Below are positions 1 to 64,000 of a stretch of DNA of 64,000 nucleotides, in pieces. Origin of the DNA: Clostridiales bacterium (GTDB lineage: Bacteria > Bacillota > Clostridia > Saccharofermentanales > Saccharofermentanaceae). The DNA is taken from contig JAFWPB010000017.1 in the NCBI GenBank assembly GCA_017545245.1, positions 1 to 64,000 of the forward strand, written 5' to 3'. Numbering within the stretch: the stretch's first letter is position 1; every line of letters begins with the position of its first letter. Below the pieces are notes generated by a model. That model was not told where the DNA came from. It made no database searches and saw nothing but the letters and a program-made list of their open reading frames with translations. The position numbers and the translations under genes were made by a program.

Positions 1-2060
1 AGGATCGTTTCCATAATGTTCTTCGGTGTTTCAGCGAAGTGACCGATCTGCATTACGAAGGTACCACGACCCTGTGTTGTAGAACGGAGAGCTGTAGCAT
101 AACCGAACATGTTGGAAAGCGGAACTTCCGCCTGGATCTTCTGGGTACCGTTCAGTCCCTCGATTCCCTTGACAACACCACGACGAGCGTTCAGGCCGCC
201 GATAACGTCGCCCATGTAATCATCCGGAACTTCAACGTCAACTCTCATGATAGGCTCGAGAAGAACAGGATCTGCCTTCTTCATACCTTCCTTGAAGCCC
301 ATGGAACCAGCGATCTTAAATGCCATTTCGGAAGAGTCAACATCGTGGTAAGAACCGTCTACGACAGTAACCTTAACGTCAACTACCGGATAGCCGCCGA
401 GTACACCGCTCTGCATTGCTTCCTGAACACCGGCATCGATAGGTCCGATAAACTCCTTCGGGATAGAACCACCAACTGTAGCGTTGACGAATTCGTAACC
501 GGCACCTGGTTCACGAGGCTCGAGTTCGAGGATACAGTGACCATACTGACCGTGACCACCGGACTGACGTACGAAACGTCCTTCTGCGCGGACAGGCTTT
601 CTGATTGTTTCCTTGTAGGAAACCTGCGGAGCACCAACATTTGCCTCTACCTTAAACTCACGGAAAAGACGGTCTACGATAATGTCGAGGTGAAGCTCAC
701 CCATACCAGCAATGATCGTTTGTCCTGTCTCCTGGTTTGTAAATGTACGGAATGTCGGGTCTTCTTCAGCAAGCTTCTGAAGAGCTACGATCATCTTCTC
801 CTGGGAAGCACGGGACTTCGGCTCGATAGCAACTTCGATAACCGGCTCCGGGAATTCCATGGATTCGAGAATGATCGGGGCATCCTCTGTGCAAAGCGTA
901 TCACCTGTTGTTGTGTCCTTCAGACCAACTGCCGCAGCGATATCACCAGAGAATACCTCAGTGATTTCCTTACGGTCGTTAGCGTGCATCTGGAGAATAC
1001 GTCCGATACGCTCTTTCTTACCCTTTGTAGCGTTGGAAACATAAGAACCTGCTTCCAGAACACCAGAGTAAACACGGAAGAAGCAAAGCTTACCAACGAA
1101 CGGGTCGGTCATGATTTTGAATGCCAATGCGGCAAAAGGACCTTCATCCGAAGCCGGACGCTCCTCTTCTTCTTCTGTATCAGGATTGATACCCTTGATC
1201 GCCGGAATATCCAGCGGAGAAGGCATATAATCCACGATAGCATCCAGCATCATCTGTACACCCTTGTTTCTCAAGGAAGTACCGCAGATGACCGGGATGA
1301 TGTTGCAGGCGCATGTTGCCTTACGGAGAGCAGCCTTTAATTCATCAACAGTGATCTCTTCGCCTTCGAGGAACTTCATGGTGAGTTCTTCGTCTGTCTC
1401 AGCAATCGCTTCGACCATCTCTTCACGCTTCTTGTTTACGAACTCGACCATATCAGCCGGAACCTCACGATCCTCATACTGCATACCGTCTTCACTTACA
1501 TAAACTTCAGCACGGAGAGTCATCAGGTCGATGATACCTTCAAAGCTGTCTTCTTTACCGATCGGGATCTGGATAGCAACAGCGTTGCTCTTCAGACGAT
1601 CTTTGATCATGTCGATTACATGAAAGAAATCCGCACCAAGGATATCCATCTTGTTGACGTATACCATACGCGGAACGCCGTAGTGCTCAGCCTGTCTCCA
1701 GACTGTCTCGGTCTGAGGTTCTACACCACCACGAGCGGACATTACTGTTACTGCACCGTCGAGTACACGCAAGGAGCGCTCAACCTCAACAGTAAAGTCT
1801 ACGTGACCAGGAGTATCGATAATGTTGATACGATGTCCTTTCCACGGAGCGGTCGTTGCAGCAGATGTGATCGTGATACCACGCTCCTGCTCCTGAACCA
1901 TCCAGTCCATTGTAGCGGCACCTTCGTGAACCTCACCCATCTTACGGTTGATACCCGTATAATAGAGGATTCTTTCAGTAGTCGTTGTCTTACCCGCGTC
2001 GATGTGAGCCATGATACCGATATTTCTTGTGTTTTCGAGTGAATACTCTCTCTTGTTCAT
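1..2060 (-). CDS. fusA: Elongation factor G (partial, C-terminus beyond left edge)
   Basis: Translational GTPase that drives tRNA-mRNA translocation and, with RRF, ribosome recycling. The reading frame is open from an ATG at 2060 to the left edge, about 686 codons, so only a few C-terminal residues are missing compared with the usual 690-700. The N-terminus carries the G1 region [10 protein letters not shown] at about residues 18-27. The last visible residues, [11 protein letters not shown], match the C-terminal part of the EF-G family. An AAGGAG Shine-Dalgarno lies 11 bases before the ATG. It is the third gene of a classic str operon, 22 bases after rpsG; a tuf gene could follow outside the window. 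Identity is certain; only the stop is unseen. Confidence 0.98.
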
Positions 2061-2082
2061 CGTTTCAATGCTCCTTCATCAA

Positions 2083-2553
2083 TTACCATCTGTAATGTGC
2101 AAAAGCGCGGTTAGCTTCTGCCATCTTGTGCATTTCTTCTTTCTTCTTGAATGCACCGCCTGTGCTGTTAGATGCATCGATCAGCTCATTAGCCAGACGT
2201 TCGCACATTGTACGCTCGGATCTCTCACGAGCATATCTTACAAGCCAACGCAGACCGAGAGTCTGACGACGGGCAGGACGTACTTCCATCGGAACCTGGT
2301 AGTTTGCACCACCAACACGTCTAGCCTTAACTTCCAACATAGGCATTACGTTCTCAAGAGCCGCTGTAAATACTTCGATCGGCTCCTTGCCTGTGCGCTC
2401 TTTGACGAGGTCAAATGCGTCATAGCAAATCTTCTGTGCTACACCCTTCTTGCCGTCGAGCATGATGTTGTTGATCAACTTGGATACTTTAACATCATTG
2501 TAAAGCGGATCCGGGAGCACTTCTCTAACTGGGACATTGCCTTTTCTTGGCAC
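2083..2553 (-). CDS. rpsG: 30S ribosomal protein S7
   Basis: Primary 16S rRNA-binding protein that nucleates assembly of the 30S head and lines the E site. The protein is 156 residues, the standard length, beginning with [15 protein letters not shown] after the initiator. The start is a GTG at 2553, chosen because AAAAGGAGGG lies just upstream and because S7 begins at this point in its family; a longer in-frame extension to 2694 has no homology value. It sits between rpsL and fusA in str-operon order, which supports co-transcription from the promoter before rpsL. Confidence 0.98.
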
Positions 2554-2710
2554 TAGTCTTCCCTCCTTTTCATGATATTCAGTCTCATACTGAAACCATA
2601 GGTACTCACGTAAAAAATCTAGTTCTTTGGACCGTGTCAGCGCCAGTAAACATGTCCCTATATAGACAGTGTACTGATCACTTATTCTGTCCAACCGCAG
2701 GAATCAAGAA

Positions 2711-3139
2711 TTACTTCTTAACCTTAGCGGCCTTCGGCTTCTTCGCACCGTACTTCGAACGGCTCTGCTGACGATTTGCAACACCAGCTGTATCCAAAGT
2801 ACCGCGAACGATGTGATAACGGACACCAGGAAGGTCCTTAACACGTCCGCCACGGATCAATACAACGGAGTGCTCCTGCAGGTTATGTCCCACACCCGGG
2901 ATATATGCAGTTACTTCGTAGCCATTCGTAAGACGTACTCTTGCAACCTTTCTCAAAGCAGAGTTCGGCTTCTTAGGAGTTACGGTCTTAACAACTGTGC
3001 AAACACCACGCTTTTGTGGGGAAGAAACGTCTGTTTCCTGCTTGCGCAAGGTATTCAGTCCACTCTGAAGAGCTTTAGAAGAAGACTTGTAGATCTTCGA
3101 TGTTCTTCCGGACTTTACCAATTGGTTGAACGTAGGCAT
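2711..3139 (-). CDS. rpsL: 30S ribosomal protein S12
   Basis: Decoding-centre protein of the 30S subunit. The 142-residue product starts [14 protein letters not shown]; the ATG at 3139 has GAAAGGAG upstream, and an upstream in-frame extension is rejected. The conserved [12 protein letters not shown] loop and [19 protein letters not shown] are intact, and the lysines where streptomycin-resistance substitutions usually fall are wild type. There is a short basic C-terminal extension ([10 protein letters not shown]), common in Firmicutes. First gene of the str operon. Confidence 0.98.
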
Positions 3140-3217
3140 CAATACATCTCCTTTCATAATAATATTGTCTCGAGAAAACGGCGCACAAAAAGAAAGCCCC
3201 GTTTTGTCGGGCAATTT

Positions 3218-3246
3218 AGTATAGCACCGTATTTTCACCTTGTAAA
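3218..3246 (-). promoter_or_regulatory. Promoter of the str operon
   Basis: Read on the minus strand: a TTTACA -35 (3241-3246), exactly 17 bases of spacer, then a TATACT -10 (3218-3223) preceded by TG (extended -10 form TGCTATACT). It lies about 80 bases upstream of rpsL. The leader between contains a small GC hairpin (GCCCG/CGGGG type, around 3196-3212). Confidence 0.75.
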
Positions 3247-3307
3247 CAGGAAATTTCAGATTACCTGTGCTTTTTAAGAGAGCCGGTTCCTAAAGCCATT
3301 TCGGATG

Positions 3308-3338
3308 AAAGATCCTCCTGGGATCATTTCCGAGGATC
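3308..3338 (-). terminator. Candidate terminator after the zinc-ribbon protein gene
   Basis: On the minus strand GATCCTC and GAGGATC pair around a 14-base loop and are followed by a short T run (TTTC). It lies just after the stop at 3348. The U-tract is weak, so efficiency is uncertain. Confidence 0.45.
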
Positions 3339-3347
3339 ATCCTGCGC

Positions 3348-4130
3348 TTACAGTTCGCTCAGAATCGCTATTGCCAAGACCGCCACCCAGATCACGATCA
3401 AGAAATCGGCGATGACATCCAGTATCTTCACGGTTCTGGCAGTGGAAGCCGGATCAGCGGCTTTGCCGTTTTTCAGCCCGCTCGCCTTGATGAAAGCAAA
3501 AATGGATATAGCCAGGGAAAACAAGCCTGTTCCACACGTGAATAAAAAGCCGACACTGTTCAAAATTAAGGATACCAACGCAAAGGTGTACTCGCTCGAA
3601 TACGTATTTCCTTTGTAAGAAGCGGCGGCAGCTGTGGCGTTTGTGTTAGTGTTAGCTTTCGGAGCCGGACTACTTGTTTTTGAAGAAGTCGTCGGAGAAG
3701 CCGTAATAAAGTGCCTCTTTTTCTGATAAACCGATTCCCCGGCCTCTCTGGCTGAGTACATGATTTTCTTGTGGGGCGTATCTTCCTCCGGTTCCAGTTC
3801 TTCGTCATCTGAATCTGTCTCGGAGTCTTTATCTGAAGTCTTATCTTCCGATTCATCTTGTGAAGAAGGATTCTCTTCTGCCGATGGTGCTTCTTCGTTT
3901 TGAGCTTCTGCCGAAGGATCGTTCGGTGTTGAAGCCACCTCGTCCGATACGGTTGGAACTGCACCGGTCAAATCAGTTGAGGTATTCTCCGCCGATACTG
4001 GCAAACCCATACCTGCAAACAGATCATCCGAATTGGAAAAATCCAGTTTGTCTGCCGGAAATGGCTGCCCGCAGGCATCACAGAAATCACCGCTTTCCTG
4101 AACATTCTGGCAAAATCGGCAAGTTTTCAT
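3348..4130 (-). CDS. Zinc-ribbon membrane protein with acidic linker
   Basis: Function unknown. The 260-residue protein opens with a four-cysteine zinc ribbon (MKTCRFCQ... with Cys 4, 7, 18 and 21). A long Ser/Glu/Asp-rich low-complexity stretch follows (about residues 50-120), then a basic and Ala/Thr-rich segment. Two or three hydrophobic segments lie in the last 80 residues, like the DUF4190-type tail of many Gram-positive membrane proteins. The architecture predicts a cytoplasmic ribbon tethered to the membrane by a disordered arm. The ATG at 4130 has GAGGAAGG about 13 bases upstream. It has its own strong promoter (4178-4206), immediately beside the 62-bp hairpin array, and reads toward the str operon. 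Confidence 0.8.
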   Translation of the reverse strand: MKTCRFCQNVQESGDFCDACGQPFPADKLDFSNSDDLFAGMGLPVSAENTSTDLTGAVPTVSDEVASTPNDPSAEAQNEEAPSAEENPSSQDESEDKTSDKDSETDSDDEELEPEEDTPHKKIMYSAREAGESVYQKKRHFITASPTTSSKTSSPAPKANTNTNATAAAASYKGNTYSSEYTFALVSLILNSVGFLFTCGTGLFSLAISIFAFIKASGLKNGKAADPASTARTVKILDVIADFLIVIWVAVLAIAILSEL

Positions 4131-4177
4131 TCTGGCAGACGTACCTTCCTCTCACTAATTTCCATTAATCTATATGG

Positions 4178-4206
4178 ATTTTATCACAATAATGAAAATG
4201 TCTCAA
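4178..4206 (-). promoter_or_regulatory. Promoter of the zinc-ribbon protein gene
   Basis: Minus strand TTGAGA (4201-4206), a 17-base spacer ending in TGA, and TAAAAT (4178-4183). The -35 edge is 36 bp from the tandem hairpin array at 4242-4488, so the array occupies the position of an upstream regulatory region. Confidence 0.7.
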
Positions 4207-4241
4207 AAGCTTCCATGTTCTGTACGTTGCGGAGATTTGCA

Positions 4242-4488
4242 CCAAAAGTCTGATAGTTGGTCAGATAGAGGGGGTGAATTAGACCAGATGTCAGACTTTT
4301 CACCCAAAAGTCTGATAGTTGGTCAGATAGAGGGGGTAAATCAGACCAGATGTCAGACTTTTCATCCAAAAGTCTGATAGTTGGTCAGATAGAGGGGGTG
4401 AATTAGACCAGATGTCAGACTTTTCACCCAAAAGTCTGATAGTTGGTCAGATAGAGGGGGTGAATCAGACCAGATGTCAGACTTTTGG
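4242..4488. repeat. Four tandem 62-bp hairpin units with matching array ends
   Basis: Units start at 4244, 4306, 4368 and 4430, exactly 62 bp apart. Each unit has arms AAAAGTCTGA and TCAGACTTTT, a 4x4 internal loop (TAGT opposite GATG), an inner stem TGGTC/GACCA and a 19-base loop rich in G; a 5-base linker CACCC or CATCC joins units. The array begins CCAAAAGTCTGA and ends with the exact inverse TCAGACTTTTGG. Units 1 and 3 share TTAGACCA while units 2 and 4 share TCAGACCA, which suggests duplication of a two-unit block. The variable bases lie in the loop and linker, not in the stems. Confidence 0.95.
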
Positions 4489-4574
4489 CGTGGCCGCATC
4501 ATGTGGCCGCACTTCGGCGGGCCGCCGGAACAGGGCACTGGAACAGCAAGCTTAACAGAGGCGGAAAAGATAGT

Positions 4575-4611
4575 AAAAACAGCGCTCCCCGGAAAAAGCC
4601 GGAAAGCGCTG
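4575..4611 (-). terminator. Rho-independent terminator of tyrS
   Basis: Minus strand stem CAGCGCTTTCCGG / CCGGGGAGCGCTG with loop CTTTTT, then TTTTTAC. Two mismatches sit in a 13-bp stem. It begins 37 bases after the tyrS stop. Confidence 0.85.
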
Positions 4612-4647
4612 GAATTTGAATCTTTTTAAAAAGCAACTGCCTGCAAA

Positions 4648-5895
4648 TCAGCCAATCGTCAGACGATGGTGTACCTTCTTGCCCTTTCTCAGGAAAGCTT
4701 CGCCGTTGGTGAAGTCTTTCTCGGTGAGCATGTAGTATACATCTTCGACAGCGACATCGTTGAGGTAAATGCCCTTGCCCTGGATCATGCGGCGGGCCTC
4801 ACCCTTGGAAGGAGTGAGCTTGGTTTCCACAAGAAGATCCAGAAGTGACAGTCCGTCACCGGAAAGGCGGTCAGCAGCAATGGCTGTGGTTGCCATATCG
4901 TCGGAACGTCCACCCTTCTCAAAAAGATCTTCTGCCTGCTTCTTTACAGCCAGAGCGGTCTCTTCGCCGTGTACGATCTTGGTGACTTCGAATGCGAGTC
5001 TCTTCTTCGCTTCGTTGATTGCAGCATCTGTGAGTTTCGCGTATTCGTCGATTTCTTCGAGAGATACGAATGTCAGGAGCTTGAGGCACTTGATGACGTC
5101 TGCATCCTCGACATTTCTCCAGTACTGGTAGAAATCGAAAGGTGTCGTCTTGTTCGGATCAAGCCATACAGCACCCTTTGCTGTCTTACCCATCTTCTTG
5201 CCTTCGCTGTTGGTCAGAAGAGTGAATGTCAGACCGAAAGCCTCGCCCTGTTCCTTACGACGGATCAGCTCTACGCCGCCGAGGATATTCGACCACTGGT
5301 CGTCACCACCAAGCTCGAGCTGGCAGTTGTATTTCTGGTACAGGTACAGGAAGTCGTAGCTCTGCAGCAGCATGTAGTTAAACTCGAGGAAAGAAAGACC
5401 TCTCTCCAGACGCTGCTTGTAGCACTCGAAAGTGAGCATACGGTTTACGGAGAAGTGCGGTCCTACATCTCTCAGGAACTCAATGTAATTCAGCGGCAGG
5501 AGCCAGTCACCGTTATTGACGATCAGTGCTTTTCCATCGGAAAAGTCCACGACCTTGCCCATCTGCTTCTTGAAGCACTCGACGTTATGGTCGATTGTCT
5601 CTCTTGTCAGCATCTGACGCATATCGGAACGGCCTGTCGGGTCGCCGATCATACCGGTACCGCCACCCATCAGGGCAATCGGACGGTGTCCTGCTTTCTG
5701 CATGTGGCTCATGACCATCATCTGGACAAAATGGCCTACGTGCAGGCTGTCTGCGGTCGGGTCAAAGCCGATATAGAAGGTGACACCCGGCTTACTTAAC
5801 AGATTGTAGATTTCTTCGCGATGTGTGGTCTGCGCAACATAACCACGTGCCTCCAACACATCAAATACATTTTGGTACGTTTCTTCGGACATCAT
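4648..5895 (-). CDS. tyrS: Tyrosyl-tRNA synthetase
   Basis: Class I aminoacyl-tRNA synthetase charging tRNA-Tyr. The 415-residue protein has the HIGH-type motif HVGH (about residues 52-55), the GDPTGRSD segment, a KMSKS-type loop present as KMGKT, and a C-terminal S4-like RNA-binding domain ending [12 protein letters not shown]. Two adjacent ATG codons (5895 and 5892) follow an AGGAGG site with spacers of 5 and 8 bases, so either could initiate. It is monocistronic: own promoter at 5944-5973 and own terminator. The short leader leaves no room for a T-box. Confidence 0.97.
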
Positions 5896-5943
5896 TTATT
5901 CCTCCTATATAATTATTTCGCCCACTTTTTTGCAAGCCTACTG

Positions 5944-5973
5944 ATTCTACTTCGAAACCCGCCTGAAAGTCAA
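5944..5973 (-). promoter_or_regulatory. Promoter of tyrS
   Basis: Minus strand TTGACT (5968-5973), 18-base spacer, TAGAAT (5944-5949), about 50 bases upstream of the start codon. Confidence 0.6.
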
Positions 5974-6022
5974 CAACGAGATAGTATAATCCATCCTTCT
6001 TCTCCAAAAGAACTTCCGACGC

Positions 6023-6058
6023 AAAAAGACTGTCCTCGTCATGTAAACGGGGACAGTC
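6023..6058 (-). terminator. Terminator of the zinc metallopeptidase gene
   Basis: Minus strand GACTGTCC / GGACAGTC stem with a 15-base loop that holds a further CGT/ACG pair, then TTTTT. It lies about 35 bases after the stop at 6093. Confidence 0.8.
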
Positions 6059-6092
6059 CTTGTTTAGCCTTTTTGTAGCTTCCCGAAAAGGA

Positions 6093-6824
6093 TCAGCGTC
6101 TTCTCTTTCCGTAAGAGATGAGGCGGAGAAGTGTCAGGATCGCAGATGCGGCAGCAGCAACATATGTCATGGCCGCGGCACCCAGGACTTTTCTTGCACC
6201 GGTCATTTCTTCCCCGACCAGGATCTGATCCTGCTTGAGGATCTTCAGTGCCCTGCGCGATGCGTCAAATTCGACCGGAAGCGTGATCAGGTAGAAGAGC
6301 ACGGCAAATGCAAACATGGCAATACCTACGTAGAAGATCGTCTGGCCCATGCCGCCTTCTGTTCCGGCATAATCAAGATAACCCATCATGATCAGACCGA
6401 TCATGGCAACATATACGCCGAAGCGGGAACCGATATTCGCTGCCGGTACAAGAGCCGAACGGATCTTGTTCGGTGTGAATCCGACATGGTGCTGGATCGC
6501 GTGTCCGCACTCATGGGCAGCTACGCCGATCGCAGCAATCGAACAGCTGCCATATACCGAATCGGAAAGATTCAAAGTATGATCCTTCGGATTAAAGTTA
6601 TCTGTAAGGTTTCCGGAAATGTGGTTGATCTGCACTGAATCTCCGACACCATATGTATCCAGAATACGTCTGGCTACCTCGGCTCCGGTCACACCACGGC
6701 TCGACATGGTCTTGCTGTACTTTTTGAAAGTGTGCTTGCAGTTTGCACTGATGATCAAGCTCACGACCATCATGATGATCGAGAGGATGAATCCTCCGTA
6801 ATAGATCAAATCCCAAAAGCCCAT
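6093..6824 (-). CDS. YugP-type membrane zinc metallopeptidase
   Basis: Neutral zinc metallopeptidase of the YugP/Zn_peptidase_2 family (PF04298 type). Of 243 residues, the first 28 form a membrane anchor. The zinc site is HECGH at residues 104-108 inside AAHECGHAIQHH, preceded by the family segment NFNPKDHTLNLSDSVYG. More membrane helices follow (about 125-200). Substrates of the family are not well defined. The ATG at 6824 is preferred over an in-frame ATG at 6842 because AAAGGAAG lies 7 bases before it. It has its own extended -10 promoter and terminator. Confidence 0.9.
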   Translation of the reverse strand: MGFWDLIYYGGFILSIIMMVVSLIISANCKHTFKKYSKTMSSRGVTGAEVARRILDTYGVGDSVQINHISGNLTDNFNPKDHTLNLSDSVYGSCSIAAIGVAAHECGHAIQHHVGFTPNKIRSALVPAANIGSRFGVYVAMIGLIMMGYLDYAGTEGGMGQTIFYVGIAMFAFAVLFYLITLPVEFDASRRALKILKQDQILVGEEMTGARKVLGAAAMTYVAAAASAILTLLRLISYGKRRR

Positions 6825-6857
6825 ATTTCCACTTCCTTTCATTCTATTTCATTATCA

Positions 6858-6888
6858 AAAGGACCGATGAGGCTTTCATCGGTCCTTT
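6858..6888 (-). terminator. Terminator after the transglutaminase-like gene
   Basis: Near-perfect 13-bp stem AAAGGACCGATGA / TCATCGGTCCTTT around a 5-base loop, ending in a T run on the minus strand. The symmetrical A and T flanks could allow function on either strand. Confidence 0.75.
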
Positions 6889-6905
6889 AAAAGCGTCTCT
6901 TGTTA

Positions 6906-6914
6906 TTGTACCAC
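6906..6914 (-). promoter_or_regulatory. Extended -10 promoter for the metallopeptidase
   Basis: Minus strand TGGTACAAT, a TGn extended -10 box, with no good -35. It lies between the end of the 6963 gene and its terminator. Confidence 0.4.
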
Positions 6915-6962
6915 TTCTGCAAGCGCATGTCTTACCGGTACGGTCGCTTCTTTCTATAAAGA

Positions 6963-9110
6963 TCAGTTTGTCTTCGCCGATACGATCGGGCTGTACGTGC
7001 TGTAAATACGGTGTACTTCGCCATTTCCGTCATAGTAGTAATAATATGCTCTGACGCGGTAGTAGTATGTGGTACCTGACTTCAAGTGTGTACTGATCTT
7101 TGTATTTCCTGAGTAACGGCCGAGGCAGACACCTGGTGTATCGGTGATGAAGCTCATTCTCCATACCTCATACATAATGTTGCTTCCGCTTACCGTACTC
7201 CACTTCAAACTGATCGAATTGGAAGTCTTTCCCGTCACCTGAAGCGAAGCCGGAGCAAATACCGTGACTGAAGGTCTTGCGCTCTTGACAGTACTGTAGC
7301 CTGAATAGATTTTCTTTCCGTCTGCAAGCTTTCTATATCCTCTTACCTTATAGTAGTATGTCGTATTCGGCTTGAGGAACTTGGAGATAGAAGTCTTGTC
7401 CGTAGCATTGTATGTGCCGAGCAGTACATAATCTTTCTGCTGTGCATTTACCTTATTTGTTCTCCATACCTGGACAAAATCTGTCTTTGTAGAGGCGCTC
7501 CAGGTAATCTTCACTGTCGTTGGCGAGTTAGGTGTTGCAGAAACCAGTGTCGGTGCAGCCAATGTCGGAACTGCTGTCGGCTTAGTCGTCACTTTCTTTG
7601 TCGGCGTCTTTGTCGGCGTCTTTGTCGGCGTCTTTGTCGGCGTCTTGGTAGGTTTCTTCGTAGGGGCCTTTGTCGGTGTTGCACTTGATGCAAGCTTATT
7701 CTTTATGGTCTTGATCGCAGATGCTTTTGCCTCAGAATTGACAGAATACTTAAGATTATTTCCCTCGACTGTAAAACCGTAGATGTACTGGTAGGAGGAT
7801 GGACTCACCGAAAGCTGGGATGCTGTATACATGACCGTCGGAGTAGAAGAAAGCTTATCCAGATCAAAATACAGGATACTCTGATTCGTATTGAAGATCA
7901 GGTAGTGGGAATACTTCTGAAGGCGGCTGTATACGTTTGTATAATAGCGCGTGCTGTCGACCTTCCATCTTCCCAGATCGTTGCTGAATGTATAGAAGAC
8001 TGTTCCCGCAGTCTTCAAGATATCCGTCGTCTTGCGCAGCTGCGAAACATAGGAAGACGTAAACTCAGCATAGTACCATGTTCCTTTGTGGTAGACGATC
8101 GGATTGACTACATTTGCCCAGATACCGTTGGCATAGCGGGTAGATGTCAGTTTATTTGCATCAAAGTTTTCCGGAGCCAGATGCTTCGTTCCCGTGCTTC
8201 TTGCCAGCATGGTCGCATTATCGACCAGGAAATACTTGTGGATTACACGTCCGAGGATATCCGCGACCGGATCGTCCCAGGTTACGTCGACGTTAAAGTA
8301 CTCATTCCCAACCTTGATGACGTTCCATGCATGGTTGATTTCCTCGTTCTTCACGTAGTAGCACTCGATGCCAAGCTTTTGCATCAAGTACATATACGCC
8401 TTGGCGTAGCCCTCGCAGACTGCTTCACCGTCAACCAGTGCACCGTACATGGTATAGTCATCCGGAACCTTGGTTCCATTAAGATAACGATCGTAAGCAT
8501 ATGCTGTATGGTTTGCCAGCCAATCGTGAAGGACAAGTGCTTTTTCATATGTGGTCATGGAAGAATCCACATTTGCCAGTGCCTTATTCGCCACAGCGTC
8601 CACTTCGTCGATCATTTCCATAGTCTTTTCTTTCGTGAAACGATATCTGAAGTTAAGTGTGTTGACATAACCGTTCTTTCTCGATGTGCTTGTGGAATCA
8701 AGATAGAAAAGCAACGGGTTATTCTTCTTGCAAAGGTTCAGGTCTGCCCAGTATGTGTTCAACTCCGTATCGTTGGAACATGGGATCTTGTACATCGACA
8801 AATCGACCGAGTCTGCAAAAGAATTGGCCGCGATATGGATCTTCTTCACGCACTCTTCCGGCATGACTTTGTAACCCATCGATATGTCTTCAGCCCATAC
8901 GTCTTCGTCTTTATCTTCGAATACTTCTACGTCAAAATCATCGGATTCCGAATCATTGGACTGACTGTCAAAATCCACATCTTCAATGACTGTTGTCTCC
9001 GACGAATCCGTGTCCGCCAGAACAGCATTTCCGTTCAGTACCGGCAGGGACAGTGAAGACACCGTCATAAGCAGGCACAAAACCATGGCTAATTTTCTAT
9101 AAAGCCGCAT
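6963..9110 (-). CDS. Secreted transglutaminase-like protein with two FN3 domains
   Basis: Exported protein of 715 residues. A signal peptide (about 1-35) is followed by an acidic stretch. The transglutaminase-like fold spans about 160-290, with Cys232 in GEAVCEGYAKAY, His260 in NHAWNVIKV and Asp275 in VDVTWDDP, so the catalytic triad is complete. Such domains act as cross-linking enzymes or as proteases. A Thr-Pro-Lys linker at about 490-520 leads to two fibronectin type III domains, probably for cell-surface or carbohydrate contact. The ATG at 9110 is chosen because AAAGGTGG precedes it by 5 bases; a GTG at 9117-9119 overlaps that site. Driven by an extended -10 at 9166. Confidence 0.88.
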   Translation of the reverse strand: MRLYRKLAMVLCLLMTVSSLSLPVLNGNAVLADTDSSETTVIEDVDFDSQSNDSESDDFDVEVFEDKDEDVWAEDISMGYKVMPEECVKKIHIAANSFADSVDLSMYKIPCSNDTELNTYWADLNLCKKNNPLLFYLDSTSTSRKNGYVNTLNFRYRFTKEKTMEMIDEVDAVANKALANVDSSMTTYEKALVLHDWLANHTAYAYDRYLNGTKVPDDYTMYGALVDGEAVCEGYAKAYMYLMQKLGIECYYVKNEEINHAWNVIKVGNEYFNVDVTWDDPVADILGRVIHKYFLVDNATMLARSTGTKHLAPENFDANKLTSTRYANGIWANVVNPIVYHKGTWYYAEFTSSYVSQLRKTTDILKTAGTVFYTFSNDLGRWKVDSTRYYTNVYSRLQKYSHYLIFNTNQSILYFDLDKLSSTPTVMYTASQLSVSPSSYQYIYGFTVEGNNLKYSVNSEAKASAIKTIKNKLASSATPTKAPTKKPTKTPTKTPTKTPTKTPTKKVTTKPTAVPTLAAPTLVSATPNSPTTVKITWSASTKTDFVQVWRTNKVNAQQKDYVLLGTYNATDKTSISKFLKPNTTYYYKVRGYRKLADGKKIYSGYSTVKSARPSVTVFAPASLQVTGKTSNSISLKWSTVSGSNIMYEVWRMSFITDTPGVCLGRYSGNTKISTHLKSGTTYYYRVRAYYYYYDGNGEVHRIYSTYSPIVSAKTN
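7597..7644 (-). repeat. Four exact 12-bp tandem repeats encoding the TP linker
   Basis: TTTGTCGGCGTC (plus strand) is repeated four times without a change, coding for (TPTK)n. The unit is a multiple of three, so slippage would change linker length without a frameshift. Confidence 0.95.
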
Positions 9111-9165
9111 AAAAACCACCTTTCAAATTAACTCATTCTTTTTCCTAACCGTAAATAACCCGTTT

Positions 9166-9174
9166 ATTATACCA
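9166..9174 (-). promoter_or_regulatory. Extended -10 promoter of the transglutaminase-like gene
   Basis: Minus strand TGGTATAAT, with TTTCCT 17 bases upstream of the -10 hexamer as a poor -35. About 56 bases before the start codon. Confidence 0.55.
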
Positions 9175-9241
9175 CGCTGGACAAGGCGAGGAAATCGTCC
9201 TTCACGCACTCATGTGAAGAAAAGGACTTCCGGGCAGGGCA

Positions 9242-10828
9242 TCAAATCCGTGCAATACCATAGTCTTTACAGATATTTGTAAATTCTTTCGACTCCGCAA
9301 AGGAATCCAGCACTTCTTCTCTTGTCATGCTGCCGGAAAGCTTGCTCTCCCAGTAGATCCGGCCGGCCAGATCCGGCTCGCGTCCCATGTAGGTACGGTA
9401 AACAGAAGCGATAAATTCCTCATCAGAAAGATGCTTATTCTCAAACTCCTCGGAGGTAAAGAAAGATCTTGCCGCGCGGGAACCGGAAACCTCACGGTTC
9501 GTTAACGCCAGACTCCAGTAGGAAAGTCCTTTTGCCTCTGCATCACGCATCAGGCACTGCTCGTAAAGACGGAGCGCAAATCTTGACGCACTCTGTGACG
9601 GAACCGTTGCCACCGCTCCGGATGCACCCGGCTTGATGCCGTAAACAGCGCAGAGGTTGCACCATTCTTTCGAGTTGATGAAGCCATTCACGATGCTTGC
9701 CCTGGACTTGCCATTGCTGAGTTGTCCCAGCCAGTAAGCTTTGCCTTCCGCGTCCGCCTCACGGTCGAAGAATGTCTTGTAAAGCACATCCATAAACTGG
9801 TCATTTGAAAATCCACGGTTAGCAAATTCGCCTGAATCGATCAGGAAGAATCTGGCGCAGTCGGCACCCGTGTATCCTTCTTTATCTACGCGGTCGATCC
9901 AGAAATCCTTGCCCGGCTCATCGGACGCACGTCCCAGCGCGACCACATAAAGACGCTCAATAAAGTCGGAGAATGAAGACCCTGAAAGCAGGACCTCCGG
10001 CACCGTCGTGTCGAAATACAGTTTCGTCGATTCCTTTTCAAAAGCACTGATCTTGAGGGCGTCGACCTCGATTTCTTTACTCGCCGAATACTTCACCATC
10101 TTGGCCAGTTTCGTGCTCGACCCGATCTTCAGCTCGCTGATATTGTTGCCATAGCACTTCAACACGCCAAGATTCGGGCTCCGGCTCACGTCCAGCTTCG
10201 TGATCGCATTATTGAAACACTGCAGATCGGCAAGTTCTTTTGCAAATTGAAGATCCAGAGCATCGATCTGGTTTCTCTGGCAGGACAGGAACTGCAGCAC
10301 GGTCGAGTGGCTGACATCCAGTTTCTGAAGCTGGTTATCTCCGCAATACAAGATCACGAGTCCCGTGTTTTTCTCAATATTCAGTTCTGTCAGCTGATTG
10401 TTCTGGCAATACAGGAACATCAGGTTCTTGTTCTGGCTTAAGTCCAGCGTCGTGAGCATATTCTTTCCACACTTGAGAAGCGTGAGTTCGCGGAAATATC
10501 CGATTCCCTTGAGCGACTGGATCTCCATGGATTCGACGTCGATTTCCTTGACCTGGTCAAGTTCGCTCTGGTACAGTTTGCCGTCGTTGTTCAGATCGAA
10601 TCTCTTCACATATTCCAGGAATTTTTCATCTTCAAAAGAACTGGCGTCGAGATTGATATACCCTTCTGGAAGGAAGTCTTCGTCGTCTTCTGTCTCAGAT
10701 GTACCTCCGGCTTCTACAGTCTTCGAATCCGCCAGATCTGCACGTGTGAATTTGCCCGGAAGAACTGTACAAGTTACTGCCAGTCCGAGCGTCAGAGCCA
10801 GTGCAATCGCTCTTACTCGCTTACTCAT
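9242..10828 (-). CDS. Secreted EF-hand, leucine-rich and DUF4214 protein (shorter paralogue)
   Basis: A 528-residue exported protein with signal peptide (1-30). It has a calcium-loop-like segment DLNNDGKLYQSE (78-89), then a run of about 21-residue leucine-rich repeats of the LTxLDxSxNxxL type (about 95-240). About four DUF4214 modules follow from residue 285 to the end, recognisable by repeated RxxDxxGxxYWxxxL segments. LRR regions of this kind bind proteins or glycans; DUF4214 has no agreed function. It lies 49 bases downstream of the similar gene at 10878, so the two are probably co-transcribed. ATG with AAGAGGTGC upstream. Adhesion or surface-layer role is inferred only. Confidence 0.85.
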   Translation of the reverse strand: MSKRVRAIALALTLGLAVTCTVLPGKFTRADLADSKTVEAGGTSETEDDEDFLPEGYINLDASSFEDEKFLEYVKRFDLNNDGKLYQSELDQVKEIDVESMEIQSLKGIGYFRELTLLKCGKNMLTTLDLSQNKNLMFLYCQNNQLTELNIEKNTGLVILYCGDNQLQKLDVSHSTVLQFLSCQRNQIDALDLQFAKELADLQCFNNAITKLDVSRSPNLGVLKCYGNNISELKIGSSTKLAKMVKYSASKEIEVDALKISAFEKESTKLYFDTTVPEVLLSGSSFSDFIERLYVVALGRASDEPGKDFWIDRVDKEGYTGADCARFFLIDSGEFANRGFSNDQFMDVLYKTFFDREADAEGKAYWLGQLSNGKSRASIVNGFINSKEWCNLCAVYGIKPGASGAVATVPSQSASRFALRLYEQCLMRDAEAKGLSYWSLALTNREVSGSRAARSFFTSEEFENKHLSDEEFIASVYRTYMGREPDLAGRIYWESKLSGSMTREEVLDSFAESKEFTNICKDYGIARI

Positions 10829-10877
10829 TTCTTAAGCACCTCTTTCCATTCTTTTTCTACCTTTCTATTTTTCAATA

Positions 10878-13220
10878 TCAAATCGTGCCGCGCTCGATTC
10901 CGTACGAAGCACATATATTCGTAAATTCAGGACTCTCTCCGAAGAATTCCATTACTCTTCTTCTGGTCCAGCCGTCTATTTTCAGTTTTGCGACCCAATA
11001 TGCAAATCCTTCCGGTTCCGGTGTTCTATCCATGAACGTACGGTACAGTCTCAAAACATATTCTTCGTCTCCTGTGTTGAAATTCTGGAATTCCTCACTC
11101 TCGAAGAATTCTCTGGCTGCCTGACAGCCTGTCTTCTCAAGATTCGTGAGTGCCAGGCTCCAGTAATTGAGGCCATCCTGTTCCGGGTCACGATTCAGGC
11201 AGCGGGTGTAAAGTCTCGTTGCAAAACCGATGGCCGGGTCAGATGCAAATTCCGCTTTATGGGAAACCGCACCGGATCGTACACCATATTTCGCACAGAC
11301 ATTGCACCACTCAGTAGATTCAATAAAATTGTTCACTACTTCTTCCCGTGTTCTTCTTCCGCTTATGATTTCAGAGAACCAGTAGCTCTTGCCGGAAAAC
11401 TCAGAATCGCGGTCAAAGAAAATATGGTAAAGTGTCTCGATAAAATCACTTACACTCAGTTTGCGGTTCATGAATTCCGGTGCTTCGAGAAGGAAATAGC
11501 GTGCACAGTCGGCACCTGTACGATGGCCGCTCACGACCTCGTTCGTCCAGAACTCCTTTCCTTCCGGTTCAGAATTCCTGTTCAACGCCTGGACATACAG
11601 ACGTTCCACGAAATCCTGGAATACCGGTGCTTCCGTCACTATTGGCGTCGGAGCAGGCGTATCGGTTGGAGTGTCAATCGGTGTTACTGTCGGGCTCACC
11701 GGCTCGCCTGGGGTCACGATCGGCGTGATGGTTGGTTCAACGGGAGTCACGATCGGAGTGATTATCTCCGTAGGTGTAGGAGTAATTGTGACCGTCACTT
11801 CCGGCGGAACTTCAGTAGGCGTAGGGGTCGGTGTATCTGTCGGTGTCACGGTCGGATCCGAAGGCGTCCCCGTGGTGACCAGTTCTGTCGACTTATCCAC
11901 ATAAAGACCATACACGCCGTAAGCCTTTTCTGCAGCCTTCTCGTAGGAGTCAAACTCGCTTCCTTCCTTGCGCTCTGTTGTCTTGACCGTATCCAGGATG
12001 TTACGGCACTTGGAAATATCGAGTTTTTCGATAGCATTCAGATAGCAGGACAGTACATCCAGGTCTGTATTCCGGCTGACATTCAGCGTCTGGAGTTGAT
12101 TGTCCGAACACGAGAGCACTTTCAGGTTTACATTGTTTGTGAGATTCAATGCCCGGATCTCATTCTCAAAACAGTAGAAGTACTGCAGATACTTGGCCTG
12201 GGAAACATTGACGGCGGTCAATTGATTCCTTGAGCAGTTCAGTTCCTGAAGCTGTCCGCACTTACTTACATCCAGCGTGGAAAGTATGCACTCCGGGCAG
12301 TCCAGCTTCTCAAGATAGATATTCTCCGTGAGCGACAGTCTTTCTAGCGGATTTTCGCCGCAGTACAAAGATCTCAGCTGCAGGTTCCGGCTCAAGTCCA
12401 GGCTCTCCAGCTCCGAAGCCGCACACTTCAGTTCTTTTAACGAAGTACAGGAGGAAACATCCAGTTTCGCCATACGGCTGTGGCTGACATCCAAAGACGA
12501 CAGGGACGAGCAGCCCGTCAGAAGAAGAGTGCTATTCGTTTCTTTCGATCCGAGCGTTCTGTCTTCATCGTTGCACTCAAAGAACAGGAGCTCGGTCAGG
12601 TTTTTGCACCCGGAAACATTGACCATGCTCAAGGACTGGTTGGTCGAACAGTCCAGATACTTCAGATTCATAAGGCTCGGAAGCTCCAGGCGCTGCAGCT
12701 TGGTCTGGCGGCAGGTGACCTTCTCGAGTTTGGACTCACTGCTGACGATCAACGTGGTCAGTTCATTCTGCGTGCAGTCCAGTTCTTTTAGATTCGTATT
12801 ATTTTTCAGGAGCAGGGACTTGATCTCATTGCAGGAGCAATCCAGATACTCCAGGTTCGTGTTGTTGCTGACATCCAGGACCGTGATCAGGTTGCAGGAA
12901 CAGTTCAGACGCCGAAGCGAGGTAAAATACCCGATTCCGGTCATATCCGTCACTTTCAGGAAAGGAAGATTCATGCTCATGACAAGCGCGATCTCCGCGG
13001 CACTCAAGGTCCCGTCGTTGTCCGTATCGAACTTGCTGACGTACTTGCGGAAAGCATCGTCCGGAAAAGACTCCTCGCTGATCACGACTGAAGATATATT
13101 TTCAGAACCATACCATGCCAGAACGTCGCCTGCTCCAGAGATATTGCTTCCCAGCCCCACAGAGCCAAGAGCCATCCCCGCCGCCAACGTCAATCCCAGA
13201 ACACTCTTTCCTCTCGACAT
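10878..13220 (-). CDS. Secreted EF-hand, leucine-rich and DUF4214 protein (longer paralogue)
   Basis: A 780-residue paralogue of the next gene. After a signal peptide (about 1-35) comes an EF-hand-like loop DTDNDGTLSAAE (65-76). A longer LRR array follows (about 90-430) with many NxTxLxxLDCSxNxL repeats. A Thr/Pro linker (about 450-520) joins it to four DUF4214 modules (about 525-780). The ATG at 13220 follows AAGGAGAG; an upstream in-frame ATG at 13244 lacks a ribosome site. Transcribed from an extended -10 promoter at 13260. The shared order of EF-hand, LRR and DUF4214 shows that this pair arose by duplication; the shorter copy lost repeats and the linker. Confidence 0.87.
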   Translation of the reverse strand: MSRGKSVLGLTLAAGMALGSVGLGSNISGAGDVLAWYGSENISSVVISEESFPDDAFRKYVSKFDTDNDGTLSAAEIALVMSMNLPFLKVTDMTGIGYFTSLRRLNCSCNLITVLDVSNNTNLEYLDCSCNEIKSLLLKNNTNLKELDCTQNELTTLIVSSESKLEKVTCRQTKLQRLELPSLMNLKYLDCSTNQSLSMVNVSGCKNLTELLFFECNDEDRTLGSKETNSTLLLTGCSSLSSLDVSHSRMAKLDVSSCTSLKELKCAASELESLDLSRNLQLRSLYCGENPLERLSLTENIYLEKLDCPECILSTLDVSKCGQLQELNCSRNQLTAVNVSQAKYLQYFYCFENEIRALNLTNNVNLKVLSCSDNQLQTLNVSRNTDLDVLSCYLNAIEKLDISKCRNILDTVKTTERKEGSEFDSYEKAAEKAYGVYGLYVDKSTELVTTGTPSDPTVTPTDTPTPTPTEVPPEVTVTITPTPTEIITPIVTPVEPTITPIVTPGEPVSPTVTPIDTPTDTPAPTPIVTEAPVFQDFVERLYVQALNRNSEPEGKEFWTNEVVSGHRTGADCARYFLLEAPEFMNRKLSVSDFIETLYHIFFDRDSEFSGKSYWFSEIISGRRTREEVVNNFIESTEWCNVCAKYGVRSGAVSHKAEFASDPAIGFATRLYTRCLNRDPEQDGLNYWSLALTNLEKTGCQAAREFFESEEFQNFNTGDEEYVLRLYRTFMDRTPEPEGFAYWVAKLKIDGWTRRRVMEFFGESPEFTNICASYGIERGTI

Positions 13221-13259
13221 GCTTCTCTCCTTACGCAAATACACATTATTTCAGGAAAG

Positions 13260-13268
13260 ATTATAACA
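13260..13268 (-). promoter_or_regulatory. Extended -10 promoter of the LRR-DUF4214 pair
   Basis: Minus strand TGTTATAAT, a perfect TGnTATAAT box, about 40 bases before the start codon. No convincing -35. Confidence 0.55.
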
Positions 13269-13443
13269 CGCCACTTTGACAAAAACACCCCTGAAACGGC
13301 TATGTGACAGAACTCTCACTTAGCTCGAAACGCTTTGACGCAACAGGCCACGCATGAGCAAATAGGGTCTACCAAAGCCAGCCGCGTCGCCAGTGCTTTT
13401 GCCAAGTGATAAGGCGAAGGCATGAACTGCAACGCGGTATCAA
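13269..13443. other. Non-coding left part of the divergent intergenic region
   Basis: Lies between the promoter of the LRR-DUF4214 genes and array A. It is richer in G+C than the array and includes short similar pieces such as CAGTGCTTTTGCC and AAGGCGAAGG. No coding sequence, hairpin with T run or known RNA is recognised. Confidence 0.5.
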
Positions 13444-13667
13444 TTACAGTATAAATCGCGATTTTATCTCGCTATACTGTAATGAAAAGCGATTACAGTA
13501 TGATTTCCAAAAAGCACGAAAAAAACTGTAAAATCAAGTGCTTTTCGAGCAGAATCTTTGACATTTACAGTATGAAAAGCACTTTCCCCTCTTCTGTACT
13601 GTAATCGACCTCGAAAAGGGGCTGATTTTACAGTATAAATGCAGGATTTTGTGAATCTGTACTGTAA
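13444..13667. repeat. Array A: eight alternately inverted TTACAGTA boxes in four units
   Basis: Forward boxes TTACAGTA start at 13444, 13493, 13565 and 13628. Inverted boxes TACTGTAA start at 13475, 13524 (variant AACTGTAA), 13597 and 13660. Each forward/inverted pair has box starts 31 or 32 bp apart, giving units of 39, 39, 40 and 40 bp. Gaps between units are 10, 33 and 23 bp. Unit interiors differ but are A+T-rich, and unit 3 contains AAAAGCACTTT. It lies between divergent genes. Confidence 0.95.
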
Positions 13668-13783
13668 TGCCAAAATCACGTCGTGTCAATCATCTACAAA
13701 AAAGAATGTTGCAGATCCTGTTCATGTATAAAAACAATCTCTGAAGAAGCCCTCTAAACTTCGGTGCCGCAACCTCCAAGTCA

Positions 13784-13792
13784 TGATATACT
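13784..13792 (+). promoter_or_regulatory. Extended -10 box directly before the response regulator start
   Basis: TGATATACT ends 6 bases before the ATG at 13799, and no Shine-Dalgarno is present. A transcript starting about 7 bases after the -10 would begin at the ATG, giving a leaderless mRNA. Confidence 0.5.
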
Positions 13793-13798
13793 ATCCAT

Positions 13799-14542
13799 AT
13801 GAAAGAGCGATTTGATTGTTTGATTATAGATGATGAACGGGTACTTGCAGACAATACATGTGAGTACTTTAATATGTTCGATGTGAAGACGATGGCGGTG
13901 TACAGCCAGGCGGAGGCGCTTGCTTTTTTCGAGGAAAAAGAGGCGGCGTTGATCCTTCTGGACATCAACCTCGGAGACGGCAGCGGCTTTGAGCTTTGCA
14001 AGCAGATCCGCCAGACACTGAACATCCCGATCCTTTTTATCTCAGCAAGGAATACCGACGATGATAAGATCATCGCACTCAATATCGGGGGTGACGACTA
14101 TGTCGAAAAGCCCTATTCTCTTGGCGTGCTGCTGGCCAAGGTCAAAGTCATCCTGCGGCGTTTTGCGCAGGCCGGCGACGTGGCGGCTGGCACCACTGGA
14201 ACCGCAGAAGCAGGCGCGGATGCGTCTTCAGAAGGCATCTTCGACGACGGCCGGCTCCGTCTGGATTTCCCGAACCGCACGCTGACTGTAAATGGCGAGG
14301 AAAGAAAGCTGACCAGCCTGGAGTACACACTCCTTCAGTACCTGATTGAGAACAAAGACCGCCTGATCACGAAAGCAGAGCTTTTCGATAATGTATGGAA
14401 AGACAAGTTCACATCGGACGGTACGCTGAATGTGCATGTACGGAAGATCCGCGAAGCGATCGAAGCCGACCCGCAGAATCCGAAGTACATCATCACGGTC
14501 TGGAAAGAGGGCTACAAGTTCAACTCGGGGGCAAACGCATGA
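13799..14542 (+). CDS. OmpR-family response regulator (VncR-like)
   Basis: Two-component transcription factor of 247 residues. The receiver has Asp pair 11-12, phosphoacceptor Asp55 in LILLDINLGD and the YVEKPYS lysine. An Ala/Gly/Thr-rich linker (about 125-145) leads to an OmpR-type winged helix with GTLNVHVRKIREAI as the recognition region. It overlaps the kinase gene by 4 bases (ATGA). With the kinase and the FtsX-type exporter the set matches Vnc/Bce-type envelope-stress modules. A likely operator is the TTTAAG repeat before the ABC genes. No Shine-Dalgarno is seen, only a -10 box 6 bases upstream. Confidence 0.9.
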   Translation: MKERFDCLIIDDERVLADNTCEYFNMFDVKTMAVYSQAEALAFFEEKEAALILLDINLGDGSGFELCKQIRQTLNIPILFISARNTDDDKIIALNIGGDDYVEKPYSLGVLLAKVKVILRRFAQAGDVAAGTTGTAEAGADASSEGIFDDGRLRLDFPNRTLTVNGEERKLTSLEYTLLQYLIENKDRLITKAELFDNVWKDKFTSDGTLNVHVRKIREAIEADPQNPKYIITVWKEGYKFNSGANA

Positions 14543-15789
14543 AGAAAGCACCGTTTATCGTCCTCCTTGTGCTCACCTTTCTACTGGAAGCCATCCTCTG
14601 CTACACCTTGTATCACAAAATATCCTTCGTTGAGCAAGACCCGGTCGAGATCAACCGTTGCCGGATGAGCGTAACGGATAACTTCGGAAACGAAGCTGCC
14701 TATGACAGAACACTCGACTACGTTGTCCTTGACGCAGACGGGCAAGTGCTTTTCCGGACGAAAGAAGGATTAGCCGAGAATATCAGTGCCGCAGTCCGAA
14801 ACAGCGATACGATCCTGCCCATCGAGAAAAACGGCGCAAAGCTCGGTACGATCTTGTTCCGTAACACTGTTACCGACAAGATAAACGCGTATAAGAAGCA
14901 GATCATCGGCGTGCTCATTGTGTGTTCTTTCGTGCAGATCGCGCTTGTCGTCAGTTATTTCATTTACCTGAAGAAACGCATTACTGATCCTTTCCAGCGC
15001 CTTTCGGAGTTTGCCGTGCGCGTGGCGGGAGGCAATCTCGATGTGCCGCTCGAACTCGACCGGAAACACGTGTTCGGAGATTTCACCGAGGCTTTTGACC
15101 TGATGAGAAGCGAGCTGAAGAAGGCACGGGCTGCCGAGAAGAAAGCAATCGACGATAAAAAAGAACTGGTCGCGAAGCTTTCGCACGATATTAAGACGCC
15201 GGTCGCATCGATCAAGTCGACGTCGGAGATCGGCTACGAAGTGACGAAGGAAGATAAGACGAAAGAGTTCTTCAACCTCATCAACGTCAAGTCCGACCAG
15301 ATCACCGTGCTCGTTGAAAACCTCTTCAACTCAAGCGTTCAGGACATCACGGAGATTTCCGTGAATCCCGTGGAGTATGACAGCGCGGTGGTAGAAGAAT
15401 TGATCCGGAATTCTGACTACCTGAAGAAAGCCGGAGACTTCAAGATTCCCTCCTGCCGTGTCTTCATTGACAAGCTCCGTCTTCAGCAGGTTTTCGACAA
15501 TCTTTTTATGAACTCTTATAAATATGCAGATACGGAAATCACTGTTGAAGCAGATATACAATCGGAATACCTTGTCATCACGATCACGGACAAGGGTTCG
15601 GGTGTCCCAGAGCAGGAACTTCCTCTTCTTAAAGAGAAATATAAGCGTGGCTCCAACACTTCGGATAAGGACGGCGCGGGTCTTGGGCTGTTTCTTACCG
15701 ATTATTTCATCAGTAACATGGATGGAAAAATGGTGATGGAAAACGCGCAGCCTGGCTTCTCTGTAAGCCTTTACATCCGCCTGCTCTGA
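14539..15789 (+). CDS. Sensor histidine kinase (VncS-like)
   Basis: Membrane histidine kinase of 416 residues. A first transmembrane helix (about 5-25), an extracytoplasmic loop of roughly 95 residues and a second helix (about 121-143) are followed by HAMP (about 145-200). His216 lies in LSHDIKTPVAS, and the ATPase domain contains the DKGSGVPEQ and GAGLGLFLTDYF nucleotide-binding boxes. Translation starts at the ATG overlapping the regulator stop. It probably senses an antimicrobial or its transporter complex, as in related ABC-linked kinases; the ligand is unknown. Confidence 0.9.
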   Translation: MKKAPFIVLLVLTFLLEAILCYTLYHKISFVEQDPVEINRCRMSVTDNFGNEAAYDRTLDYVVLDADGQVLFRTKEGLAENISAAVRNSDTILPIEKNGAKLGTILFRNTVTDKINAYKKQIIGVLIVCSFVQIALVVSYFIYLKKRITDPFQRLSEFAVRVAGGNLDVPLELDRKHVFGDFTEAFDLMRSELKKARAAEKKAIDDKKELVAKLSHDIKTPVASIKSTSEIGYEVTKEDKTKEFFNLINVKSDQITVLVENLFNSSVQDITEISVNPVEYDSAVVEELIRNSDYLKKAGDFKIPSCRVFIDKLRLQQVFDNLFMNSYKYADTEITVEADIQSEYLVITITDKGSGVPEQELPLLKEKYKRGSNTSDKDGAGLGLFLTDYFISNMDGKMVMENAQPGFSVSLYIRLL

Positions 15790-15802
15790 ACCGGAAATAC
15801 GA

Positions 15803-15860
15803 TTTAAGAAAGATTTAAGACTTCCTTAAAGGCACTTAAGGGTTGAAATCGTATGATAAT
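15803..15860 (+). promoter_or_regulatory. Probable response-regulator operator and promoter of the ABC genes
   Basis: Four similar hexamers, TTTAAG (15803), TTTAAG (15814), CTTAAA (15825) and CTTAAG (15835), are spaced 11, 11 and 10 bases, one helical turn each, as expected for tandem OmpR-type dimers. They precede a TATGATAAT -10 region (15852-15860) that has no -35 hexamer, typical of an activator-dependent promoter. Confidence 0.6.
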
Positions 15861-15881
15861 GCCATAAGGAGGCGACAAGCT

Positions 15882-16637
15882 ATGAGAAACATTATTGAAA
15901 CCAAGAAACTTTGCAAAACTTTTTCCAACGGTGGCGTACAGCAGCACGTTCTTAGAAATATCGATCTGGAGATCCGTGAAGGTGATTTCACGGTCATCAT
16001 GGGCGCATCAGGAGCAGGTAAATCCACACTGCTTTATGCACTCTCCGGAATGGACAAGCCGACACTCGGCGACATTACTTTCAACGACAAGCTCATCACG
16101 AAGATGAACACAGACCAACTCGCTCTCTTCCGTAGAAGCAACTGCGGATTCGTCTTCCAGCAGACCTACCTGGTAGATTCCATGAGTGTTCTGGATAACG
16201 TCCTCTCTGCTGCACTTCTGGTTGAAAAGAATAAAAAGACCGCTGTGAAGAAGGCAAAAGAACTGCTGACGGCAGTGGATATCGATGAGCCGCTTTGGAA
16301 CAAGTTCCCGTCCCAGATTTCCGGTGGTGAAGCGCAGCGTGTAGGTATTGCAAGAGCACTGGTTAACTCCCCGAAGCTTGTCTTCGCCGATGAGCCGACA
16401 GGCGCACTGAACTCCAAAACCGGTAAAGACGTCCTCGATGTACTCACCCGTTTCAACCAGAAAGGCCAGTCCATCGTCATGGTCACCCACGATATCAACA
16501 GCGCCCGCCGCGCAAACCGCATCCTTTACGTAAAAGATGGTGAGATCGCCGGCGAACTCGAGCTCGGTGCCTACGTTTCCGGCGACAAGGACCGCCACCA
16601 GAATCTTCGCGATTTCTTAAGCGGAATGGGGTGGTAA
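15882..16637 (+). CDS. ABC transporter ATP-binding protein (FtsE/LolD type)
   Basis: ATPase of 251 residues that powers the neighbouring FtsX-type permease. Walker A GASGAGKST is at 41-49, the signature segment is ISGGEAQRVGIARAL, and Walker B is LVFADEPTGAL followed by the H-loop VMVTHDI. The ATG at 15882 is chosen over an upstream in-frame ATG (15843) because AAGGAGG lies 9 bases before it and family alignment begins here. It is followed 1 base later by the permease, with the proposed regulator operator upstream. Role: resistance to, or sensing of, cell-envelope peptides is inferred from the operon type. Confidence 0.92.
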   Translation: MRNIIETKKLCKTFSNGGVQQHVLRNIDLEIREGDFTVIMGASGAGKSTLLYALSGMDKPTLGDITFNDKLITKMNTDQLALFRRSNCGFVFQQTYLVDSMSVLDNVLSAALLVEKNKKTAVKKAKELLTAVDIDEPLWNKFPSQISGGEAQRVGIARALVNSPKLVFADEPTGALNSKTGKDVLDVLTRFNQKGQSIVMVTHDINSARRANRILYVKDGEIAGELELGAYVSGDKDRHQNLRDFLSGMGW

Positions 16638-16638
16638 T

Positions 16639-18987
16639 ATGAACAAGATCACGCTTCTTACCAAGTCCCACTTCAAGAAAAACCGCGGCACATCGATCGG
16701 TCTTTTTATCCTGATGCTGATTGCCGCCACGATGGTCACCCTCGCCATGCTTCTCTTCACCGATGTCTACCCGATCGGCGAAAAGACGGCAAAAGAACTG
16801 GATTCCGGCGATGGTATCTTCCGTATCAATGGTAACCTCGACGGCTTTACCGACGAAAAACTCAGAAGTATATTCGAAAACGATACTTCCCGTCTTTACA
16901 TCAAGCATTCTCTTTCCTATGATGCTACAATTCCCTTCGGAAGCGGCGATGCATCCTGTACCGCTCTGGTTTCCGACCACAGTGCTTTTGCAAAAGAACT
17001 GGGCAAGACCAAGATCGTGGAGGAAGATGCTTCCATCTCCGGAAAGCATGTGTACCTTCCGTACCAGATCCATACCAGTGGTGGTTACAATATCGGCGAC
17101 ACATACACATTCACTTTAGGTGGTGCGACCTACTCTCTTCCGGTAAAGGGATTCACTATCTCCACATACGGCAACAACAATTCCTATGGTTGTTTTGAAC
17201 TCGTAGTAGATGACGCAACTTATGAAGAAATGTATGCAAAAGATGCAGCGCAGTTTTCCGCGATCCAGATCCACTATGAATTGAAAGACGGCGTCAAGCA
17301 GTCTCCGTTCATCATCCGTATGAGCAATGAGATCCTGAAAGCAAACCAGAATACCATTATCGATTCCACGATCACACGCGGCTCCGCGATTACAGATGCC
17401 ACTTTCATGCCTTTGATCATTGCGGTATCTTTCTTCTCGATCACATTGATCGTGATCCTGGTCATCGTACTGATGCTTGGTAATTCAATCACAAATTATG
17501 TCCGTGAGAACATGAAGACTCTCGGTGCGCTCAAAGCAATCGGCTACACAAGCAAAAACATCAGAAGATCTCTTCTTCTTCAGTTCCTGATCCTTGCCGT
17601 GATCGGATCGGTCATCGGATCGGTACTCGGTTTCTTCCTGATGCCGGTAATCGCTTCTTTCTGCGTATCTCCGGTAGGCCTTCCGTACTCCGTATCTTTC
17701 AATGCACTTCCGATCATCGTTGCCATCTCGTCTGTAGTGCTTTTCACGATCCTGATCTCAAGACTCTCTCTTCGTAAGATCAAGAAGATCGAGCCGATCG
17801 TAGCACTCCGTGACGGTGTGGAAAGCCACAACTTCAAGAAGAACCATGCCCGCCTGGACAAGTCTCCGTTCAGCCTGAATGTGAACCTTGCCCTGAAGAC
17901 AATGATCTTCAACAAGAAGCAGAACATCATTACTTTCTTCGTGACAGGACTGATCATGTTCCTCTGCATCATCGCTCTTCTCATGTTTGAAAACTTCAGC
18001 AGAAACCCGAACCTCAATATTCTTACTGTGGATCAATCCCAGGGTGTCGTCTTTGTAGATGCACAGGCAAAGAAAGAAGCGCAGGAGTATCTTGAATCAA
18101 GAGACGATGTAGGAAATATCAGACGTGTAACCAACATTTTCATCTACTATAAGGACGAAGATTCTCTGAACGGTATCTTCTACGATGATCTTACCAAGAT
18201 GAACAACAAGGATTTCTGCTACAAAGGCAGCCTTCCTGAATATGACAACGAAGTCGCACTCGCAGGAAAATTCGCGAAGGATTACGGCCTCAAGATCGGT
18301 GACGAAATCGAGCTCACATTTGCTGACAAGACTTTCTCTTATGTGATCTCTGGTCTTGTCCAGAGCGCCAACAATAACGGCAAGCAGTTCCTGATGTCTG
18401 AAACAGCCGGAGCCCACCTGATCAATTGGGAAGAGATGCCTACCCAGCTGTGGTTTGATTGTGACAAAGAACTGACAAACGGAATCATGGACGAGTTCAA
18501 GGCAAAATTCGGTGAGCACTGCGTATCTACAACAAACTTCGATGAATCCGTGGAAGGCTCCATGACAACTTTCCGCTCCATTTCCGGACTGATGCTCACA
18601 GCAGTAAGTTTCATCTCCGTGATCATCATCCTTCTGACCCTCTTCCTCCTGATCAAGTCCTTGGTCTACTCGAAGAGAAAAGACTATGGTATCTACAAGG
18701 CAATCGGCTACACTAGCAACAACCTGGTCTTCCAGACTGCACTGAGTTTCATGCCATCGATCATCCTCTCTGTTGTGATCTACTCCTTTGTCTCGTACTA
18801 CCTCTCTAATCCATACATCAGCTTGATGATGAGTTCCTTCGGCATCGTAAAGGGCAAGTTCCCGATCCCGATCCCGGGCATCATCCTGATCGCGGCATGC
18901 GTCATCCTTCTCTCCTTCTTCTTCGCAGTATTTGAAGCAAGGAAGATTAAGAAGATTGAAGCATATAACATGCTTGTTGCTGAGTAA
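16639..18987 (+). CDS. ABC transporter permease with two FtsX domains
   Basis: Permease of 782 residues. An N-terminal helix (about 17-40) is followed by a large extracytoplasmic MacB-like domain, then three helices with an FtsX core (about 255-390). A second cycle follows with helix at about 435, another extracytoplasmic domain and three final helices (about 655-775). Both FtsX units contain LGALKAIGYTSKNI or YGIYKAIGYTSNNL, the cytoplasmic coupling region. This duplicated layout is that of Vex/BceB-like mechanotransmission or exporter proteins rather than importers. A GGGGTGG site precedes the ATG. The operon ends at the large hairpin at 18988. Confidence 0.9.
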   Translation: MNKITLLTKSHFKKNRGTSIGLFILMLIAATMVTLAMLLFTDVYPIGEKTAKELDSGDGIFRINGNLDGFTDEKLRSIFENDTSRLYIKHSLSYDATIPFGSGDASCTALVSDHSAFAKELGKTKIVEEDASISGKHVYLPYQIHTSGGYNIGDTYTFTLGGATYSLPVKGFTISTYGNNNSYGCFELVVDDATYEEMYAKDAAQFSAIQIHYELKDGVKQSPFIIRMSNEILKANQNTIIDSTITRGSAITDATFMPLIIAVSFFSITLIVILVIVLMLGNSITNYVRENMKTLGALKAIGYTSKNIRRSLLLQFLILAVIGSVIGSVLGFFLMPVIASFCVSPVGLPYSVSFNALPIIVAISSVVLFTILISRLSLRKIKKIEPIVALRDGVESHNFKKNHARLDKSPFSLNVNLALKTMIFNKKQNIITFFVTGLIMFLCIIALLMFENFSRNPNLNILTVDQSQGVVFVDAQAKKEAQEYLESRDDVGNIRRVTNIFIYYKDEDSLNGIFYDDLTKMNNKDFCYKGSLPEYDNEVALAGKFAKDYGLKIGDEIELTFADKTFSYVISGLVQSANNNGKQFLMSETAGAHLINWEEMPTQLWFDCDKELTNGIMDEFKAKFGEHCVSTTNFDESVEGSMTTFRSISGLMLTAVSFISVIIILLTLFLLIKSLVYSKRKDYGIYKAIGYTSNNLVFQTALSFMPSIILSVVIYSFVSYYLSNPYISLMMSSFGIVKGKFPIPIPGIILIAACVILLSFFFAVFEARKIKKIEAYNMLVAE

Positions 18988-19120
18988 CCAGAATCACCTG
19001 AATCTTCAACACATAAAAATGGAATAATCCTTTCCTTGCTGGTCCTCGGGCTTCGCCCTGCGGAATCGCTCGGAAAGGATTATTCTCATTTTGATCGTGT
19101 AGTGTTTATTGTGATTCTGG
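18988..19120. terminator. Large nested inverted repeat after the ABC operon
   Basis: Outer arms CCAGAATCAC (18988-18997) and GTGATTCTGG (19111-19120) flank an inner 13-bp perfect pair AATAATCCTTTCC (19023-19035) / GGAAAGGATTATT (19072-19084), extended outward by AAAATG/CATTTT with one bulge. The centre holds a third hairpin GGGC-TTC-GCCC. It starts at the stop codon of the permease. The inner hairpin could terminate transcription, but the 133-bp size and separate outer arms are also like a MITE. Confidence 0.6.
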
Positions 19121-19151
19121 TTTCTCAGCAGCCGCGCATGTCCGTGGGGGA

Positions 19152-20036
19152 TTATCCTAATTGGACTTCATAATACTCGCCGATATAGTCATCCGTTCCG
19201 TAATTGTCTACTCGTTCGACACTTGTCGAGATATATTCCCCGGTTGTTTCGTTGTCCGATATTCCTATTTCAATTTCTGCGGCTTCGTCTCCGGTTTTAT
19301 ACCCATCTGAATTCACAGAATCAAGTATCGCTTTACGTGCCTCGGGATCCTTAAGCAGTCTGTTGAATGCTTCTATGTACATTGAAACGAGTTTTTGATC
19401 ATCGAGATTCCTTTCATCAACCATTGCTTGTTCTTCTTCGTTATATACAAGATGAGGCGAATATACGAAAGTTACCTCCACACGAGCTTTGGGACGGTCC
19501 AACAACCGGTAGGTTGAGGAATTGAAATACTTCTGGTAACCGTATCCATCAATATCATCAAAATACTCTTTGACGAAACTCTTGTACGATACATCTTGAT
19601 ATTCACGATAATCAACATGCGTGCCTCGCGGCTCGCCTTCTTTGTACTCATAATTGGTCTGCGTCGCTGCTCTTTCGTCATAATATCCTTTCACTCGGGA
19701 AAAGTGCGTCTCCGTCATGTGGTACTCATGTTTGAGCAGCTAGAGATTGTCATAATCTTCTTCCGTATAGATGGTGTATGAACCATCATCACAGAGCACG
19801 AGAGAGGCTTTCCCCCTTTCATCAAGCGCTGATAAAAGAAGTTTTTCATCGGGCGCGTAGATCTCCTTGACCCGTACTTGATTTTTCTTTCCACAAGCTG
19901 CAGTCAGGATTCCAAAAAGTCCCACACTTACGAGAAGGAGAAATACGAGCGGTGAGAGCGTTCTTTGATAATGAGCCAAGCTATGCTGGCTTGAGAGTTT
20001 TACCTGTTTGGTGGGTTGGTTCGCCGTTTTTTTCAT
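19152..20036 (-). pseudogene. Lipoprotein gene interrupted by one in-frame TAG
   Basis: Two open segments lie in the same frame: a 98-residue N-terminal part (20036-19740) and a 188-residue or longer C-terminal part ending at 19152. They are separated only by TAG at 19740-19742, after YTEEDYDNL and before LLKHEYHMTETH. Joined they give about 294 residues: a long basic N-terminus, a hydrophobic helix and lipobox ILTAAC, then a soluble Asp/Glu/Tyr-rich domain of unknown function. The N-terminal layout copies that of the next gene at 20062. Either a nonsense mutation inactivated it, a shortened lipoprotein plus reinitiation at ATG 19718 is made, or amber is read through. GCGAGGT precedes the ATG at 20036. 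Confidence 0.7.
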
Positions 20037-20061
20037 GACTATTACCTCGCTTTATTTCATT

Positions 20062-20823
20062 TTATGTGTACATAGGGTCGAGTTTATCTTCATAAGTAAA
20101 ATCAGGATAATCTTTCTGGGTTTTTTCCAAATCTCCATCTGCAATGACCATCTCTCTGATTTCTTCGATCGTCTGAGCGCCACGTGTTTCCGGGTATGGA
20201 TAATGCGTAGAATAATAAGACCTGATATCATTTTCTAATTTCGACCTTTCTAAATCCCGCCAAGTTTCGTGCAAGCACATATTTTCCAGTTCGATAAAGA
20301 AATAGAATTCTGTGGAAGCCGATCCCTCTTCTTTATATTTGTGTTCCCGGATTTTGTACACTACAGCTAAATCTTGGCGATTCGGACTGTAATGATTAAA
20401 AATGCATCCGACATATTGCATCTCTTCCAGTTCTTGGTCGCAATCGTAAGGATACAGCTTGACTTTGATCCGTTTTTCGCTGAATTCCTTTATCTGATTT
20501 AGATCAATCTCATTGAGTTGATCAAACGAATTGATATACGGTGGGGGTTCGTGAGTATAACCCGGGACCCACATGTCAAGCGGAGGAGTCGTTTCACCGA
20601 TCCATTTCATTGAAACTTCTGTATTCTTATCTGAATAATAAAGGATCGTTTCTTTTTCAGTTGCATGCTTGTCACAACCCACAAGCAGGAAGCTGAAATG
20701 TCCCACGCACACCAGAAGGAGGAGCGCAAGCAGAGGGATAGTTTTTCTAAAGGAAGCAAAGCGTCTCGGGTGCAAGAGCTTTTCAGGCATTGTGATCCGG
20801 TTTTCATTCTTATTTGTCTTCAT
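20062..20823 (-). CDS. Lipoprotein of unknown function
   Basis: A 253-residue protein with an unusually long cytoplasmic N-terminus (about 27 residues), a hydrophobic stretch LLALLLLVCVG and a lipobox ending LLVGC. The mature part is acidic and Tyr-rich with no domain I recognise. The ATG at 20823 is set by AAAGGAGAG eight bases upstream. The downstream interrupted gene (19152-20036) has the same N-terminal plan, so the two look like diverged tandem copies. They read away from the secreted-peptide locus at 21067, whose promoter lies in the shared 243-bp intergenic region; an immunity or sensing role is possible but unproven. Confidence 0.75.
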   Translation of the reverse strand: MKTNKNENRITMPEKLLHPRRFASFRKTIPLLALLLLVCVGHFSFLLVGCDKHATEKETILYYSDKNTEVSMKWIGETTPPLDMWVPGYTHEPPPYINSFDQLNEIDLNQIKEFSEKRIKVKLYPYDCDQELEEMQYVGCIFNHYSPNRQDLAVVYKIREHKYKEEGSASTEFYFFIELENMCLHETWRDLERSKLENDIRSYYSTHYPYPETRGAQTIEEIREMVIADGDLEKTQKDYPDFTYEDKLDPMYT

Positions 20824-20934
20824 GGTGATTTCTCTCCTTTTTTCAAGTTGTGAAGTTCCCTTTGCTTCTATTAACAACTTCGGATGATGAATCTTACATA
20901 GGACAGAGAATATTTTTCACAAAAGGTAAATTCG

Positions 20935-20964
20935 TTGGAATTGCATTCACCATTTACATATAAT
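20935..20964 (+). promoter_or_regulatory. Upstream promoter candidate of the secreted-peptide locus
   Basis: TTGGAA (20935-20940), an 18-base spacer and TATAAT (20959-20964). If used, its transcript would carry the tiny reading frame at 20995 before the main gene. Confidence 0.4.
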
Positions 20965-20994
20965 CAAAATCGAAAACGGTTAAGGAGACATTTT

Positions 20995-21006
20995 ATGCGT
21001 TGTTGA
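20995..21006 (+). other. Three-codon leader-like reading frame (MRC stop)
   Basis: ATG CGT TGT TGA preceded by TAAGGAG at a proper distance. Its stop overlaps the TTGACA -35 box of the main promoter. It may be a minimal leader or chance. Confidence 0.25.
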
Positions 21007-21031
21007 CACTTTCAATTTCAAAAAGTAAAAT
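21003..21031 (+). promoter_or_regulatory. Near-consensus promoter of the secreted peptide
   Basis: TTGACA (21003-21008), exactly 17 bases, TAAAAT (21026-21031). The best sigma-A-type promoter in the window; it predicts strong expression of the peptide gene 36 bases downstream. Confidence 0.8.
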
Positions 21032-21066
21032 ACTCTTATCTTTATTATCTAAAGGAGTGTGTCATT

Positions 21067-21411
21067 ATGAAGAAAATTATTGGTTCCATCGCATTAGTTG
21101 CAACACTTGTAGCTCTGATGTCAACATCAGTCCTTGCTGGAAAAACCTGGACAAAGAATTCGGGAGGATTTAAGATGACTTCCCAATTCCAAAGCCACAG
21201 AGAGCAAGCAACTGTGAGCCCGAAAAATGATTGTCTGATTTACGCAAGTTTTTCAGTTAAGACAAACATGGGCGGCCAGAAAACTGTTAATTCCAGAATT
21301 CAGAACACCTATACGGCTAAGAGCTACTGGACGATCTTAACAGACTTCTCGAAAGAGGGTTATGTAAAAGGAATGGTTGATAAGGTAGATGTTACACATA
21401 CTGACAAGTAA
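21067..21411 (+). CDS. Small Sec-exported peptide, lactococcin 972-like candidate
   Basis: A 114-residue precursor: MKKIIGSIALVATL signal peptide with probable cleavage after SVLA (24), leaving about 90 residues starting GKTWTKNSGG. The mature part is rich in Ser, Thr, Lys and aromatic residues, contains one Cys and has SQFQSHREQATV in the first half. Lactococcin 972-family bacteriocins are also Sec-exported peptides of 60-100 residues with a Trp near the N-terminus and an S-x-Y/F-x-S-x-x-x-H-x-A-x-V pattern, and they are followed by a FtsX-like immunity transporter and ATPase, as here. I call the family from pattern and context, not from a search. AAAGGAG precedes the ATG by 9 bases; strong promoter upstream. 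Confidence 0.6.
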   Translation: MKKIIGSIALVATLVALMSTSVLAGKTWTKNSGGFKMTSQFQSHREQATVSPKNDCLIYASFSVKTNMGGQKTVNSRIQNTYTAKSYWTILTDFSKEGYVKGMVDKVDVTHTDK

Positions 21412-21456
21412 TACTTCCATTCTATGTGATTTGATGAATTATTTGGGGTAAATGTG

Positions 21457-21488
21457 AGGACCGCCGAAGATTTCTCTTCGTCGGTCTT
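21457..21488 (+). terminator. Hairpin between peptide gene and transporter genes (attenuator?)
   Basis: GACCG-C-CGAAGA pairs with TCTTCG-T-CGGTC around a TTTC loop, with one internal mismatch, and only a weak T run follows (TTCATGGTTTTG). It lies 46 bases after the peptide stop and could lower read-through into the permease genes. It overlaps the possible GTG start at 21454. Confidence 0.55.
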
Positions 21489-21489
21489 C

Positions 21490-22740
21490 ATGGTTTTGTA
21501 TATGAGACTGATCTTCAGGATAATTAAAGATAACATAATCAGGCTGCTTTTTGCTTTGATCGGGATGTCTGTTGTTTCAACGATATGCTTGTTGAGCTTT
21601 GTTGATCTGGAAAGAAAGACAGCTGTGTATGATTCGCTTTATAGCTTTCTTCCCTCTGACAGCATTATCATCAAATTCAACAACAACTCCATGTCAGATG
21701 TAGACGAAAAGCGAATTGAATTGCTTACTTCTGAAGTGGCTTTGTTTCCGGAAGTGGACAGTCTGGTTCCCTTTTGTCCACAAACCGTATATCTGAAAGA
21801 TGATGCTTCACAGGATATCTATTGTTTTCAAATGTACAATTCGGAAATCAGCAGTGCTTTTCGTTTTGATATTAAGGAAGGACGAGCACCTGCAAAAGGG
21901 ACGAACGAAGTTCTTGTTTCTCAGGATGCTGCCAGAAGATACCGCATCGGCGACGAAATACATACAAAAGTCGTGGACTGGAGCATGAATGATGCCCGGG
22001 GCCATATCATAGAAGAATATTTCCAATCCGTAGATCTCACTGTCGTAGGGATAGTGGAGGATACATCAAGATTCATATCTTTGGATTCAAGTGACGCAAC
22101 ACCTTTAGGGCTGATTGAGGCACGTGTCTTCGAGTATTCAGAGGCAGGCACACCGCTCGTTTTTTCATACGGAAGCAAAGATATTGAAGGAAACCCTATC
22201 GACCACAAATACGAGTCTGATCTGGTATATACCCTGGTAGTAAAATTGAAAGAGGGTGTACCTTCTTCTGAAGCAATATCACACATCTATGAGCATATCC
22301 AAGGCTATGGCTTCATCAAGACCGGACGTGAGTTTGTCGAAGAAGCAATTGAATCTCAGTGGAAGGATTACAGACCCATTATCGGAGTCGGCCTTGCAGC
22401 TCTTTTCATTATGACGATCACCTTGATTTCGATCTATCTGTTTCAAATCAAAAAAGGTATGAAGGCACTGATCAGCTACTATATCTGTGGATGTTCCTGG
22501 AATCGGATCATACTCAGTTTGTGCCTGATCAACGTTCCCACCACTATTCTTGGACTACTTTTCGGAATAATCTATTTCCGAAATTCAACCGCACTTTTCG
22601 AAGACGTAGTATTAACAAAGACTGCATTAATTTCCACAGTACTTCTGATTGTTCTCATACAAGCAGTGATTTCCATTCTGTTTTTCCTTTCACTTCACCG
22701 GGTCTCCCCCGTAGACATCAGGAGGAAGGAAAATGAATAA
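21490..22740 (+). CDS. FtsX-like ABC permease, first subunit
   Basis: About 416 residues from ATG 21490. A first helix (about 20-40) is followed by a MacB-like extracytoplasmic domain of roughly 260 residues and three helices in the last 130 residues, the FtsX layout. Starts possible are GTG 21454, ATG 21490 and ATG 21502; none has a good ribosome site, and the hairpin 21457-21488 lies over the region, so translation may depend on its structure. The gene overlaps the next by 8 bases. With the partner permease and ATPase it forms a Mac/Bce-like exporter, probably for immunity to or handling of the peptide encoded upstream. Confidence 0.75.
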   Translation: MVLYMRLIFRIIKDNIIRLLFALIGMSVVSTICLLSFVDLERKTAVYDSLYSFLPSDSIIIKFNNNSMSDVDEKRIELLTSEVALFPEVDSLVPFCPQTVYLKDDASQDIYCFQMYNSEISSAFRFDIKEGRAPAKGTNEVLVSQDAARRYRIGDEIHTKVVDWSMNDARGHIIEEYFQSVDLTVVGIVEDTSRFISLDSSDATPLGLIEARVFEYSEAGTPLVFSYGSKDIEGNPIDHKYESDLVYTLVVKLKEGVPSSEAISHIYEHIQGYGFIKTGREFVEEAIESQWKDYRPIIGVGLAALFIMTITLISIYLFQIKKGMKALISYYICGCSWNRIILSLCLINVPTTILGLLFGIIYFRNSTALFEDVVLTKTALISTVLLIVLIQAVISILFFLSLHRVSPVDIRRKENE

Positions 22741-23884
22741 TACATTGAAACACCTGGTAAATAACAAGAAACAAAGCTTAGGGATAATCATTATACTCGC
22801 CATTATTCTTTTCGTTCAGTTGTATCTGACATCTGAATTATGGGTCGCTTTTTATCCTTCCGGAAAAGAGAAATTAAGTGAATCCTGCTACAGTTTTGTT
22901 GTCTCCGATCCTACTCCAAAAGCGCTTGAGACCATGGTGAAAAGCGTTCCGGCCGACATCACCGGAATCCTGGACATTCAACTTGTGGGAACAGGATTAG
23001 AGTATCACGACCAGCTCATCACCGCGGAAGTTTTCGATGAACAGCAGTATAAAGAATGGTTTCCCGAAGAATATGGAGAAACATATCAGGAAATTCGACT
23101 CATTGCCCCCCTGACGCCATTATCCAGCAAAAGGATAAACAACTACGGAAGTTACGATCCTTCCAGAATAAATGACAGCACGATCATACTTTTGGATAAT
23201 TGGCGTACATACTCGGACTCTCAGTTATTCATAGGAAAATATGTGTACATTTCAGGAGAGCCCTATGAAATAGTCGGTGCAGCAGATATCTATGAGGTCG
23301 AATGGGATAATGAGATCTACAATAAATATATCGGAAGCATAGGAACAGTACTAAAAACCACTTCACGTTACGAGGTGGTATTCCAATTTGGCAAACCACT
23401 AAAAAACTCGATGTACAAGAAATTACTTGCCTTTGTCGAAGAATCATTTGAAGTAACTGATGCTGAGATGCCATACGTCCTGAACGAAGAAGAAAGCAAT
23501 GATGTAACAAGGTTTTCTGCGGAGATCCTGATTTGTATTGCAGTATGCCTATTCCTGACAATGGATTTCATAGAGTATGTTATTGAAAACAGGAAAAAGG
23601 AATTCCGAGTATATCTGATTTGCGGTGCTTCAAGTTTTTATAACGTGAAGCTGATATTCTATCACGTCTCTCTATTGTGTCTCTTTGCTGAAATCACAGG
23701 CTGGACCACATTTATCCTGCTGATGCGGCTTACACGGTTAGTGGCCTTCGACAAGATTCCGCTTGCATTCGCCCTGATCAATATTTTCTCCTTTTGGATA
23801 CTTCTCATGATCGTCATGATCATCTACCTGATAAAAGATCACATTCAAAAACGCAAATTGGGATTGTCGAGAATAGCGAGGTAA
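22733..23884 (+). CDS. FtsX-like ABC permease, second subunit
   Basis: A 383-residue protein with a helix at about 15-35, an extracytoplasmic domain of about 215 residues and three helices (about 263-283, 307-330, 345-370). The plan is the same as the upstream permease although sequence similarity is low, so the pair probably forms a heterodimer. Its start overlaps the previous stop; GAGGAAGG lies upstream. It ends 3 bases before the ATPase. In known lactococcin 972-type loci the permease is often a single larger protein; two half-size subunits would be a variant. Confidence 0.8.
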   Translation: MNNTLKHLVNNKKQSLGIIIILAIILFVQLYLTSELWVAFYPSGKEKLSESCYSFVVSDPTPKALETMVKSVPADITGILDIQLVGTGLEYHDQLITAEVFDEQQYKEWFPEEYGETYQEIRLIAPLTPLSSKRINNYGSYDPSRINDSTIILLDNWRTYSDSQLFIGKYVYISGEPYEIVGAADIYEVEWDNEIYNKYIGSIGTVLKTTSRYEVVFQFGKPLKNSMYKKLLAFVEESFEVTDAEMPYVLNEEESNDVTRFSAEILICIAVCLFLTMDFIEYVIENRKKEFRVYLICGASSFYNVKLIFYHVSLLCLFAEITGWTTFILLMRLTRLVAFDKIPLAFALINIFSFWILLMIVMIIYLIKDHIQKRKLGLSRIAR

Positions 23885-23887
23885 TAT

Positions 23888-24565
23888 ATGGAAAACATGA
23901 TTGAAATCCAAAATCTGAATAAAACGTATAAGTTGAAAGATGCTGAACCGACAGTGGCTGTCGACAATATGTGCCTGACTATCGGAAAAGGTGAATTCCT
24001 TGCTATCGAAGGTGTGTCTGGTTCCGGGAAGTCCACGTTGCTGAACATGATCGGTACACTGGATGTCCCCACCGCAGGAAGCATCAGAATTGCAGACAAC
24101 GAGATCACAAAAATGAGTGCCAGAAAGCTGGCGATTTTCCGAAACGAGTTTATCGGGTTCGTCCTGCAGGATTTCGCTCTCATCCCTTACAATACCGGAT
24201 ATGAGAACATAGAAGTGCCTCTGCTCTTTACGAAGAAAAAACTGAACCGCAGAGAGGCTATATATGAAGCAGCCGAGAAGGTGGGAATCACCAAACTTCT
24301 CAAGCAACGGGTGAATACTATGTCCGGAGGACAGAAGCAAAGAGTCGCAATTGCCAGAGCGCTGGTAAACCAGCCGCAGATCATTCTGGCAGACGAACCA
24401 ACTGGTGCTCTGGACAGCAAGACAAAGAAAGATATTGTAGATTTGCTTCGACATATCGCCGATGAAGGAAAAACCGTAGTCATGGTCACACACGATGAGA
24501 AAGCCGCTTCGGTAGCTGACCGGATCATTACCATATCAGATGGAAGGATCGTTGCAGAGAAATAG
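23888..24565 (+). CDS. ABC transporter ATP-binding protein (MacB/LolD type)
   Basis: ATPase of 225 residues. Walker A is GVSGSGKST (about 42-50), Q-loop FVLQDFALI, signature MSGGQKQRVAIARAL, Walker B IILADEPTGALDS and H-loop VMVTHDE are all intact. It is the last gene of the locus that begins with the exported peptide and energises the two preceding permeases. No terminator is evident before the next gene, which however has its own leader of about 80 bases with a GGAG site. Confidence 0.92.
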   Translation: MENMIEIQNLNKTYKLKDAEPTVAVDNMCLTIGKGEFLAIEGVSGSGKSTLLNMIGTLDVPTAGSIRIADNEITKMSARKLAIFRNEFIGFVLQDFALIPYNTGYENIEVPLLFTKKKLNRREAIYEAAEKVGITKLLKQRVNTMSGGQKQRVAIARALVNQPQIILADEPTGALDSKTKKDIVDLLRHIADEGKTVVMVTHDEKAASVADRIITISDGRIVAEK

Positions 24566-24648
24566 TCTCTTTATTCTCACATATAGGATACTTGTGGGCA
24601 CTGTGATAGAATCAGATATTATATGCAGTCAGAAGATCGGAGATACAA

Positions 24649-25308
24649 ATGAAAGAGAAAAAAGGAATCATATTCGATATGGACGGCACGGTATGGGACA
24701 GCTCCGAGAACGTGGCCGCGGCATGGACAGTCAAGATCAAGGAAGCGGGATTCGACCATTTTGTCACCCGTGAAGATATTCAGAGCGTGATGGGAAAACC
24801 GATGGATGTCATCGCGGACACACTCTTTACATATACGAGGAAGGGCAAGCAGCGCAATGCCCTTCGTGAAGCTTGTGAGAATTACGAAAACGAGTTCTTG
24901 AGAGAGCATGGTGGCATTCTTTATCCGGATGTTGTCGAAACATGGGAGCGCTTGAAGAAAGAGGGCTATCACCTCTACATCGTCAGTAATTGCCAGGCCG
25001 GCTATATCGAAGCTTTTCTGGAATACTATAAGATTCCATGGGGTAAGCCGTCCCGCCTGATCGAAGATATCGAGTGCTACGGAAATAATTTTCTCCAGAA
25101 GGATGAGAACATCCGGCTTCTTGCCGAGCGGAACCACCTTACGGCCGCTTGTTATGTCGGCGATATCCAGAGTGATTACGATGCCACGGCCAAAGCCGGC
25201 TTTCCGTTTATCCATGCGTCTTACGGGTTTGGAAAGATCAATGTACCTGTACCCGTGATCACAAAATTCAGCGACCTTCCGGCCGTTGTGAAGGAGGTCC
25301 TCCAATGA
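24649..25308 (+). CDS. HAD-superfamily phosphatase (phosphoglycolate phosphatase-like)
   Basis: A 219-residue haloacid-dehalogenase-type hydrolase. The first motif IIFDMDGTVWD supplies nucleophile Asp10 and Asp12. The second motif is IVSNCQAG, and the metal-binding motif is YVGDIQSDYDATAKAG near residue 168. A helical cap lies between motifs 1 and 2, typical of subfamily I. Its stop overlaps the start of the next gene by 4 bases (ATGA), so the two products are made together. With a glycerol-1-phosphate dehydrogenase-like partner, its substrate could be a glycerol phosphate or sugar phosphate; this is inference. Confidence 0.85.
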   Translation: MKEKKGIIFDMDGTVWDSSENVAAAWTVKIKEAGFDHFVTREDIQSVMGKPMDVIADTLFTYTRKGKQRNALREACENYENEFLREHGGILYPDVVETWERLKKEGYHLYIVSNCQAGYIEAFLEYYKIPWGKPSRLIEDIECYGNNFLQKDENIRLLAERNHLTAACYVGDIQSDYDATAKAGFPFIHASYGFGKINVPVPVITKFSDLPAVVKEVLQ

Positions 25309-26360
25309 ACAAGAATCACATTAATATCCCCTCTATTCTGAAGATCGAAAAGGGCGTCACCGCCAGGATCGGCACATACCTCAAAGATGCGGATCTGACT
25401 TCCGTCACCATTCTTTTCGGTAACGGCCTGATCTCCATGTTCGGCGAAACCGTCTTCCGCTCCTGTGAGGAGGCCGGCGTAACGGTATTACATCATCAGG
25501 AGATGGATACGGTAGATTTTAATGACATCACTGACCTGGCTTTTCAGATCCCGAACAAGACCCAGGCCATTATCGGCATGGGCGGCGGAAAGGTAATCGA
25601 TGCCGCCAAGTACATCGGCTTTATTCTGCACATTCCTTTCATCAGTGTGCCAACCAGTTCCTCGTCAGATGGGTTCTCAAGTTCGAGTGCTTCCCTTACG
25701 ATCGGCGGGCACAGAAGATCTCTTCCTGCCAAGCTTGCTTTCGGAATTCTCGTAGACACGGATGTGATCAAGAGTGCGCCGGTACGTTTCCTTTATTCAG
25801 GAATCGGTGACATGGTCGCGAAGATCTCCTCTACATACGACTGGCAGCACGAGGAAGATTTAGGCTACACAGAAGTAAACGACTTTGCCTTCATGATCGC
25901 CAAGAAAGCTGTGAATTCATTCGTACGGACACCTTTTGAATCGATTCAGGAAGAGCTTTTTCTTAAAGAACTTCTCGACTCACTGGCAATGAGCGGTATC
26001 GCCAACGAAATCGCCGGCTCCTCCGAGCCGACTTCCGGCAGCGAGCACTTGATCTCCCATGCACTCGACCAGCTTCTGGAACATCCTCAGCTGCACGGTG
26101 TCCAGGTAGGTATCGCCACCTATATCATGTGTAAGATCTGTAATCACCGTTTCCAGCGGATCGACACCGTCTTCACCAAGACCGGCTTCTGGGATTACTG
26201 CGCGACGCTCGATCTGAAAGCTTCAGATTATTGCGACGCGATCGACATGGCTCCGCAGATCAAACCGCACAGACACACGTATCTCCATGAAGAAAAGTAC
26301 CGTGAACTGGCAAAAGAACTGATCTCGGAAGACCCAAAGCTCAAAGCGATCTTGAAGTAA
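25305..26360 (+). CDS. Glycerol-1-phosphate dehydrogenase-like oxidoreductase
   Basis: A 351-residue member of the iron/zinc-dependent dehydroquinate synthase/glycerol dehydrogenase fold. The nucleotide site is MGGGKVIDAAKY (about 92-103). The SVPTSSSSDGFSS segment and the histidines in SGSEHLISHALD and LEHPQLHGVQVG are metal-site signatures of the EgsA/AraM branch that interconverts dihydroxyacetone phosphate and sn-glycerol 1-phosphate. Bacteria use this for heptaprenylglyceryl lipids or glycerol-1-phosphate decorations on polymers. No prenyltransferase lies nearby, so the pathway is open. Overlaps the HAD gene by 4 bases. Confidence 0.8.
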   Translation: MNKNHINIPSILKIEKGVTARIGTYLKDADLTSVTILFGNGLISMFGETVFRSCEEAGVTVLHHQEMDTVDFNDITDLAFQIPNKTQAIIGMGGGKVIDAAKYIGFILHIPFISVPTSSSSDGFSSSSASLTIGGHRRSLPAKLAFGILVDTDVIKSAPVRFLYSGIGDMVAKISSTYDWQHEEDLGYTEVNDFAFMIAKKAVNSFVRTPFESIQEELFLKELLDSLAMSGIANEIAGSSEPTSGSEHLISHALDQLLEHPQLHGVQVGIATYIMCKICNHRFQRIDTVFTKTGFWDYCATLDLKASDYCDAIDMAPQIKPHRHTYLHEEKYRELAKELISEDPKLKAILK

Positions 26361-26366
26361 AAACGA

Positions 26367-27020
26367 TCATTTCTGTCCGGTCAGGTAATACACCGCGAGC
26401 TGTGTGCGGTGGGACAATCCTTCTTTACTCAGGATCGATGTGATGTAATTCTTGACCGTGCCTTCGGTGATGAAAAGTTTTGCTGCGATCTCTTTATTGG
26501 AAAGTCCCTCGGCGACCGCTGTAATAATGTCGAGTTCACGCTCCGAATACCCGCTCGGGTCAAAGCCGGAAGCGGCGTTTCCGCTTGCCAGGCCGGGACC
26601 GTTCTTCTCCCCTGCAAGCGTTCCAAGAAGATTCTCTTCCATAACACCCATGCCGTGATAGACGCTCTTGATCATCTGCTTAAGGTGGTCCGGTGTGTGG
26701 TTCTTGATCAGGTAGCCCTTGGCGCCATTTTGGAGTGCACGGCGCACGAGATCATCGTCATCGAAAGTCGTCAGAATCAGGACCTTTCCGAGGTTTTCCT
26801 CCACGATGATCTTCGTTGCCTCAATTCCATCCATCTCCGGCATCTGGATATCCATCAGAAAGACATCCGGCTTGGTGACCCGCGCAAGTGCGACCGCCTC
26901 GCGTCCATTGGACGCACTTCCGACTACCTCGAATCCGTCGTCCGCTTCCAGGATGATCTTCATGCCGTCCCGGACAAAATCACTGTCGTCTGCAATAATG
27001 ACTTTGATCTTCTCGCTCAT
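26367..27020 (-). CDS. NarL/LuxR-family response regulator
   Basis: A 217-residue regulator: receiver with DD 11-12, phosphoacceptor Asp57 in VFLMDIQMPEMDG and Lys near 105, then a linker and LuxR-type helix-turn-helix (about 150-215) containing LSNKEIAAKLFITEGTVKNY. It is the last gene of a five-gene operon with its kinase and an ABC-2 exporter, converging on the gene at 26360 with only 6 bases between stops. AAGGAGA precedes the ATG. Confidence 0.92.
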   Translation of the reverse strand: MSEKIKVIIADDSDFVRDGMKIILEADDGFEVVGSASNGREAVALARVTKPDVFLMDIQMPEMDGIEATKIIVEENLGKVLILTTFDDDDLVRRALQNGAKGYLIKNHTPDHLKQMIKSVYHGMGVMEENLLGTLAGEKNGPGLASGNAASGFDPSGYSERELDIITAVAEGLSNKEIAAKLFITEGTVKNYITSILSKEGLSHRTQLAVYYLTGQK

Positions 27021-27056
27021 ATAATCTCTCCTTCACCTGACGTCCCGCGTCCTGGT

Positions 27057-28229
27057 TTACTGTGCCGTCTTTTCCTGGTCATGGTCTTCTTTATCCAGAG
27101 GGAAAAGCATCGTGACCGTAAACCCGGGATGATTCTCAAAACTCAGCATGCCGCCGACTTCGCGCATTCTCTTTCTCATGCCGGAAATACCCATTCCATC
27201 CGTGATGGTCTCACATCCGATACCATCGTCCGAGATGCTCGCGCGGACAAACTTTTTCACGGCAACGATATTCACGTTAATATGTTTGCACTTACTGTAT
27301 TTCATGGAATTGGATACTGCTTCAAAAGCATTGTCCAATATGATCTCCCATTGTTTGTCAGAGATCACCGACAGTTCGCCTTCCGTCGTCAGTTCCGCCT
27401 CGACGCCCTTGCTGTTACAGTCATCAAGGAGGTGGTAGAGCTGGATCATGGCAAGCTGCTTCTTCTCCGGCCGCTCTTTCCGAAGGATCACACGGATCTC
27501 ATCCATACCGCCGCGGAGCTGGTCGATCACGCCCTGCACCATCTGCTGTGCCTTATCCGGGTCCTTTTGCATAAGAAGTTTGACTGCCTCGAGCTGATAC
27601 ACGGAACCGTTGATATTATGCCCCAGTTTGTCGTGCAGTGTCTGGGAAAGTGACGCACGTTCCTCAAGTATCCGGTTCTCAGAAAGAAGAATATTCTTAC
27701 GGAGTTCTTCCTTCGCTTCATTCTCTTTTCTGTGGATATCCTGTTTCAGGCTCTGCTCTGTGATCACGTCCTCCGACATCTGTTTTTTATAGGACAGTAC
27801 GATATAGTTATGCTGGATATATAAAAGCGCGATCAGAATGATCAGGAAGATCTGGTTTGCCGCTTCGATAGAATTCTGGTAACAAAGTGCTACGCAAAAA
27901 GGACCAGCGAGGAGATACCATTGCGGGGCCAGATGATAGTGGGAAATGATCTCGAAGACCAGAAGCGGACCTAGCATGAGGAAATGCTTCGGCTCCAGAT
28001 ACAAGATCAATGCATAGATCATCACACAAAGAAGCAGAAACCACTTCCGGTATGGTCCCGGAAAAACTTCGCGCACGGTCAGGACACTGATGAAAAAAGC
28101 AACGAGCAGGAGCATCCCGACGGATACTCCTGCCTGAAGAAACAGATTCATCGTGCCATATGCGGCAAGCCCGAAAATCAAGGCGATCCGCACCAGTATG
28201 AAGAAGTTTTCCTTAGTTCTTTCTTTCAT
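27057..28229 (-). CDS. NarX/DesK-type histidine kinase
   Basis: A 390-residue kinase with four to six membrane helices in the first 145 residues and almost no external loop. A coiled-coil region (about 155-190) is followed by a HisKA_3 dimerisation domain with His199 in SQTLHDKLGHNING and a short ATPase domain with SDDGIGCE and GMGISGMRKRM. DesK-like kinases sense membrane state or act with a transporter. It lies between the permease genes and its cognate regulator in one operon. Confidence 0.9.
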   Translation of the reverse strand: MKERTKENFFILVRIALIFGLAAYGTMNLFLQAGVSVGMLLLVAFFISVLTVREVFPGPYRKWFLLLCVMIYALILYLEPKHFLMLGPLLVFEIISHYHLAPQWYLLAGPFCVALCYQNSIEAANQIFLIILIALLYIQHNYIVLSYKKQMSEDVITEQSLKQDIHRKENEAKEELRKNILLSENRILEERASLSQTLHDKLGHNINGSVYQLEAVKLLMQKDPDKAQQMVQGVIDQLRGGMDEIRVILRKERPEKKQLAMIQLYHLLDDCNSKGVEAELTTEGELSVISDKQWEIILDNAFEAVSNSMKYSKCKHINVNIVAVKKFVRASISDDGIGCETITDGMGISGMRKRMREVGGMLSFENHPGFTVTMLFPLDKEDHDQEKTAQ

Positions 28230-28244
28230 AGAAGATCGAAGTGT

Positions 28245-29471
28245 TTACTCCTCTTTCTTTCTCATTTTCAGTCCGACACTGCCTAAACTTAATATTACCA
28301 TGAGGTACGAGGCTGTGACACACAAAAGGAGAAAATAAACTGTCTTATCCTGGATGTAGAACAGCTCCGCTGCGTTGCTGAACCACTTCTGCGGCATAAG
28401 ATACGACATTCCCCGGATGGCTCCGCTGGCATTGTCGAGAGAGAAGTACATCCCGGACAGTGCTGAGCTCATCGACCAGAGTACAAAAGCCGCATATGTT
28501 GCCGGGGCAACCTCGCCTGCCATGATTCCGATAAACAGACTCAATGTACTGAAGATAATGCCCATGAGGAATACCAGAAGGATCAGTTTCCCGTGACTCA
28601 TGCCAAGTTTTGTTTCGTCTACAATGAGAAGTGACACGGCCATGATTGCTGTCATCAGTACACTTGTAAAAACCGATACCACAAACTTGGAAACAAAGTA
28701 CAGTGCTTCTGCATTTCCTGTCAGGCGGATCCTGGTCAGTACACCATTCTTCTGTTCTTCGATTGCCGTGTGGGCGACGAAAATGCCGCAGAATACAAAT
28801 CCCAGAGTAAGGAACGAGAAAGAATAACCCAGCTGCACTTTCATAGATTTTTGCTCTTTGGTAAGTTTATTTCCGGATGAGGAAGCCACCTCGATCAACT
28901 GTTTACTTGAAGAAGAGTCTTTCAGTGACTGCAGGATCCCGATATCCGGCTGGCAGCACATCTGCGTCAGCGTCCGTCTCACTTCCTCTGCCAGAAGTTC
29001 TGCTCTTTCATCGTCGGAAGTGATGCTAACGATGACCGCTTCTGCGGATTGGCCTGCACGGATCCGCTCGTCAAAATCAGAAGGCAGGAAGACCGATGCA
29101 CCCATGCGGTCATTCTCCACATCTTCTTTCACCTGATCGAGATACTCTTCTTTCGTCATGCCGGAACTCTTAAGGTTCAGGACCGAAAACATACCCGTCT
29201 CCGAAAGGTCCTGCATGAAGTATCTGCTCATATCGCTTTCTGCTGCATCGTAGACTTTGACTCCGAAAGTCTGTCCTGAAGTGATATATGCTACTTTATC
29301 TGAAGCCGTGATCTCCAGGACCTCACCCGTCTTCGGCGGATCTTTTGCCACGGAATACTCGATATTCATGGCCAGAAGTCCGACTGCCAAGATCGGCGTA
29401 AAGAAGAGGAAAAACCAGAACCCCTTATTTCGGAACAATATTTTTAATGTAGACCGGATCAATGTAATCAT
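28245..29471 (-). CDS. ABC-2 type permease, second subunit
   Basis: A 408-residue exporter permease with an N-terminal helix (about 17-37), a large external domain (about 40-200) and five helices in the C-terminal half, including the ABC-2 signature region LFIGIMAGEVAP. The ATG at 29471 overlaps the stop of the preceding permease (ATGA form); GAGAGGC is upstream, so a longer in-frame start at 29522 is rejected. With the adjacent permease it forms the channel energised by the ATPase at 30561. Confidence 0.85.
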   Translation of the reverse strand: MITLIRSTLKILFRNKGFWFFLFFTPILAVGLLAMNIEYSVAKDPPKTGEVLEITASDKVAYITSGQTFGVKVYDAAESDMSRYFMQDLSETGMFSVLNLKSSGMTKEEYLDQVKEDVENDRMGASVFLPSDFDERIRAGQSAEAVIVSITSDDERAELLAEEVRRTLTQMCCQPDIGILQSLKDSSSSKQLIEVASSSGNKLTKEQKSMKVQLGYSFSFLTLGFVFCGIFVAHTAIEEQKNGVLTRIRLTGNAEALYFVSKFVVSVFTSVLMTAIMAVSLLIVDETKLGMSHGKLILLVFLMGIIFSTLSLFIGIMAGEVAPATYAAFVLWSMSSALSGMYFSLDNASGAIRGMSYLMPQKWFSNAAELFYIQDKTVYFLLLCVTASYLMVILSLGSVGLKMRKKEE

Positions 29472-30559
29472 GCTCTGCCTCTCTTTCTGAGCTTGGAAAA
29501 TGCGATTGCCAATGCCGAGCAAACTACGGCGATGGCCGCGGAATACAGGAGTGAACTGATGACATAATTGCTCTTTCCTGTCATCGAGAGCTCAACCAAT
29601 GCACGGTTTCCGTGATAGATCGGGGATAGAACTTTGCATATATACGGATGCGAAGCGAAAAGGTATGACTCGAAACTTCCGCCGAAGAAACCCATGAACC
29701 ATACAACAGCGAATGAGATCGCGATCGTCAGAACGAGATTGTCGGTGATGGACAGGAACATGAATTCCATCGAGAGCGCCGCGATGACCATAAGGAAGAC
29801 GATCAGGGCGGAGAGGATCGGGTTTCCCCACTTGACCCCGAAAAGAAGGATCGAACCAATCGTTGCCAGTAACGAGGCCACACTGACTACCAGTGTGCTG
29901 GAACTCAACTTGGAGAAATAGATCTGCGACTCGGACAGTCCCGCCATACGGAGACGTTCAAGGATGTGGTATTTTTTCTCCGAACTGATGATGCCTGATG
30001 CGCAGATGATCGCGCACCACAGGAAGTAAGCGATCTCGATGATTCCATAGTAATCGGTCGAATCGATCGCCGGCTGGTGTTCCGGATAAAGAGTGGTCGG
30101 AGAAGCTTCGGCAAGTTCTTTGCCGGTCATGCCGGAAAGTTTCATTGTGGTCATATTTCTCGAATACGATGAAAGAATATACTCCAGTACTTTTGCCTCG
30201 GAAGCTTCATCCTCACGCTGATAGATGCTGTAGCTTTCTTTGCCGAAATCTACGAAGGCGGAAAGCTCGCCGTGGTCTTCTATGATCTTCTTCGGATCCG
30301 AACCGGAGAACTCCTCCATTGTGATCCCCCGTTCTTGACACACCTCGCGCAAAGTCTTCATGCCGTATGAAAAATCACTTTCCGCGTTCATTGTGTAGCC
30401 TACCATGAATTTCTCTTTGCATTCGTAGCTCTTCATTAACGAGGAAAAAGCACTGGACAGCAACGCGATCATGAGAATGGGAAAAACGATGAAAAGAAGG
30501 ACATTCACCGCACTCCGGCACATCAGTTTCAGATAGTTTTTTATCACATAGCGTGTCAT
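29468..30559 (-). CDS. ABC-2 type permease, first subunit
   Basis: A 363-residue membrane protein with one N-terminal helix (about 15-38), an external domain of about 125 residues and five to six C-terminal helices. The cytoplasmic segment KYHILERLRMAGLSESQIYFSK is typical of ABC-2/DrrB-like exporters. It starts 2 bases from the end of the ATPase gene. Substrate unknown; drug, peptide or lipid export are usual for the family. Confidence 0.85.
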   Translation of the reverse strand: MTRYVIKNYLKLMCRSAVNVLLFIVFPILMIALLSSAFSSLMKSYECKEKFMVGYTMNAESDFSYGMKTLREVCQERGITMEEFSGSDPKKIIEDHGELSAFVDFGKESYSIYQREDEASEAKVLEYILSSYSRNMTTMKLSGMTGKELAEASPTTLYPEHQPAIDSTDYYGIIEIAYFLWCAIICASGIISSEKKYHILERLRMAGLSESQIYFSKLSSSTLVVSVASLLATIGSILLFGVKWGNPILSALIVFLMVIAALSMEFMFLSITDNLVLTIAISFAVVWFMGFFGGSFESYLFASHPYICKVLSPIYHGNRALVELSMTGKSNYVISSLLYSAAIAVVCSALAIAFSKLRKRGRA

Positions 30560-30560
30560 A

Positions 30561-31313
30561 TCAGTAATCCCTCAACTTCTTTCCTGTCAGTGTCAGGAAG
30601 ACTTCTTCAAGTGTGATGGAAGAGGTGTCTTCAACTAGCATTTTCTTGAGTTCTTCACTTGTGCCACAAGCGATGATCTTTCCGTTGTCCATGATCGCGA
30701 TCCTGGTGCAGACCGCTTCAACTTCTTCCATGTAGTGGCTCGTATAGATAATGGTTGCCCCGTTCTTATTGGATTCCTTGATCTTATCGAGGATGAAGTT
30801 TCTTGACTGTGCATCGATACCGACTGTCGGTTCGTCGAAGATCAGAAGGTCCGGCTTGTGCCCGATTGCGCAGGCGATGTTAAGACGGCGCTTCATGCCT
30901 CCGGAGAAGTTTTTGGCATATTCATTTTTCTTCTCAAGAAGACCTACATATTCAAGTGATTCGTTGATCGTCTTTTTCAGTTCCGCTCCTTTGATCCCAT
31001 AAAGAGAAGTAAAGAGCTCAACATTCTCCCAGGCTTTCAGTTTTCCGTGGATCGCAAGATCCTGCGGAATGTAACCTACTTTTTTCAAAAGTTTCTTCGA
31101 ATTTTTTCTGATATCTTCTCCTTGAAACTCGACGGTACCAAGTGTCGGACGGACGATATTGCAGATCATGTTCATCGTCGTGCTTTTTCCCGCTCCATTT
31201 GGACCGAGAAGGCCGAAGATCTCTCCCTTCCTGATCTCAATATTCAGGTTATCCACTACGGTCTTGCTTCCATATTTCTTTGTCAGGTCTTTCGTTCTCA
31301 GTATGGTTTCCAT
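30561..31313 (-). CDS. ABC-2 exporter ATP-binding protein
   Basis: A 250-residue DrrA/CcmA-type ATPase. Walker A is GPNGAGKST (37-45), Q-loop YIPQDLAIHG, signature FSGGMKRRLNIACAI, Walker B LLIFDEPTVGID and H-loop IYTSHYMEEVEA. The C-terminal extension SITLEEVFLTLTGKKLRDY is typical of ABC-2 exporter ATPases. First gene of the operon; AAAAGGAG precedes the ATG and TATGAT about 50 bases upstream is a possible -10. Confidence 0.93.
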   Translation of the reverse strand: METILRTKDLTKKYGSKTVVDNLNIEIRKGEIFGLLGPNGAGKSTTMNMICNIVRPTLGTVEFQGEDIRKNSKKLLKKVGYIPQDLAIHGKLKAWENVELFTSLYGIKGAELKKTINESLEYVGLLEKKNEYAKNFSGGMKRRLNIACAIGHKPDLLIFDEPTVGIDAQSRNFILDKIKESNKNGATIIYTSHYMEEVEAVCTRIAIMDNGKIIACGTSEELKKMLVEDTSSITLEEVFLTLTGKKLRDY

Positions 31314-31377
31314 TGTGAAATCTCCTTTTTTGTGTTTACACCTGTATCATATCTTTTCATCAGGAAATCCCGTAGTG

Positions 31378-31427
31378 AAAAAAGGCAGGTCCTTCGTATG
31401 ACAAAAGTCATATGTTGGATCCTGCCT
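31378..31427 (-). terminator. Terminator of the lipoprotein gene at 31455
   Basis: Minus strand GGCAGGATCC pairs with GGACCTGCC (one bulge), enclosing a second hairpin TATGAC-TTTT-GTCATA, followed by TTTTTT. It sits between this gene and the ABC-2 operon. Confidence 0.85.
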
Positions 31428-31454
31428 GTCTGACTGGTCTTTTTCTGTCGTATA

Positions 31455-32543
31455 TTACTTGATCTCGCAGCCGCCCCACTCCACAACCGTAAATCCATCT
31501 CTTTCCGTTTTCTCCGGTGCCTGCATATGACACTCGACCGGAATATCCAGAGCCTTGTAGCACATGAATACACGAAGCACACTATCCGGCTCCGGAGTCA
31601 CGTGGAGCAGTGCTTTTTCCGAATACGCAGCGGACGGGAATGATATAAGATTGAATTTATTGTACTGCATCTGTGGCAGCCAGTAAGAGATAAAATCGTC
31701 GATCTCGCTCTCTGTAAGCCCAACGTCCGTCAGGTATTTCTCGAGGAACATCTCAGTCTCGCATCCCGGAATACATGCCGCCTCTTCGAAAGTCGCGAAG
31801 TCCGGATCCATATTTCCTTCCCAGAAGAGATAGTCATAGTGGCGTCCATTCGCATAATTGAATAGCGTTCCGTCCGGCGTGGCCCTGACTCTCCAGCCCT
31901 GATCCAGATCATATCTTGGGTACGTGCAGCGAAGATCTCCTTCCACGTCCAGTTTCACTTTCACATCCATCTCCTGCTCCGGATAAAGATAGATGACCGG
32001 CTTTTTCACCAGAGTTTCATCATAGTCAGGATTTGCGGATGCTTTCGTCAATTCGAAACTGCAGAATCCCTGCACATTGCTATCTTCTGTCGTGAATACG
32101 AGCACATATTTGCCTGGGGTCTGAGTATTCGTTGCAAGAAGAAAACTCGCCGTAGCATCGTCCCCTGCGGGAAGAGTCTTCTCGAATTTCTGTTTCGCCA
32201 TTCCTTTGTCCCAGTCCTCAATATCGCGCTCTTTTACGACATACGTAAGGATCTTCACATCCTGACTTGCAGAATACTTCAGTTTTACCTGTACATCGTT
32301 GCTGGGATCAACTTCCGGGATATAAGTAAGGAAGTTTAACTGCTCTTCGATCTCGATCCTGTCGATATGGAAGGTCTCCTCGGTGCTTTTGCGGCTCCAG
32401 AAATAAAAGTCCTCTTCTCCACAGCTGCTCGTGATCTTATATTTTGAAAACTTCCCGTCAAAGTATTTCGCCATGTCGTTTTTCTTTCCGCAGGCAGAGA
32501 GAAGGATCATGCCGGAAAGAAGGATCGCCATCAGTTTTTTCAT
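31455..32543 (-). CDS. Lipoprotein with KPVIYLYP domain
   Basis: A 362-residue surface lipoprotein: signal with lipobox LLSAC (Cys18). An N-terminal beta-rich domain (about 30-165) is followed by a conserved region that begins KPVIYLYPEQE at about 180 and includes TYPRYDLDQGW and YDYLFWEGN. I recognise this pattern from uncharacterised secreted proteins of many bacteria but know no function. The start is decided by the ribosome site: AGGAGG is 1 base from the ATG at 32549 but 7 bases from the ATG at 32543, so the latter is used. Own terminator at 31378. Confidence 0.8.
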   Translation of the reverse strand: MKKLMAILLSGMILLSACGKKNDMAKYFDGKFSKYKITSSCGEEDFYFWSRKSTEETFHIDRIEIEEQLNFLTYIPEVDPSNDVQVKLKYSASQDVKILTYVVKERDIEDWDKGMAKQKFEKTLPAGDDATASFLLATNTQTPGKYVLVFTTEDSNVQGFCSFELTKASANPDYDETLVKKPVIYLYPEQEMDVKVKLDVEGDLRCTYPRYDLDQGWRVRATPDGTLFNYANGRHYDYLFWEGNMDPDFATFEEAACIPGCETEMFLEKYLTDVGLTESEIDDFISYWLPQMQYNKFNLISFPSAAYSEKALLHVTPEPDSVLRVFMCYKALDIPVECHMQAPEKTERDGFTVVEWGGCEIK

Positions 32544-32637
32544 GTTCATGCCTCCTGAGAGTTTTTTGCTTCAAATATAAGACGAGGCAAAAATACAAAA
32601 TGTTGCAATTCTTTTCAAGAAGCAAACTCAACATGGT

Positions 32638-34272
32638 TTACTTTCCCACGCCGTCCACGTATTCCACCAGCATCTCCGGAATGTACTGATAGTGATGGCT
32701 CTTATACATTTTGACTTCGCAGGTTTTGCAGCCGTGCGACGTGATTCGCTCGTTCAGATGGGATATCACTTCTGTCGTAGAATCGTTGTCCCCGAAATAC
32801 TCTTTATAATCTTCGTCCTCATCTGTTCCGCCTGTGATCCAGATTTTCTTCTTGATCGTTTCATTGCGGTCGAAGAAACCATAGTCCCGGATCTGCTCTG
32901 AATAATCACTCATCTCAGTCGAATAGGGAGACCAGAACGCAGGACTGCCCACGATATATGCTCCAAAAGGCTGGTTCTCATACCTATCTGAATTGGTCAG
33001 CGCGTAGTGGGCAAAAACTCCGCCGAGTGAGTGTCCGAACAGTGTCGTGTTTTCATAATCGAAGTGATATATCTCACTTAGGTACGGCATGAGGTTATCG
33101 GTAATAAAGTCGAGAAACTTTTCTTTCCCTTCACAGAACACTGCAGAGCGTTCAACATTATCGGAATTACAGATCGAATAATCCTGACCGATACTGATCA
33201 CGATATGAGGTACCGCACGTCCTTCGTCAATTTCTTTCATGATCTTAGCCGTATCATTAAAGCGCCAGACGGCATCCGTCAGAACGATTGCCGGGTATGT
33301 TTTTGTGCTGTCGTAATTCTTCGGAAGCGTGACGTGTACCACAAAATCTCTGTCCAGTTCATCATCGTGCAGGTGGTATTCGATGACTTGATCTTTGATC
33401 GCCGCAACGGCATCCTTGTCGAGTTCCCAGGAATAATCCATATCCTGACTTTGTCTTCGATTCAGCTCTTTTTCCCAGAACTGAGACTCTGCCTCAGCAT
33501 ATGTGTTTTGGGGCAGAAGCTTGTAATTCCCACTCATCATCGCTTCAAACATCCGGATGATATCCTTCTTCATCAGTTCTTTGTCCGAAGTGGAAAGGGA
33601 AACTGTGATATATTTATACTTCTCGCTATCATACATATCCAAAAGGTCCGGAAGTATCTTCAGCAGTTCGTCATAATCCTTATACTCTTCCACATATCCT
33701 TCATTTTTATCATCTAACGCGAAATAATAACCCGGACCTTTATCGTATTTAAAAGAAGGCATGACTATGTCATTATAGTACCTTCCATCCACGATCGCTC
33801 CAGGTATGTAATGCACGTCATATTGGATATTTGCTGCCATGATCTCGTCCGGATCCTGGCCACTCTCGATATACTCTTCGCGGTGTTCTTCAATATCCTT
33901 ATTCAGGGTTTCCGGTTCCCATATTTCGAAGTAAACTCCATCGTTGTATTCATCGGAAGTGATATATGAAGGTTCCGTTGTGGCCTTTACCCATGGCTCA
34001 TCGAGAACCTGAAGCGGCCCCGATACAACCGACGCCCTCTCCTTCTCTGACATGTGATTCACAAGTGCTTTTCCAGAAGGAGAAGTAATGATCGCACTCT
34101 TCTTTTCTTCTACGTCTTCAGTAAATGAACTCTCCTCTTCTTGTGAAGCCAGGCTTGTGCCTAGAACAGATCCTCCCTCTGCTTTCTTCGAACACGCAGA
34201 AATACCTGAAGCAAGAAGCACCATCGCGCATACCAGAGCTGCTTTGTTTCTTATCTTTTTCATTGATGTCAT
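32638..34272 (-). CDS. Lipoprotein esterase (esterase D / IroE-like fold)
   Basis: A 544-residue lipoprotein with lipobox GISAC (Cys27). An N-terminal region of about 270 residues has no recognised fold. The rest is an alpha/beta hydrolase of the putative esterase family (PF00756 type): nucleophile Ser415 in LFGHSLGGVFAHYA, likely acid in ITGGTDEDED, and a late His in YKSHHYQY. Such enzymes cleave siderophore, feruloyl or acetyl esters. ATG codons at 34272 and 34263 are both possible; GAAGGG is 4 bases from the first. It follows two other lipoprotein genes on the same strand. Confidence 0.85.
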   Translation of the reverse strand: MTSMKKIRNKAALVCAMVLLASGISACSKKAEGGSVLGTSLASQEEESSFTEDVEEKKSAIITSPSGKALVNHMSEKERASVVSGPLQVLDEPWVKATTEPSYITSDEYNDGVYFEIWEPETLNKDIEEHREEYIESGQDPDEIMAANIQYDVHYIPGAIVDGRYYNDIVMPSFKYDKGPGYYFALDDKNEGYVEEYKDYDELLKILPDLLDMYDSEKYKYITVSLSTSDKELMKKDIIRMFEAMMSGNYKLLPQNTYAEAESQFWEKELNRRQSQDMDYSWELDKDAVAAIKDQVIEYHLHDDELDRDFVVHVTLPKNYDSTKTYPAIVLTDAVWRFNDTAKIMKEIDEGRAVPHIVISIGQDYSICNSDNVERSAVFCEGKEKFLDFITDNLMPYLSEIYHFDYENTTLFGHSLGGVFAHYALTNSDRYENQPFGAYIVGSPAFWSPYSTEMSDYSEQIRDYGFFDRNETIKKKIWITGGTDEDEDYKEYFGDNDSTTEVISHLNERITSHGCKTCEVKMYKSHHYQYIPEMLVEYVDGVGK

Positions 34273-34356
34273 CCATCCCTTCTTTAATGCTGCCTACATA
34301 CTACGCCGCAAACAAGGAGCACAAAGGGAGGCTTTATGGATTTTATGTGGAGAGGT

Positions 34357-35517
34357 TTAGTTAATGATCGCAGCATCCTCCGGACTGTATTTCTTTGAAT
34401 ACAGTGATTCGCCATTAACTGCATTTACCATAGCATAATTGAATCCGCAGTTATGTACCTGATCTTCCTCGTAAAAGTAGATGACCCAGACAGGCATTAA
34501 GACTGCTTCATTCGGAGAAGGAAATGATCGTGTCTCTTCATCATATTCGGTCACGCATATATAAGCTAGTTCCATGGCAAAAACATACGCTCGTGAAGAC
34601 TGTTGATAAACGACATAGCCCACTGCGTCCTTTACCGAGTCTAATGCTTTTTCAGCACTGATTATAGGGACATTCTTCATTATTGTCTCAATAATCGTAT
34701 ATTTTGGAAAAGGTTCAATATGCACGATAGCATCATCACTAACAAAATCTACCATGCTATTCTCGCTGCCTGAAAAAAATGTTTCCATAGTTTCCAGGCA
34801 TGTTCCAGGAGTATCGGAAAACACTCCACTCCATTCAAGGATTCTCCAACTCACGGTCCGGTCAGTAAATCCCGTACCACCTACTGGTATCCCATCAATG
34901 CGATATGGCGTTTCAATATACTTCACCTTATTACTAACAAAACTATGCCCATCAACAATTTGCACGCCTTGAGGATAACCGTCAAAATCGAAAGTGACAC
35001 TAAATACATTTCCACGTCTATTCGCCACGTCCGGTAGTGAAATACTTTCTTCAAATTCATCGACAGATACAATTTCCCAACTTTCCATCGTTTTTTTCCA
35101 TATATCCTCTGGCGGTTCAAATCGCTTTGGAAGATCGTGATCTATGGGCATTCCTGAAAACCACTGTGTATACTGCGAAAGGAGCAATGCTTTTTCCCAT
35201 TTCCCATTTTCGTGCAGTTGCTCTGCCTTATCTTCATATCGGATACGATACACGCTTGCCTTTCCCGAAGAATCATTCAAAACAAGCAAATCATCCCTTA
35301 TTTCCAGATCAAAAAACCAGGATTCAAGATCTAATCTATCCTGTCTTGCCGGATCAATACTGCTCGTATCAGGTATTGATGTTTCTGATTGCATTAACGT
35401 AGTAGAAATCTTACGGACTTCATCACGAGGATCATATTGATTCTTCTCATCAGACTTGCATCCACAAAGAAATCCCAGGCTGATAATCAATGCAACGATA
35501 CGTCTCCTTTTTATCAC
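34357..35517 (-). CDS. Lipoprotein of unknown function
   Basis: A 386-residue protein with lipobox FLCGC (Cys20). The mature part has no domain I recognise. Its last third contains AEKALDSVKDAVGYVVYQ and PVWVIYFYEEDQ...VNAVNGESLYSKKY, reminiscent of PepSY/YycI-like modules in which a terminal strand pair reads VNAVTGE. YycI/YycH-type proteins modulate kinases from outside, but that is only a resemblance. It overlaps the 35514 gene by 4 bases and is therefore translationally linked to it. This region is more A+T-rich than its neighbours. Confidence 0.7.
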   Translation of the reverse strand: MIKRRRIVALIISLGFLCGCKSDEKNQYDPRDEVRKISTTLMQSETSIPDTSSIDPARQDRLDLESWFFDLEIRDDLLVLNDSSGKASVYRIRYEDKAEQLHENGKWEKALLLSQYTQWFSGMPIDHDLPKRFEPPEDIWKKTMESWEIVSVDEFEESISLPDVANRRGNVFSVTFDFDGYPQGVQIVDGHSFVSNKVKYIETPYRIDGIPVGGTGFTDRTVSWRILEWSGVFSDTPGTCLETMETFFSGSENSMVDFVSDDAIVHIEPFPKYTIIETIMKNVPIISAEKALDSVKDAVGYVVYQQSSRAYVFAMELAYICVTEYDEETRSFPSPNEAVLMPVWVIYFYEEDQVHNCGFNYAMVNAVNGESLYSKKYSPEDAAIIN

Positions 35518-37721
35518 TGATAATTCTCCTCATAATATAGATTTAGTCTCTCGATAAGAGTATCCGAAATTTGATCAATAGAACGACCCTGTGAGTAATA
35601 CGTTCCAATCTCATCGCGAATAATATCTGAAACTCCCCAATCATACGTTATAATAGTGTCAACAGAATAGACTGCCTTCAAATAGTCTTCAACTATCCAT
35701 TCATCTATCAGGGGTTCATTTATAAATGCATTTTTGATTAGTTCATCTTCGACCTTTTCATGATTCACAGCACATACACACATTTCCTGAAGAACACTAT
35801 CATTTACCGGAATTGCACCATAGGCAGCTACCAATTCCTGCGTTTCCCTGTCAAACATCCGACGGATAATATCCCAACAAACATCCGGATGTTTCGTGGT
35901 ATTTGAGATTGCAAGCAAATCTTCGGGATTGATCAGATGCACGGATCCATCCAAAGATGGATATCCGATAAAAACACTACTAAAACTATCACCGCCCATT
36001 TGTTTCACATACATGGGAAGACCAGATATAATCCTAGGTTGAAGCAATGCTATCTCGTTAAAGAGTTCTTCCATAGTGGATCCTTTTACTGTCTCTTCCC
36101 CCAAGGAAAAAGCAATAGCAAGCAATCTGTGTATGTCATCTCTGAGTTCTTCCGGCCTGCTTTTATAAGATGACCACAGCGTCTGAAAGTTATACTCGAG
36201 GGCTTCGATAACTATTTCATCGGCGCGGCTATGATAAGGCAAAGCACCACGGGCAGAAGCAACATCGTATAAATCGAATATACTTATATCTGTATTATCT
36301 TTCCAAACTCTGCTCAGTCCTATATGGCCATTAAGCCAATAACTAGGGAACAACTGATAGATATGATCTTTCTTATCCATTAGTTTCCGAATAGATGGTG
36401 ACAAGTCGTCAAATGAAAACGATTTGTCTTTTTGAATGAACGGAAGCATATCCAGAATCATCCCGTTTCTTCCCATGTACTCAAAATCAAAGAAATAGTA
36501 TCCAAAATATATGTCTGGAGCATTTCCCTCTTTAAAGTATTTCATCAATGAAAGTTTTTGTTTTTGTGCATCTTCAGGATTCTCAAAACCAAACTGTTCA
36601 TTATAATCTACAAGCACAGCCCGATATTCGGAATTCGAAATATTAAAGTTATAAATTGCCCATTGTAAAGCAGCACTTTCGCTTAAATTGTATCCACCAA
36701 TCACGATTTTTTCATATTCCGAGTAATCAATAGAGCTATCATAAGTAAAAAACAGGATTTCTGCTGTTCCATCCAAATAGTAGTATTCTTTTGCAAAATG
36801 TTTGTCATCCAAAGGAGTATACTTCTCCGAACGGAAGCCTTTCTTGGGAGGACGTATATCTATATCTGCAAACTTCGCTAAAGTGCGCACTTGAAGATTG
36901 CTTAGATCAATTCTGTATTCACCCTTCTCATCGAACATAAACGGACCAATGTATGTATTCATCATTCCTATTTCCCGTTCACCGGCAATTCTTCGTAACA
37001 CTCCTGTACTCAGATCTACTTCATGGTATACCGTTTCAAAACCGTCTATCTTTTCTTGAACATAATACTTTCCCGATTCAGAAAAAAACGAAAAACTATC
37101 TGTATCACGAGAAATCCCCACTCGTCCAGTATCAATAAGTGTTTTCTGTTCTTTCCGTTCATCATAAAATGCAATCGTATTAGAACCGATAAGTGCAAAT
37201 CTATCCTCTAGTGAAACAAATTCAAAAACATCAAGTTCAGGCAATATTGTATCTTTCATTTCTCCAGTCTGCTTATCGAAGAAGACAACCAATGGATTAA
37301 CATTAGAATCTGATTTATCTCCTTTCCCTACGGCATTGACATCATCAGAGGAATACCCAACATAAACATAGCAATCCTGAAAAACGCCTTGAGGAATATG
37401 CATTCCCTGCATTTCTAATGTATAAGTTATCGTTCCTTTTGCATTAATAGTGAATATATCCGTAATCTGTGTCCATCCTTCTTCTGATGGATTATGCTTT
37501 ACATAGCCAATCGCTACACAGTAGTTCTCGCCATCCATGAAAACTGAAGTTTGAAATACGTCATAATTGTACTTTTCAGGAATGGAAAAAAACTGACACG
37601 AATACCCGTATCCCATAGAAAAACTCGCTTCATCATGTTTTAAACTGCATGAAGAAGCGAGCAAAAATGAACTATTCAGCAACAGCACCAACGAAATCAG
37701 AAAAAGTCTTGGATTCCTCAT
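35514..37721 (-). CDS. Large lipoprotein: propeller-like domain plus solute-binding-like domain
   Basis: A 735-residue lipoprotein, lipobox LASSC (Cys25). Residues about 30-330 have repeated beta-strand blades (for example GEMKDTILPELDVFEFVSLEDRF and GKYYVQEKIDGFETVYHEV). Residues about 340-735 resemble a family 1 extracellular solute-binding protein: AALQWAIYNFNISNSEYRAVLVDY, then GNAPDIYF, GMILDMLPFI and a hinge-like ...DVCWDIIRRMFDRETQELVAAYGAIPVN. No ABC permease genes flank it, so transport is doubtful; ligand sensing is an alternative. It lies 18 bases after a small secreted peptide gene and overlaps the next lipoprotein. Confidence 0.7.
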   Translation of the reverse strand: MRNPRLFLISLVLLLNSSFLLASSCSLKHDEASFSMGYGYSCQFFSIPEKYNYDVFQTSVFMDGENYCVAIGYVKHNPSEEGWTQITDIFTINAKGTITYTLEMQGMHIPQGVFQDCYVYVGYSSDDVNAVGKGDKSDSNVNPLVVFFDKQTGEMKDTILPELDVFEFVSLEDRFALIGSNTIAFYDERKEQKTLIDTGRVGISRDTDSFSFFSESGKYYVQEKIDGFETVYHEVDLSTGVLRRIAGEREIGMMNTYIGPFMFDEKGEYRIDLSNLQVRTLAKFADIDIRPPKKGFRSEKYTPLDDKHFAKEYYYLDGTAEILFFTYDSSIDYSEYEKIVIGGYNLSESAALQWAIYNFNISNSEYRAVLVDYNEQFGFENPEDAQKQKLSLMKYFKEGNAPDIYFGYYFFDFEYMGRNGMILDMLPFIQKDKSFSFDDLSPSIRKLMDKKDHIYQLFPSYWLNGHIGLSRVWKDNTDISIFDLYDVASARGALPYHSRADEIVIEALEYNFQTLWSSYKSRPEELRDDIHRLLAIAFSLGEETVKGSTMEELFNEIALLQPRIISGLPMYVKQMGGDSFSSVFIGYPSLDGSVHLINPEDLLAISNTTKHPDVCWDIIRRMFDRETQELVAAYGAIPVNDSVLQEMCVCAVNHEKVEDELIKNAFINEPLIDEWIVEDYLKAVYSVDTIITYDWGVSDIIRDEIGTYYSQGRSIDQISDTLIERLNLYYEENYQ

Positions 37722-37739
37722 ATAGCGACACCAAAGAGA

Positions 37740-38000
37740 CTATGAAAGGCTCCAAGAAAACTGAACTGTGTACCCGTATGAAGAATTATTGCTATTTGAT
37801 TTAACGTGGATTTTGTCCCCAACTTGTCCACAATTGTTTATTAGAGGAACACTTTCAATCCAAGTATATGGTGAAGCTGAACACGGAAATCCAACTTGAA
37901 CATAAATCGTACTCGTTGTAGCGCTCGATGAAAAAGAAAAACTTGCAATGGCAGCCATTGTAGTAGCCATTATTACCAAGCGACCGAATCGTCTTTTCAC
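37740..38000 (-). CDS. Small secreted two-cysteine peptide
   Basis: An 86-residue product with a signal peptide (cleavage near SSSA-T, about residue 27). The mature chain is about 59 residues with two Cys (GFPCSASP and NNCGQ) that could form one disulfide, rich in Ser, Asn and aromatic residues, ending YTVQFSWSLS. I do not recognise the family; size and composition suit a secreted peptide or small beta-sandwich protein. Start is GTG at 38000 with GAGGTG 7 bases upstream. It leads the operon with the two lipoproteins at 35514 and 34357. Confidence 0.65.
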   Translation of the reverse strand: MKRRFGRLVIMATTMAAIASFSFSSSATTSTIYVQVGFPCSASPYTWIESVPLINNCGQVGDKIHVKSNSNNSSYGYTVQFSWSLS

Positions 38001-38037
38001 GTTGTTTCACCTCGTAAGAATCCTAAAAATCAATATT

Positions 38038-38067
38038 ATTATACAATGGGATGAAGAATAAAAACAA
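38038..38067 (-). promoter_or_regulatory. Promoter candidate of the secreted peptide and lipoprotein operon
   Basis: Minus strand TTGTTT (38062-38067), 18 bases, TATAAT (38038-38043). Just upstream the 38091-38125 stretch has interleaved GTCTGA/TCAGAC and GTGTCA/TGACAC inverted pairs, which may be a binding site or the terminator of the kinase gene. Confidence 0.4.
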
Positions 38068-38116
38068 CAGTCAAGTGTCCTATTTCATTTGTCTGAATAT
38101 GGTGTCAATCAGACAC

Positions 38117-39562
38117 TTATTCTGACACATGCGGGAGGTGGATCGTGGCCACCACATCTTCGCCATCATTCTTCAGCGAGCATGATCCGCCTTGTTTTTC
38201 CACGATCAGTTTTGCCAGATAAAGGCCGAGGCCGGAACCGCCTGAACGACGGCTTCTGGATTTGTCCGCGCGATAAAAAGGCTCGAAAAGATGCACGAGA
38301 TCATCTTCATCGATATGGCCGTTGTTCCGGATCGTGACCGCGACCATCGCGTTGGAAGCATCTGTTCTTTTCTCCCCATCCACATAGACGATGGACCCTT
38401 CTTCTGAATAAAAAGCCGCATTACTCAAAAACGCGCCGATCGCCATCGATGTAAGATCTCTGTTTCCGACAAAGATCAGGTCCTGCTCAAACTGAAGCTG
38501 CATCTTCAGCCCGCGCGACTGGAAAAGCTCTTCGTACTCTTCCATTTTCTCTTCCAAAAGCTGGACCATATCCACCCTGGTGGTGGCGATCTCATTTCCG
38601 GACTGCATGCGCGAGACAGTAAGGATCTCGTTGATCAGACTCTCCATCCTCTTGACTGTACCCAATGTCCGCGGCAGATATGCATCATGGTCTGCATATG
38701 GACCGACGCCCTCGATCATGCCACGGATCTGGCCTTCAAGGACCGTGACCGGCGTCTTAAGTTCGTGAGATGCCGCCGCAAAAAACACATCCTTCTGCGC
38801 CTCGAGTTCATTGACTCTACGGATCTCCTCCTCAAGTTCGCTTGTCCTCTGCTCGAGTTTCCCAAACGTATCACTGAGCTTCGAAGACATCTCATCCAGA
38901 TCATTGGCCAATGCACCGATTTCATCTTTCCTTCCGGATGAGCATTTCCTGGAAAAATCCATCTTCGACATCGAACGCGAGACATCACTCAGTTTTTTTA
39001 CCGGCCGTGCAAAAAGGAACGTATAAATACATGCACAAATCAGCGAGACAAATAGCACGATCAGGAGGATCAAAGGGATACACTTTTCGACCGCTGTTTT
39101 CACCGGATTGGAACGCCCTACATAAAGCGCATATTCCAAGGAATAGTAGGTCGTTTTCTTATCCGCAAAAGAAAATGCACGGATGTCTGTGTAACAATAG
39201 TCATCCACATGCTTCTCCTTCATTTCTTCCAGCTTGTCATTACTATCGACAGCCAGTTTCGAATGCATCGGGCAGATCGTCAGACCATCCCAGAATCCGT
39301 CGCCTTTGTAGAGGATCACCTCTGCTCCGTTCTCGCGTGCAAAATCGTCGATAAGGCTTACACCGTAAAACGTAGTAGTCTTTTCAAGCTTCCCGATCAA
39401 TTCTTCAAAAGCACTTTGCACTTCGTCTTTGCGGGCATCGCTGTAGCTCTGCGGCGTCGCCTTATACAGCAGACCTATGATCAGGCTGCCAAACACGATC
39501 TGCACAAAAAACGTGATCAGAAATACTTTTACGGATAACCGGCTTCGGATCTTACTTATCAA
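38117..39562 (-). CDS. Sensor histidine kinase with HAMP domain
   Basis: A 481-residue kinase. First helix about 11-33, an external domain of about 125 residues, second helix about 162-185, HAMP (about 186-240), coiled coil, His266 in FAAASHELKTPVTVL and an ATPase domain with GGSGLGLYLAKLIVE. The start is taken as TTG at 39562 with GGGGG 7 bases upstream, overlapping the regulator stop by 11 bases; no ATG lies near the first helix, and a longer frame reaching 39709 only shadows the regulator gene. Partner of the regulator at 39552. The peptide and lipoprotein operon lies downstream on the same strand and is a possible target. Confidence 0.85.
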   Translation of the reverse strand: MISKIRSRLSVKVFLITFFVQIVFGSLIIGLLYKATPQSYSDARKDEVQSAFEELIGKLEKTTTFYGVSLIDDFARENGAEVILYKGDGFWDGLTICPMHSKLAVDSNDKLEEMKEKHVDDYCYTDIRAFSFADKKTTYYSLEYALYVGRSNPVKTAVEKCIPLILLIVLFVSLICACIYTFLFARPVKKLSDVSRSMSKMDFSRKCSSGRKDEIGALANDLDEMSSKLSDTFGKLEQRTSELEEEIRRVNELEAQKDVFFAAASHELKTPVTVLEGQIRGMIEGVGPYADHDAYLPRTLGTVKRMESLINEILTVSRMQSGNEIATTRVDMVQLLEEKMEEYEELFQSRGLKMQLQFEQDLIFVGNRDLTSMAIGAFLSNAAFYSEEGSIVYVDGEKRTDASNAMVAVTIRNNGHIDEDDLVHLFEPFYRADKSRSRRSGGSGLGLYLAKLIVEKQGGSCSLKNDGEDVVATIHLPHVSE

Positions 39563-40220
39563 TCTTGTACCCCCGACCGCGCACGGTCTCAATATAGTCG
39601 CCACCCAGTTTGTGACGGATGTTTTTGATATGGCTGTCCACGATACGTTCATCCACGATCGAATCGAAATCCCACAGAAGCTCGAGCAGCATCTCCCGCG
39701 TATACACACGGCCAGGGTGTTTCGCCAAAGTCAGAAGGATATCGAATTCCCGCGAAGTCACCTCGATTCTTTTCTCTCCGACACGCACCTCCATCTTATC
39801 CGGAAGGAGCGTCAGTTCACCGCAGCTGATGATCTGCCCATCACTTTTCTCCGAAGATGCATTCTCCCGGCGGAGGATCGCACTGATTTTCCGAAGCAGC
39901 ACCGGCATCGAGAAAGGCTTGGTCACGTAGTCGTCCGCCAGAGAATCGTATCCCTTGATCAGCGAATTCTCATCGCCCAGTGCCGAAAGCATCAGCACCG
40001 GCACATCCGACTGCTTTTTGATGACCTCGCACACGCCGTACCCGTCGATCTTCGGGATCATGATATCCAGCAGCACCAGATCAAATTTGTCCTTTGCAAA
40101 AAGCGCGATCGCCGCAACGCCGTCTTCTGCCCATGCGACATCGTACCCCTCATTCCGAAGGTAAGTGCACAAAAGCTCTCGAATATCCGGTTCATCTTCT
40201 ACAACTAAAATCTTTTTCAT
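39552..40220 (-). CDS. OmpR-family response regulator
   Basis: A 222-residue regulator: receiver with Glu-Asp at 8-9, Asp52 in LVLLDIMIPKIDG and DDYVTKPFS lysine, then an OmpR-type winged helix ending GRGYKIDK. The ATG at 40220 matches the family start (MKKILVVEDEP). No Shine-Dalgarno is present; instead TATAAT ends 6 bases before the ATG, so a leaderless transcript is possible. An in-frame ATG at 40238 overlaps that box and would add five residues. Divergent from the Nudix gene. Confidence 0.92.
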   Translation of the reverse strand: MKKILVVEDEPDIRELLCTYLRNEGYDVAWAEDGVAAIALFAKDKFDLVLLDIMIPKIDGYGVCEVIKKQSDVPVLMLSALGDENSLIKGYDSLADDYVTKPFSMPVLLRKISAILRRENASSEKSDGQIISCGELTLLPDKMEVRVGEKRIEVTSREFDILLTLAKHPGRVYTREMLLELLWDFDSIVDERIVDSHIKNIRHKLGGDYIETVRGRGYKIDK

Positions 40221-40319
40221 ACGACCATTATATTCCATGTTTTTGAATTTAATGTGGATTTTGAAGAGAAGACTTATAATAAAACTGTCGAATATCAAAA
40301 CATAGATTGGAGAATCATC

Positions 40320-40775
40320 ATGGGCTATATCATGGATCTTCGAAAAGAACTTGGCCATCAGCCATTGATCATGACGTGTGCAGGGGTCCTGGTCATCAAC
40401 GAGAAAGACGAGCTGCTTCTTCAGAAGCGCGCGGATAATCATCACTGGGGATATCCCGGCGGTTCGATGGAACTCGGTGAGACCTTTGAAGAATGTGCCG
40501 TTCGAGAAACGCAGGAAGAGACCGGCCTGATCTGTGATGAATTGAAATACTTTACCCATATCTCCGGTGCGCATTTTTACCACGTCTACCCAAATGGCGA
40601 TCAGATCTACCCGGCCGAGATCATCTTCGTGTGCAGAAAATACCACGGGGAACTGAAAGCGCAGGAAGAAGAGGTCCTCGAACTTCGTTTCTTCCCTCTG
40701 GATCAACTCCCGGAAGAACTCTCTGATACAAACCGCGATATCATCCTGAAACTCCGCGATGAATTCCTGAGCTGA
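40320..40775 (+). CDS. Nudix hydrolase
   Basis: A 151-residue hydrolase of nucleoside diphosphate derivatives. The Nudix box GX5EX7REXXEEXG is complete in GGSMELGETFEECAVRETQEETG. The start at 40320 is preferred because GGAGAA lies 7 bases upstream; an in-frame ATG at 40254 would fall in the divergent promoter region. Substrate cannot be named from the box alone. Confidence 0.9.
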   Translation: MGYIMDLRKELGHQPLIMTCAGVLVINEKDELLLQKRADNHHWGYPGGSMELGETFEECAVRETQEETGLICDELKYFTHISGAHFYHVYPNGDQIYPAEIIFVCRKYHGELKAQEEEVLELRFFPLDQLPEELSDTNRDIILKLRDEFLS

Positions 40776-40868
40776 CTTAGGCGCGCCGCAAAACACGCCC
40801 CTCCCGAGGCGAATCCCCGCGCGCCGCAAGCCGCGCTTCGAGGTCCTGCGCACGCGCCATCGAATCTA

Positions 40869-40877
40869 TGCTATAAT
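40869..40877 (+). promoter_or_regulatory. Extended -10 promoter of the GT39-like gene
   Basis: TGCTATAAT, a perfect TGn extended -10 box, about 55 bases upstream of the start codon. No good -35. The preceding 40776-40860 stretch is unusually G+C-rich and holds no gene. Confidence 0.5.
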
Positions 40878-40930
40878 CGAAACAGCGTTCACGCCGATTT
40901 TGGAATAGGTTCAGGGGGCAGTAAACAAAC

Positions 40931-42466
40931 ATGGATAATCAGAAACCAGGAAAAACACTCAAGCCGGAAAAGACATACGTCTATCCGCTGATCATTTGCA
41001 TACTCCTATTTATCCTTTCCTTCTTCCTGTCACCATACTCCCCTTTCTACCGCTACGTTTTCGCTCCGGATGAGGTGTGCTATAAGACGATGGGTATCGG
41101 TCTTCTCGAGGGAAAAGCACCTTACCGTGACCTTTTCGATCACAAGGGACCGCTTTCCTATTTCATCTACGCAATTGGGTTTCTCCTCTCCCAGAAAGCA
41201 AACTGGGGCGCATGGATTGTGACTCTCATTTGTAACTGCGTCGCCTACATCTACACCTACAAAGCCGTGTGTGTATTCCGCGACAAAGAGCACGCCCTCC
41301 TTACCACAATCCTGACAATGGTAGTTACCGGTTTCTGTCTGGAGAACGTCTTCTCCGACCTTTCCAAGCCGGAAAACATGCTCCTTGCTCCGCTTATGGT
41401 TTCGACCTACTATCTTCTGAAAGAGATGCACAAGAAAGACGAAGCCGGATTCAAGTCCTTTTCGAACAAGACAATGTTCATCCACGGCCTGATGTGCGGC
41501 GCGGTCTTCATGATTAAGCTCAACGTATGCCTCTTCTACTTCGCATTTATCGGCTGCTATTTCCTCTGGCTCCTGATCCGAAAGAACTTCAGCACATTCC
41601 TGAAAAACACCGGCGTTTTCCTTGGCGGTATTGCCGCGGTCTGCGCCCCGATCGTTCTGATCCTCGCGTGCATGAAGTGTCTCCGTGAATTTATCGAAGT
41701 ATACTTTATTTTCAACCTAAAATATTCTCAGAAAGGCGACGGCATCTTCTACCTCAACAAGGTCGTACTGACCGTACCCGGCAAGATCTCCGTCACACTC
41801 ATCATCCTTCTCACGATCCTTGCGATCGTACGCGATCATCTCCAAAAGAAACTGGACAAGCAGCGTGTCATCATGATCGTTCTGGGCATCCTGGTCACGT
41901 TTGTGCTCACGGCTCCTTTGATCTGCACATATTTCTACATCGTATTCCTGCCATTTATCCTGTACGGCGCCGATTGCCTTGCTTCGATCCTGATGCTGTT
42001 CGCCAAAGACGAAGTAAGCCGCAAGCAGATCCCGATCATGGTCGTGGTCATCTTCGCAATCTCCACGGTTTTCCAGACCTTTATCGCTCCATATATCCCT
42101 TGGCAGAAATCAGAACATGAACTCAAGATCGAAGAATATGCAGAAGCACACCCCCAGGCACAAGTGCTTTATCTGGACAGGATATGTACCGCGATCTTCA
42201 GCGACTACATGCCAACGATCCCGGAATTCCGCATGTTCTACGTACCACCGGCCAGCAACACCGATCTTGTCGCGGAGCAGAAAAAAACGATCGCCGATCA
42301 CAAGACCGACGTCGTCGTTTTCTCGGGTGGATTTGTAGAGTCACGCGATCAGTATTGGAGAGATTACCTGGAAAGCAACGGCTATTCGTCCTATGTTGTT
42401 TTCCATGAGATTCCTGAGGACGAGAGTTCCCAGATCTTCTTTATGTATGTGTTGAACCCGGCGTGA
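40931..42466 (+). CDS. Polytopic membrane glycosyltransferase (GT39/ArnT-like)
   Basis: A 511-residue protein with about ten to twelve membrane helices. The first extracytoplasmic loop has FAPDEVCYKTMGIGLLEG and LYRDLFDHKGPLSYFI-like sequence (APYRDLFDHKGPL), where an acidic residue is catalytic in polyprenol-sugar-dependent GT39-type enzymes. A short C-terminal external domain follows the last helix (about 380-511). Such proteins add sugars to cell-wall polymers or proteins on the outer face. AGGGGG precedes the ATG. Acceptor and donor are unknown. Confidence 0.75.
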   Translation: MDNQKPGKTLKPEKTYVYPLIICILLFILSFFLSPYSPFYRYVFAPDEVCYKTMGIGLLEGKAPYRDLFDHKGPLSYFIYAIGFLLSQKANWGAWIVTLICNCVAYIYTYKAVCVFRDKEHALLTTILTMVVTGFCLENVFSDLSKPENMLLAPLMVSTYYLLKEMHKKDEAGFKSFSNKTMFIHGLMCGAVFMIKLNVCLFYFAFIGCYFLWLLIRKNFSTFLKNTGVFLGGIAAVCAPIVLILACMKCLREFIEVYFIFNLKYSQKGDGIFYLNKVVLTVPGKISVTLIILLTILAIVRDHLQKKLDKQRVIMIVLGILVTFVLTAPLICTYFYIVFLPFILYGADCLASILMLFAKDEVSRKQIPIMVVVIFAISTVFQTFIAPYIPWQKSEHELKIEEYAEAHPQAQVLYLDRICTAIFSDYMPTIPEFRMFYVPPASNTDLVAEQKKTIADHKTDVVVFSGGFVESRDQYWRDYLESNGYSSYVVFHEIPEDESSQIFFMYVLNPA

Positions 42467-42504
42467 CTGACGTGACCTGTGTGGCCACTGTTTCCAGGAA
42501 TCAC

Positions 42505-43851
42505 TCACGCGATCACTTCCCGGATCTTCCACTTGGAATTATCCACTTGCAGGCTGTAACCACAATAGGAACAGTTGCCTTTTTCATCTGGTAAAAAAGG
42601 TACGCCGCAGGATGGACAGGACTTGTTCTGGAACATCTCCACTTTGGCCTTCATTCGCTGCGGATAGCGTGCACGTGCCATGAGAAGCTTCGTCTTTTTC
42701 TCCGAATATCCGATATTCCCGTTGTCATCGACCGTACGCGTCCCGACCAGCACTGAAGCCTCGATCAGGCTCTCCTCTTCGGTATTTGTAACTTTGTTAT
42801 ACTTGATATCCCCCAGCCACAGATCGAGCGTATGCTCCCGATCAGAGCGGTTCCAGAGTTCTTCCAGGATCGAGCTCCGGAAAAGATTTTCATAGAAGCG
42901 GACGACCTTCTTCATCGTTTTCTTTTTGCCGAAGAAGGACTCCCACGCGATGATGAGCGCCATCGTGATCACTATGCCGGCTACCAGCCCAAAAGCAACG
43001 AGAATCAGACTGAAGACCGGATCTTCATCGATGCTCGACCCAAAAGGAAGCATCAGAAGAAACGTCGTCAGAAAGGTCATCACCAAAAACGGGATCACCG
43101 ATGTCAGCGATCTCGATACCTTCACTTTTTCAAACACGAAATCCTGAGTCTGCCAGTCAAAGTAGTTTGCAAAAACAGGACGCCCGCAGAATGGGCAGAC
43201 TTCTTCGGCACCATGGATCTCGATCTCTGCTCCGCACGAAAAGCACTTCTGTACGCTTTCTTCTTTGTAGAATTCTGTTTTGCCTTTCTTTCCCTGCTTC
43301 CTGCGTTCTTTCTCGCGGATCAGGTCACTGCTCTTGATATTGCGGCTCTGGCGTATGGCCAGTCGTGCATTGCGGTAGTAATTGCGATGCACGACCTGAC
43401 CTTGCGCGTTGATATACTGTTCAAGTGCCGTTGCGGTCGCGGAGCCTTCGCGCCATTGGCGGCCTCCATCATTCCAGCTGATGAAATTATTCGGTTTTCC
43501 CTGGTTCTCCATGGTCACGGCGGATACCCGGATCATTCTTCGAAGACCGTACTTCTGAAGGATCCGGATCGTATTCTCCTGCATGGCACGGAATGTTTTG
43601 TCCGTACGCGCAGGAAGATAGGAAGCATCCGCGTTTTCCCAGGAAAGCAGGATCGGTTCGACTCCTTCTTTCATGTCTTTCGTCATCTTCTGGCCGCTGA
43701 AGATCGATCCTTCCAAAGGCTTGTTCAGCCTTGCGATCGTTGCTTCTTTTCCACCTCCGAAAAGGAGATCGATAATCGTGTCATAGCAAAGAAAAAGTGC
43801 ACCCAGACAGAAAGCAATGAAAGCAGTCAATACCGAATAAAACCAGATCAT
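42505..43851 (-). CDS. Membrane protein with two zinc ribbons
   Basis: A 448-residue protein: one N-terminal helix (1-24), a soluble region, a zinc ribbon (Cys 203, 206, 219, 222), two helices (about 247-300), a Tim44-like-looking domain (FYENLFRSSILEELWNRSD...) and a second C-terminal ribbon (CPSCG...CSYCG). The N-terminal helix region plus Tim44-like segment occurs in uncharacterised Gram-positive proteins. No enzyme motif is visible. It is followed toward higher coordinates by the uracil permease gene, 3 bases away on the same strand, so it is the distal gene of that pair. Confidence 0.7.
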   Translation of the reverse strand: MIWFYSVLTAFIAFCLGALFLCYDTIIDLLFGGGKEATIARLNKPLEGSIFSGQKMTKDMKEGVEPILLSWENADASYLPARTDKTFRAMQENTIRILQKYGLRRMIRVSAVTMENQGKPNNFISWNDGGRQWREGSATATALEQYINAQGQVVHRNYYRNARLAIRQSRNIKSSDLIREKERRKQGKKGKTEFYKEESVQKCFSCGAEIEIHGAEEVCPFCGRPVFANYFDWQTQDFVFEKVKVSRSLTSVIPFLVMTFLTTFLLMLPFGSSIDEDPVFSLILVAFGLVAGIVITMALIIAWESFFGKKKTMKKVVRFYENLFRSSILEELWNRSDREHTLDLWLGDIKYNKVTNTEEESLIEASVLVGTRTVDDNGNIGYSEKKTKLLMARARYPQRMKAKVEMFQNKSCPSCGVPFLPDEKGNCSYCGYSLQVDNSKWKIREVIA

Positions 43852-43854
43852 ACG

Positions 43855-45231
43855 TTATGCTTTTGCCTCTTTAGCCTTTTCTTTCTTCTCTTCGGCTTCC
43901 TCTTCTTCGGATTTGAAATCCTTTCTTGCTCCAAGATAGTCTTTCTCTTCAAGCGGTAGAATAGCATTCAGGATAATACCTACGAGTGCTCCGACAGCCA
44001 GTCCGGAGAGAGAGATGTTCAAGGAACCGAGCGAGAAACTGACAGCACCTGCGTCATTGTGATACTTGATACCGATAGCAAGACCCAGGATCAAAGCCGC
44101 GATGATGATGTTGCGGCTCTTGCTGAAGTCAACCTGATTCTCTACGATGTTTCTTACACCGACTGCAGAGATCATGCCGTAGAGCACGATGGAAACACCA
44201 CCGACAGTGGCTGCCGGCATGGATGCAATCAGGGCTGCAAATTTCGGGGAGAAAGAGAACACGATTGCGCATACCGCTGCGATACGGATAACTGCCGGAT
44301 CGTATACTTTTGTCAACGAAAGAACGCCGGTATTCTCACCATAAGTTGTGTTTGCCGGTGCACCGAAAAGCGATGCCAAGATGGTTGCAAGTCCATCACC
44401 GATGAGTGTCCGATGAAGACCCGGATCTTCAATGAAATTTCTGTTTGTCGTAGATGAGATCGCGGAGATATCTCCGATATGTTCAACCATGGTCGCCAGC
44501 GCGATCGGCATGATGGTAATGATCGAAGTTGCGATCAAAGAGGAATCCGGAGACTTGAAAATCGAAAATACCGTGTTGTCGATCGTGAAAGGAAGACCGA
44601 TCCACGCCGCATCCTGTACTTTAGAAAAATCGACCAGTCCGAACGGAAGTGCCGCGATGTAGGAAACGATGACACCGAGAATGATCGGTACGATCTTGAT
44701 CATGCCTTTTCCGTATACATTACAGATGACCACTACGAGGATCGCCAGCACAGCTACGATCCAGTTTGTCTGACAATTTTTGATTGCATCAGAAGACAAG
44801 GTAAGACCGATAGCAATGATAATCGGACCGGTAACGATCGGCGGGAAGAAACGCATGACTTTCTTCTGGCCGAAAGCCTTGATCAAAGCCGCCAGAACCA
44901 GATACAAACATCCGGCTGCCGCTACACCCAGGCAGGCGTACGGAAGCAGTGATGGATCTGTTTTTCCATCCACCTTTGCTATTGCCGCATATCCACCGAT
45001 GAAAGCAAAAGAAGAACCGAGGAACGCAGGTACTTTTCCCTTTGTGAGAAAATGGAACAGAAGAGTACCCAGTCCTGCAAATAAAAGCGTCGCCGAAACA
45101 GACAGACCTGTCAGCGCCGGAACGAGAACTGTAGCTCCGAACATAGCAAACATATGCTGAAGTCCGAGCACGAACATTTTAGGATATCCGAGTGTTCTCG
45201 CATCGTATATCCCACCGTTTTTGTCACCCAT
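43855..45231 (-). CDS. Uracil/xanthine permease (NCS2, UraA-like)
   Basis: A 458-residue nucleobase:cation symporter with about 14 helices. The N-terminus GLQHMFAMFGATVLVPALTG is the UraA signature. SLFGAPANTTYGENTGVLSLTKV in the middle and the acidic residue of MVEHIGDISA (TM8 region) are substrate-site motifs of the family. The C-terminus is strongly charged. Uracil is the likeliest substrate. AGGAGG precedes the ATG. I see no PyrR-type attenuator in the leader. Array B lies about 160 bp upstream. Confidence 0.93.
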   Translation of the reverse strand: MGDKNGGIYDARTLGYPKMFVLGLQHMFAMFGATVLVPALTGLSVSATLLFAGLGTLLFHFLTKGKVPAFLGSSFAFIGGYAAIAKVDGKTDPSLLPYACLGVAAAGCLYLVLAALIKAFGQKKVMRFFPPIVTGPIIIAIGLTLSSDAIKNCQTNWIVAVLAILVVVICNVYGKGMIKIVPIILGVIVSYIAALPFGLVDFSKVQDAAWIGLPFTIDNTVFSIFKSPDSSLIATSIITIMPIALATMVEHIGDISAISSTTNRNFIEDPGLHRTLIGDGLATILASLFGAPANTTYGENTGVLSLTKVYDPAVIRIAAVCAIVFSFSPKFAALIASMPAATVGGVSIVLYGMISAVGVRNIVENQVDFSKSRNIIIAALILGLAIGIKYHNDAGAVSFSLGSLNISLSGLAVGALVGIILNAILPLEEKDYLGARKDFKSEEEEAEEKKEKAKEAKA

Positions 45232-45393
45232 AACTACCTCCTGAAAGTTTTTTTCACTAATCTAAATATAGCACAACAGTTTCATTTGGAAGCGACGATG
45301 TCCCTGAAAGTGAATATTTTTTCACTAGCCGCTAACGGCATTTTGTGCAGAATATTGGAAGTTGAATTCTCGATTAGACCGTCGTTGAAGTCA

Positions 45394-45568
45394 TTACCGC
45401 CCAGACGCAAAAAACAGCTGAAAAGGCGGTAATTTCAGCTGTTTTTGAAGTTATTTCTTTGACATTTACCGCCCCAAAAGCACTTTTCCTCGGCTTTGGT
45501 GGTAATGGGCTTTGAATTGTCAAAGATTTTACCGCCATATAGCTGGATTTCTGTCACTTTGGCGGTAA
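45394..45568. repeat. Array B: six alternately inverted TTACCGCC boxes in three units
   Basis: Forward boxes TTACCGCC at 45394, 45466 and 45529; inverted boxes GGCGGTAA at 45425, 45498 (variant GGTGGTAA) and 45561. Unit lengths are 39, 40 and 40 bp, gaps 33 and 23 bp, identical to units 2-4 of array A. Unit 2 contains AAAAGCACTTTTCCTC and is preceded by TCTTTGACATT, both also found at the matching place in array A. The array lies between the uracil permease start and the lipase stop. Confidence 0.95.
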
Positions 45569-45635
45569 TGCAGTTTTGCGGGACTTCCTGCATGCTTTTG
45601 TCGTCGCAGATGATTCAGAAACCGGAATAATGTTT

Positions 45636-46991
45636 TCACAATCCCTTATTCTTCAATCCCGCGACGAGCTGGACAAAGAACTCGCGCACATCAAAACCGT
45701 CAATGTTTTCGCGGTTCAGATCGATCATGTCGCCGTGCGAAATACCGCGTCTTCCCTTTACTGTGAGGAACTGGTAGTCCTGTCCCCAGCAGAAGGATTT
45801 TGCACCGACAAGACCGTCGTTCGGTCCGTCAAAATGGCCGACTAAAAATGTGGAGAAATTCAGTGGGAAACGACCCGAATAGGCATGGTTCAATTTTGAT
45901 CCGACACTCTGGCAATAGATGCCCTCCGGATCCGGCATTTCTTCGTTTAATCTCGCGCAGGAAGAGGACGTCAGATCATTTACGGCAGCGAGGAAATTCG
46001 GCGTCGGATCACCGAGTTTACGAAGTGCCGCTTCATACATGCCCGCCACGCGGAGCTGATGCTTCTCCCCGATCTTACTCAATAGATAATCTGCAAATTC
46101 GCATCCACGATGCGGTGTATTGATGGTGGAAACACTCGCCACATACGGACCAGCACCATACTTTGCGATGGCCATTCTCGTATCGAGTCCGCCCTTTGAA
46201 TGCGCAATGATATTTACTTTCCCGCAACCGGTCTGCTCGCATATTTCCTTGATACGCATCGCCAGTTCCCGTCCACAGTTTTCGACGGATGCTGCCGACT
46301 GCTGTTTTCCGTAAAAAACCCGTGCACCATTCAGCTCCAGCTGCTCCGGAATACGCCCCCAGTAATTGAGGTAGCGGAAGTCACGGAAGAATACGCCGTG
46401 CACCATCAGGATCGGATATTTACACGCACAGATCTGCTGATTTTTTCTGGATTCATTCAGCAGGATCTTCTCATTTTCAACACGCACTTCCTTATCGGCA
46501 ATGTGGATCAGGATGCCGAGCACGACAAGATGCACGACCGGGATCATGCCACAGAGCGCACCAAGCAGACGGTAGCGGAAACCAAGCTGCGAAGCCGTCA
46601 CATAGATACGGATGATGCCGTTCCAGAAAAGGATATTCTCCAGGATGATGATGACAATGATCGTTCGGATCCAGGTTCCTCTCTCATCGGAAAAAGAAGG
46701 GATCCCGTACTCGGTGAGTTTTCCCCACATGCCTAATACTGCAAAAACACTTTCGATCGTAACGGATACGAGGAAGATCTTGAGAAGTGTCGTGCCGCAC
46801 GCGGTATTCCTGATCTTCGGGGAACGCAGTTTCAGGAAGCTTCCCGGGAACATCGGGATGCCGTTGATATACATGAAAACGAAGATCATCGGAAGAAGAA
46901 GCATCGTCGGAAGATCCAGCACCATGAAAAATCCTGTCACGCTCACGATGACGGAATAAATGAGTATGAATAAAATGTCCAGTATGATCAT
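45636..46991 (-). CDS. Membrane-anchored lipase-like alpha/beta hydrolase
   Basis: A 451-residue protein with four to five helices in the first 165 residues, then a lipase domain starting YPILMVHGVFFRD (oxyanion-hole region). The nucleophile elbow is AHSKGGLDTR near residue 264, with TPHRGCEFADYL, an acid in DGPNDGLV and a late SHGDMIDL histidine, as in triacylglycerol lipases of the Staphylococcus/Pseudomonas type. The active site probably faces the outside or the membrane surface. It overlaps mfd by 4 bases and is the last gene of the glmU-pth-mfd operon. GAAAAAGGAG-like site upstream. Confidence 0.82.
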   Translation of the reverse strand: MIILDILFILIYSVIVSVTGFFMVLDLPTMLLLPMIFVFMYINGIPMFPGSFLKLRSPKIRNTACGTTLLKIFLVSVTIESVFAVLGMWGKLTEYGIPSFSDERGTWIRTIIVIIILENILFWNGIIRIYVTASQLGFRYRLLGALCGMIPVVHLVVLGILIHIADKEVRVENEKILLNESRKNQQICACKYPILMVHGVFFRDFRYLNYWGRIPEQLELNGARVFYGKQQSAASVENCGRELAMRIKEICEQTGCGKVNIIAHSKGGLDTRMAIAKYGAGPYVASVSTINTPHRGCEFADYLLSKIGEKHQLRVAGMYEAALRKLGDPTPNFLAAVNDLTSSSCARLNEEMPDPEGIYCQSVGSKLNHAYSGRFPLNFSTFLVGHFDGPNDGLVGAKSFCWGQDYQFLTVKGRRGISHGDMIDLNRENIDGFDVREFFVQLVAGLKNKGL

Positions 46992-49900
46992 GTCTTCTCT
47001 CCTTTTTCCTCTGGTTTCTGCTGTTCATCGATTCCCTTCTTCATCAGATCCAGCATTTCGGCAACACACAAAACGATATTTTTCTTATCCTCTTTTTTCG
47101 GCTTGTACTGCAGATATGGACGCTTTGAAGCATATGCCATGATCGATCCTTTGAAGCGCTTGTCATCCTGCGTAAAAATGAGCGCCGCCGCGGCATTGGA
47201 AACGCTTGGGCGATAGTACAGCCGCGCCGCATCCTGATCGATCTCACAAGTCTCAAACCCAAGCTCGGAAGAAAGATGCCGGATGATCGATATATTCGAA
47301 AGGATCTCCACTTCACGCGGAATATCTCCGTAACGGTCGGTCAGTTCGTCCTCCAGATCCATACGTTCCTTCACATCCGCAATCTTCTGGATACGACGGT
47401 ATACGTCCATACGCTGTCCTTCATCCGGAATATATACAGACGGGATATATGCATCTTCGTGGAACTTCACGACTGCATCTTCCACCTTCGGCGTCCATGT
47501 ACCGGAGAGTTTCTTGACTTCCTCATCCAGCATACGGCAGTAAAGTTCGTAACCGATCACGTCCATCTGGCCATGCTGCTCGGCACCGAGAAGATTTCCC
47601 GCACCACGCACCTCGAGGTCTTTCAAAGCGATCTTGATACCCGAACCAAGTTCCGTGAAATCACGGATCGCCGCCAGTCTTTTTTCCGCATCTTCTTTCA
47701 AAACCTTATCCGGCTGATATGTGATATATGCGTACGCCTGACGGTCCGAACGGCCGACTCGTCCCTTCAGCTGATACAGCTGTGAAAGACCAAAACGGTC
47801 ACTGTTTTCCACGATGATCGTATTTACATTCGGCATGTCCACGCCCGACTCGATGATCGTCGTGCATACCAGGATATCCGCTTCTCTGTGGATAAAGGAC
47901 TCGATGATGTTCTCGAGTTCTCTTTCGCTCATCTGACCGTGTGCATACACAACTCTCGCACCAGGAAGAAGATCCTGGAGCTTCTCCGCTTTTTCCGCGA
48001 TCTTATGCGTATCGTTAAACAGATAGAAGACCTGTCCGCCGCGGCCGATCTCACGAAGGCACGCTTCCGCGACGATCTGCTCGTCATACTCGATTACATA
48101 CGTCTGCACCGGTCGGCGGTCCTGCGGCGGTTCTTCCAGAACGGAGATATCGCGGATGCCCGACAGGGACATATGCAGCGTTCTTGGGATCGGCGTCGCC
48201 GTCAGCGTCAGCACGTCGACGTTATTTCTCAGCGTCTTCATTTTCTCCTTATGGTTCACGCCGAAACGCTGCTCCTCGTCGATAACCAGCAATCCCAGAT
48301 TCTTCGGCTTCACATCCTGACTCAACACACGATGCGTTCCGACGACGATATCGATCTCCCCACTGTTGATGCCATTCACCGCACGCTTCAGTTCTTTTGG
48401 CGTACAAAAACGGCTCAGGAGCGCCACTCTCACGGCCGGATAATTACGGAGACGCTCCTTCAGATTTTCATAATGCTGCTGCACCAGTACCGTGGTCGGT
48501 GCAAGAAGGATCGCCTGTTTACTGTCCTGGACACACTTGAAGATAGCACGGAAAGCGACTTCCGTCTTGCCGAAACCAACGTCTCCGCAAAGAAGTCTGT
48601 CCATGACTTTCTTCGACTCCATGTCCTTTTTAATGTCCTTGATTGCCTGGAGCTGATCGTCTGTTTCCTGGAACGGAAAATCATCTTCGAACTGTGTCTG
48701 CCACACTGAATCCGGTGAGAACGGGAAGCCCTCCACGGCCTGTCTTTTTGCATACAATTCAACAAGATCGAAAGCCAGTTTCTTGATGGCCGCCGTCGCA
48801 CGCGAGACGGACTTTTTCCATTCGTTGCTGCCCAGCTTGGCCAGCTTCGGCGTACGTCCATCCGACGCCACATATTTCTGGATGTGGTCGAGCCGGTCGA
48901 GCGGAATATAAACATGGTCATCGTTCGCATAGGTCAGCTGCAGGTAGTCGCGCTTCACGCCATCCGTGACAAGGTTCACGAGACCATCGTAGCGGCCGAC
49001 ACCATTTTCATCGTCTACGACAAGTTCACCCGGCACCAGGTCCGAAAACAAGTCGATGGTCATGCCGCCTTTTTTCTTTCGCTTCAGGCCGCGGTCAATA
49101 CCGAACACGTCCTGCGTGCCGATCACCATCAAGGATACCGCAGGATAGATAAATCCGTTTGGAAGCGGCTTCGGAAGCAGGACTGCCACGCTGTTCCGCT
49201 CGAAAAGGAACGTCTTCAGCTTTTCACCGCGCTGTCCGCCTCCGCTCATGATGTAGGTCGGATGACCTTCTGTATTTCTCTTCTTGATCAGATCCGCCAG
49301 TTCTTCTTCATGGCCGCGGAAACTGTTACACGCCGAACCCATAATGTCGATCTGCACACCGCCCGGAAGACCATTGCTCGAACTCGGAAGCATCGCCATC
49401 GCGATGACCTGCTTCTGGTCCAGTTCGATAAAAAGATCGGTTCTTTTTGCTACGGCCCCGCCGCACTCAGCCGGAATCTGGCCCGCTTCGAGCGCGCTTC
49501 GGAAACGCGTTTCAAAATCCGCATTCACGCCATCCATGCGCGAGCGGACCTGGTTGATCTCATCGATATAGATTGGGTCTCCGAAACTTCTGACATAAGA
49601 CAGGATCGAGACCGTCTCTTTGTAAAGAACGGATACCCATTTTTCCCATCCGCTAAAAGCACCGCCGACGAGAAGCGATTCGGCTTCTTTCGTGATCATT
49701 CTCGTCATGGAATCGATGCTGTTTCTGGACGCACCGACTGAAGCCGCGCTCTTCGCTGCTTTTTCCCCGATCCGGAGAAGCTCATCGCTTAAGGATTCCC
49801 ATTTCTTTTCCGGGATAAGAAGTTCACTTGCCGGGAGGATCGTGATCTCTTTCAGGACTTCATCCGATCGCTGGCTGTCGAGGTCAAAACGTTTGATCTG

Positions 49901-50566
49901 GTCGATCTCGTCATCAAAATAACTGATGCGGATTCCTTTTTCTTCTCCACTGGGGAAGATATCGAATATCTCACCACGTCTTGCAAATTCACCGACGGCC
50001 GCCACTTCACGTGTGCGGTAGTAGCCCATCGAAGAAAGCGTTAAAGCAAGGTCCTCCGGCGGGATCCTTTTTCCTAACTTGAGACGGATCTTTGCGCCAT
50101 AGAACATATCCATCGGCATCATCTTCGTGAGAAGACCGCCGCCCGTCACGATCATGGCGCCGCACTGGCGCATGCCATATTTCACCAGAGCCTGGACTCT
50201 TCCCCTCTCGATCTCACGGCTCGATGCCGATACTGCCGAGAGCTGTGTCTCACGGCCTCGCAGGATCACCGTTTCTTTTTCGAAAAAAGCATCCAGATGC
50301 GCTTTCATCTGTCTTGCCGAAAGCTCGTCGGATACGATGATCACCGGGATCGGTACTTTCTCGGAAGCAGTTTCTCCATCTGAAGACTTTGTGCGGTTCA
50401 TGGACGCAAGTACACTGGCGGCAATCAGGTACGCCTTCTGCGTCTGCGTCATGCCGGTCAGATTGATGTGTCCTAACTTATTGGAGATCGTATCCTGAAG
50501 CTTCTGGAATTTCGGATCCTGCTCCGCTTCGGCTAGGAGTTTCTTGATGGAGGGAAGAAAGATCAT
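46988..50566 (-). CDS. mfd: Transcription-repair coupling factor
   Basis: A 1192-residue DNA translocase that removes stalled RNA polymerase and recruits UvrA. The N-terminal UvrB-like region (1-350) is followed by the RNA polymerase-interaction domain (VHYDGVGRY-like segment DENGVGRYDGLVNL at about 515) and RecG-like helicase domains. Walker A is GDVGFGKTEVAFRA (about 658-671), Walker B DEEQRFGV (about 764), then TATPIPRTLHMSLSG and the TRG-like end. The C-terminal domain is complete with an acidic tail. Overlaps pth and the lipase gene by 4 bases each. Confidence 0.97.
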   Translation of the reverse strand: MIFLPSIKKLLAEAEQDPKFQKLQDTISNKLGHINLTGMTQTQKAYLIAASVLASMNRTKSSDGETASEKVPIPVIIVSDELSARQMKAHLDAFFEKETVILRGRETQLSAVSASSREIERGRVQALVKYGMRQCGAMIVTGGGLLTKMMPMDMFYGAKIRLKLGKRIPPEDLALTLSSMGYYRTREVAAVGEFARRGEIFDIFPSGEEKGIRISYFDDEIDQIKRFDLDSQRSDEVLKEITILPASELLIPEKKWESLSDELLRIGEKAAKSAASVGASRNSIDSMTRMITKEAESLLVGGAFSGWEKWVSVLYKETVSILSYVRSFGDPIYIDEINQVRSRMDGVNADFETRFRSALEAGQIPAECGGAVAKRTDLFIELDQKQVIAMAMLPSSSNGLPGGVQIDIMGSACNSFRGHEEELADLIKKRNTEGHPTYIMSGGGQRGEKLKTFLFERNSVAVLLPKPLPNGFIYPAVSLMVIGTQDVFGIDRGLKRKKKGGMTIDLFSDLVPGELVVDDENGVGRYDGLVNLVTDGVKRDYLQLTYANDDHVYIPLDRLDHIQKYVASDGRTPKLAKLGSNEWKKSVSRATAAIKKLAFDLVELYAKRQAVEGFPFSPDSVWQTQFEDDFPFQETDDQLQAIKDIKKDMESKKVMDRLLCGDVGFGKTEVAFRAIFKCVQDSKQAILLAPTTVLVQQHYENLKERLRNYPAVRVALLSRFCTPKELKRAVNGINSGEIDIVVGTHRVLSQDVKPKNLGLLVIDEEQRFGVNHKEKMKTLRNNVDVLTLTATPIPRTLHMSLSGIRDISVLEEPPQDRRPVQTYVIEYDEQIVAEACLREIGRGGQVFYLFNDTHKIAEKAEKLQDLLPGARVVYAHGQMSERELENIIESFIHREADILVCTTIIESGVDMPNVNTIIVENSDRFGLSQLYQLKGRVGRSDRQAYAYITYQPDKVLKEDAEKRLAAIRDFTELGSGIKIALKDLEVRGAGNLLGAEQHGQMDVIGYELYCRMLDEEVKKLSGTWTPKVEDAVVKFHEDAYIPSVYIPDEGQRMDVYRRIQKIADVKERMDLEDELTDRYGDIPREVEILSNISIIRHLSSELGFETCEIDQDAARLYYRPSVSNAAAALIFTQDDKRFKGSIMAYASKRPYLQYKPKKEDKKNIVLCVAEMLDLMKKGIDEQQKPEEKGEKT

Positions 50567-51201
50567 CTTTTGCCTCCTACCGTACCTTTCCCACCCGGGA
50601 ATCCTTTACCGGCCACGATGTTTTCCACCGCCTTGGCCCCTTCCACGAATGCTTCGTACATAGTATCCTGTTCTTCTTTCGGAATCGTCGAGAGAACAAA
50701 ATCCACCAGTTCCCATTTCTCCGGAACCGGTCCGCATCCGATGCGGACACGTGGGAAATCCTGTGACCCGAGATGATAGATCACCGATTTCATTCCGTTA
50801 TGCGTCCCCGCACTTCCCGATGGACGCACGCGGATCGTCCCTCTCTTGATATCGATGTCATCGTAAACTATGACGACATGATCCATAGGGATCTTGAAAA
50901 ACTTGACCACTTCCGACACCGACTCGCCGGAAAGATTCATATATGTATGCGGACGAAGAAGGATGACATCCTCGCCGGCGATCGTGCCCCGGCCGTACTC
51001 GCCCTTCCACTTCAGTTTGTCGATCTTGATATTGTTTCTCTCTGCCAGTACATGCAGTGTCATAAAGCCACAGTTATGCCATGTACAGTCATATTGCTTG
51101 CCCGGATTGCCCAGGCCTACCAGAAGCCACATCGTTCCGTTTCCTGTTCTTTCTAAGGATTCCTCATTCTTGTCTGATTTCTTGAAAAAGCGCGCAAACA
51201 T
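50563..51201 (-). CDS. pth: Peptidyl-tRNA hydrolase
   Basis: Releases peptide from stalled peptidyl-tRNA. The conserved GLGNPGKQYDCTWHNCGF contains the catalytic His, with HTYMNLSGESV and YDDIDIKRGTIRVRPSGSAGTHNGMKS later. From ATG 51201 the protein is 212 residues with a 23-residue charged N-terminal extension (MFARFFKKSDK) that most Pth proteins lack; ATG 51132 (MWLLVGLGNPG) would give the standard length and has AGGAAACGG upstream. The 51201 start lies 6 bases after the glmU stop, which favours coupled translation. Confidence 0.95.
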   Translation of the reverse strand: MFARFFKKSDKNEESLERTGNGTMWLLVGLGNPGKQYDCTWHNCGFMTLHVLAERNNIKIDKLKWKGEYGRGTIAGEDVILLRPHTYMNLSGESVSEVVKFFKIPMDHVVIVYDDIDIKRGTIRVRPSGSAGTHNGMKSVIYHLGSQDFPRVRIGCGPVPEKWELVDFVLSTIPKEEQDTMYEAFVEGAKAVENIVAGKGFPGGKGTVGGKR

Positions 51202-51207
51202 AACTTC

Positions 51208-52620
51208 TTACATACCGCTGGTACGCTTCTTATCCGGCTGGATGACCTGAGATGCACGAGAGCGGTTCTTCTTCGCAACCCAGTTTTCCTTCACGACCTG
51301 CTGGGATCTGGCAATCGCCAGACCGAGTTCCGGTACATCTTCCGTGATCGTCGAACCTGCGGCGATATAGGAATTCTCTTTCAGCGTGACCGGAGAAATC
51401 AGGTTGCTGTTACCACCGATAAAGACGTTGTCTCCGATGACGCACCAAGTCTTGTCCATACCATCGTAGTTACAGGTTACGGTTCCGCAACCGAAGTTTA
51501 CGTTCTTTCCGACCTTCGCATCACCGACATAGGTCAGGTGGCGGGCACGGGAATAATCGTCGATCGTGGCATTCTTGACTTCAACATACGCACCAATCGT
51601 AACATTATCTTTCAGGACCGTATCCGGACGCAGATGCGAATAGGGTCCGATACGGCAGTTCTTGCCAACTTCGCAATTCGATGCGATCGAGTTATCGATC
51701 GTCGTACCATCGCCGACGATAACATTTTCCAGACGGCTGTTCTCACCGATCACACACTCATCTCCGACAACCGTATTTCCAAGAAGGATGCTGCCCGGAA
51801 GAATGAGCGTATCCTTACCGATCTTGACCGAATCGGCGATCCACGTTGTCTCGGAATCCACGATCTGCACGCCCTCACGCATCAGCTTCATGCAGACTCT
51901 TCTGTTCAGCATCTTGCCTACCTGCTGAAGTTCCACACGGTCATTCACGCCACGTGTCTCGTCAAAGTCCGCGACAAAAGCACCTACCTTGTGGCCGTCG
52001 TTGATGATGATCTCAATGGTATCCGTGAGGTAGTATTCTTTCTGCGCATTCTTGGAATCAATGCGTCCCAGCGCGGAAAGAAGAAGCGGCGTCTTGAAGC
52101 AGTAAATGGAAGAATTGATCTCGCAGACCTTTCTCTCCTCATCGTTACAATCGCGGTCTTCCACGATCTTGATCACGTTGCCGTCGCTGTTACGGATGAC
52201 ACGTCCATATCCCTTCGGATCCGGTGCATTACCTGTGATGATCACAGCACCATAGTCACCCTCCTCGAACATCGCCAGTGCTTTTGAAATCGTATCGGAT
52301 GTGATCAGCGGAGCATCGCCCGGAAGAACGATCGTGCATCCATTTCTTCCTTCGAGAAAAGGGGCGGCCTGCATGACGGCATGTCCGGTTCCTAACTGTT
52401 GTTCCTGAAACACGAACGCGACGTCCTCTCCCAGGACCTCACGTACTTCTTCCTGACAATGGCCTACGATATAGACCTGTTCAGTTGCGCCTACTCCTTC
52501 GAGTGCCTCGGCAACCCAGCGGATCAAGGGTTTTCCTGCTGCAAGCTGCACCACCTTCGAGTGGTTCGAATGCATACGTTTTCCTTCACCGGCTGCCATT
52601 ACTACTGCACAAAGCTCCAT
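51208..52620 (-). CDS. glmU: Bifunctional UDP-GlcNAc pyrophosphorylase / glucosamine-1-phosphate acetyltransferase
   Basis: Makes UDP-N-acetylglucosamine, the entry to peptidoglycan and teichoic acid synthesis. Of 470 residues, the N-terminal uridyltransferase begins VVMAAGEGKRMHSNHSKV, with LPGDAPL and EINSSIYCF. The C-terminal left-handed beta-helix acetyltransferase contains hexapeptide repeats and the conserved DYSRARHLTYVGDAKVGKNVNFGCGTVTCNYDG. GAAGGAG lies 11 bases before the ATG. First gene of glmU-pth-mfd-lipase; the glmU-pth-mfd order is common in Firmicutes. Confidence 0.97.
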   Translation of the reverse strand: MELCAVVMAAGEGKRMHSNHSKVVQLAAGKPLIRWVAEALEGVGATEQVYIVGHCQEEVREVLGEDVAFVFQEQQLGTGHAVMQAAPFLEGRNGCTIVLPGDAPLITSDTISKALAMFEEGDYGAVIITGNAPDPKGYGRVIRNSDGNVIKIVEDRDCNDEERKVCEINSSIYCFKTPLLLSALGRIDSKNAQKEYYLTDTIEIIINDGHKVGAFVADFDETRGVNDRVELQQVGKMLNRRVCMKLMREGVQIVDSETTWIADSVKIGKDTLILPGSILLGNTVVGDECVIGENSRLENVIVGDGTTIDNSIASNCEVGKNCRIGPYSHLRPDTVLKDNVTIGAYVEVKNATIDDYSRARHLTYVGDAKVGKNVNFGCGTVTCNYDGMDKTWCVIGDNVFIGGNSNLISPVTLKENSYIAAGSTITEDVPELGLAIARSQQVVKENWVAKKNRSRASQVIQPDKKRTSGM

Positions 52621-52937
52621 GTCTCTGATTCTCCTTCAAATTTGGTTATTCTTTATTTCATGCACAAAGAAGCCCCGGATCTTGTCTTTCACAGGGGGTA
52701 TCGAGTCCTTCGTTCCGACTCTCTTTCTGCTCTTCCCTGATGATCCGGTGTTCCTTATATCATCTTTTTTTGTCACTTCACATTATAGCCTTTCCCGACC
52801 CAACGTTCCACACCTTTGGAGAACTTTTCATAGAAAAGAAACAAAATGATACCAACATGTCATGGAAAGACGAGTGCTTTTCTGATACTATGTAGAGGGA
52901 AAGTATAAAAATACGTTGATATTGGAAAGGATTTTAC
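52621..52937. other. Divergent intergenic region between glmU and nucleotidyltransferase
   Basis: Holds the leaders and promoters of two divergent genes. CCGGATC near 52676 and GATCCGG near 52741 are inverted but far apart. AAAGTATAAAAATACG (about 52900) is a possible -10 region for the right-hand gene. No TTACCGCC-type unit, RNA element or small gene is recognised. Confidence 0.4.
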
Positions 52938-53723
52938 ATGATCGCATTATTACTCGTTGCCGGCTACGCAACCCGCTTATATCCACTTACCATCGACACA
53001 CCTAAGCCGCTTCTTCCGGTCGGACCGAAGAAGATGCTTGACTATATCACAGATGAGATCGACACGCTTCCGGATATTTCCAGGATCCTTCTCGTCACTA
53101 ACCACCGTTTCGCCGACCATTTCCAGAAGTGGGCCGACGACCGTATGCAGGCGCAGAAGGAAGCTTCGGGCGACAGCTCGAAAGCGATCACTCCGATCGA
53201 GGTCATCGATGACGGCACGACCGATAACTCCAACCGTCTTGGCGCCATCGGCGACATCCAGTTCGTTATTGATAAGTGCGGCGTGAATGAAGACATGGTC
53301 ATCATTGCCGGTGACAACCTCTTCACCTACAAGCTCCGCGACATGTACGACTTCTTCATGGAGAAGAGAAAAGATACTTTGATCGCAATCCATGTTGAGG
53401 AAGTGGAACAGCTAAGAAAGCTTGCTGTTGCTACTCTCGACAAGGACGGAAAAGTCCTTGACCTTGCTGAGAAGCCGCAGATCCCGAAGTCCACGACAGC
53501 GATCTACGCGACCTATTTCTACCTGAAGGAAACTCTCCCGCGTATCCGCGAATACCTCGACGAAGGAAACACTCCGGATGCTCCGGGTAACTTCCCGTCC
53601 TGGCTCTACAAGCGTCAGGATGTCTATGCCTACCGTGCCAACGGAAACTGCATCGACATCGGCACCCCTGAGAATTACCAGGAAGTCTGCGACAACTACC
53701 AGGAAATCCTCGGCGTAAAATAA
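52938..53723 (+). CDS. Sugar-phosphate nucleotidyltransferase
   Basis: A 261-residue enzyme of the RfbA/GlmU nucleotidyltransferase fold. The start LLLVAGYATRLYPLTIDTPKPLLPVG matches the family loop, but the usual GxGTRL reads GYATRL. Other family features are present: IAGDNLFTY with the metal-binding Asp, LAEKPQIPKS and IDIGTPENY. Products of this group are NDP-sugars for wall or capsule polymers; the exact sugar and nucleotide cannot be told. GGAAAGG lies upstream. The gene is single and ends 68 bp before the single unit of the TTACCGCC family. Confidence 0.85.
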   Translation: MIALLLVAGYATRLYPLTIDTPKPLLPVGPKKMLDYITDEIDTLPDISRILLVTNHRFADHFQKWADDRMQAQKEASGDSSKAITPIEVIDDGTTDNSNRLGAIGDIQFVIDKCGVNEDMVIIAGDNLFTYKLRDMYDFFMEKRKDTLIAIHVEEVEQLRKLAVATLDKDGKVLDLAEKPQIPKSTTAIYATYFYLKETLPRIREYLDEGNTPDAPGNFPSWLYKRQDVYAYRANGNCIDIGTPENYQEVCDNYQEILGVK

Positions 53724-53790
53724 GGCGTTTCCGGGTCTGAACGATCACAGGATCCGGGAGTATCGGCATATTTATTCTCTAAACAGAGCA

Positions 53791-53830
53791 TTACCGCCCA
53801 AAATGCTGAAAAGGCAAAAAAAGGCGGTAA
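53791..53830. repeat. Element C: single TTACCGCC / GGCGGTAA unit
   Basis: TTACCGCC at 53791-53798 and GGCGGTAA at 53823-53830, box starts 32 bp apart and total 40 bp, the same unit size as in arrays A and B. The interior is A-rich and includes GCTGAAAA, also seen in unit 1 of array B. It lies between convergent genes. Confidence 0.9.
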
Positions 53831-53885
53831 TGACCATCTGAGCAATTTGAAAGCAAAGGATTCCGTCTTAACTTAACGTCATTGC

Positions 53886-54539
53886 TCATTTGTTTTGAGA
53901 TAACGCCTTTTTACTTAAGAAACTATGCAGCGGCAGGTAGCACAGGAACGCAACGATAGAAACAGTGATACCCTTGAAGATGTTGAATGGTACGAATGTC
54001 ATCAGGATGACGTCCATCTTTGTCTTGATGGTGACTGCCGTGTTGGCCTTGTCACACATGTCAATGATCGCCGGCATCGGGAAACCCATGACCTTCTCGT
54101 AAAGCGGGAGACTGAAGAAATAATTGACGAAGCAGGTCGCAACGGTCAGTGCAATCGTTCCGAAAATAAGTGACATCACCACGCCCTTTTTGCTTCTCAT
54201 CTTCCAGTAGATCAAAGCGCCGGTCAGTACGAAGATGCTGCCGGAAATGAAGTTTGCCGCTTCACCGATATACTGCGTGCCGGTAAACGGCATATGGATC
54301 AGGTTCTTAAGGAATTCCACGATCACACCGGCCAGAGGTCCGCAGGCAAAACCTGCGAAAAGCGCCGGAATATCACTGAAATCGTACTTCAGAAATCCCG
54401 GCATGAGCGGCAGCGGGATCTCAAGCATCATGAGTACTTCCGCGAGCGCGGTCATGATACCTGTGAGTGCGACCTTGTAGATCATCGACTTTCTCTTCTC
54501 GTTCTGTTGTTTGAGATCTTTCGTTTCTGTCATTTTCAT
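53886..54539 (-). CDS. ribU: Riboflavin ECF transporter substrate-binding subunit
   Basis: Membrane S-component that binds riboflavin and works with a shared ECF energising module (not in this window). The 217-residue protein has about six helices; the second half of helix 1 and its loop read LPLMPGFLKYDFSDIPALFAGFACGP, and EFLKNLIHMPF follows, matching RibU signatures. Two ATG codons lie at 54539 and 54533; AAGAGGTT is upstream. Expression is controlled by the FMN riboswitch and terminator directly upstream, which fixes the substrate as flavin-related. Confidence 0.93.
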   Translation of the reverse strand: MKMTETKDLKQQNEKRKSMIYKVALTGIMTALAEVLMMLEIPLPLMPGFLKYDFSDIPALFAGFACGPLAGVIVEFLKNLIHMPFTGTQYIGEAANFISGSIFVLTGALIYWKMRSKKGVVMSLIFGTIALTVATCFVNYFFSLPLYEKVMGFPMPAIIDMCDKANTAVTIKTKMDVILMTFVPFNIFKGITVSIVAFLCYLPLHSFLSKKALSQNK

Positions 54540-54584
54540 TAACCTCTTCTTTCTTCCTGACAGGACCGATTCTCCGAAAGCATC

Positions 54585-54618
54585 AAAAAAGCGACTCTCC
54601 TCTTCGGAGAATCGCTTT
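54585..54618 (-). terminator. Riboswitch-controlled terminator of ribU
   Basis: Minus strand AAAGCGATTCTCC / GGAGAGTCGCTTT (one G-U pair) around GAAGA, then TTTTTT. Placed between the FMN aptamer and the ribU ribosome site, it is the expression platform. Confidence 0.88.
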
Positions 54619-54672
54619 AAGAAAATTCATCATTTGCCGGATGTCCGGGATTCCGGTACATCGCAGCTATCG

Positions 54673-54813
54673 ACTCTTCTTCCATCCGGACTATGACCGT
54701 CGGCACTGGATTCTCACCAGTTCTGCAAAAGCTCGCGGGCTCGCCTCCTGCCTTCTATTCAGGTCCTAACGGAAGCATCACCGCCGGTGGGGAATTACGC
54801 CCCGCCCCGAAGT
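54673..54813 (-). promoter_or_regulatory. FMN riboswitch (RFN element)
   Basis: The minus strand shows the conserved RFN blocks in order: TTCGGGGCGGGGCGTAATTC, CACCGGCGGTGATG, GCCCGCGAGC, CTGGTGAGAATCCAGTGCCG, ACGGTCATAGTCCGGATG and GAAGAAG. These form the six-helix FMN aptamer. FMN binding should favour the terminator at 54585 and shut down ribU. Confidence 0.96.
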
Positions 54814-54876
54814 TACGACGAGATTATACGACACCGTTTACTCTGCGTCAATACACTTTTTCAACCTTTTTTAGTC

Positions 54877-55545
54877 TTATCCTTCCGTTACTTCACTCTG
54901 CTCTTTGCCATCTCCAAGATTTAACTCCAGACTGGCCGGCTCGCCTCCGAGATTCATATGCAACACGGCTTGCTCCAGGCCTTCTGCTTCGAAAGCATTC
55001 TTCATCCATTCCGATTTAAAATCCGCTTTCCCGATACTTAAAACTGCTTCCTGACCAGCTTCGCCATCAACGATCGTCGTTTCCCACCAGCCAAAGTCAT
55101 CAGCGGTTCCTCCGACAAAGATCACTGTTCTGGATCCGTCAGGATTCTTGATCTCGTGGCGGTAAAAATCGGTCGCGCTGCACTTGTCAGTCACATCCGT
55201 CCGTTCCCCGTTAAGGACGAAATAGAGACGTCCATCCTCAGCTTCTGCCAGATCTACCAGTCCGCCATTTGCATCCGAGGCTTCAATCAACATAGCATCG
55301 TCACTTATTGAGACAGTGTACTCCAGATTCGACGGCGTCCGAAATACCGAGAGGATCTCCTCTGCAGCACGCACGATGGCTTTTCTTGTGTAAGGCACCG
55401 CTATCAGGATCGCCGCCGCGGCAGCAAGACCTGCTACGACCGGAATCCATCTTCTGCTCTTTACCGTCTTTTTCTCTTGGAGCATCTGAAGTATCTCCTC
55501 TTTTTTCCCTTCATCCATAACTATTTTATCGAAAGTATCTTTCAT
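54877..55545 (-). CDS. Probable anti-sigma factor (membrane protein)
   Basis: A 222-residue protein: a short cytoplasmic N-terminus (1-31) containing KKEEILQMLQEKKTVKSRR, one helix (about 34-52) and an external domain with a DUF4179/DUF4367-like look (PYTRKAIVRAAEEILSVF, then beta-rich sequence with GWWETTIVDGEAGQEAVL). It overlaps the ECF sigma gene by 4 bases, the usual arrangement for a regulator of that sigma factor. No zinc-type anti-sigma motif (HxxxCxxC) is present. Confidence 0.75.
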   Translation of the reverse strand: MKDTFDKIVMDEGKKEEILQMLQEKKTVKSRRWIPVVAGLAAAAAILIAVPYTRKAIVRAAEEILSVFRTPSNLEYTVSISDDAMLIEASDANGGLVDLAEAEDGRLYFVLNGERTDVTDKCSATDFYRHEIKNPDGSRTVIFVGGTADDFGWWETTIVDGEAGQEAVLSIGKADFKSEWMKNAFEAEGLEQAVLHMNLGGEPASLELNLGDGKEQSEVTEG

Positions 55546-56021
55546 GTATCTTCCTCCAATCTGAACCGTAACTGTTCTTTGCCTCTCTTGATCCGCATGG
55601 CCACAGCCGAACCGGAAATCTTCAGGATCCGGCTGATCTCCTTGTACGAGAAACCTTCGTAGTAATAAAGAAAGATCGGAGCCCGGTACGTGTCTTCCAG
55701 TTTTAAAAGCTCGTCGAAGACATCCTTGTTTCTTTCCGAAAATCCATCAACGCTGGCCAGCAGCCATTCCGAGGATTCAAGATCAACGCTTGTTTTCCTT
55801 GCTGAAGATTTCAGCAGATCTTTGCACTGATTCGCTGTCATTGTCATCAGATATGCTTTCCCGATTTTCTTCTCGAAAAGAACTTGCTTATTGAGCAGTT
55901 TCAGAAATACTTCCTGAACGATATCTTCCGCGTCGTGCTTTGAGCCGACGTACGAGACAGCGAAGCGGTAAAGATCATCTGAAAATTCGTCAAACAATCT
56001 GACAACTTCCTCGTTTCTCAA
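55542..56021 (-). CDS. ECF sigma factor
   Basis: A 159-residue RNA polymerase sigma factor. Region 2 has FDEFSDDLYRFAVSYVGSKHDAEDIVQEVFLKLL and region 4 has APIFLYYYEGFSYKEISRILKISGSAVAMRIKRGKEQLR. The start is assigned to TTG at 56021 because AGGAGG lies 8 bases before it and the family begins here; the in-frame ATG at 56078 has no ribosome site. It forms an operon with the probable anti-sigma factor. Its targets are unknown; the VanY-like peptidase gene is divergent from it. Confidence 0.92.
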   Translation of the reverse strand: MRNEEVVRLFDEFSDDLYRFAVSYVGSKHDAEDIVQEVFLKLLNKQVLFEKKIGKAYLMTMTANQCKDLLKSSARKTSVDLESSEWLLASVDGFSERNKDVFDELLKLEDTYRAPIFLYYYEGFSYKEISRILKISGSAVAMRIKRGKEQLRFRLEEDT

Positions 56022-56165
56022 GATTCTAACCTCCTGTGTGATTTGAGATCTCAAACATAAAACGATCCAGAACCGCATTTTCTCACATAAAGTTAAACGA
56101 TTGCAACATTCCTGTCCTTTAAGTGCGCTATACTGTACGTGATAAAAAGAAGAAAAGGAAGAAAC

Positions 56166-57107
56166 ATGGGTATTTCAAGAAGAGGAAAACTGGTACTGCT
56201 GGTCCTGTCCATCTCGTTGATGCTTGGGTCCGCCTGTGGAAGAACAAACAAAGACGTCTCTTCCTCAGCAACATCGGCGCAGTTGCAGTCACAAAATGAG
56301 CTTTCCGCCTCTGCCGCGGATTCCGGCAAGGAGATCTCTTCGGAGACGGCATCGGAAGAAACGCCAACACCTACGTCTTCACCGACACCCACTTCTTCCC
56401 CTACGCCCTCTCCAACAGACACACCTTCACCTACTCCGACAAAAGTTCCGGAGTACATCGAACCGATCATTACGGGTGGTGCGGTCTGGTATGACGGGTA
56501 TGTGGATCCACGTACCGTCCGTGCGGAAATCGTTTCCAATCCATCAGATGTAGCCGTTCTCGTTAACAAGTATTACGCCTCTCCAGAGAGCTACGTACCG
56601 GAACTGGTCTACGCCAAATACTCGGCCGGCCAGCAGCTCCGTCCGGAAGCCGCAGACGCCTGGATCAAGCTCCACGATGCCTGCATGGCAGAAACTGGTG
56701 AAGACCTTTACCTCATTTCCGGATATCGGAGCTGGGAGACCCAGACATACAGTTTCAATAACGCCATCACGAGAAGAGGTCTGGACAAGACCTGCTGTAA
56801 GAACGCCTATCCCGGACGTTCCGAGCATCCGCTCGGCCTGGCTCTCGATATCAACACCAGCGATGATCCGCAGATCCGGGACAATTTCATTTACACCAAA
56901 GCCGGGCAGTGGGTCGCAGAAAACGGATATAAATTCGGGTTCATCTGGCGGTACCCGCAAGACTATGGACATATCACCGGATATGGAGTCGAAGGTTGGC
57001 ATTTCCGTTTTGTAGGTGTAGACGTAGCCACCGATATGCATGATAATAACATCATGACCTTGGAGGAATACTATGGAAAACCTCAGGTCTTACCTAACAA
57101 CGAATAA
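56166..57107 (+). CDS. VanY-family D,D-carboxypeptidase lipoprotein
   Basis: A 313-residue lipoprotein with lipobox LGSAC (Cys24), a Thr/Ser/Pro-rich spacer (about 60-95) and a C-terminal peptidase domain. Zinc ligands lie in SEHPLGLALDI (about 219-229) and GWHFRFVG (about 277); the LISGYRSWETQ segment is also typical. It removes terminal D-Ala from peptidoglycan precursors, affecting cross-linking or glycopeptide tolerance. ATG at 56166 with AAGGAAG upstream. It is 17 bases before the next gene, probably one transcript. Confidence 0.93.
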   Translation: MGISRRGKLVLLVLSISLMLGSACGRTNKDVSSSATSAQLQSQNELSASAADSGKEISSETASEETPTPTSSPTPTSSPTPSPTDTPSPTPTKVPEYIEPIITGGAVWYDGYVDPRTVRAEIVSNPSDVAVLVNKYYASPESYVPELVYAKYSAGQQLRPEAADAWIKLHDACMAETGEDLYLISGYRSWETQTYSFNNAITRRGLDKTCCKNAYPGRSEHPLGLALDINTSDDPQIRDNFIYTKAGQWVAENGYKFGFIWRYPQDYGHITGYGVEGWHFRFVGVDVATDMHDNNIMTLEEYYGKPQVLPNNE

Positions 57108-57124
57108 GAAAGGTTACCAGTACC

Positions 57125-57832
57125 ATGAACATAACCCGCGATGCCGAGTACCAGTTCTTTAATGTCGGAACGAAGATCTATCAATGCTATTGTGTCACTT
57201 ATAAGGACAAAGCCGTCCTGATCGACACCGGCGCCATGGCAGACCGCGCCACGATCGAGGCGAATCTGCAGAAAGACTTCATATTCGATATCGATGCGAT
57301 CTTTTTGACCCACTCACACGGCGACAGTGCCGGCAATGCCGAGTATTTCTCGATGCTTTTCAACTGCCCGGTCTATTGCATCAAGACCGCTGTGGCACTC
57401 GTTAAGCGGGGCCTTGCCATCATCCCGCCGAAGGATCATCCGTACATGAAAAAAGTCGGCAACGCAGCCGGCCTCATGCTGAAGCTTCCTTCTTTCATTC
57501 CATACGAAGGTTGTCAGGACGTAAAACCTCTTACCAAAGATATCGTTCAGGAACTGCTGGGAAACGATGCCCAGCTCCTTATGACCCCGGGCCATACCCA
57601 GGATTCCATCTCGATCGCTATCCGCGACGTTGCTTTTATCGGCGACTGCGCGCAATTCAAAAAGCGCGTCCTCGCTCCGGTTTTTGTAGACAGCGAATCG
57701 CAGCTTGCGACTACATGGGAAAGCCTTCTCCGCCTCAAGTCCAAGTACTACTTAAGCGGACACGGACGTCCGTGGAATGCAGATGAATGGCTGAACGAGA
57801 CAGAAGATAAAGACGACGAAGACGAAGAATGA
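57125..57832 (+). CDS. Metallo-beta-lactamase-fold hydrolase with altered metal motif
   Basis: A 235-residue MBL-fold protein. AVLIDTGA, FLTHSHGDSAGN (about 60-71), TPGHTQDS and FIGDCAQF follow the family order, and HGRPW ends the core. The usual HxHxDH reads HSHGDS, so the sixth-position histidine of the second metal site is replaced by Ser; activity with one metal or a changed substrate is possible. The C-terminus is very acidic. It lies after the VanY-like gene and converges with the PfkB kinase gene, 9 bases apart. Confidence 0.88.
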   Translation: MNITRDAEYQFFNVGTKIYQCYCVTYKDKAVLIDTGAMADRATIEANLQKDFIFDIDAIFLTHSHGDSAGNAEYFSMLFNCPVYCIKTAVALVKRGLAIIPPKDHPYMKKVGNAAGLMLKLPSFIPYEGCQDVKPLTKDIVQELLGNDAQLLMTPGHTQDSISIAIRDVAFIGDCAQFKKRVLAPVFVDSESQLATTWESLLRLKSKYYLSGHGRPWNADEWLNETEDKDDEDEE

Positions 57833-57841
57833 TCCCCAATC

Positions 57842-58723
57842 TTACAGATCCTGTGTCTCAGAGATTACACAACCGGCCGCATCGACGGCCATTTTCATGA
57901 TTTCGGAAGCAGGATACCCGTTGGAAAGACCGACTGCAATCGCTGCGGCCATCGCATCACCCGCACCAACCGTAGATACTACATTGACATCCGGAGCCGG
58001 TGCAAAGAGCACATTCTCCCGTTCTACCAGTACCGCGCCCTGCGGTCCCAGAGTCAGGAAAATCATGCGCATATCATCCGAGAGGATCGCACGTACACTC
58101 TGGATCACATCATCATTAACGATCTCCACTTTTTTACCAAGCAGCGTACTCAGCTCATCCCGGTTCGGCTTGACCACTGTCGGACCACCCTTGACACCTT
58201 CACGGAGAAGGTCTCCATCGGCATCGAGTACACTCATACCGCCCAGATCCCGCACCAGCCGGATCCATCGGGCATAGACATCAGAAGGTGTATTCTTCGG
58301 CGCACTTCCGGAAAAGACGACTACATCACCATACTTCACGTTCTCCCGGATTTTCTGCTCCAGCGCTAGAAGATCGGCTTGCTGAAGTTCTGGTGAGGAC
58401 TCATTGATCTCCGTGCACTTTCCGGTTTTTCTGTCAATGATCTTACTGTTCGTTCTCGTCTCCCCGGGGACTTCGATAAAGTCACAGGGCACGCCCTTTT
58501 CAAGAAGCATTCTCGTGATCTTCTTCCCGGTCTGACCGGAAATGAATCCCATCGCAGTGGTTTTGCCGCCCATACGGCGCACTTCACGCGACACGTTGAT
58601 TCCTTTTCCGCCTGCACGGAACACAACTTTATCCGTGCGGTTCAGACCACCAACAACAAAGTCGTCAACAAATATCAGCTTATCCATCGCAGGATGCAAA
58701 GTTACTGTGTAGATCATACTCAC
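57842..58723 (-). CDS. PfkB-family sugar kinase (1-phosphofructokinase-like)
   Basis: A 293-residue kinase of the FruK/LacC group. VTLHPAMDK at the start (normally TLNPAxD), GGKGINVSREVRRMGG, and the anion hole TVGAGDAMAAAIAVGLSNG with catalytic Asp near 258 are present. Substrate could be fructose 1-phosphate or tagatose 6-phosphate. No fructose PTS gene is nearby. It follows the ABC permease gene by 15 bases on the same strand and may be co-transcribed, though functional linkage is not evident. Confidence 0.87.
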   Translation of the reverse strand: MSMIYTVTLHPAMDKLIFVDDFVVGGLNRTDKVVFRAGGKGINVSREVRRMGGKTTAMGFISGQTGKKITRMLLEKGVPCDFIEVPGETRTNSKIIDRKTGKCTEINESSPELQQADLLALEQKIRENVKYGDVVVFSGSAPKNTPSDVYARWIRLVRDLGGMSVLDADGDLLREGVKGGPTVVKPNRDELSTLLGKKVEIVNDDVIQSVRAILSDDMRMIFLTLGPQGAVLVERENVLFAPAPDVNVVSTVGAGDAMAAAIAVGLSNGYPASEIMKMAVDAAGCVISETQDL

Positions 58724-58738
58724 CCTCCCCTTATACTA

Positions 58739-61411
58739 TCAATAATACTCCTTCCGAACCCCTTCGATAACATTTTCTGTCAAGACATGCCGTAAACCAA
58801 ACGCCGTTGTACTTGTGATCATCAGGAAATGCGCAAATACCGTGACTGCCAGGAAGAGAATATTTCTCTTACTGATGACCGACAGGTCGAATAACATTGT
58901 TACAAGAATCAGCAAGGAACCCGCAAAGAGAGCCAGCAGCAGGAGGCTCTCAAAGAAGCAGATGATCGACTCCAGGATAACCGTGTGGAACAACGTCCTT
59001 CTCGACATACCAATCGACATCAGAAGGATATACTCCTTTCTCCGGAAAAGCACATTGGATATGATCGTCATGATCACGTTCAGGAAACAGATCAGGCAAA
59101 GAAGCGCGGCATAGCCATAGATCAGGATCTTCGCCATCGTTGTCACCGCCTCATACGCACGCGCATATGCACCGGAATCATGGAGATCCTCACTACTGTG
59201 CAAGTTCTTTTCGAGAATCTTCTTCATCTGCGTAAACGTCTCATCCGGCTCCGAAACGTGGAACTGGAAGAATTCAAATACATCCTTGTAGGACACGCCA
59301 TAATAACTCATGCGGCTGAGCGGCATGTAGATCTGCATCGTCGAAGCGGTATCGCCTGTGATGGAGAAAGGCTCGCTGATTGCCTTCGTCAGCTGGATAT
59401 CCACCTTCGGAGTAGTCTCGCTCTCCTCTTCCGAGAAACGAAGCACCACATTCCTCGGATTATCGATCGATGAGAAGACCTTCACGGTGTTCAGATTCTC
59501 ATCCGTATTCGAATAGAAAGTGTTATTCGTCAGACAGAGCTTCGATCCATAGGTGAAGTACGGATCCGGCGCGATCCCGTTTTCGATGCATATCTTGCGA
59601 AAAGCACTGTCCTCGATAAACATCAGTGTCACATTCGTAACACGTCTTCCGGAATCTTCATAAACTGGATATTCGCCGTTCTGCGAATCATAAACGATAT
59701 TCGGGTCTGCGTAATCGTTCCGGTACCTCTCCGTCAGATCTTCCGCTTCTACTTCGATTTCTTTCTTGGACTGCAGGATGATCAGGCTGTCCTTCACACT
59801 GGAAAGGTCCGCCAGCTGGTAGTAAAGAGACAGATCTGATGCATCGAAGGAATTGTTGCCGAAATAGTACGAGTAAGTCAGAAGATTGGAATCGACACCT
59901 TCTGAACTGGAAAACATGCTGATGATCGTGCGGACCAGCGCATGCGTGAACAGGATCATCATGATCGAGAGGAAAACCGAGAGGATCGTCGCACGGTATC
60001 TTTTTCTGTACCGGAAGAAATTCTTGATAGCCAGCGCGCTGTTAAAACCGAGGAAACGGACAGCAAGTCCACGTGACTTTTTGCGCTTGACTTTGGTCGT
60101 AAACACGTTGTTTACGCGTACGGCCTCGATTGGTGTAATCTGGGATGCACGGTACATCGGAACAAAGATCGCAACCGCGATCGTAATGATCGACAGTGCA
60201 ACCGGCATCAAGGTATTTGAAAGTCCGAGACGGTACTGCAGGTCGACCTCCTGGGAAAGAAGGTAGAAGCCCGCTTCTTTTGCAAGGTCGTTGAGCGCGC
60301 CAAAGAGGATATACGCACTGATATTGCCGATCACAAGTCCGATCGGCACCGCGATGATGACGTAGTAGAAAGCCTCGCCCAGCATGAGATCCCGTATCTG
60401 CCGCCTCGTCGCGCCAACAGATTTCAGAAGTCCGATCGCGCGGATACGGTCTGTCGAAGAGGTCGAGAAAGAATTGTAGATCAGCATGACGGCCAAAAGC
60501 GCAATGATCGTCACCGCACTGAAAGTCAGGATATCGATCCAGCGGATCGTATCGGAATCGTCTGCGGAGTTCTTCATGCGGATGTAATCTTTGTTGAAGA
60601 GGCAGTCGTCCGTGGATTCGAAATATTCATCTGAAAAAGCAACGTAGGACGCCGGATCTTCCAGTTCAAAGTAGGCATTGACCGCGTTGCCCGCCGTCAT
60701 TTCCGAAGGTCCGAGAAGGACGGTATAGAAGCTGAGGTTTTTCCACTTCGCATAATCTGGAACAACAAAACAGCCGACTACACGGAATTCTTTCTTATCG
60801 AGTGGAGAAAGATATTCTTCGCCATAACCGAATTCGTCACGAGAGATCTCTTTCAGATTGTTGACTTTGTGTCCGTTGGAATAGCGGCTGTATACCATCG
60901 TGAACTCATATGAAGTCGCATCTTCTTCATCGATCATGTCACGGTTGTCCGCATACATCTCCAGCGAGATGATGGCCTCGTTCTCGTTCTGCGGCATACG
61001 TCCTTTGACCAGATTGATCTGGCAGAGATCCGTAAATCCCGGGCTCATCGACGCCACCATAACATCGTAGTTCTGATAGGAAAGTTTATTCTTCAGTTCC
61101 GCTTCATCCATGGATGTATTGGCCGCCATGACATATCCGTATTCCTGCACATACGCCGACCGCTTGATGCGCGTATCTTTGAGGATCTGCTGGTACTCTC
61201 TTGAAGTCATGGAATAGGCCTGCACGTGCCAGGTACCATAATCGTCGTCCTGGAAGCTCTTGAGGATATCCACACAGCTGCTTCTGGCCGAAACCACCAC
61301 ACAGAACATCGCCGTGGCGATAATGATCCCGAAAAGAGTCAGGATCGTTCGGCCACGGTTCTTAAATACCGTTCTTTTGGCATATTTGCTGACGATATTC
61401 GGCTGGCTCAT
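58739..61411 (-). CDS. ABC transporter permease with two FtsX domains
   Basis: An 890-residue exporter-type permease. Helix at about 18-42, extracytoplasmic domain to about 290, FtsX unit 1 with three helices (about 290-420) including IGLLKSVGATRRQIRDLM, then helix near 478, a second external domain and FtsX unit 2 (about 765-880) with ILLMSIGMSRRTLF. Together with the ATPase at 61428 and the two-component genes it forms a Bce/Vex-like module. Peptide-antibiotic or envelope-stress response is the likeliest role. It starts 16 bases after the ATPase stop. Confidence 0.9.
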   Translation of the reverse strand: MSQPNIVSKYAKRTVFKNRGRTILTLFGIIIATAMFCVVVSARSSCVDILKSFQDDDYGTWHVQAYSMTSREYQQILKDTRIKRSAYVQEYGYVMAANTSMDEAELKNKLSYQNYDVMVASMSPGFTDLCQINLVKGRMPQNENEAIISLEMYADNRDMIDEEDATSYEFTMVYSRYSNGHKVNNLKEISRDEFGYGEEYLSPLDKKEFRVVGCFVVPDYAKWKNLSFYTVLLGPSEMTAGNAVNAYFELEDPASYVAFSDEYFESTDDCLFNKDYIRMKNSADDSDTIRWIDILTFSAVTIIALLAVMLIYNSFSTSSTDRIRAIGLLKSVGATRRQIRDLMLGEAFYYVIIAVPIGLVIGNISAYILFGALNDLAKEAGFYLLSQEVDLQYRLGLSNTLMPVALSIITIAVAIFVPMYRASQITPIEAVRVNNVFTTKVKRKKSRGLAVRFLGFNSALAIKNFFRYRKRYRATILSVFLSIMMILFTHALVRTIISMFSSSEGVDSNLLTYSYYFGNNSFDASDLSLYYQLADLSSVKDSLIILQSKKEIEVEAEDLTERYRNDYADPNIVYDSQNGEYPVYEDSGRRVTNVTLMFIEDSAFRKICIENGIAPDPYFTYGSKLCLTNNTFYSNTDENLNTVKVFSSIDNPRNVVLRFSEEESETTPKVDIQLTKAISEPFSITGDTASTMQIYMPLSRMSYYGVSYKDVFEFFQFHVSEPDETFTQMKKILEKNLHSSEDLHDSGAYARAYEAVTTMAKILIYGYAALLCLICFLNVIMTIISNVLFRRKEYILLMSIGMSRRTLFHTVILESIICFFESLLLLALFAGSLLILVTMLFDLSVISKRNILFLAVTVFAHFLMITSTTAFGLRHVLTENVIEGVRKEYY

Positions 61412-61427
61412 CGGCGGCTCCTGTTCC

Positions 61428-62111
61428 TCATTTACGGATCACCTCATCATGCTGGATCTTTCCGTCCTTGATCGTAATGATCCTCTTGGCCTGAAGAGCC
61501 ACGTTCTCGTCGTGCGTGATCAGGATCGTGGTCTGGTTGTACTTCGTATTCGAATACTTCAGAAGTTCCACCACTTCCTGGCTGTTCTTCGAGTCCAGGT
61601 TACCTGTCGGCTCATCCGCCAGAAGGATCGTCGGCGCATTGATCAGCGCACGGCCGATCGCCACACGCTGCTGCTGTCCGCCGGAGATCTGGTTCGGGAA
61701 AAAATCCCTTCTCTCTGAAAGCGACAGGATATTCAGAAGTTCATTGAGACGCTCCTGGTTGACTTTTCTATGATCGAGCAGTACCGGCATCGTGATATTC
61801 TCCACGACCGTCAGAACCGGGATCAGATTAAAGAACTGGTACACCAGTCCGATCTCTCTTCTTCGGAATATCGAAAGCTGCTCGTCCGTCTGCTTGAAAA
61901 TGTCTTTTCCATCGATAAAAACACTGCCGGATGTTGGCCGGTCCACGCCGCCCAGAAGATGAAGGAGCGTCGACTTTCCGGAACCGGATGCACCGATGAT
62001 CGCTACAAATTCACCCTTTTCGATACTCAGGGAAACGTCATCGAGTGCCGCAACGATATTTTCGTCTTTACCATATGTCTTCGTAAGATGTTCCGCTCGT
62101 AGGATCTCCAT
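61428..62111 (-). CDS. ABC transporter ATP-binding protein
   Basis: A 227-residue FtsE/LolD-type ATPase. Walker [10 protein letters not shown] (about 39-47), Q-loop VYQFFNLIP, signature [15 protein letters not shown], Walker [14 protein letters not shown] and H-loop ILITHDE. It is the partner of the 890-residue permease and lies 3 bases after the kinase gene, in the order regulator, kinase, ATPase, permease. Confidence 0.94.
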
Positions 62112-62114
62112 ATC

Positions 62115-63125
62115 TCACCTCTTCGTCTTATAGAAACGCACGACGAACTTCGCGCCATGCTCCGGCTCTTCGCGGTTTGCCGCACGGATCGTACCGCTCT
62201 GTCTTTCCACGATCATCTTGCTCAGCGCCAGACCGATACCGATACTCGTCGTAATCGCGACTTTTCCTCGGTAAAAGCGCTCGAACACGTGGGGCAGGTC
62301 CTCCGGATCGAATCCGCATCCGGTATCCGTGATCGTGATCTCCGCAAAGATCGGCGTATCCTTCACATTGATCTCGATCGTTCCATTCTCCGGCGTATGC
62401 TCCATGCAGTTTTTAAGGATATTCGCGATCGACTCGCATGTCCACATCATGTCGCCACGCACCACTGCATCTTCCGGAACATTTAATTTCAACGCGATGT
62501 TATGGATATCGAGCGGCACGGCCAGCATATCCGAAGCCCGGCGCAGCATATCCGCCAGTTTATATTCTTTCTCCTCGAAAAATACCGTATCAGCATCGAT
62601 CTTGCTCATCTTCAGCAGCGTGTTTATCAGCCACTCAATACGGTTCAGTCCCTGCATCATTTCGGAAAGAAGATTGAATCTCTTATCATCCGAAAGCTCT
62701 TCGACCGAAAACATATCGACCACGATATTCATGGACGTCAACGGCGTTCTGAGCTGATGGGCGATATCTGCGATCGAGTCAGAAAGGAAACGCTTGTCTG
62801 CCAGAAGCTGTGAAGCCTGCTCACGAAGACGGATGACCATCTTATGCACTTCACTGCTCAATATCGCGACCTCGCCCTCCTGATACTCTTCAAAGGACAC
62901 ATCTTCCACACCATGCAGGATCTGGTCGATACTGTTGGAAAGGTCGGCAATGCGCGCATACCGCTTTCTGTCCGCGACAAAACGCACCAGAAGCAGCAGA
63001 AGTCCCATCGCGACGACAAGCGCGCCGCTCAGGACGTTCAGAAAAAAGCACGGCACCGCAATCAATATGATGATTACGATGCTGATTAAATACTCTTTGC
63101 GAAGCTCACTGTTGTAGCGGATCAT
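62115..63125 (-). CDS. Sensor histidine kinase of the ABC module
   Basis: A 336-residue kinase with two helices close together (about 12-50) and hardly any external loop, which is the intramembrane-sensing type associated with Bce-like transporters. A HAMP-like region, His in SIADIAHQLRTPLTSMN (about 133), and an ATPase domain with DTGCGFDPEDLPHVFERFYRG and SIGIGLALSKMIVE follow. Such kinases are thought to be activated by their ABC partner. The gene starts 1 base after the regulator stop. Confidence 0.92.
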   Translation of the reverse strand: MIRYNSELRKEYLISIVIIILIAVPCFFLNVLSGALVVAMGLLLLLVRFVADRKRYARIADLSNSIDQILHGVEDVSFEEYQEGEVAILSSEVHKMVIRLREQASQLLADKRFLSDSIADIAHQLRTPLTSMNIVVDMFSVEELSDDKRFNLLSEMMQGLNRIEWLINTLLKMSKIDADTVFFEEKEYKLADMLRRASDMLAVPLDIHNIALKLNVPEDAVVRGDMMWTCESIANILKNCMEHTPENGTIEINVKDTPIFAEITITDTGCGFDPEDLPHVFERFYRGKVAITTSIGIGLALSKMIVERQSGTIRAANREEPEHGAKFVVRFYKTKR

Positions 63126-63126
63126 A

Positions 63127-63801
63127 TCATTCTCCCGCCTTGTAGCCGAAGCCGCGGATCGTGCGGATCAAAGTCGGTTCCGCCGGATCATCCTCGATCT
63201 TCTCACGAAGACGCTTGATATACACGGTCAGCGTATTGTCGTTTACGTACTCACCGCCCACATCCCAGAGATCCTGCAGGAGCTTGGCACGGGTCAGGAC
63301 TACGCCCTGGTTGTTGGCAAACAGAAGAAGCAACCGGTACTCCAGCGCTGACAGGATGATCTCCTGTCCGTTCTTACTGACATTCGCTCTTGCCGTATCG
63401 ATCTTGATACTTCCGAACTCCACCACATCAGGAGACTTATGTGTTCTTCTCATGACGCTCTTGATACGGGACAGCATCTCTCTCGGACGGAAAGGTTTGC
63501 TGATGTAATCGTCCGCGCCCATATCCAGGCCTGTAACGACACTGTACTCATCGCCCGACGCCGTAACAAAGATGACCGGCAGGTCCGGCTTCTGTGCTTT
63601 TACCGCGGCACAGACCGCATATCCATTTCCATCGGTAAGTGAAATATCGATCAAAGCAATCTCGAAATTCTCCGTCTCGATCTTCGTCAGTGCCGTAGTC
63701 TGGCCTGGCGCCCAAATGACTTCGAAACCCTCGGATTTCAAAAATGCCGATAACGTAGTAACGATACTGGAATCGTCTTCAACTAGCAGTATTCTTCCCA
63801 T
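63127..63801 (-). CDS. OmpR-family response regulator of the ABC module
   Basis: A 224-residue regulator beginning GRILLVEDDSS: receiver with Asp near 50 in IALIDISLTDGNG and DDYISKPFR lysine, then an OmpR winged helix ending GFGYKAGE. ATG codons occur at 63807 and 63801; AGGGG is too close to the first and 7 bases from the second, so 63801 is chosen. First gene of the operon running to 58739 or 57842. Confidence 0.93.
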   Translation of the reverse strand: MGRILLVEDDSSIVTTLSAFLKSEGFEVIWAPGQTTALTKIETENFEIALIDISLTDGNGYAVCAAVKAQKPDLPVIFVTASGDEYSVVTGLDMGADDYISKPFRPREMLSRIKSVMRRTHKSPDVVEFGSIKIDTARANVSKNGQEIILSALEYRLLLLFANNQGVVLTRAKLLQDLWDVGGEYVNDNTLTVYIKRLREKIEDDPAEPTLIRTIRGFGYKAGE

Positions 63802-63927
63802 TTTCATACCCCTGTATCACGCGTCTGTCTTTTCGGAATCGCTGCCTCCTTAGTCCTGAAAGTGGACACGGAGCAACTCTAACAAGTACATTCTACCTTA
63901 CTTTTCCCGATCTGAACGTGACAAATC

Positions 63928-64000
63928 TTACACATTCGCGGATTTTTTTGACTTTTTCCTCTTTTCTGCCAAGAATAATACGCCAAAAGCTGCGGCCATG
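63928..64000 (-). CDS. C-terminal tail of a membrane or wall-anchored protein (partial)
   Basis: On the minus strand an open frame enters from the right edge and ends at TAA (63928-63930). The visible 23 residues are a hydrophobic run (AAAFGVLFLA) followed by EKRKKSKKSANV. A terminal helix plus positive tail is typical of sortase-anchored or single-pass membrane proteins. Only this fragment is visible. Confidence 0.4.
   Translation of the reverse strand, partial: MAAAFGVLFLAEKRKKSKKSANV

Follow-up and report, generated by a model that had tools for sequence, protein, structure and literature searches.

Plasmid centromeres and iterons are composed of short sites at helically related distances, which a dedicated protein recognizes. 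BIMEs/REP sequences of enterobacteria and pseudomonads consist of regularly spaced palindromic units in alternating orientation, which are extragenic and present in multiple copies (PMC2817692). REP sequences are also known targets of insertion sequences (IS); the ISL3 family is outside the five REP-targeting families listed (PMC1525189). BOX elements of Streptococcus pneumoniae combine the end modules boxA and boxC around a variable number of boxB modules (PMC3049150).

The window, a stretch of 64,000 nucleotides of a Clostridia genome (G000), carries an alternating arrangement of this general kind at 13444–13667 (array A). Eight 8-bp boxes switch between forward (F) and reverse (R) orientation without exception, as the first-pass annotation had described. 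Seven of them are exact TTACAGTA or TACTGTAA boxes, starting at 13444(+), 13475(-), 13493(+), 13565(+), 13597(-), 13628(+) and 13660(-); the eighth, AACTGTAA at 13524–13531, carries one mismatch. The seven exact boxes, against 0.79 expected in the 64-kb window, all fall inside 224 bp, and none of 100 shuffles reached seven or more. Start-to-start distances are 31, 18, 31, 41, 32, 31 and 32; the array therefore represents four inverted-repeat units in tandem, and the strict alternation is simply that. The reported spacing of 31 or 32 bp inside the units was reproduced (31, 31, 32 and 32).

Unit 1 (13444–13482; boxes 13444–13451 F and 13475–13482 R) has the form TTACAGTA-N23-TACTGTAA. It is followed by unit 2 (13493–13531; box 13493–13500 F and the mismatched box R) and a linker of 33 bp (13532–13564), the length of which is constant in the family; this linker ends with TCTTTGACAT and contains CAAGTGCTTTTCGAG, a motif over-represented genus-wide. 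Unit 3 (13565–13604; boxes 13565–13572 F and 13597–13604 R) has AAAAGCACTTT, common to both box classes discussed below, in its loop, and is separated by a second linker of family-constant length (23 bp, 13605–13627) from unit 4 (13628–13667; boxes 13628–13635 F and 13660–13667 R). The sequence TAAAATCA (13529–13536), an 8-bp target of an ISL3-family IS in other copies, is uninterrupted in array A. Arrays and their parts are given here without a strand. The proposed placement of the boxes on one face of the DNA holds for units 2–4 (steps 31, 41, 32, 31 and 32; phase coherence 0.95 at 10.5 bp per turn) but fails for unit 1, which lies 18 bp away, is out of helical phase with the others and brings the coherence of all eight boxes to 0.54; in many other copies this unit is absent or variably offset. 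Of 23 same-genus genomes, 22 are strongly enriched in CGAAAAGCACTT (window 13535–13549). The window's genome has 75 occurrences versus 7 for the reversed control, and G006 and G008 have about 100 each; the sequence apparently occurs inside genes as well as in intergenic hairpins.

Array A was confirmed to lie between two divergent genes, both outside the element: a gene for an LRR and DUF4214 protein on the minus strand (10878–13244) and a gene for an OmpR-type response regulator on the plus strand (13799–14542), the latter followed by genes for a histidine kinase and an FtsX-type ABC transporter. Its position between both start codons would suit a cis-regulatory region of the two genes, and the first-pass annotation had suggested control of one or both; another copy (L184) adjoins LRR genes as well, as do several TTACCGCC copies. 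However, no array was detected within 700 bp upstream of the response-regulator orthologues in 20 same-genus genomes (72–77% identity, kinase gene downstream), and the divergent LRR gene had no match at these 20 loci. A cis-region of a VncR-like operon is expected to be conserved upstream of orthologues, which is not the case here; the annotation itself had taken lack of conservation in relatives as speaking against its idea, and on the regulator side such a lack was found for all 20 orthologues. Furthermore, the same array occurs at many unrelated intergenic sites, the majority of them outside divergent regions and with varied neighbours. Full TTACAGTA-class copies adjoin, among others, lactate racemase and phosphoesterase genes or lie between LRR genes, and permease, SurE and YicC genes are further unrelated neighbours. 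No gene family was found to recur beside the arrays; LRR genes adjoin several copies, but this genome has many of them. Simple promoter and terminator scans over the array A region gave results close to shuffle level. Control of the divergent genes is left unsupported, and we regard a cis-regulatory region of this gene pair as very improbable.

Array A belongs to a repeat family of roughly 180–300 bp whose non-coding copies are dispersed over intergenic sites. The box of array A occurs in about 10 dispersed copies in the genome, array A included; a search with array A against its own genome returned nine more full or partial copies on other contigs, at 77–94% identity and with the unit spacing retained. 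Alternating inverted 8-mers were also sought de novo, which revealed another array of this family in the window (45394–45568), with the box TTACCGCC/GGCGGTAA, spacing of 31, 41, 32, 31 and 32, and loops and linkers homologous to those of array A. At least 15 copies, this one included, belong to the TTACCGCC class, in which the spacing of array A is kept and the loops are homologous while the boxes are changed; a TTACCGCC array on contig C23 used as query gave 14 further strong matches. In total, about 25 arrays were detected in the window's genome. Outside the boxes, the two classes compared in register are identical at 75 of 127 positions (59%), whereas shifted comparisons averaged 26% and did not exceed 39%. 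One class has TTACAGTA in nearly all of its boxes and the other almost invariably has TTACCGCC, with a few intermediates (TTACCGTA, TTACCGCA). A possible further member, of uncertain membership, lies at 4244–4486, where eight alternating boxes AAAAGTCT/AGACTTTT form four near-identical 62-bp tandem units (49/13); it is perhaps another box-array family or a minisatellite.

A first survey found the array A form of the box pair in none of 58 relatives, with a single shorter pair in one same-genus genome. De novo scans showed the array architecture in most sampled same-genus species, with species-specific boxes and spacing. Nine arrays were detected in 1.19 Mb taken from the window and five relatives, versus none in Markov controls, and an additional 0.8 Mb yielded four more candidates; stretches of genomes were scanned, so that most species are represented by one array. 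Exact TGCCGTAT pairs number 32 in G009, 18 in G021 and two in G019, all of the same genus. Complete arrays of G009 and G021 comprise six pairs, or 12 boxes, with distances of 29, 23, 29, 22, 29, 23, 29, 22, 29, 23 and 29 within 1 bp; their homology stops at the outer boxes, and nearly all unit loops are exactly 21 bp long though their sequences have diverged. The boxes of other species include TTTCCGTC (G018), TTCACCCG (G003), TTATATCA (G020 and G002), TCAGTCGA (G020) and TAAGATCA (G013). Twelve-box forms with different boxes and spacings occur within the genus in G018 (33/30) and G013 (28/25) and beyond it in Eubacterium sp. RGIG4356 (31/21) and in Levyella massiliensis (31/22), where the boxes are degenerate. 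Six inverted pairs spanning about 300 bp are the commonest complete form outside the window's genome. The array period is 51.6–53 or 62–63 bp, near five or six helical turns; in G009, G020 and G003 integral turns apply to the period only and not to each box step, and in L256, L280 and the window array at 4244 the constant period is trivial because these are near-identical tandem repeats.

An all-species scan for TTACAGTA pairs gave mostly chance occurrences, with long regular arrays only in Pseudobutyrivibrio ruminis (L056, strain AD2017), Eubacterium sp. RGIG4356 and Levyella. Groups of two to four TTACAGTA/TACTGTAA boxes beside P4-type integrase genes or tRNAs (L041, L051, L098 and L109, in Acinetobacter, Psychrobacter and Desulfobulbaceae) are probably integrase arm sites, a matter apart from the arrays. 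The genome G062 (Clostridiales bacterium SUG10; L055, L085) contains about a dozen copies of a dispersed palindrome, TTACAGTACRCACNNNGTGYGTACTGTAA, a REP-like family with the same outer 8-mer. Clusters of doubled inverted pairs are found in G018 (GTCTGAAT/ATTCAGAC, L265 9216–9497) and G022 (GTTCTACA/TGTAGAAC, L377 3881–4051), and the GTTCTATG family in L195 (contig C23 of the window's genome) resembles them.

Like BIMEs/REP, the arrays are regular alternations of palindromic units, extragenic and multicopy; both are dispersed and mosaic, differ in class between lineages, are targeted by IS and tend towards gene 3′ ends. However, BIMEs/REP exceed 100 copies per genome, whereas the arrays count in tens (about 25 in G000 and, in G009, 32 exact box pairs), and the Y1 transposase (RAYT) associated with BIMEs/REP has no gene in the window's genome. 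Binding by gyrase, IHF or DNA polymerase I is a further criterion for BIMEs/REP. The unit also differs, being an 8-bp box pair around a loop of 21–24 bp that is variable in sequence and fixed in length, as do the fixed box number (12 in several species) and the coherent switching of boxes between classes with the loops retained. With BOX elements the arrays share the nature of a modular interspersed Firmicute repeat, a repeated module and a strong predicted fold, but their end and interior boxes are identical and their unit number is near-fixed. They lack the long identical repeats and unique spacers of a CRISPR array: only the 8-bp boxes are constant, and from one array to another a given loop or linker is conserved according to its position. 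In contrast to plasmid centromeres and iterons, they are present in many chromosomal copies, are strictly alternating inverted, and have no adjacent dedicated gene.

Four orthologous array pairs of the sister species G009 and G021 were used to estimate constraint. The two species differ at 2 of 368 box positions, 26 of 762 spacer positions and 58 of 1180 flanking positions. Box divergence is lower than that of spacers (p = 0.002) and that of flanks (p = 2e-5), and the latter two cannot be told apart (p = 0.14). As judged from this divergence, purifying selection acts on the boxes; spacer sequence drifts as the flanking DNA does, and spacer lengths stay fixed. Within an array the box is uniform, and it is characteristic of the species or of the class within a species. 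One of the pairs shows a deletion of exactly 52 bp, i.e., one period. Two further arrays of G009 have no counterpart in G021, with a single ATACGGCAG left at one of these sites; since arrays were lost at some orthologous sites, individual copies are dispensable. Without any binding factor, box uniformity might alternatively arise neutrally, from template-switching at quasipalindromes or from gene conversion between boxes: alternating inverted boxes inside 300 bp are good substrates for template switching, and the exact 52-bp deletion would fit. Such processes, however, would neither retain one box across about ten arrays with loops diverged by at least 20% nor keep spacer lengths constant, and the boxes evolve several-fold more slowly than the surrounding spacers, which leaves this explanation a nearly negligible probability.

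Conservation of inverted boxes could also reflect a function of the transcript, a multi-hairpin RNA that stabilizes or terminates mRNAs or is processed at their 3′ ends. Both strands of the array fold far better than shuffles (z about −7), but this score is trivial because the inverted boxes repeat. Copies lie at convergent gene pairs more often than at divergent ones (14 versus 4, or 12 versus 4 without orthologous duplicates), a weak bias (p = 0.03–0.08) that relies on neighbour orientations from simple ORF calls and includes one divergent case caused by an IS256-type insertion. An RNA element predicts compensatory change and tolerated changes of loop length, neither of which was observed: covariation contributed −0.65 of −64.3 kcal/mol in RNAalifold, mixed pairing partners were preferred, and pairing of the loops beyond the boxes matched or came close to that of shuffles and gave no extended stem. 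Moreover, a hairpin needs no joint change of all boxes in an array, and RNA stems do not need constant 21-nt loops. An Rfam search of the window gave no match for the array. With Rfam, consensus folding, single-strand folds and loop covariation showing only trivial box pairing, the RNA element was rejected as a candidate, and we consider an action as RNA improbable. The Rfam search did identify an FMN riboswitch (RF00050) elsewhere in the window, at 54670–54818 on the minus strand.

Dispersal raises the question of mobility. The arrays resemble MITEs in being short, AT-rich, non-coding and dispersed, with inverted repeats at their ends, though here the box forming the inverted ends also fills the interior. 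A non-autonomous, MITE-like element moved by a trans-acting enzyme, with boxes as transposase or recombinase sites, would account for homology that begins and ends at the outer boxes within unrelated flanks, for presence or absence between sister species, for partial copies, and for copies inside larger mosaics with other inverted repeats. However, the target-site duplications of MITEs were not above chance (a shared k-mer of at least 7 in 2 of 26 cases, control 2.4%), several arrays occupy orthologous positions in G009 and G021, and 12 or 8 internal binding sites far exceed those of a usual MITE. The remnant box at one missing site means that loss explains absence as well as gain does. A 9-bp repeat, AATTCAGGC, near the C10 copy was rejected as a target-site duplication, being 13 bp off the element end on one side. 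The RAYT domain PF01797 is absent in G000 and G021, with a single match in G009; a RAYT/REP system was rejected on its absence from the window's genome, which also speaks against mobility. Overall, we find a mobile element unlikely. An origin from a phage, plasmid or virus was likewise rejected: array A had no match in plasmid and phage collections, and viral contigs show isolated chance box pairs only.

Insertion by a specific IS at a single point is a frequent, non-defining trait of BIMEs/REP, and it recurs here. An ISL3-family IS (PF01610) abuts an array half at one point, with TAAAATCA duplicated, on contigs C37, C60, C50 and C30 of the window's genome (loci L006, L010, L012 and L013, respectively). 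On C37 and C60 the same array half is joined to opposite IS ends, which implies at least two independent insertions, in opposite orientations. In G009 and G021, an IS256/Mutator-family element lies in or beside several TGCCGTAT arrays (L170, L176, L182, L183); its end, GTTATGTCCGTATAATGG, is similar to the box (TCCGTAT). Other dispersed palindromes (GGGGTGTCTCAAAAGTGATT..., AAGTCGCAAATCC...GCGACTT) often lie on the flanks of arrays and make up larger mosaics with them (L007, L302, L164 and others).

We favour, with some confidence, the explanation that the array is an interspersed repeat, comparable to BIMEs, of phased inverted box pairs, and that a putative factor specific for the box sequence binds them to form a phased complex. 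Boxes that are conserved, between spacers of free sequence but fixed length, are the trace expected when one protein binds duplex DNA repeatedly. The suggestion of the first-pass annotation that the region serves as DNA architecture or as protein sites with helical phasing gains from box conservation, fixed spacer lengths and integral-turn periods, and it is from these that we infer the factor; no binding protein for the boxes was identified. Constant spacing within one genome may partly reflect recent common descent, although the loops have diverged by 20–30%. We hypothesize that the boxes are binding sites of a nucleoid or topology protein or of a recombinase-like protein, which would bind inverted pairs cooperatively, so that a complete array (six pairs in several relatives, three or four in the window's genome) could assemble one defined nucleoprotein complex. 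The specificity of the factor may have shifted between lineages, with the boxes following, and in the window's genome it is probably split between two paralogues, one for TTACAGTA and one for TTACCGCC. By analogy with BIMEs, the consequence would likely be local, such as supercoiling or insulation between transcription units, rather than control of one gene.

More tentatively, and with less than even confidence, we propose that the arrays represent a hitherto undescribed kind of nucleoprotein site on the chromosomes of Clostridia. Such a site would comprise six inverted pairs of an 8-bp word, set on a phased ladder of 52 or 63 bp and read by a putative family of rapidly re-specifying DNA-binding proteins; each species, or each paralogue in one genome, would have its own word, with the geometry conserved. 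Such a repeat family is definable by geometry rather than by sequence, and this would account for its escape from ordinary similarity searches; same-genus arrays that have other boxes surfaced solely by the de novo scan or by a weak match to one loop motif. Should a single protein family read the boxes, their switch, within a genome as well as between sister species, would be a natural experiment on a DNA-binding specificity changing in concert with all of its sites, and the fixed six pairs would predict a complex of defined size.
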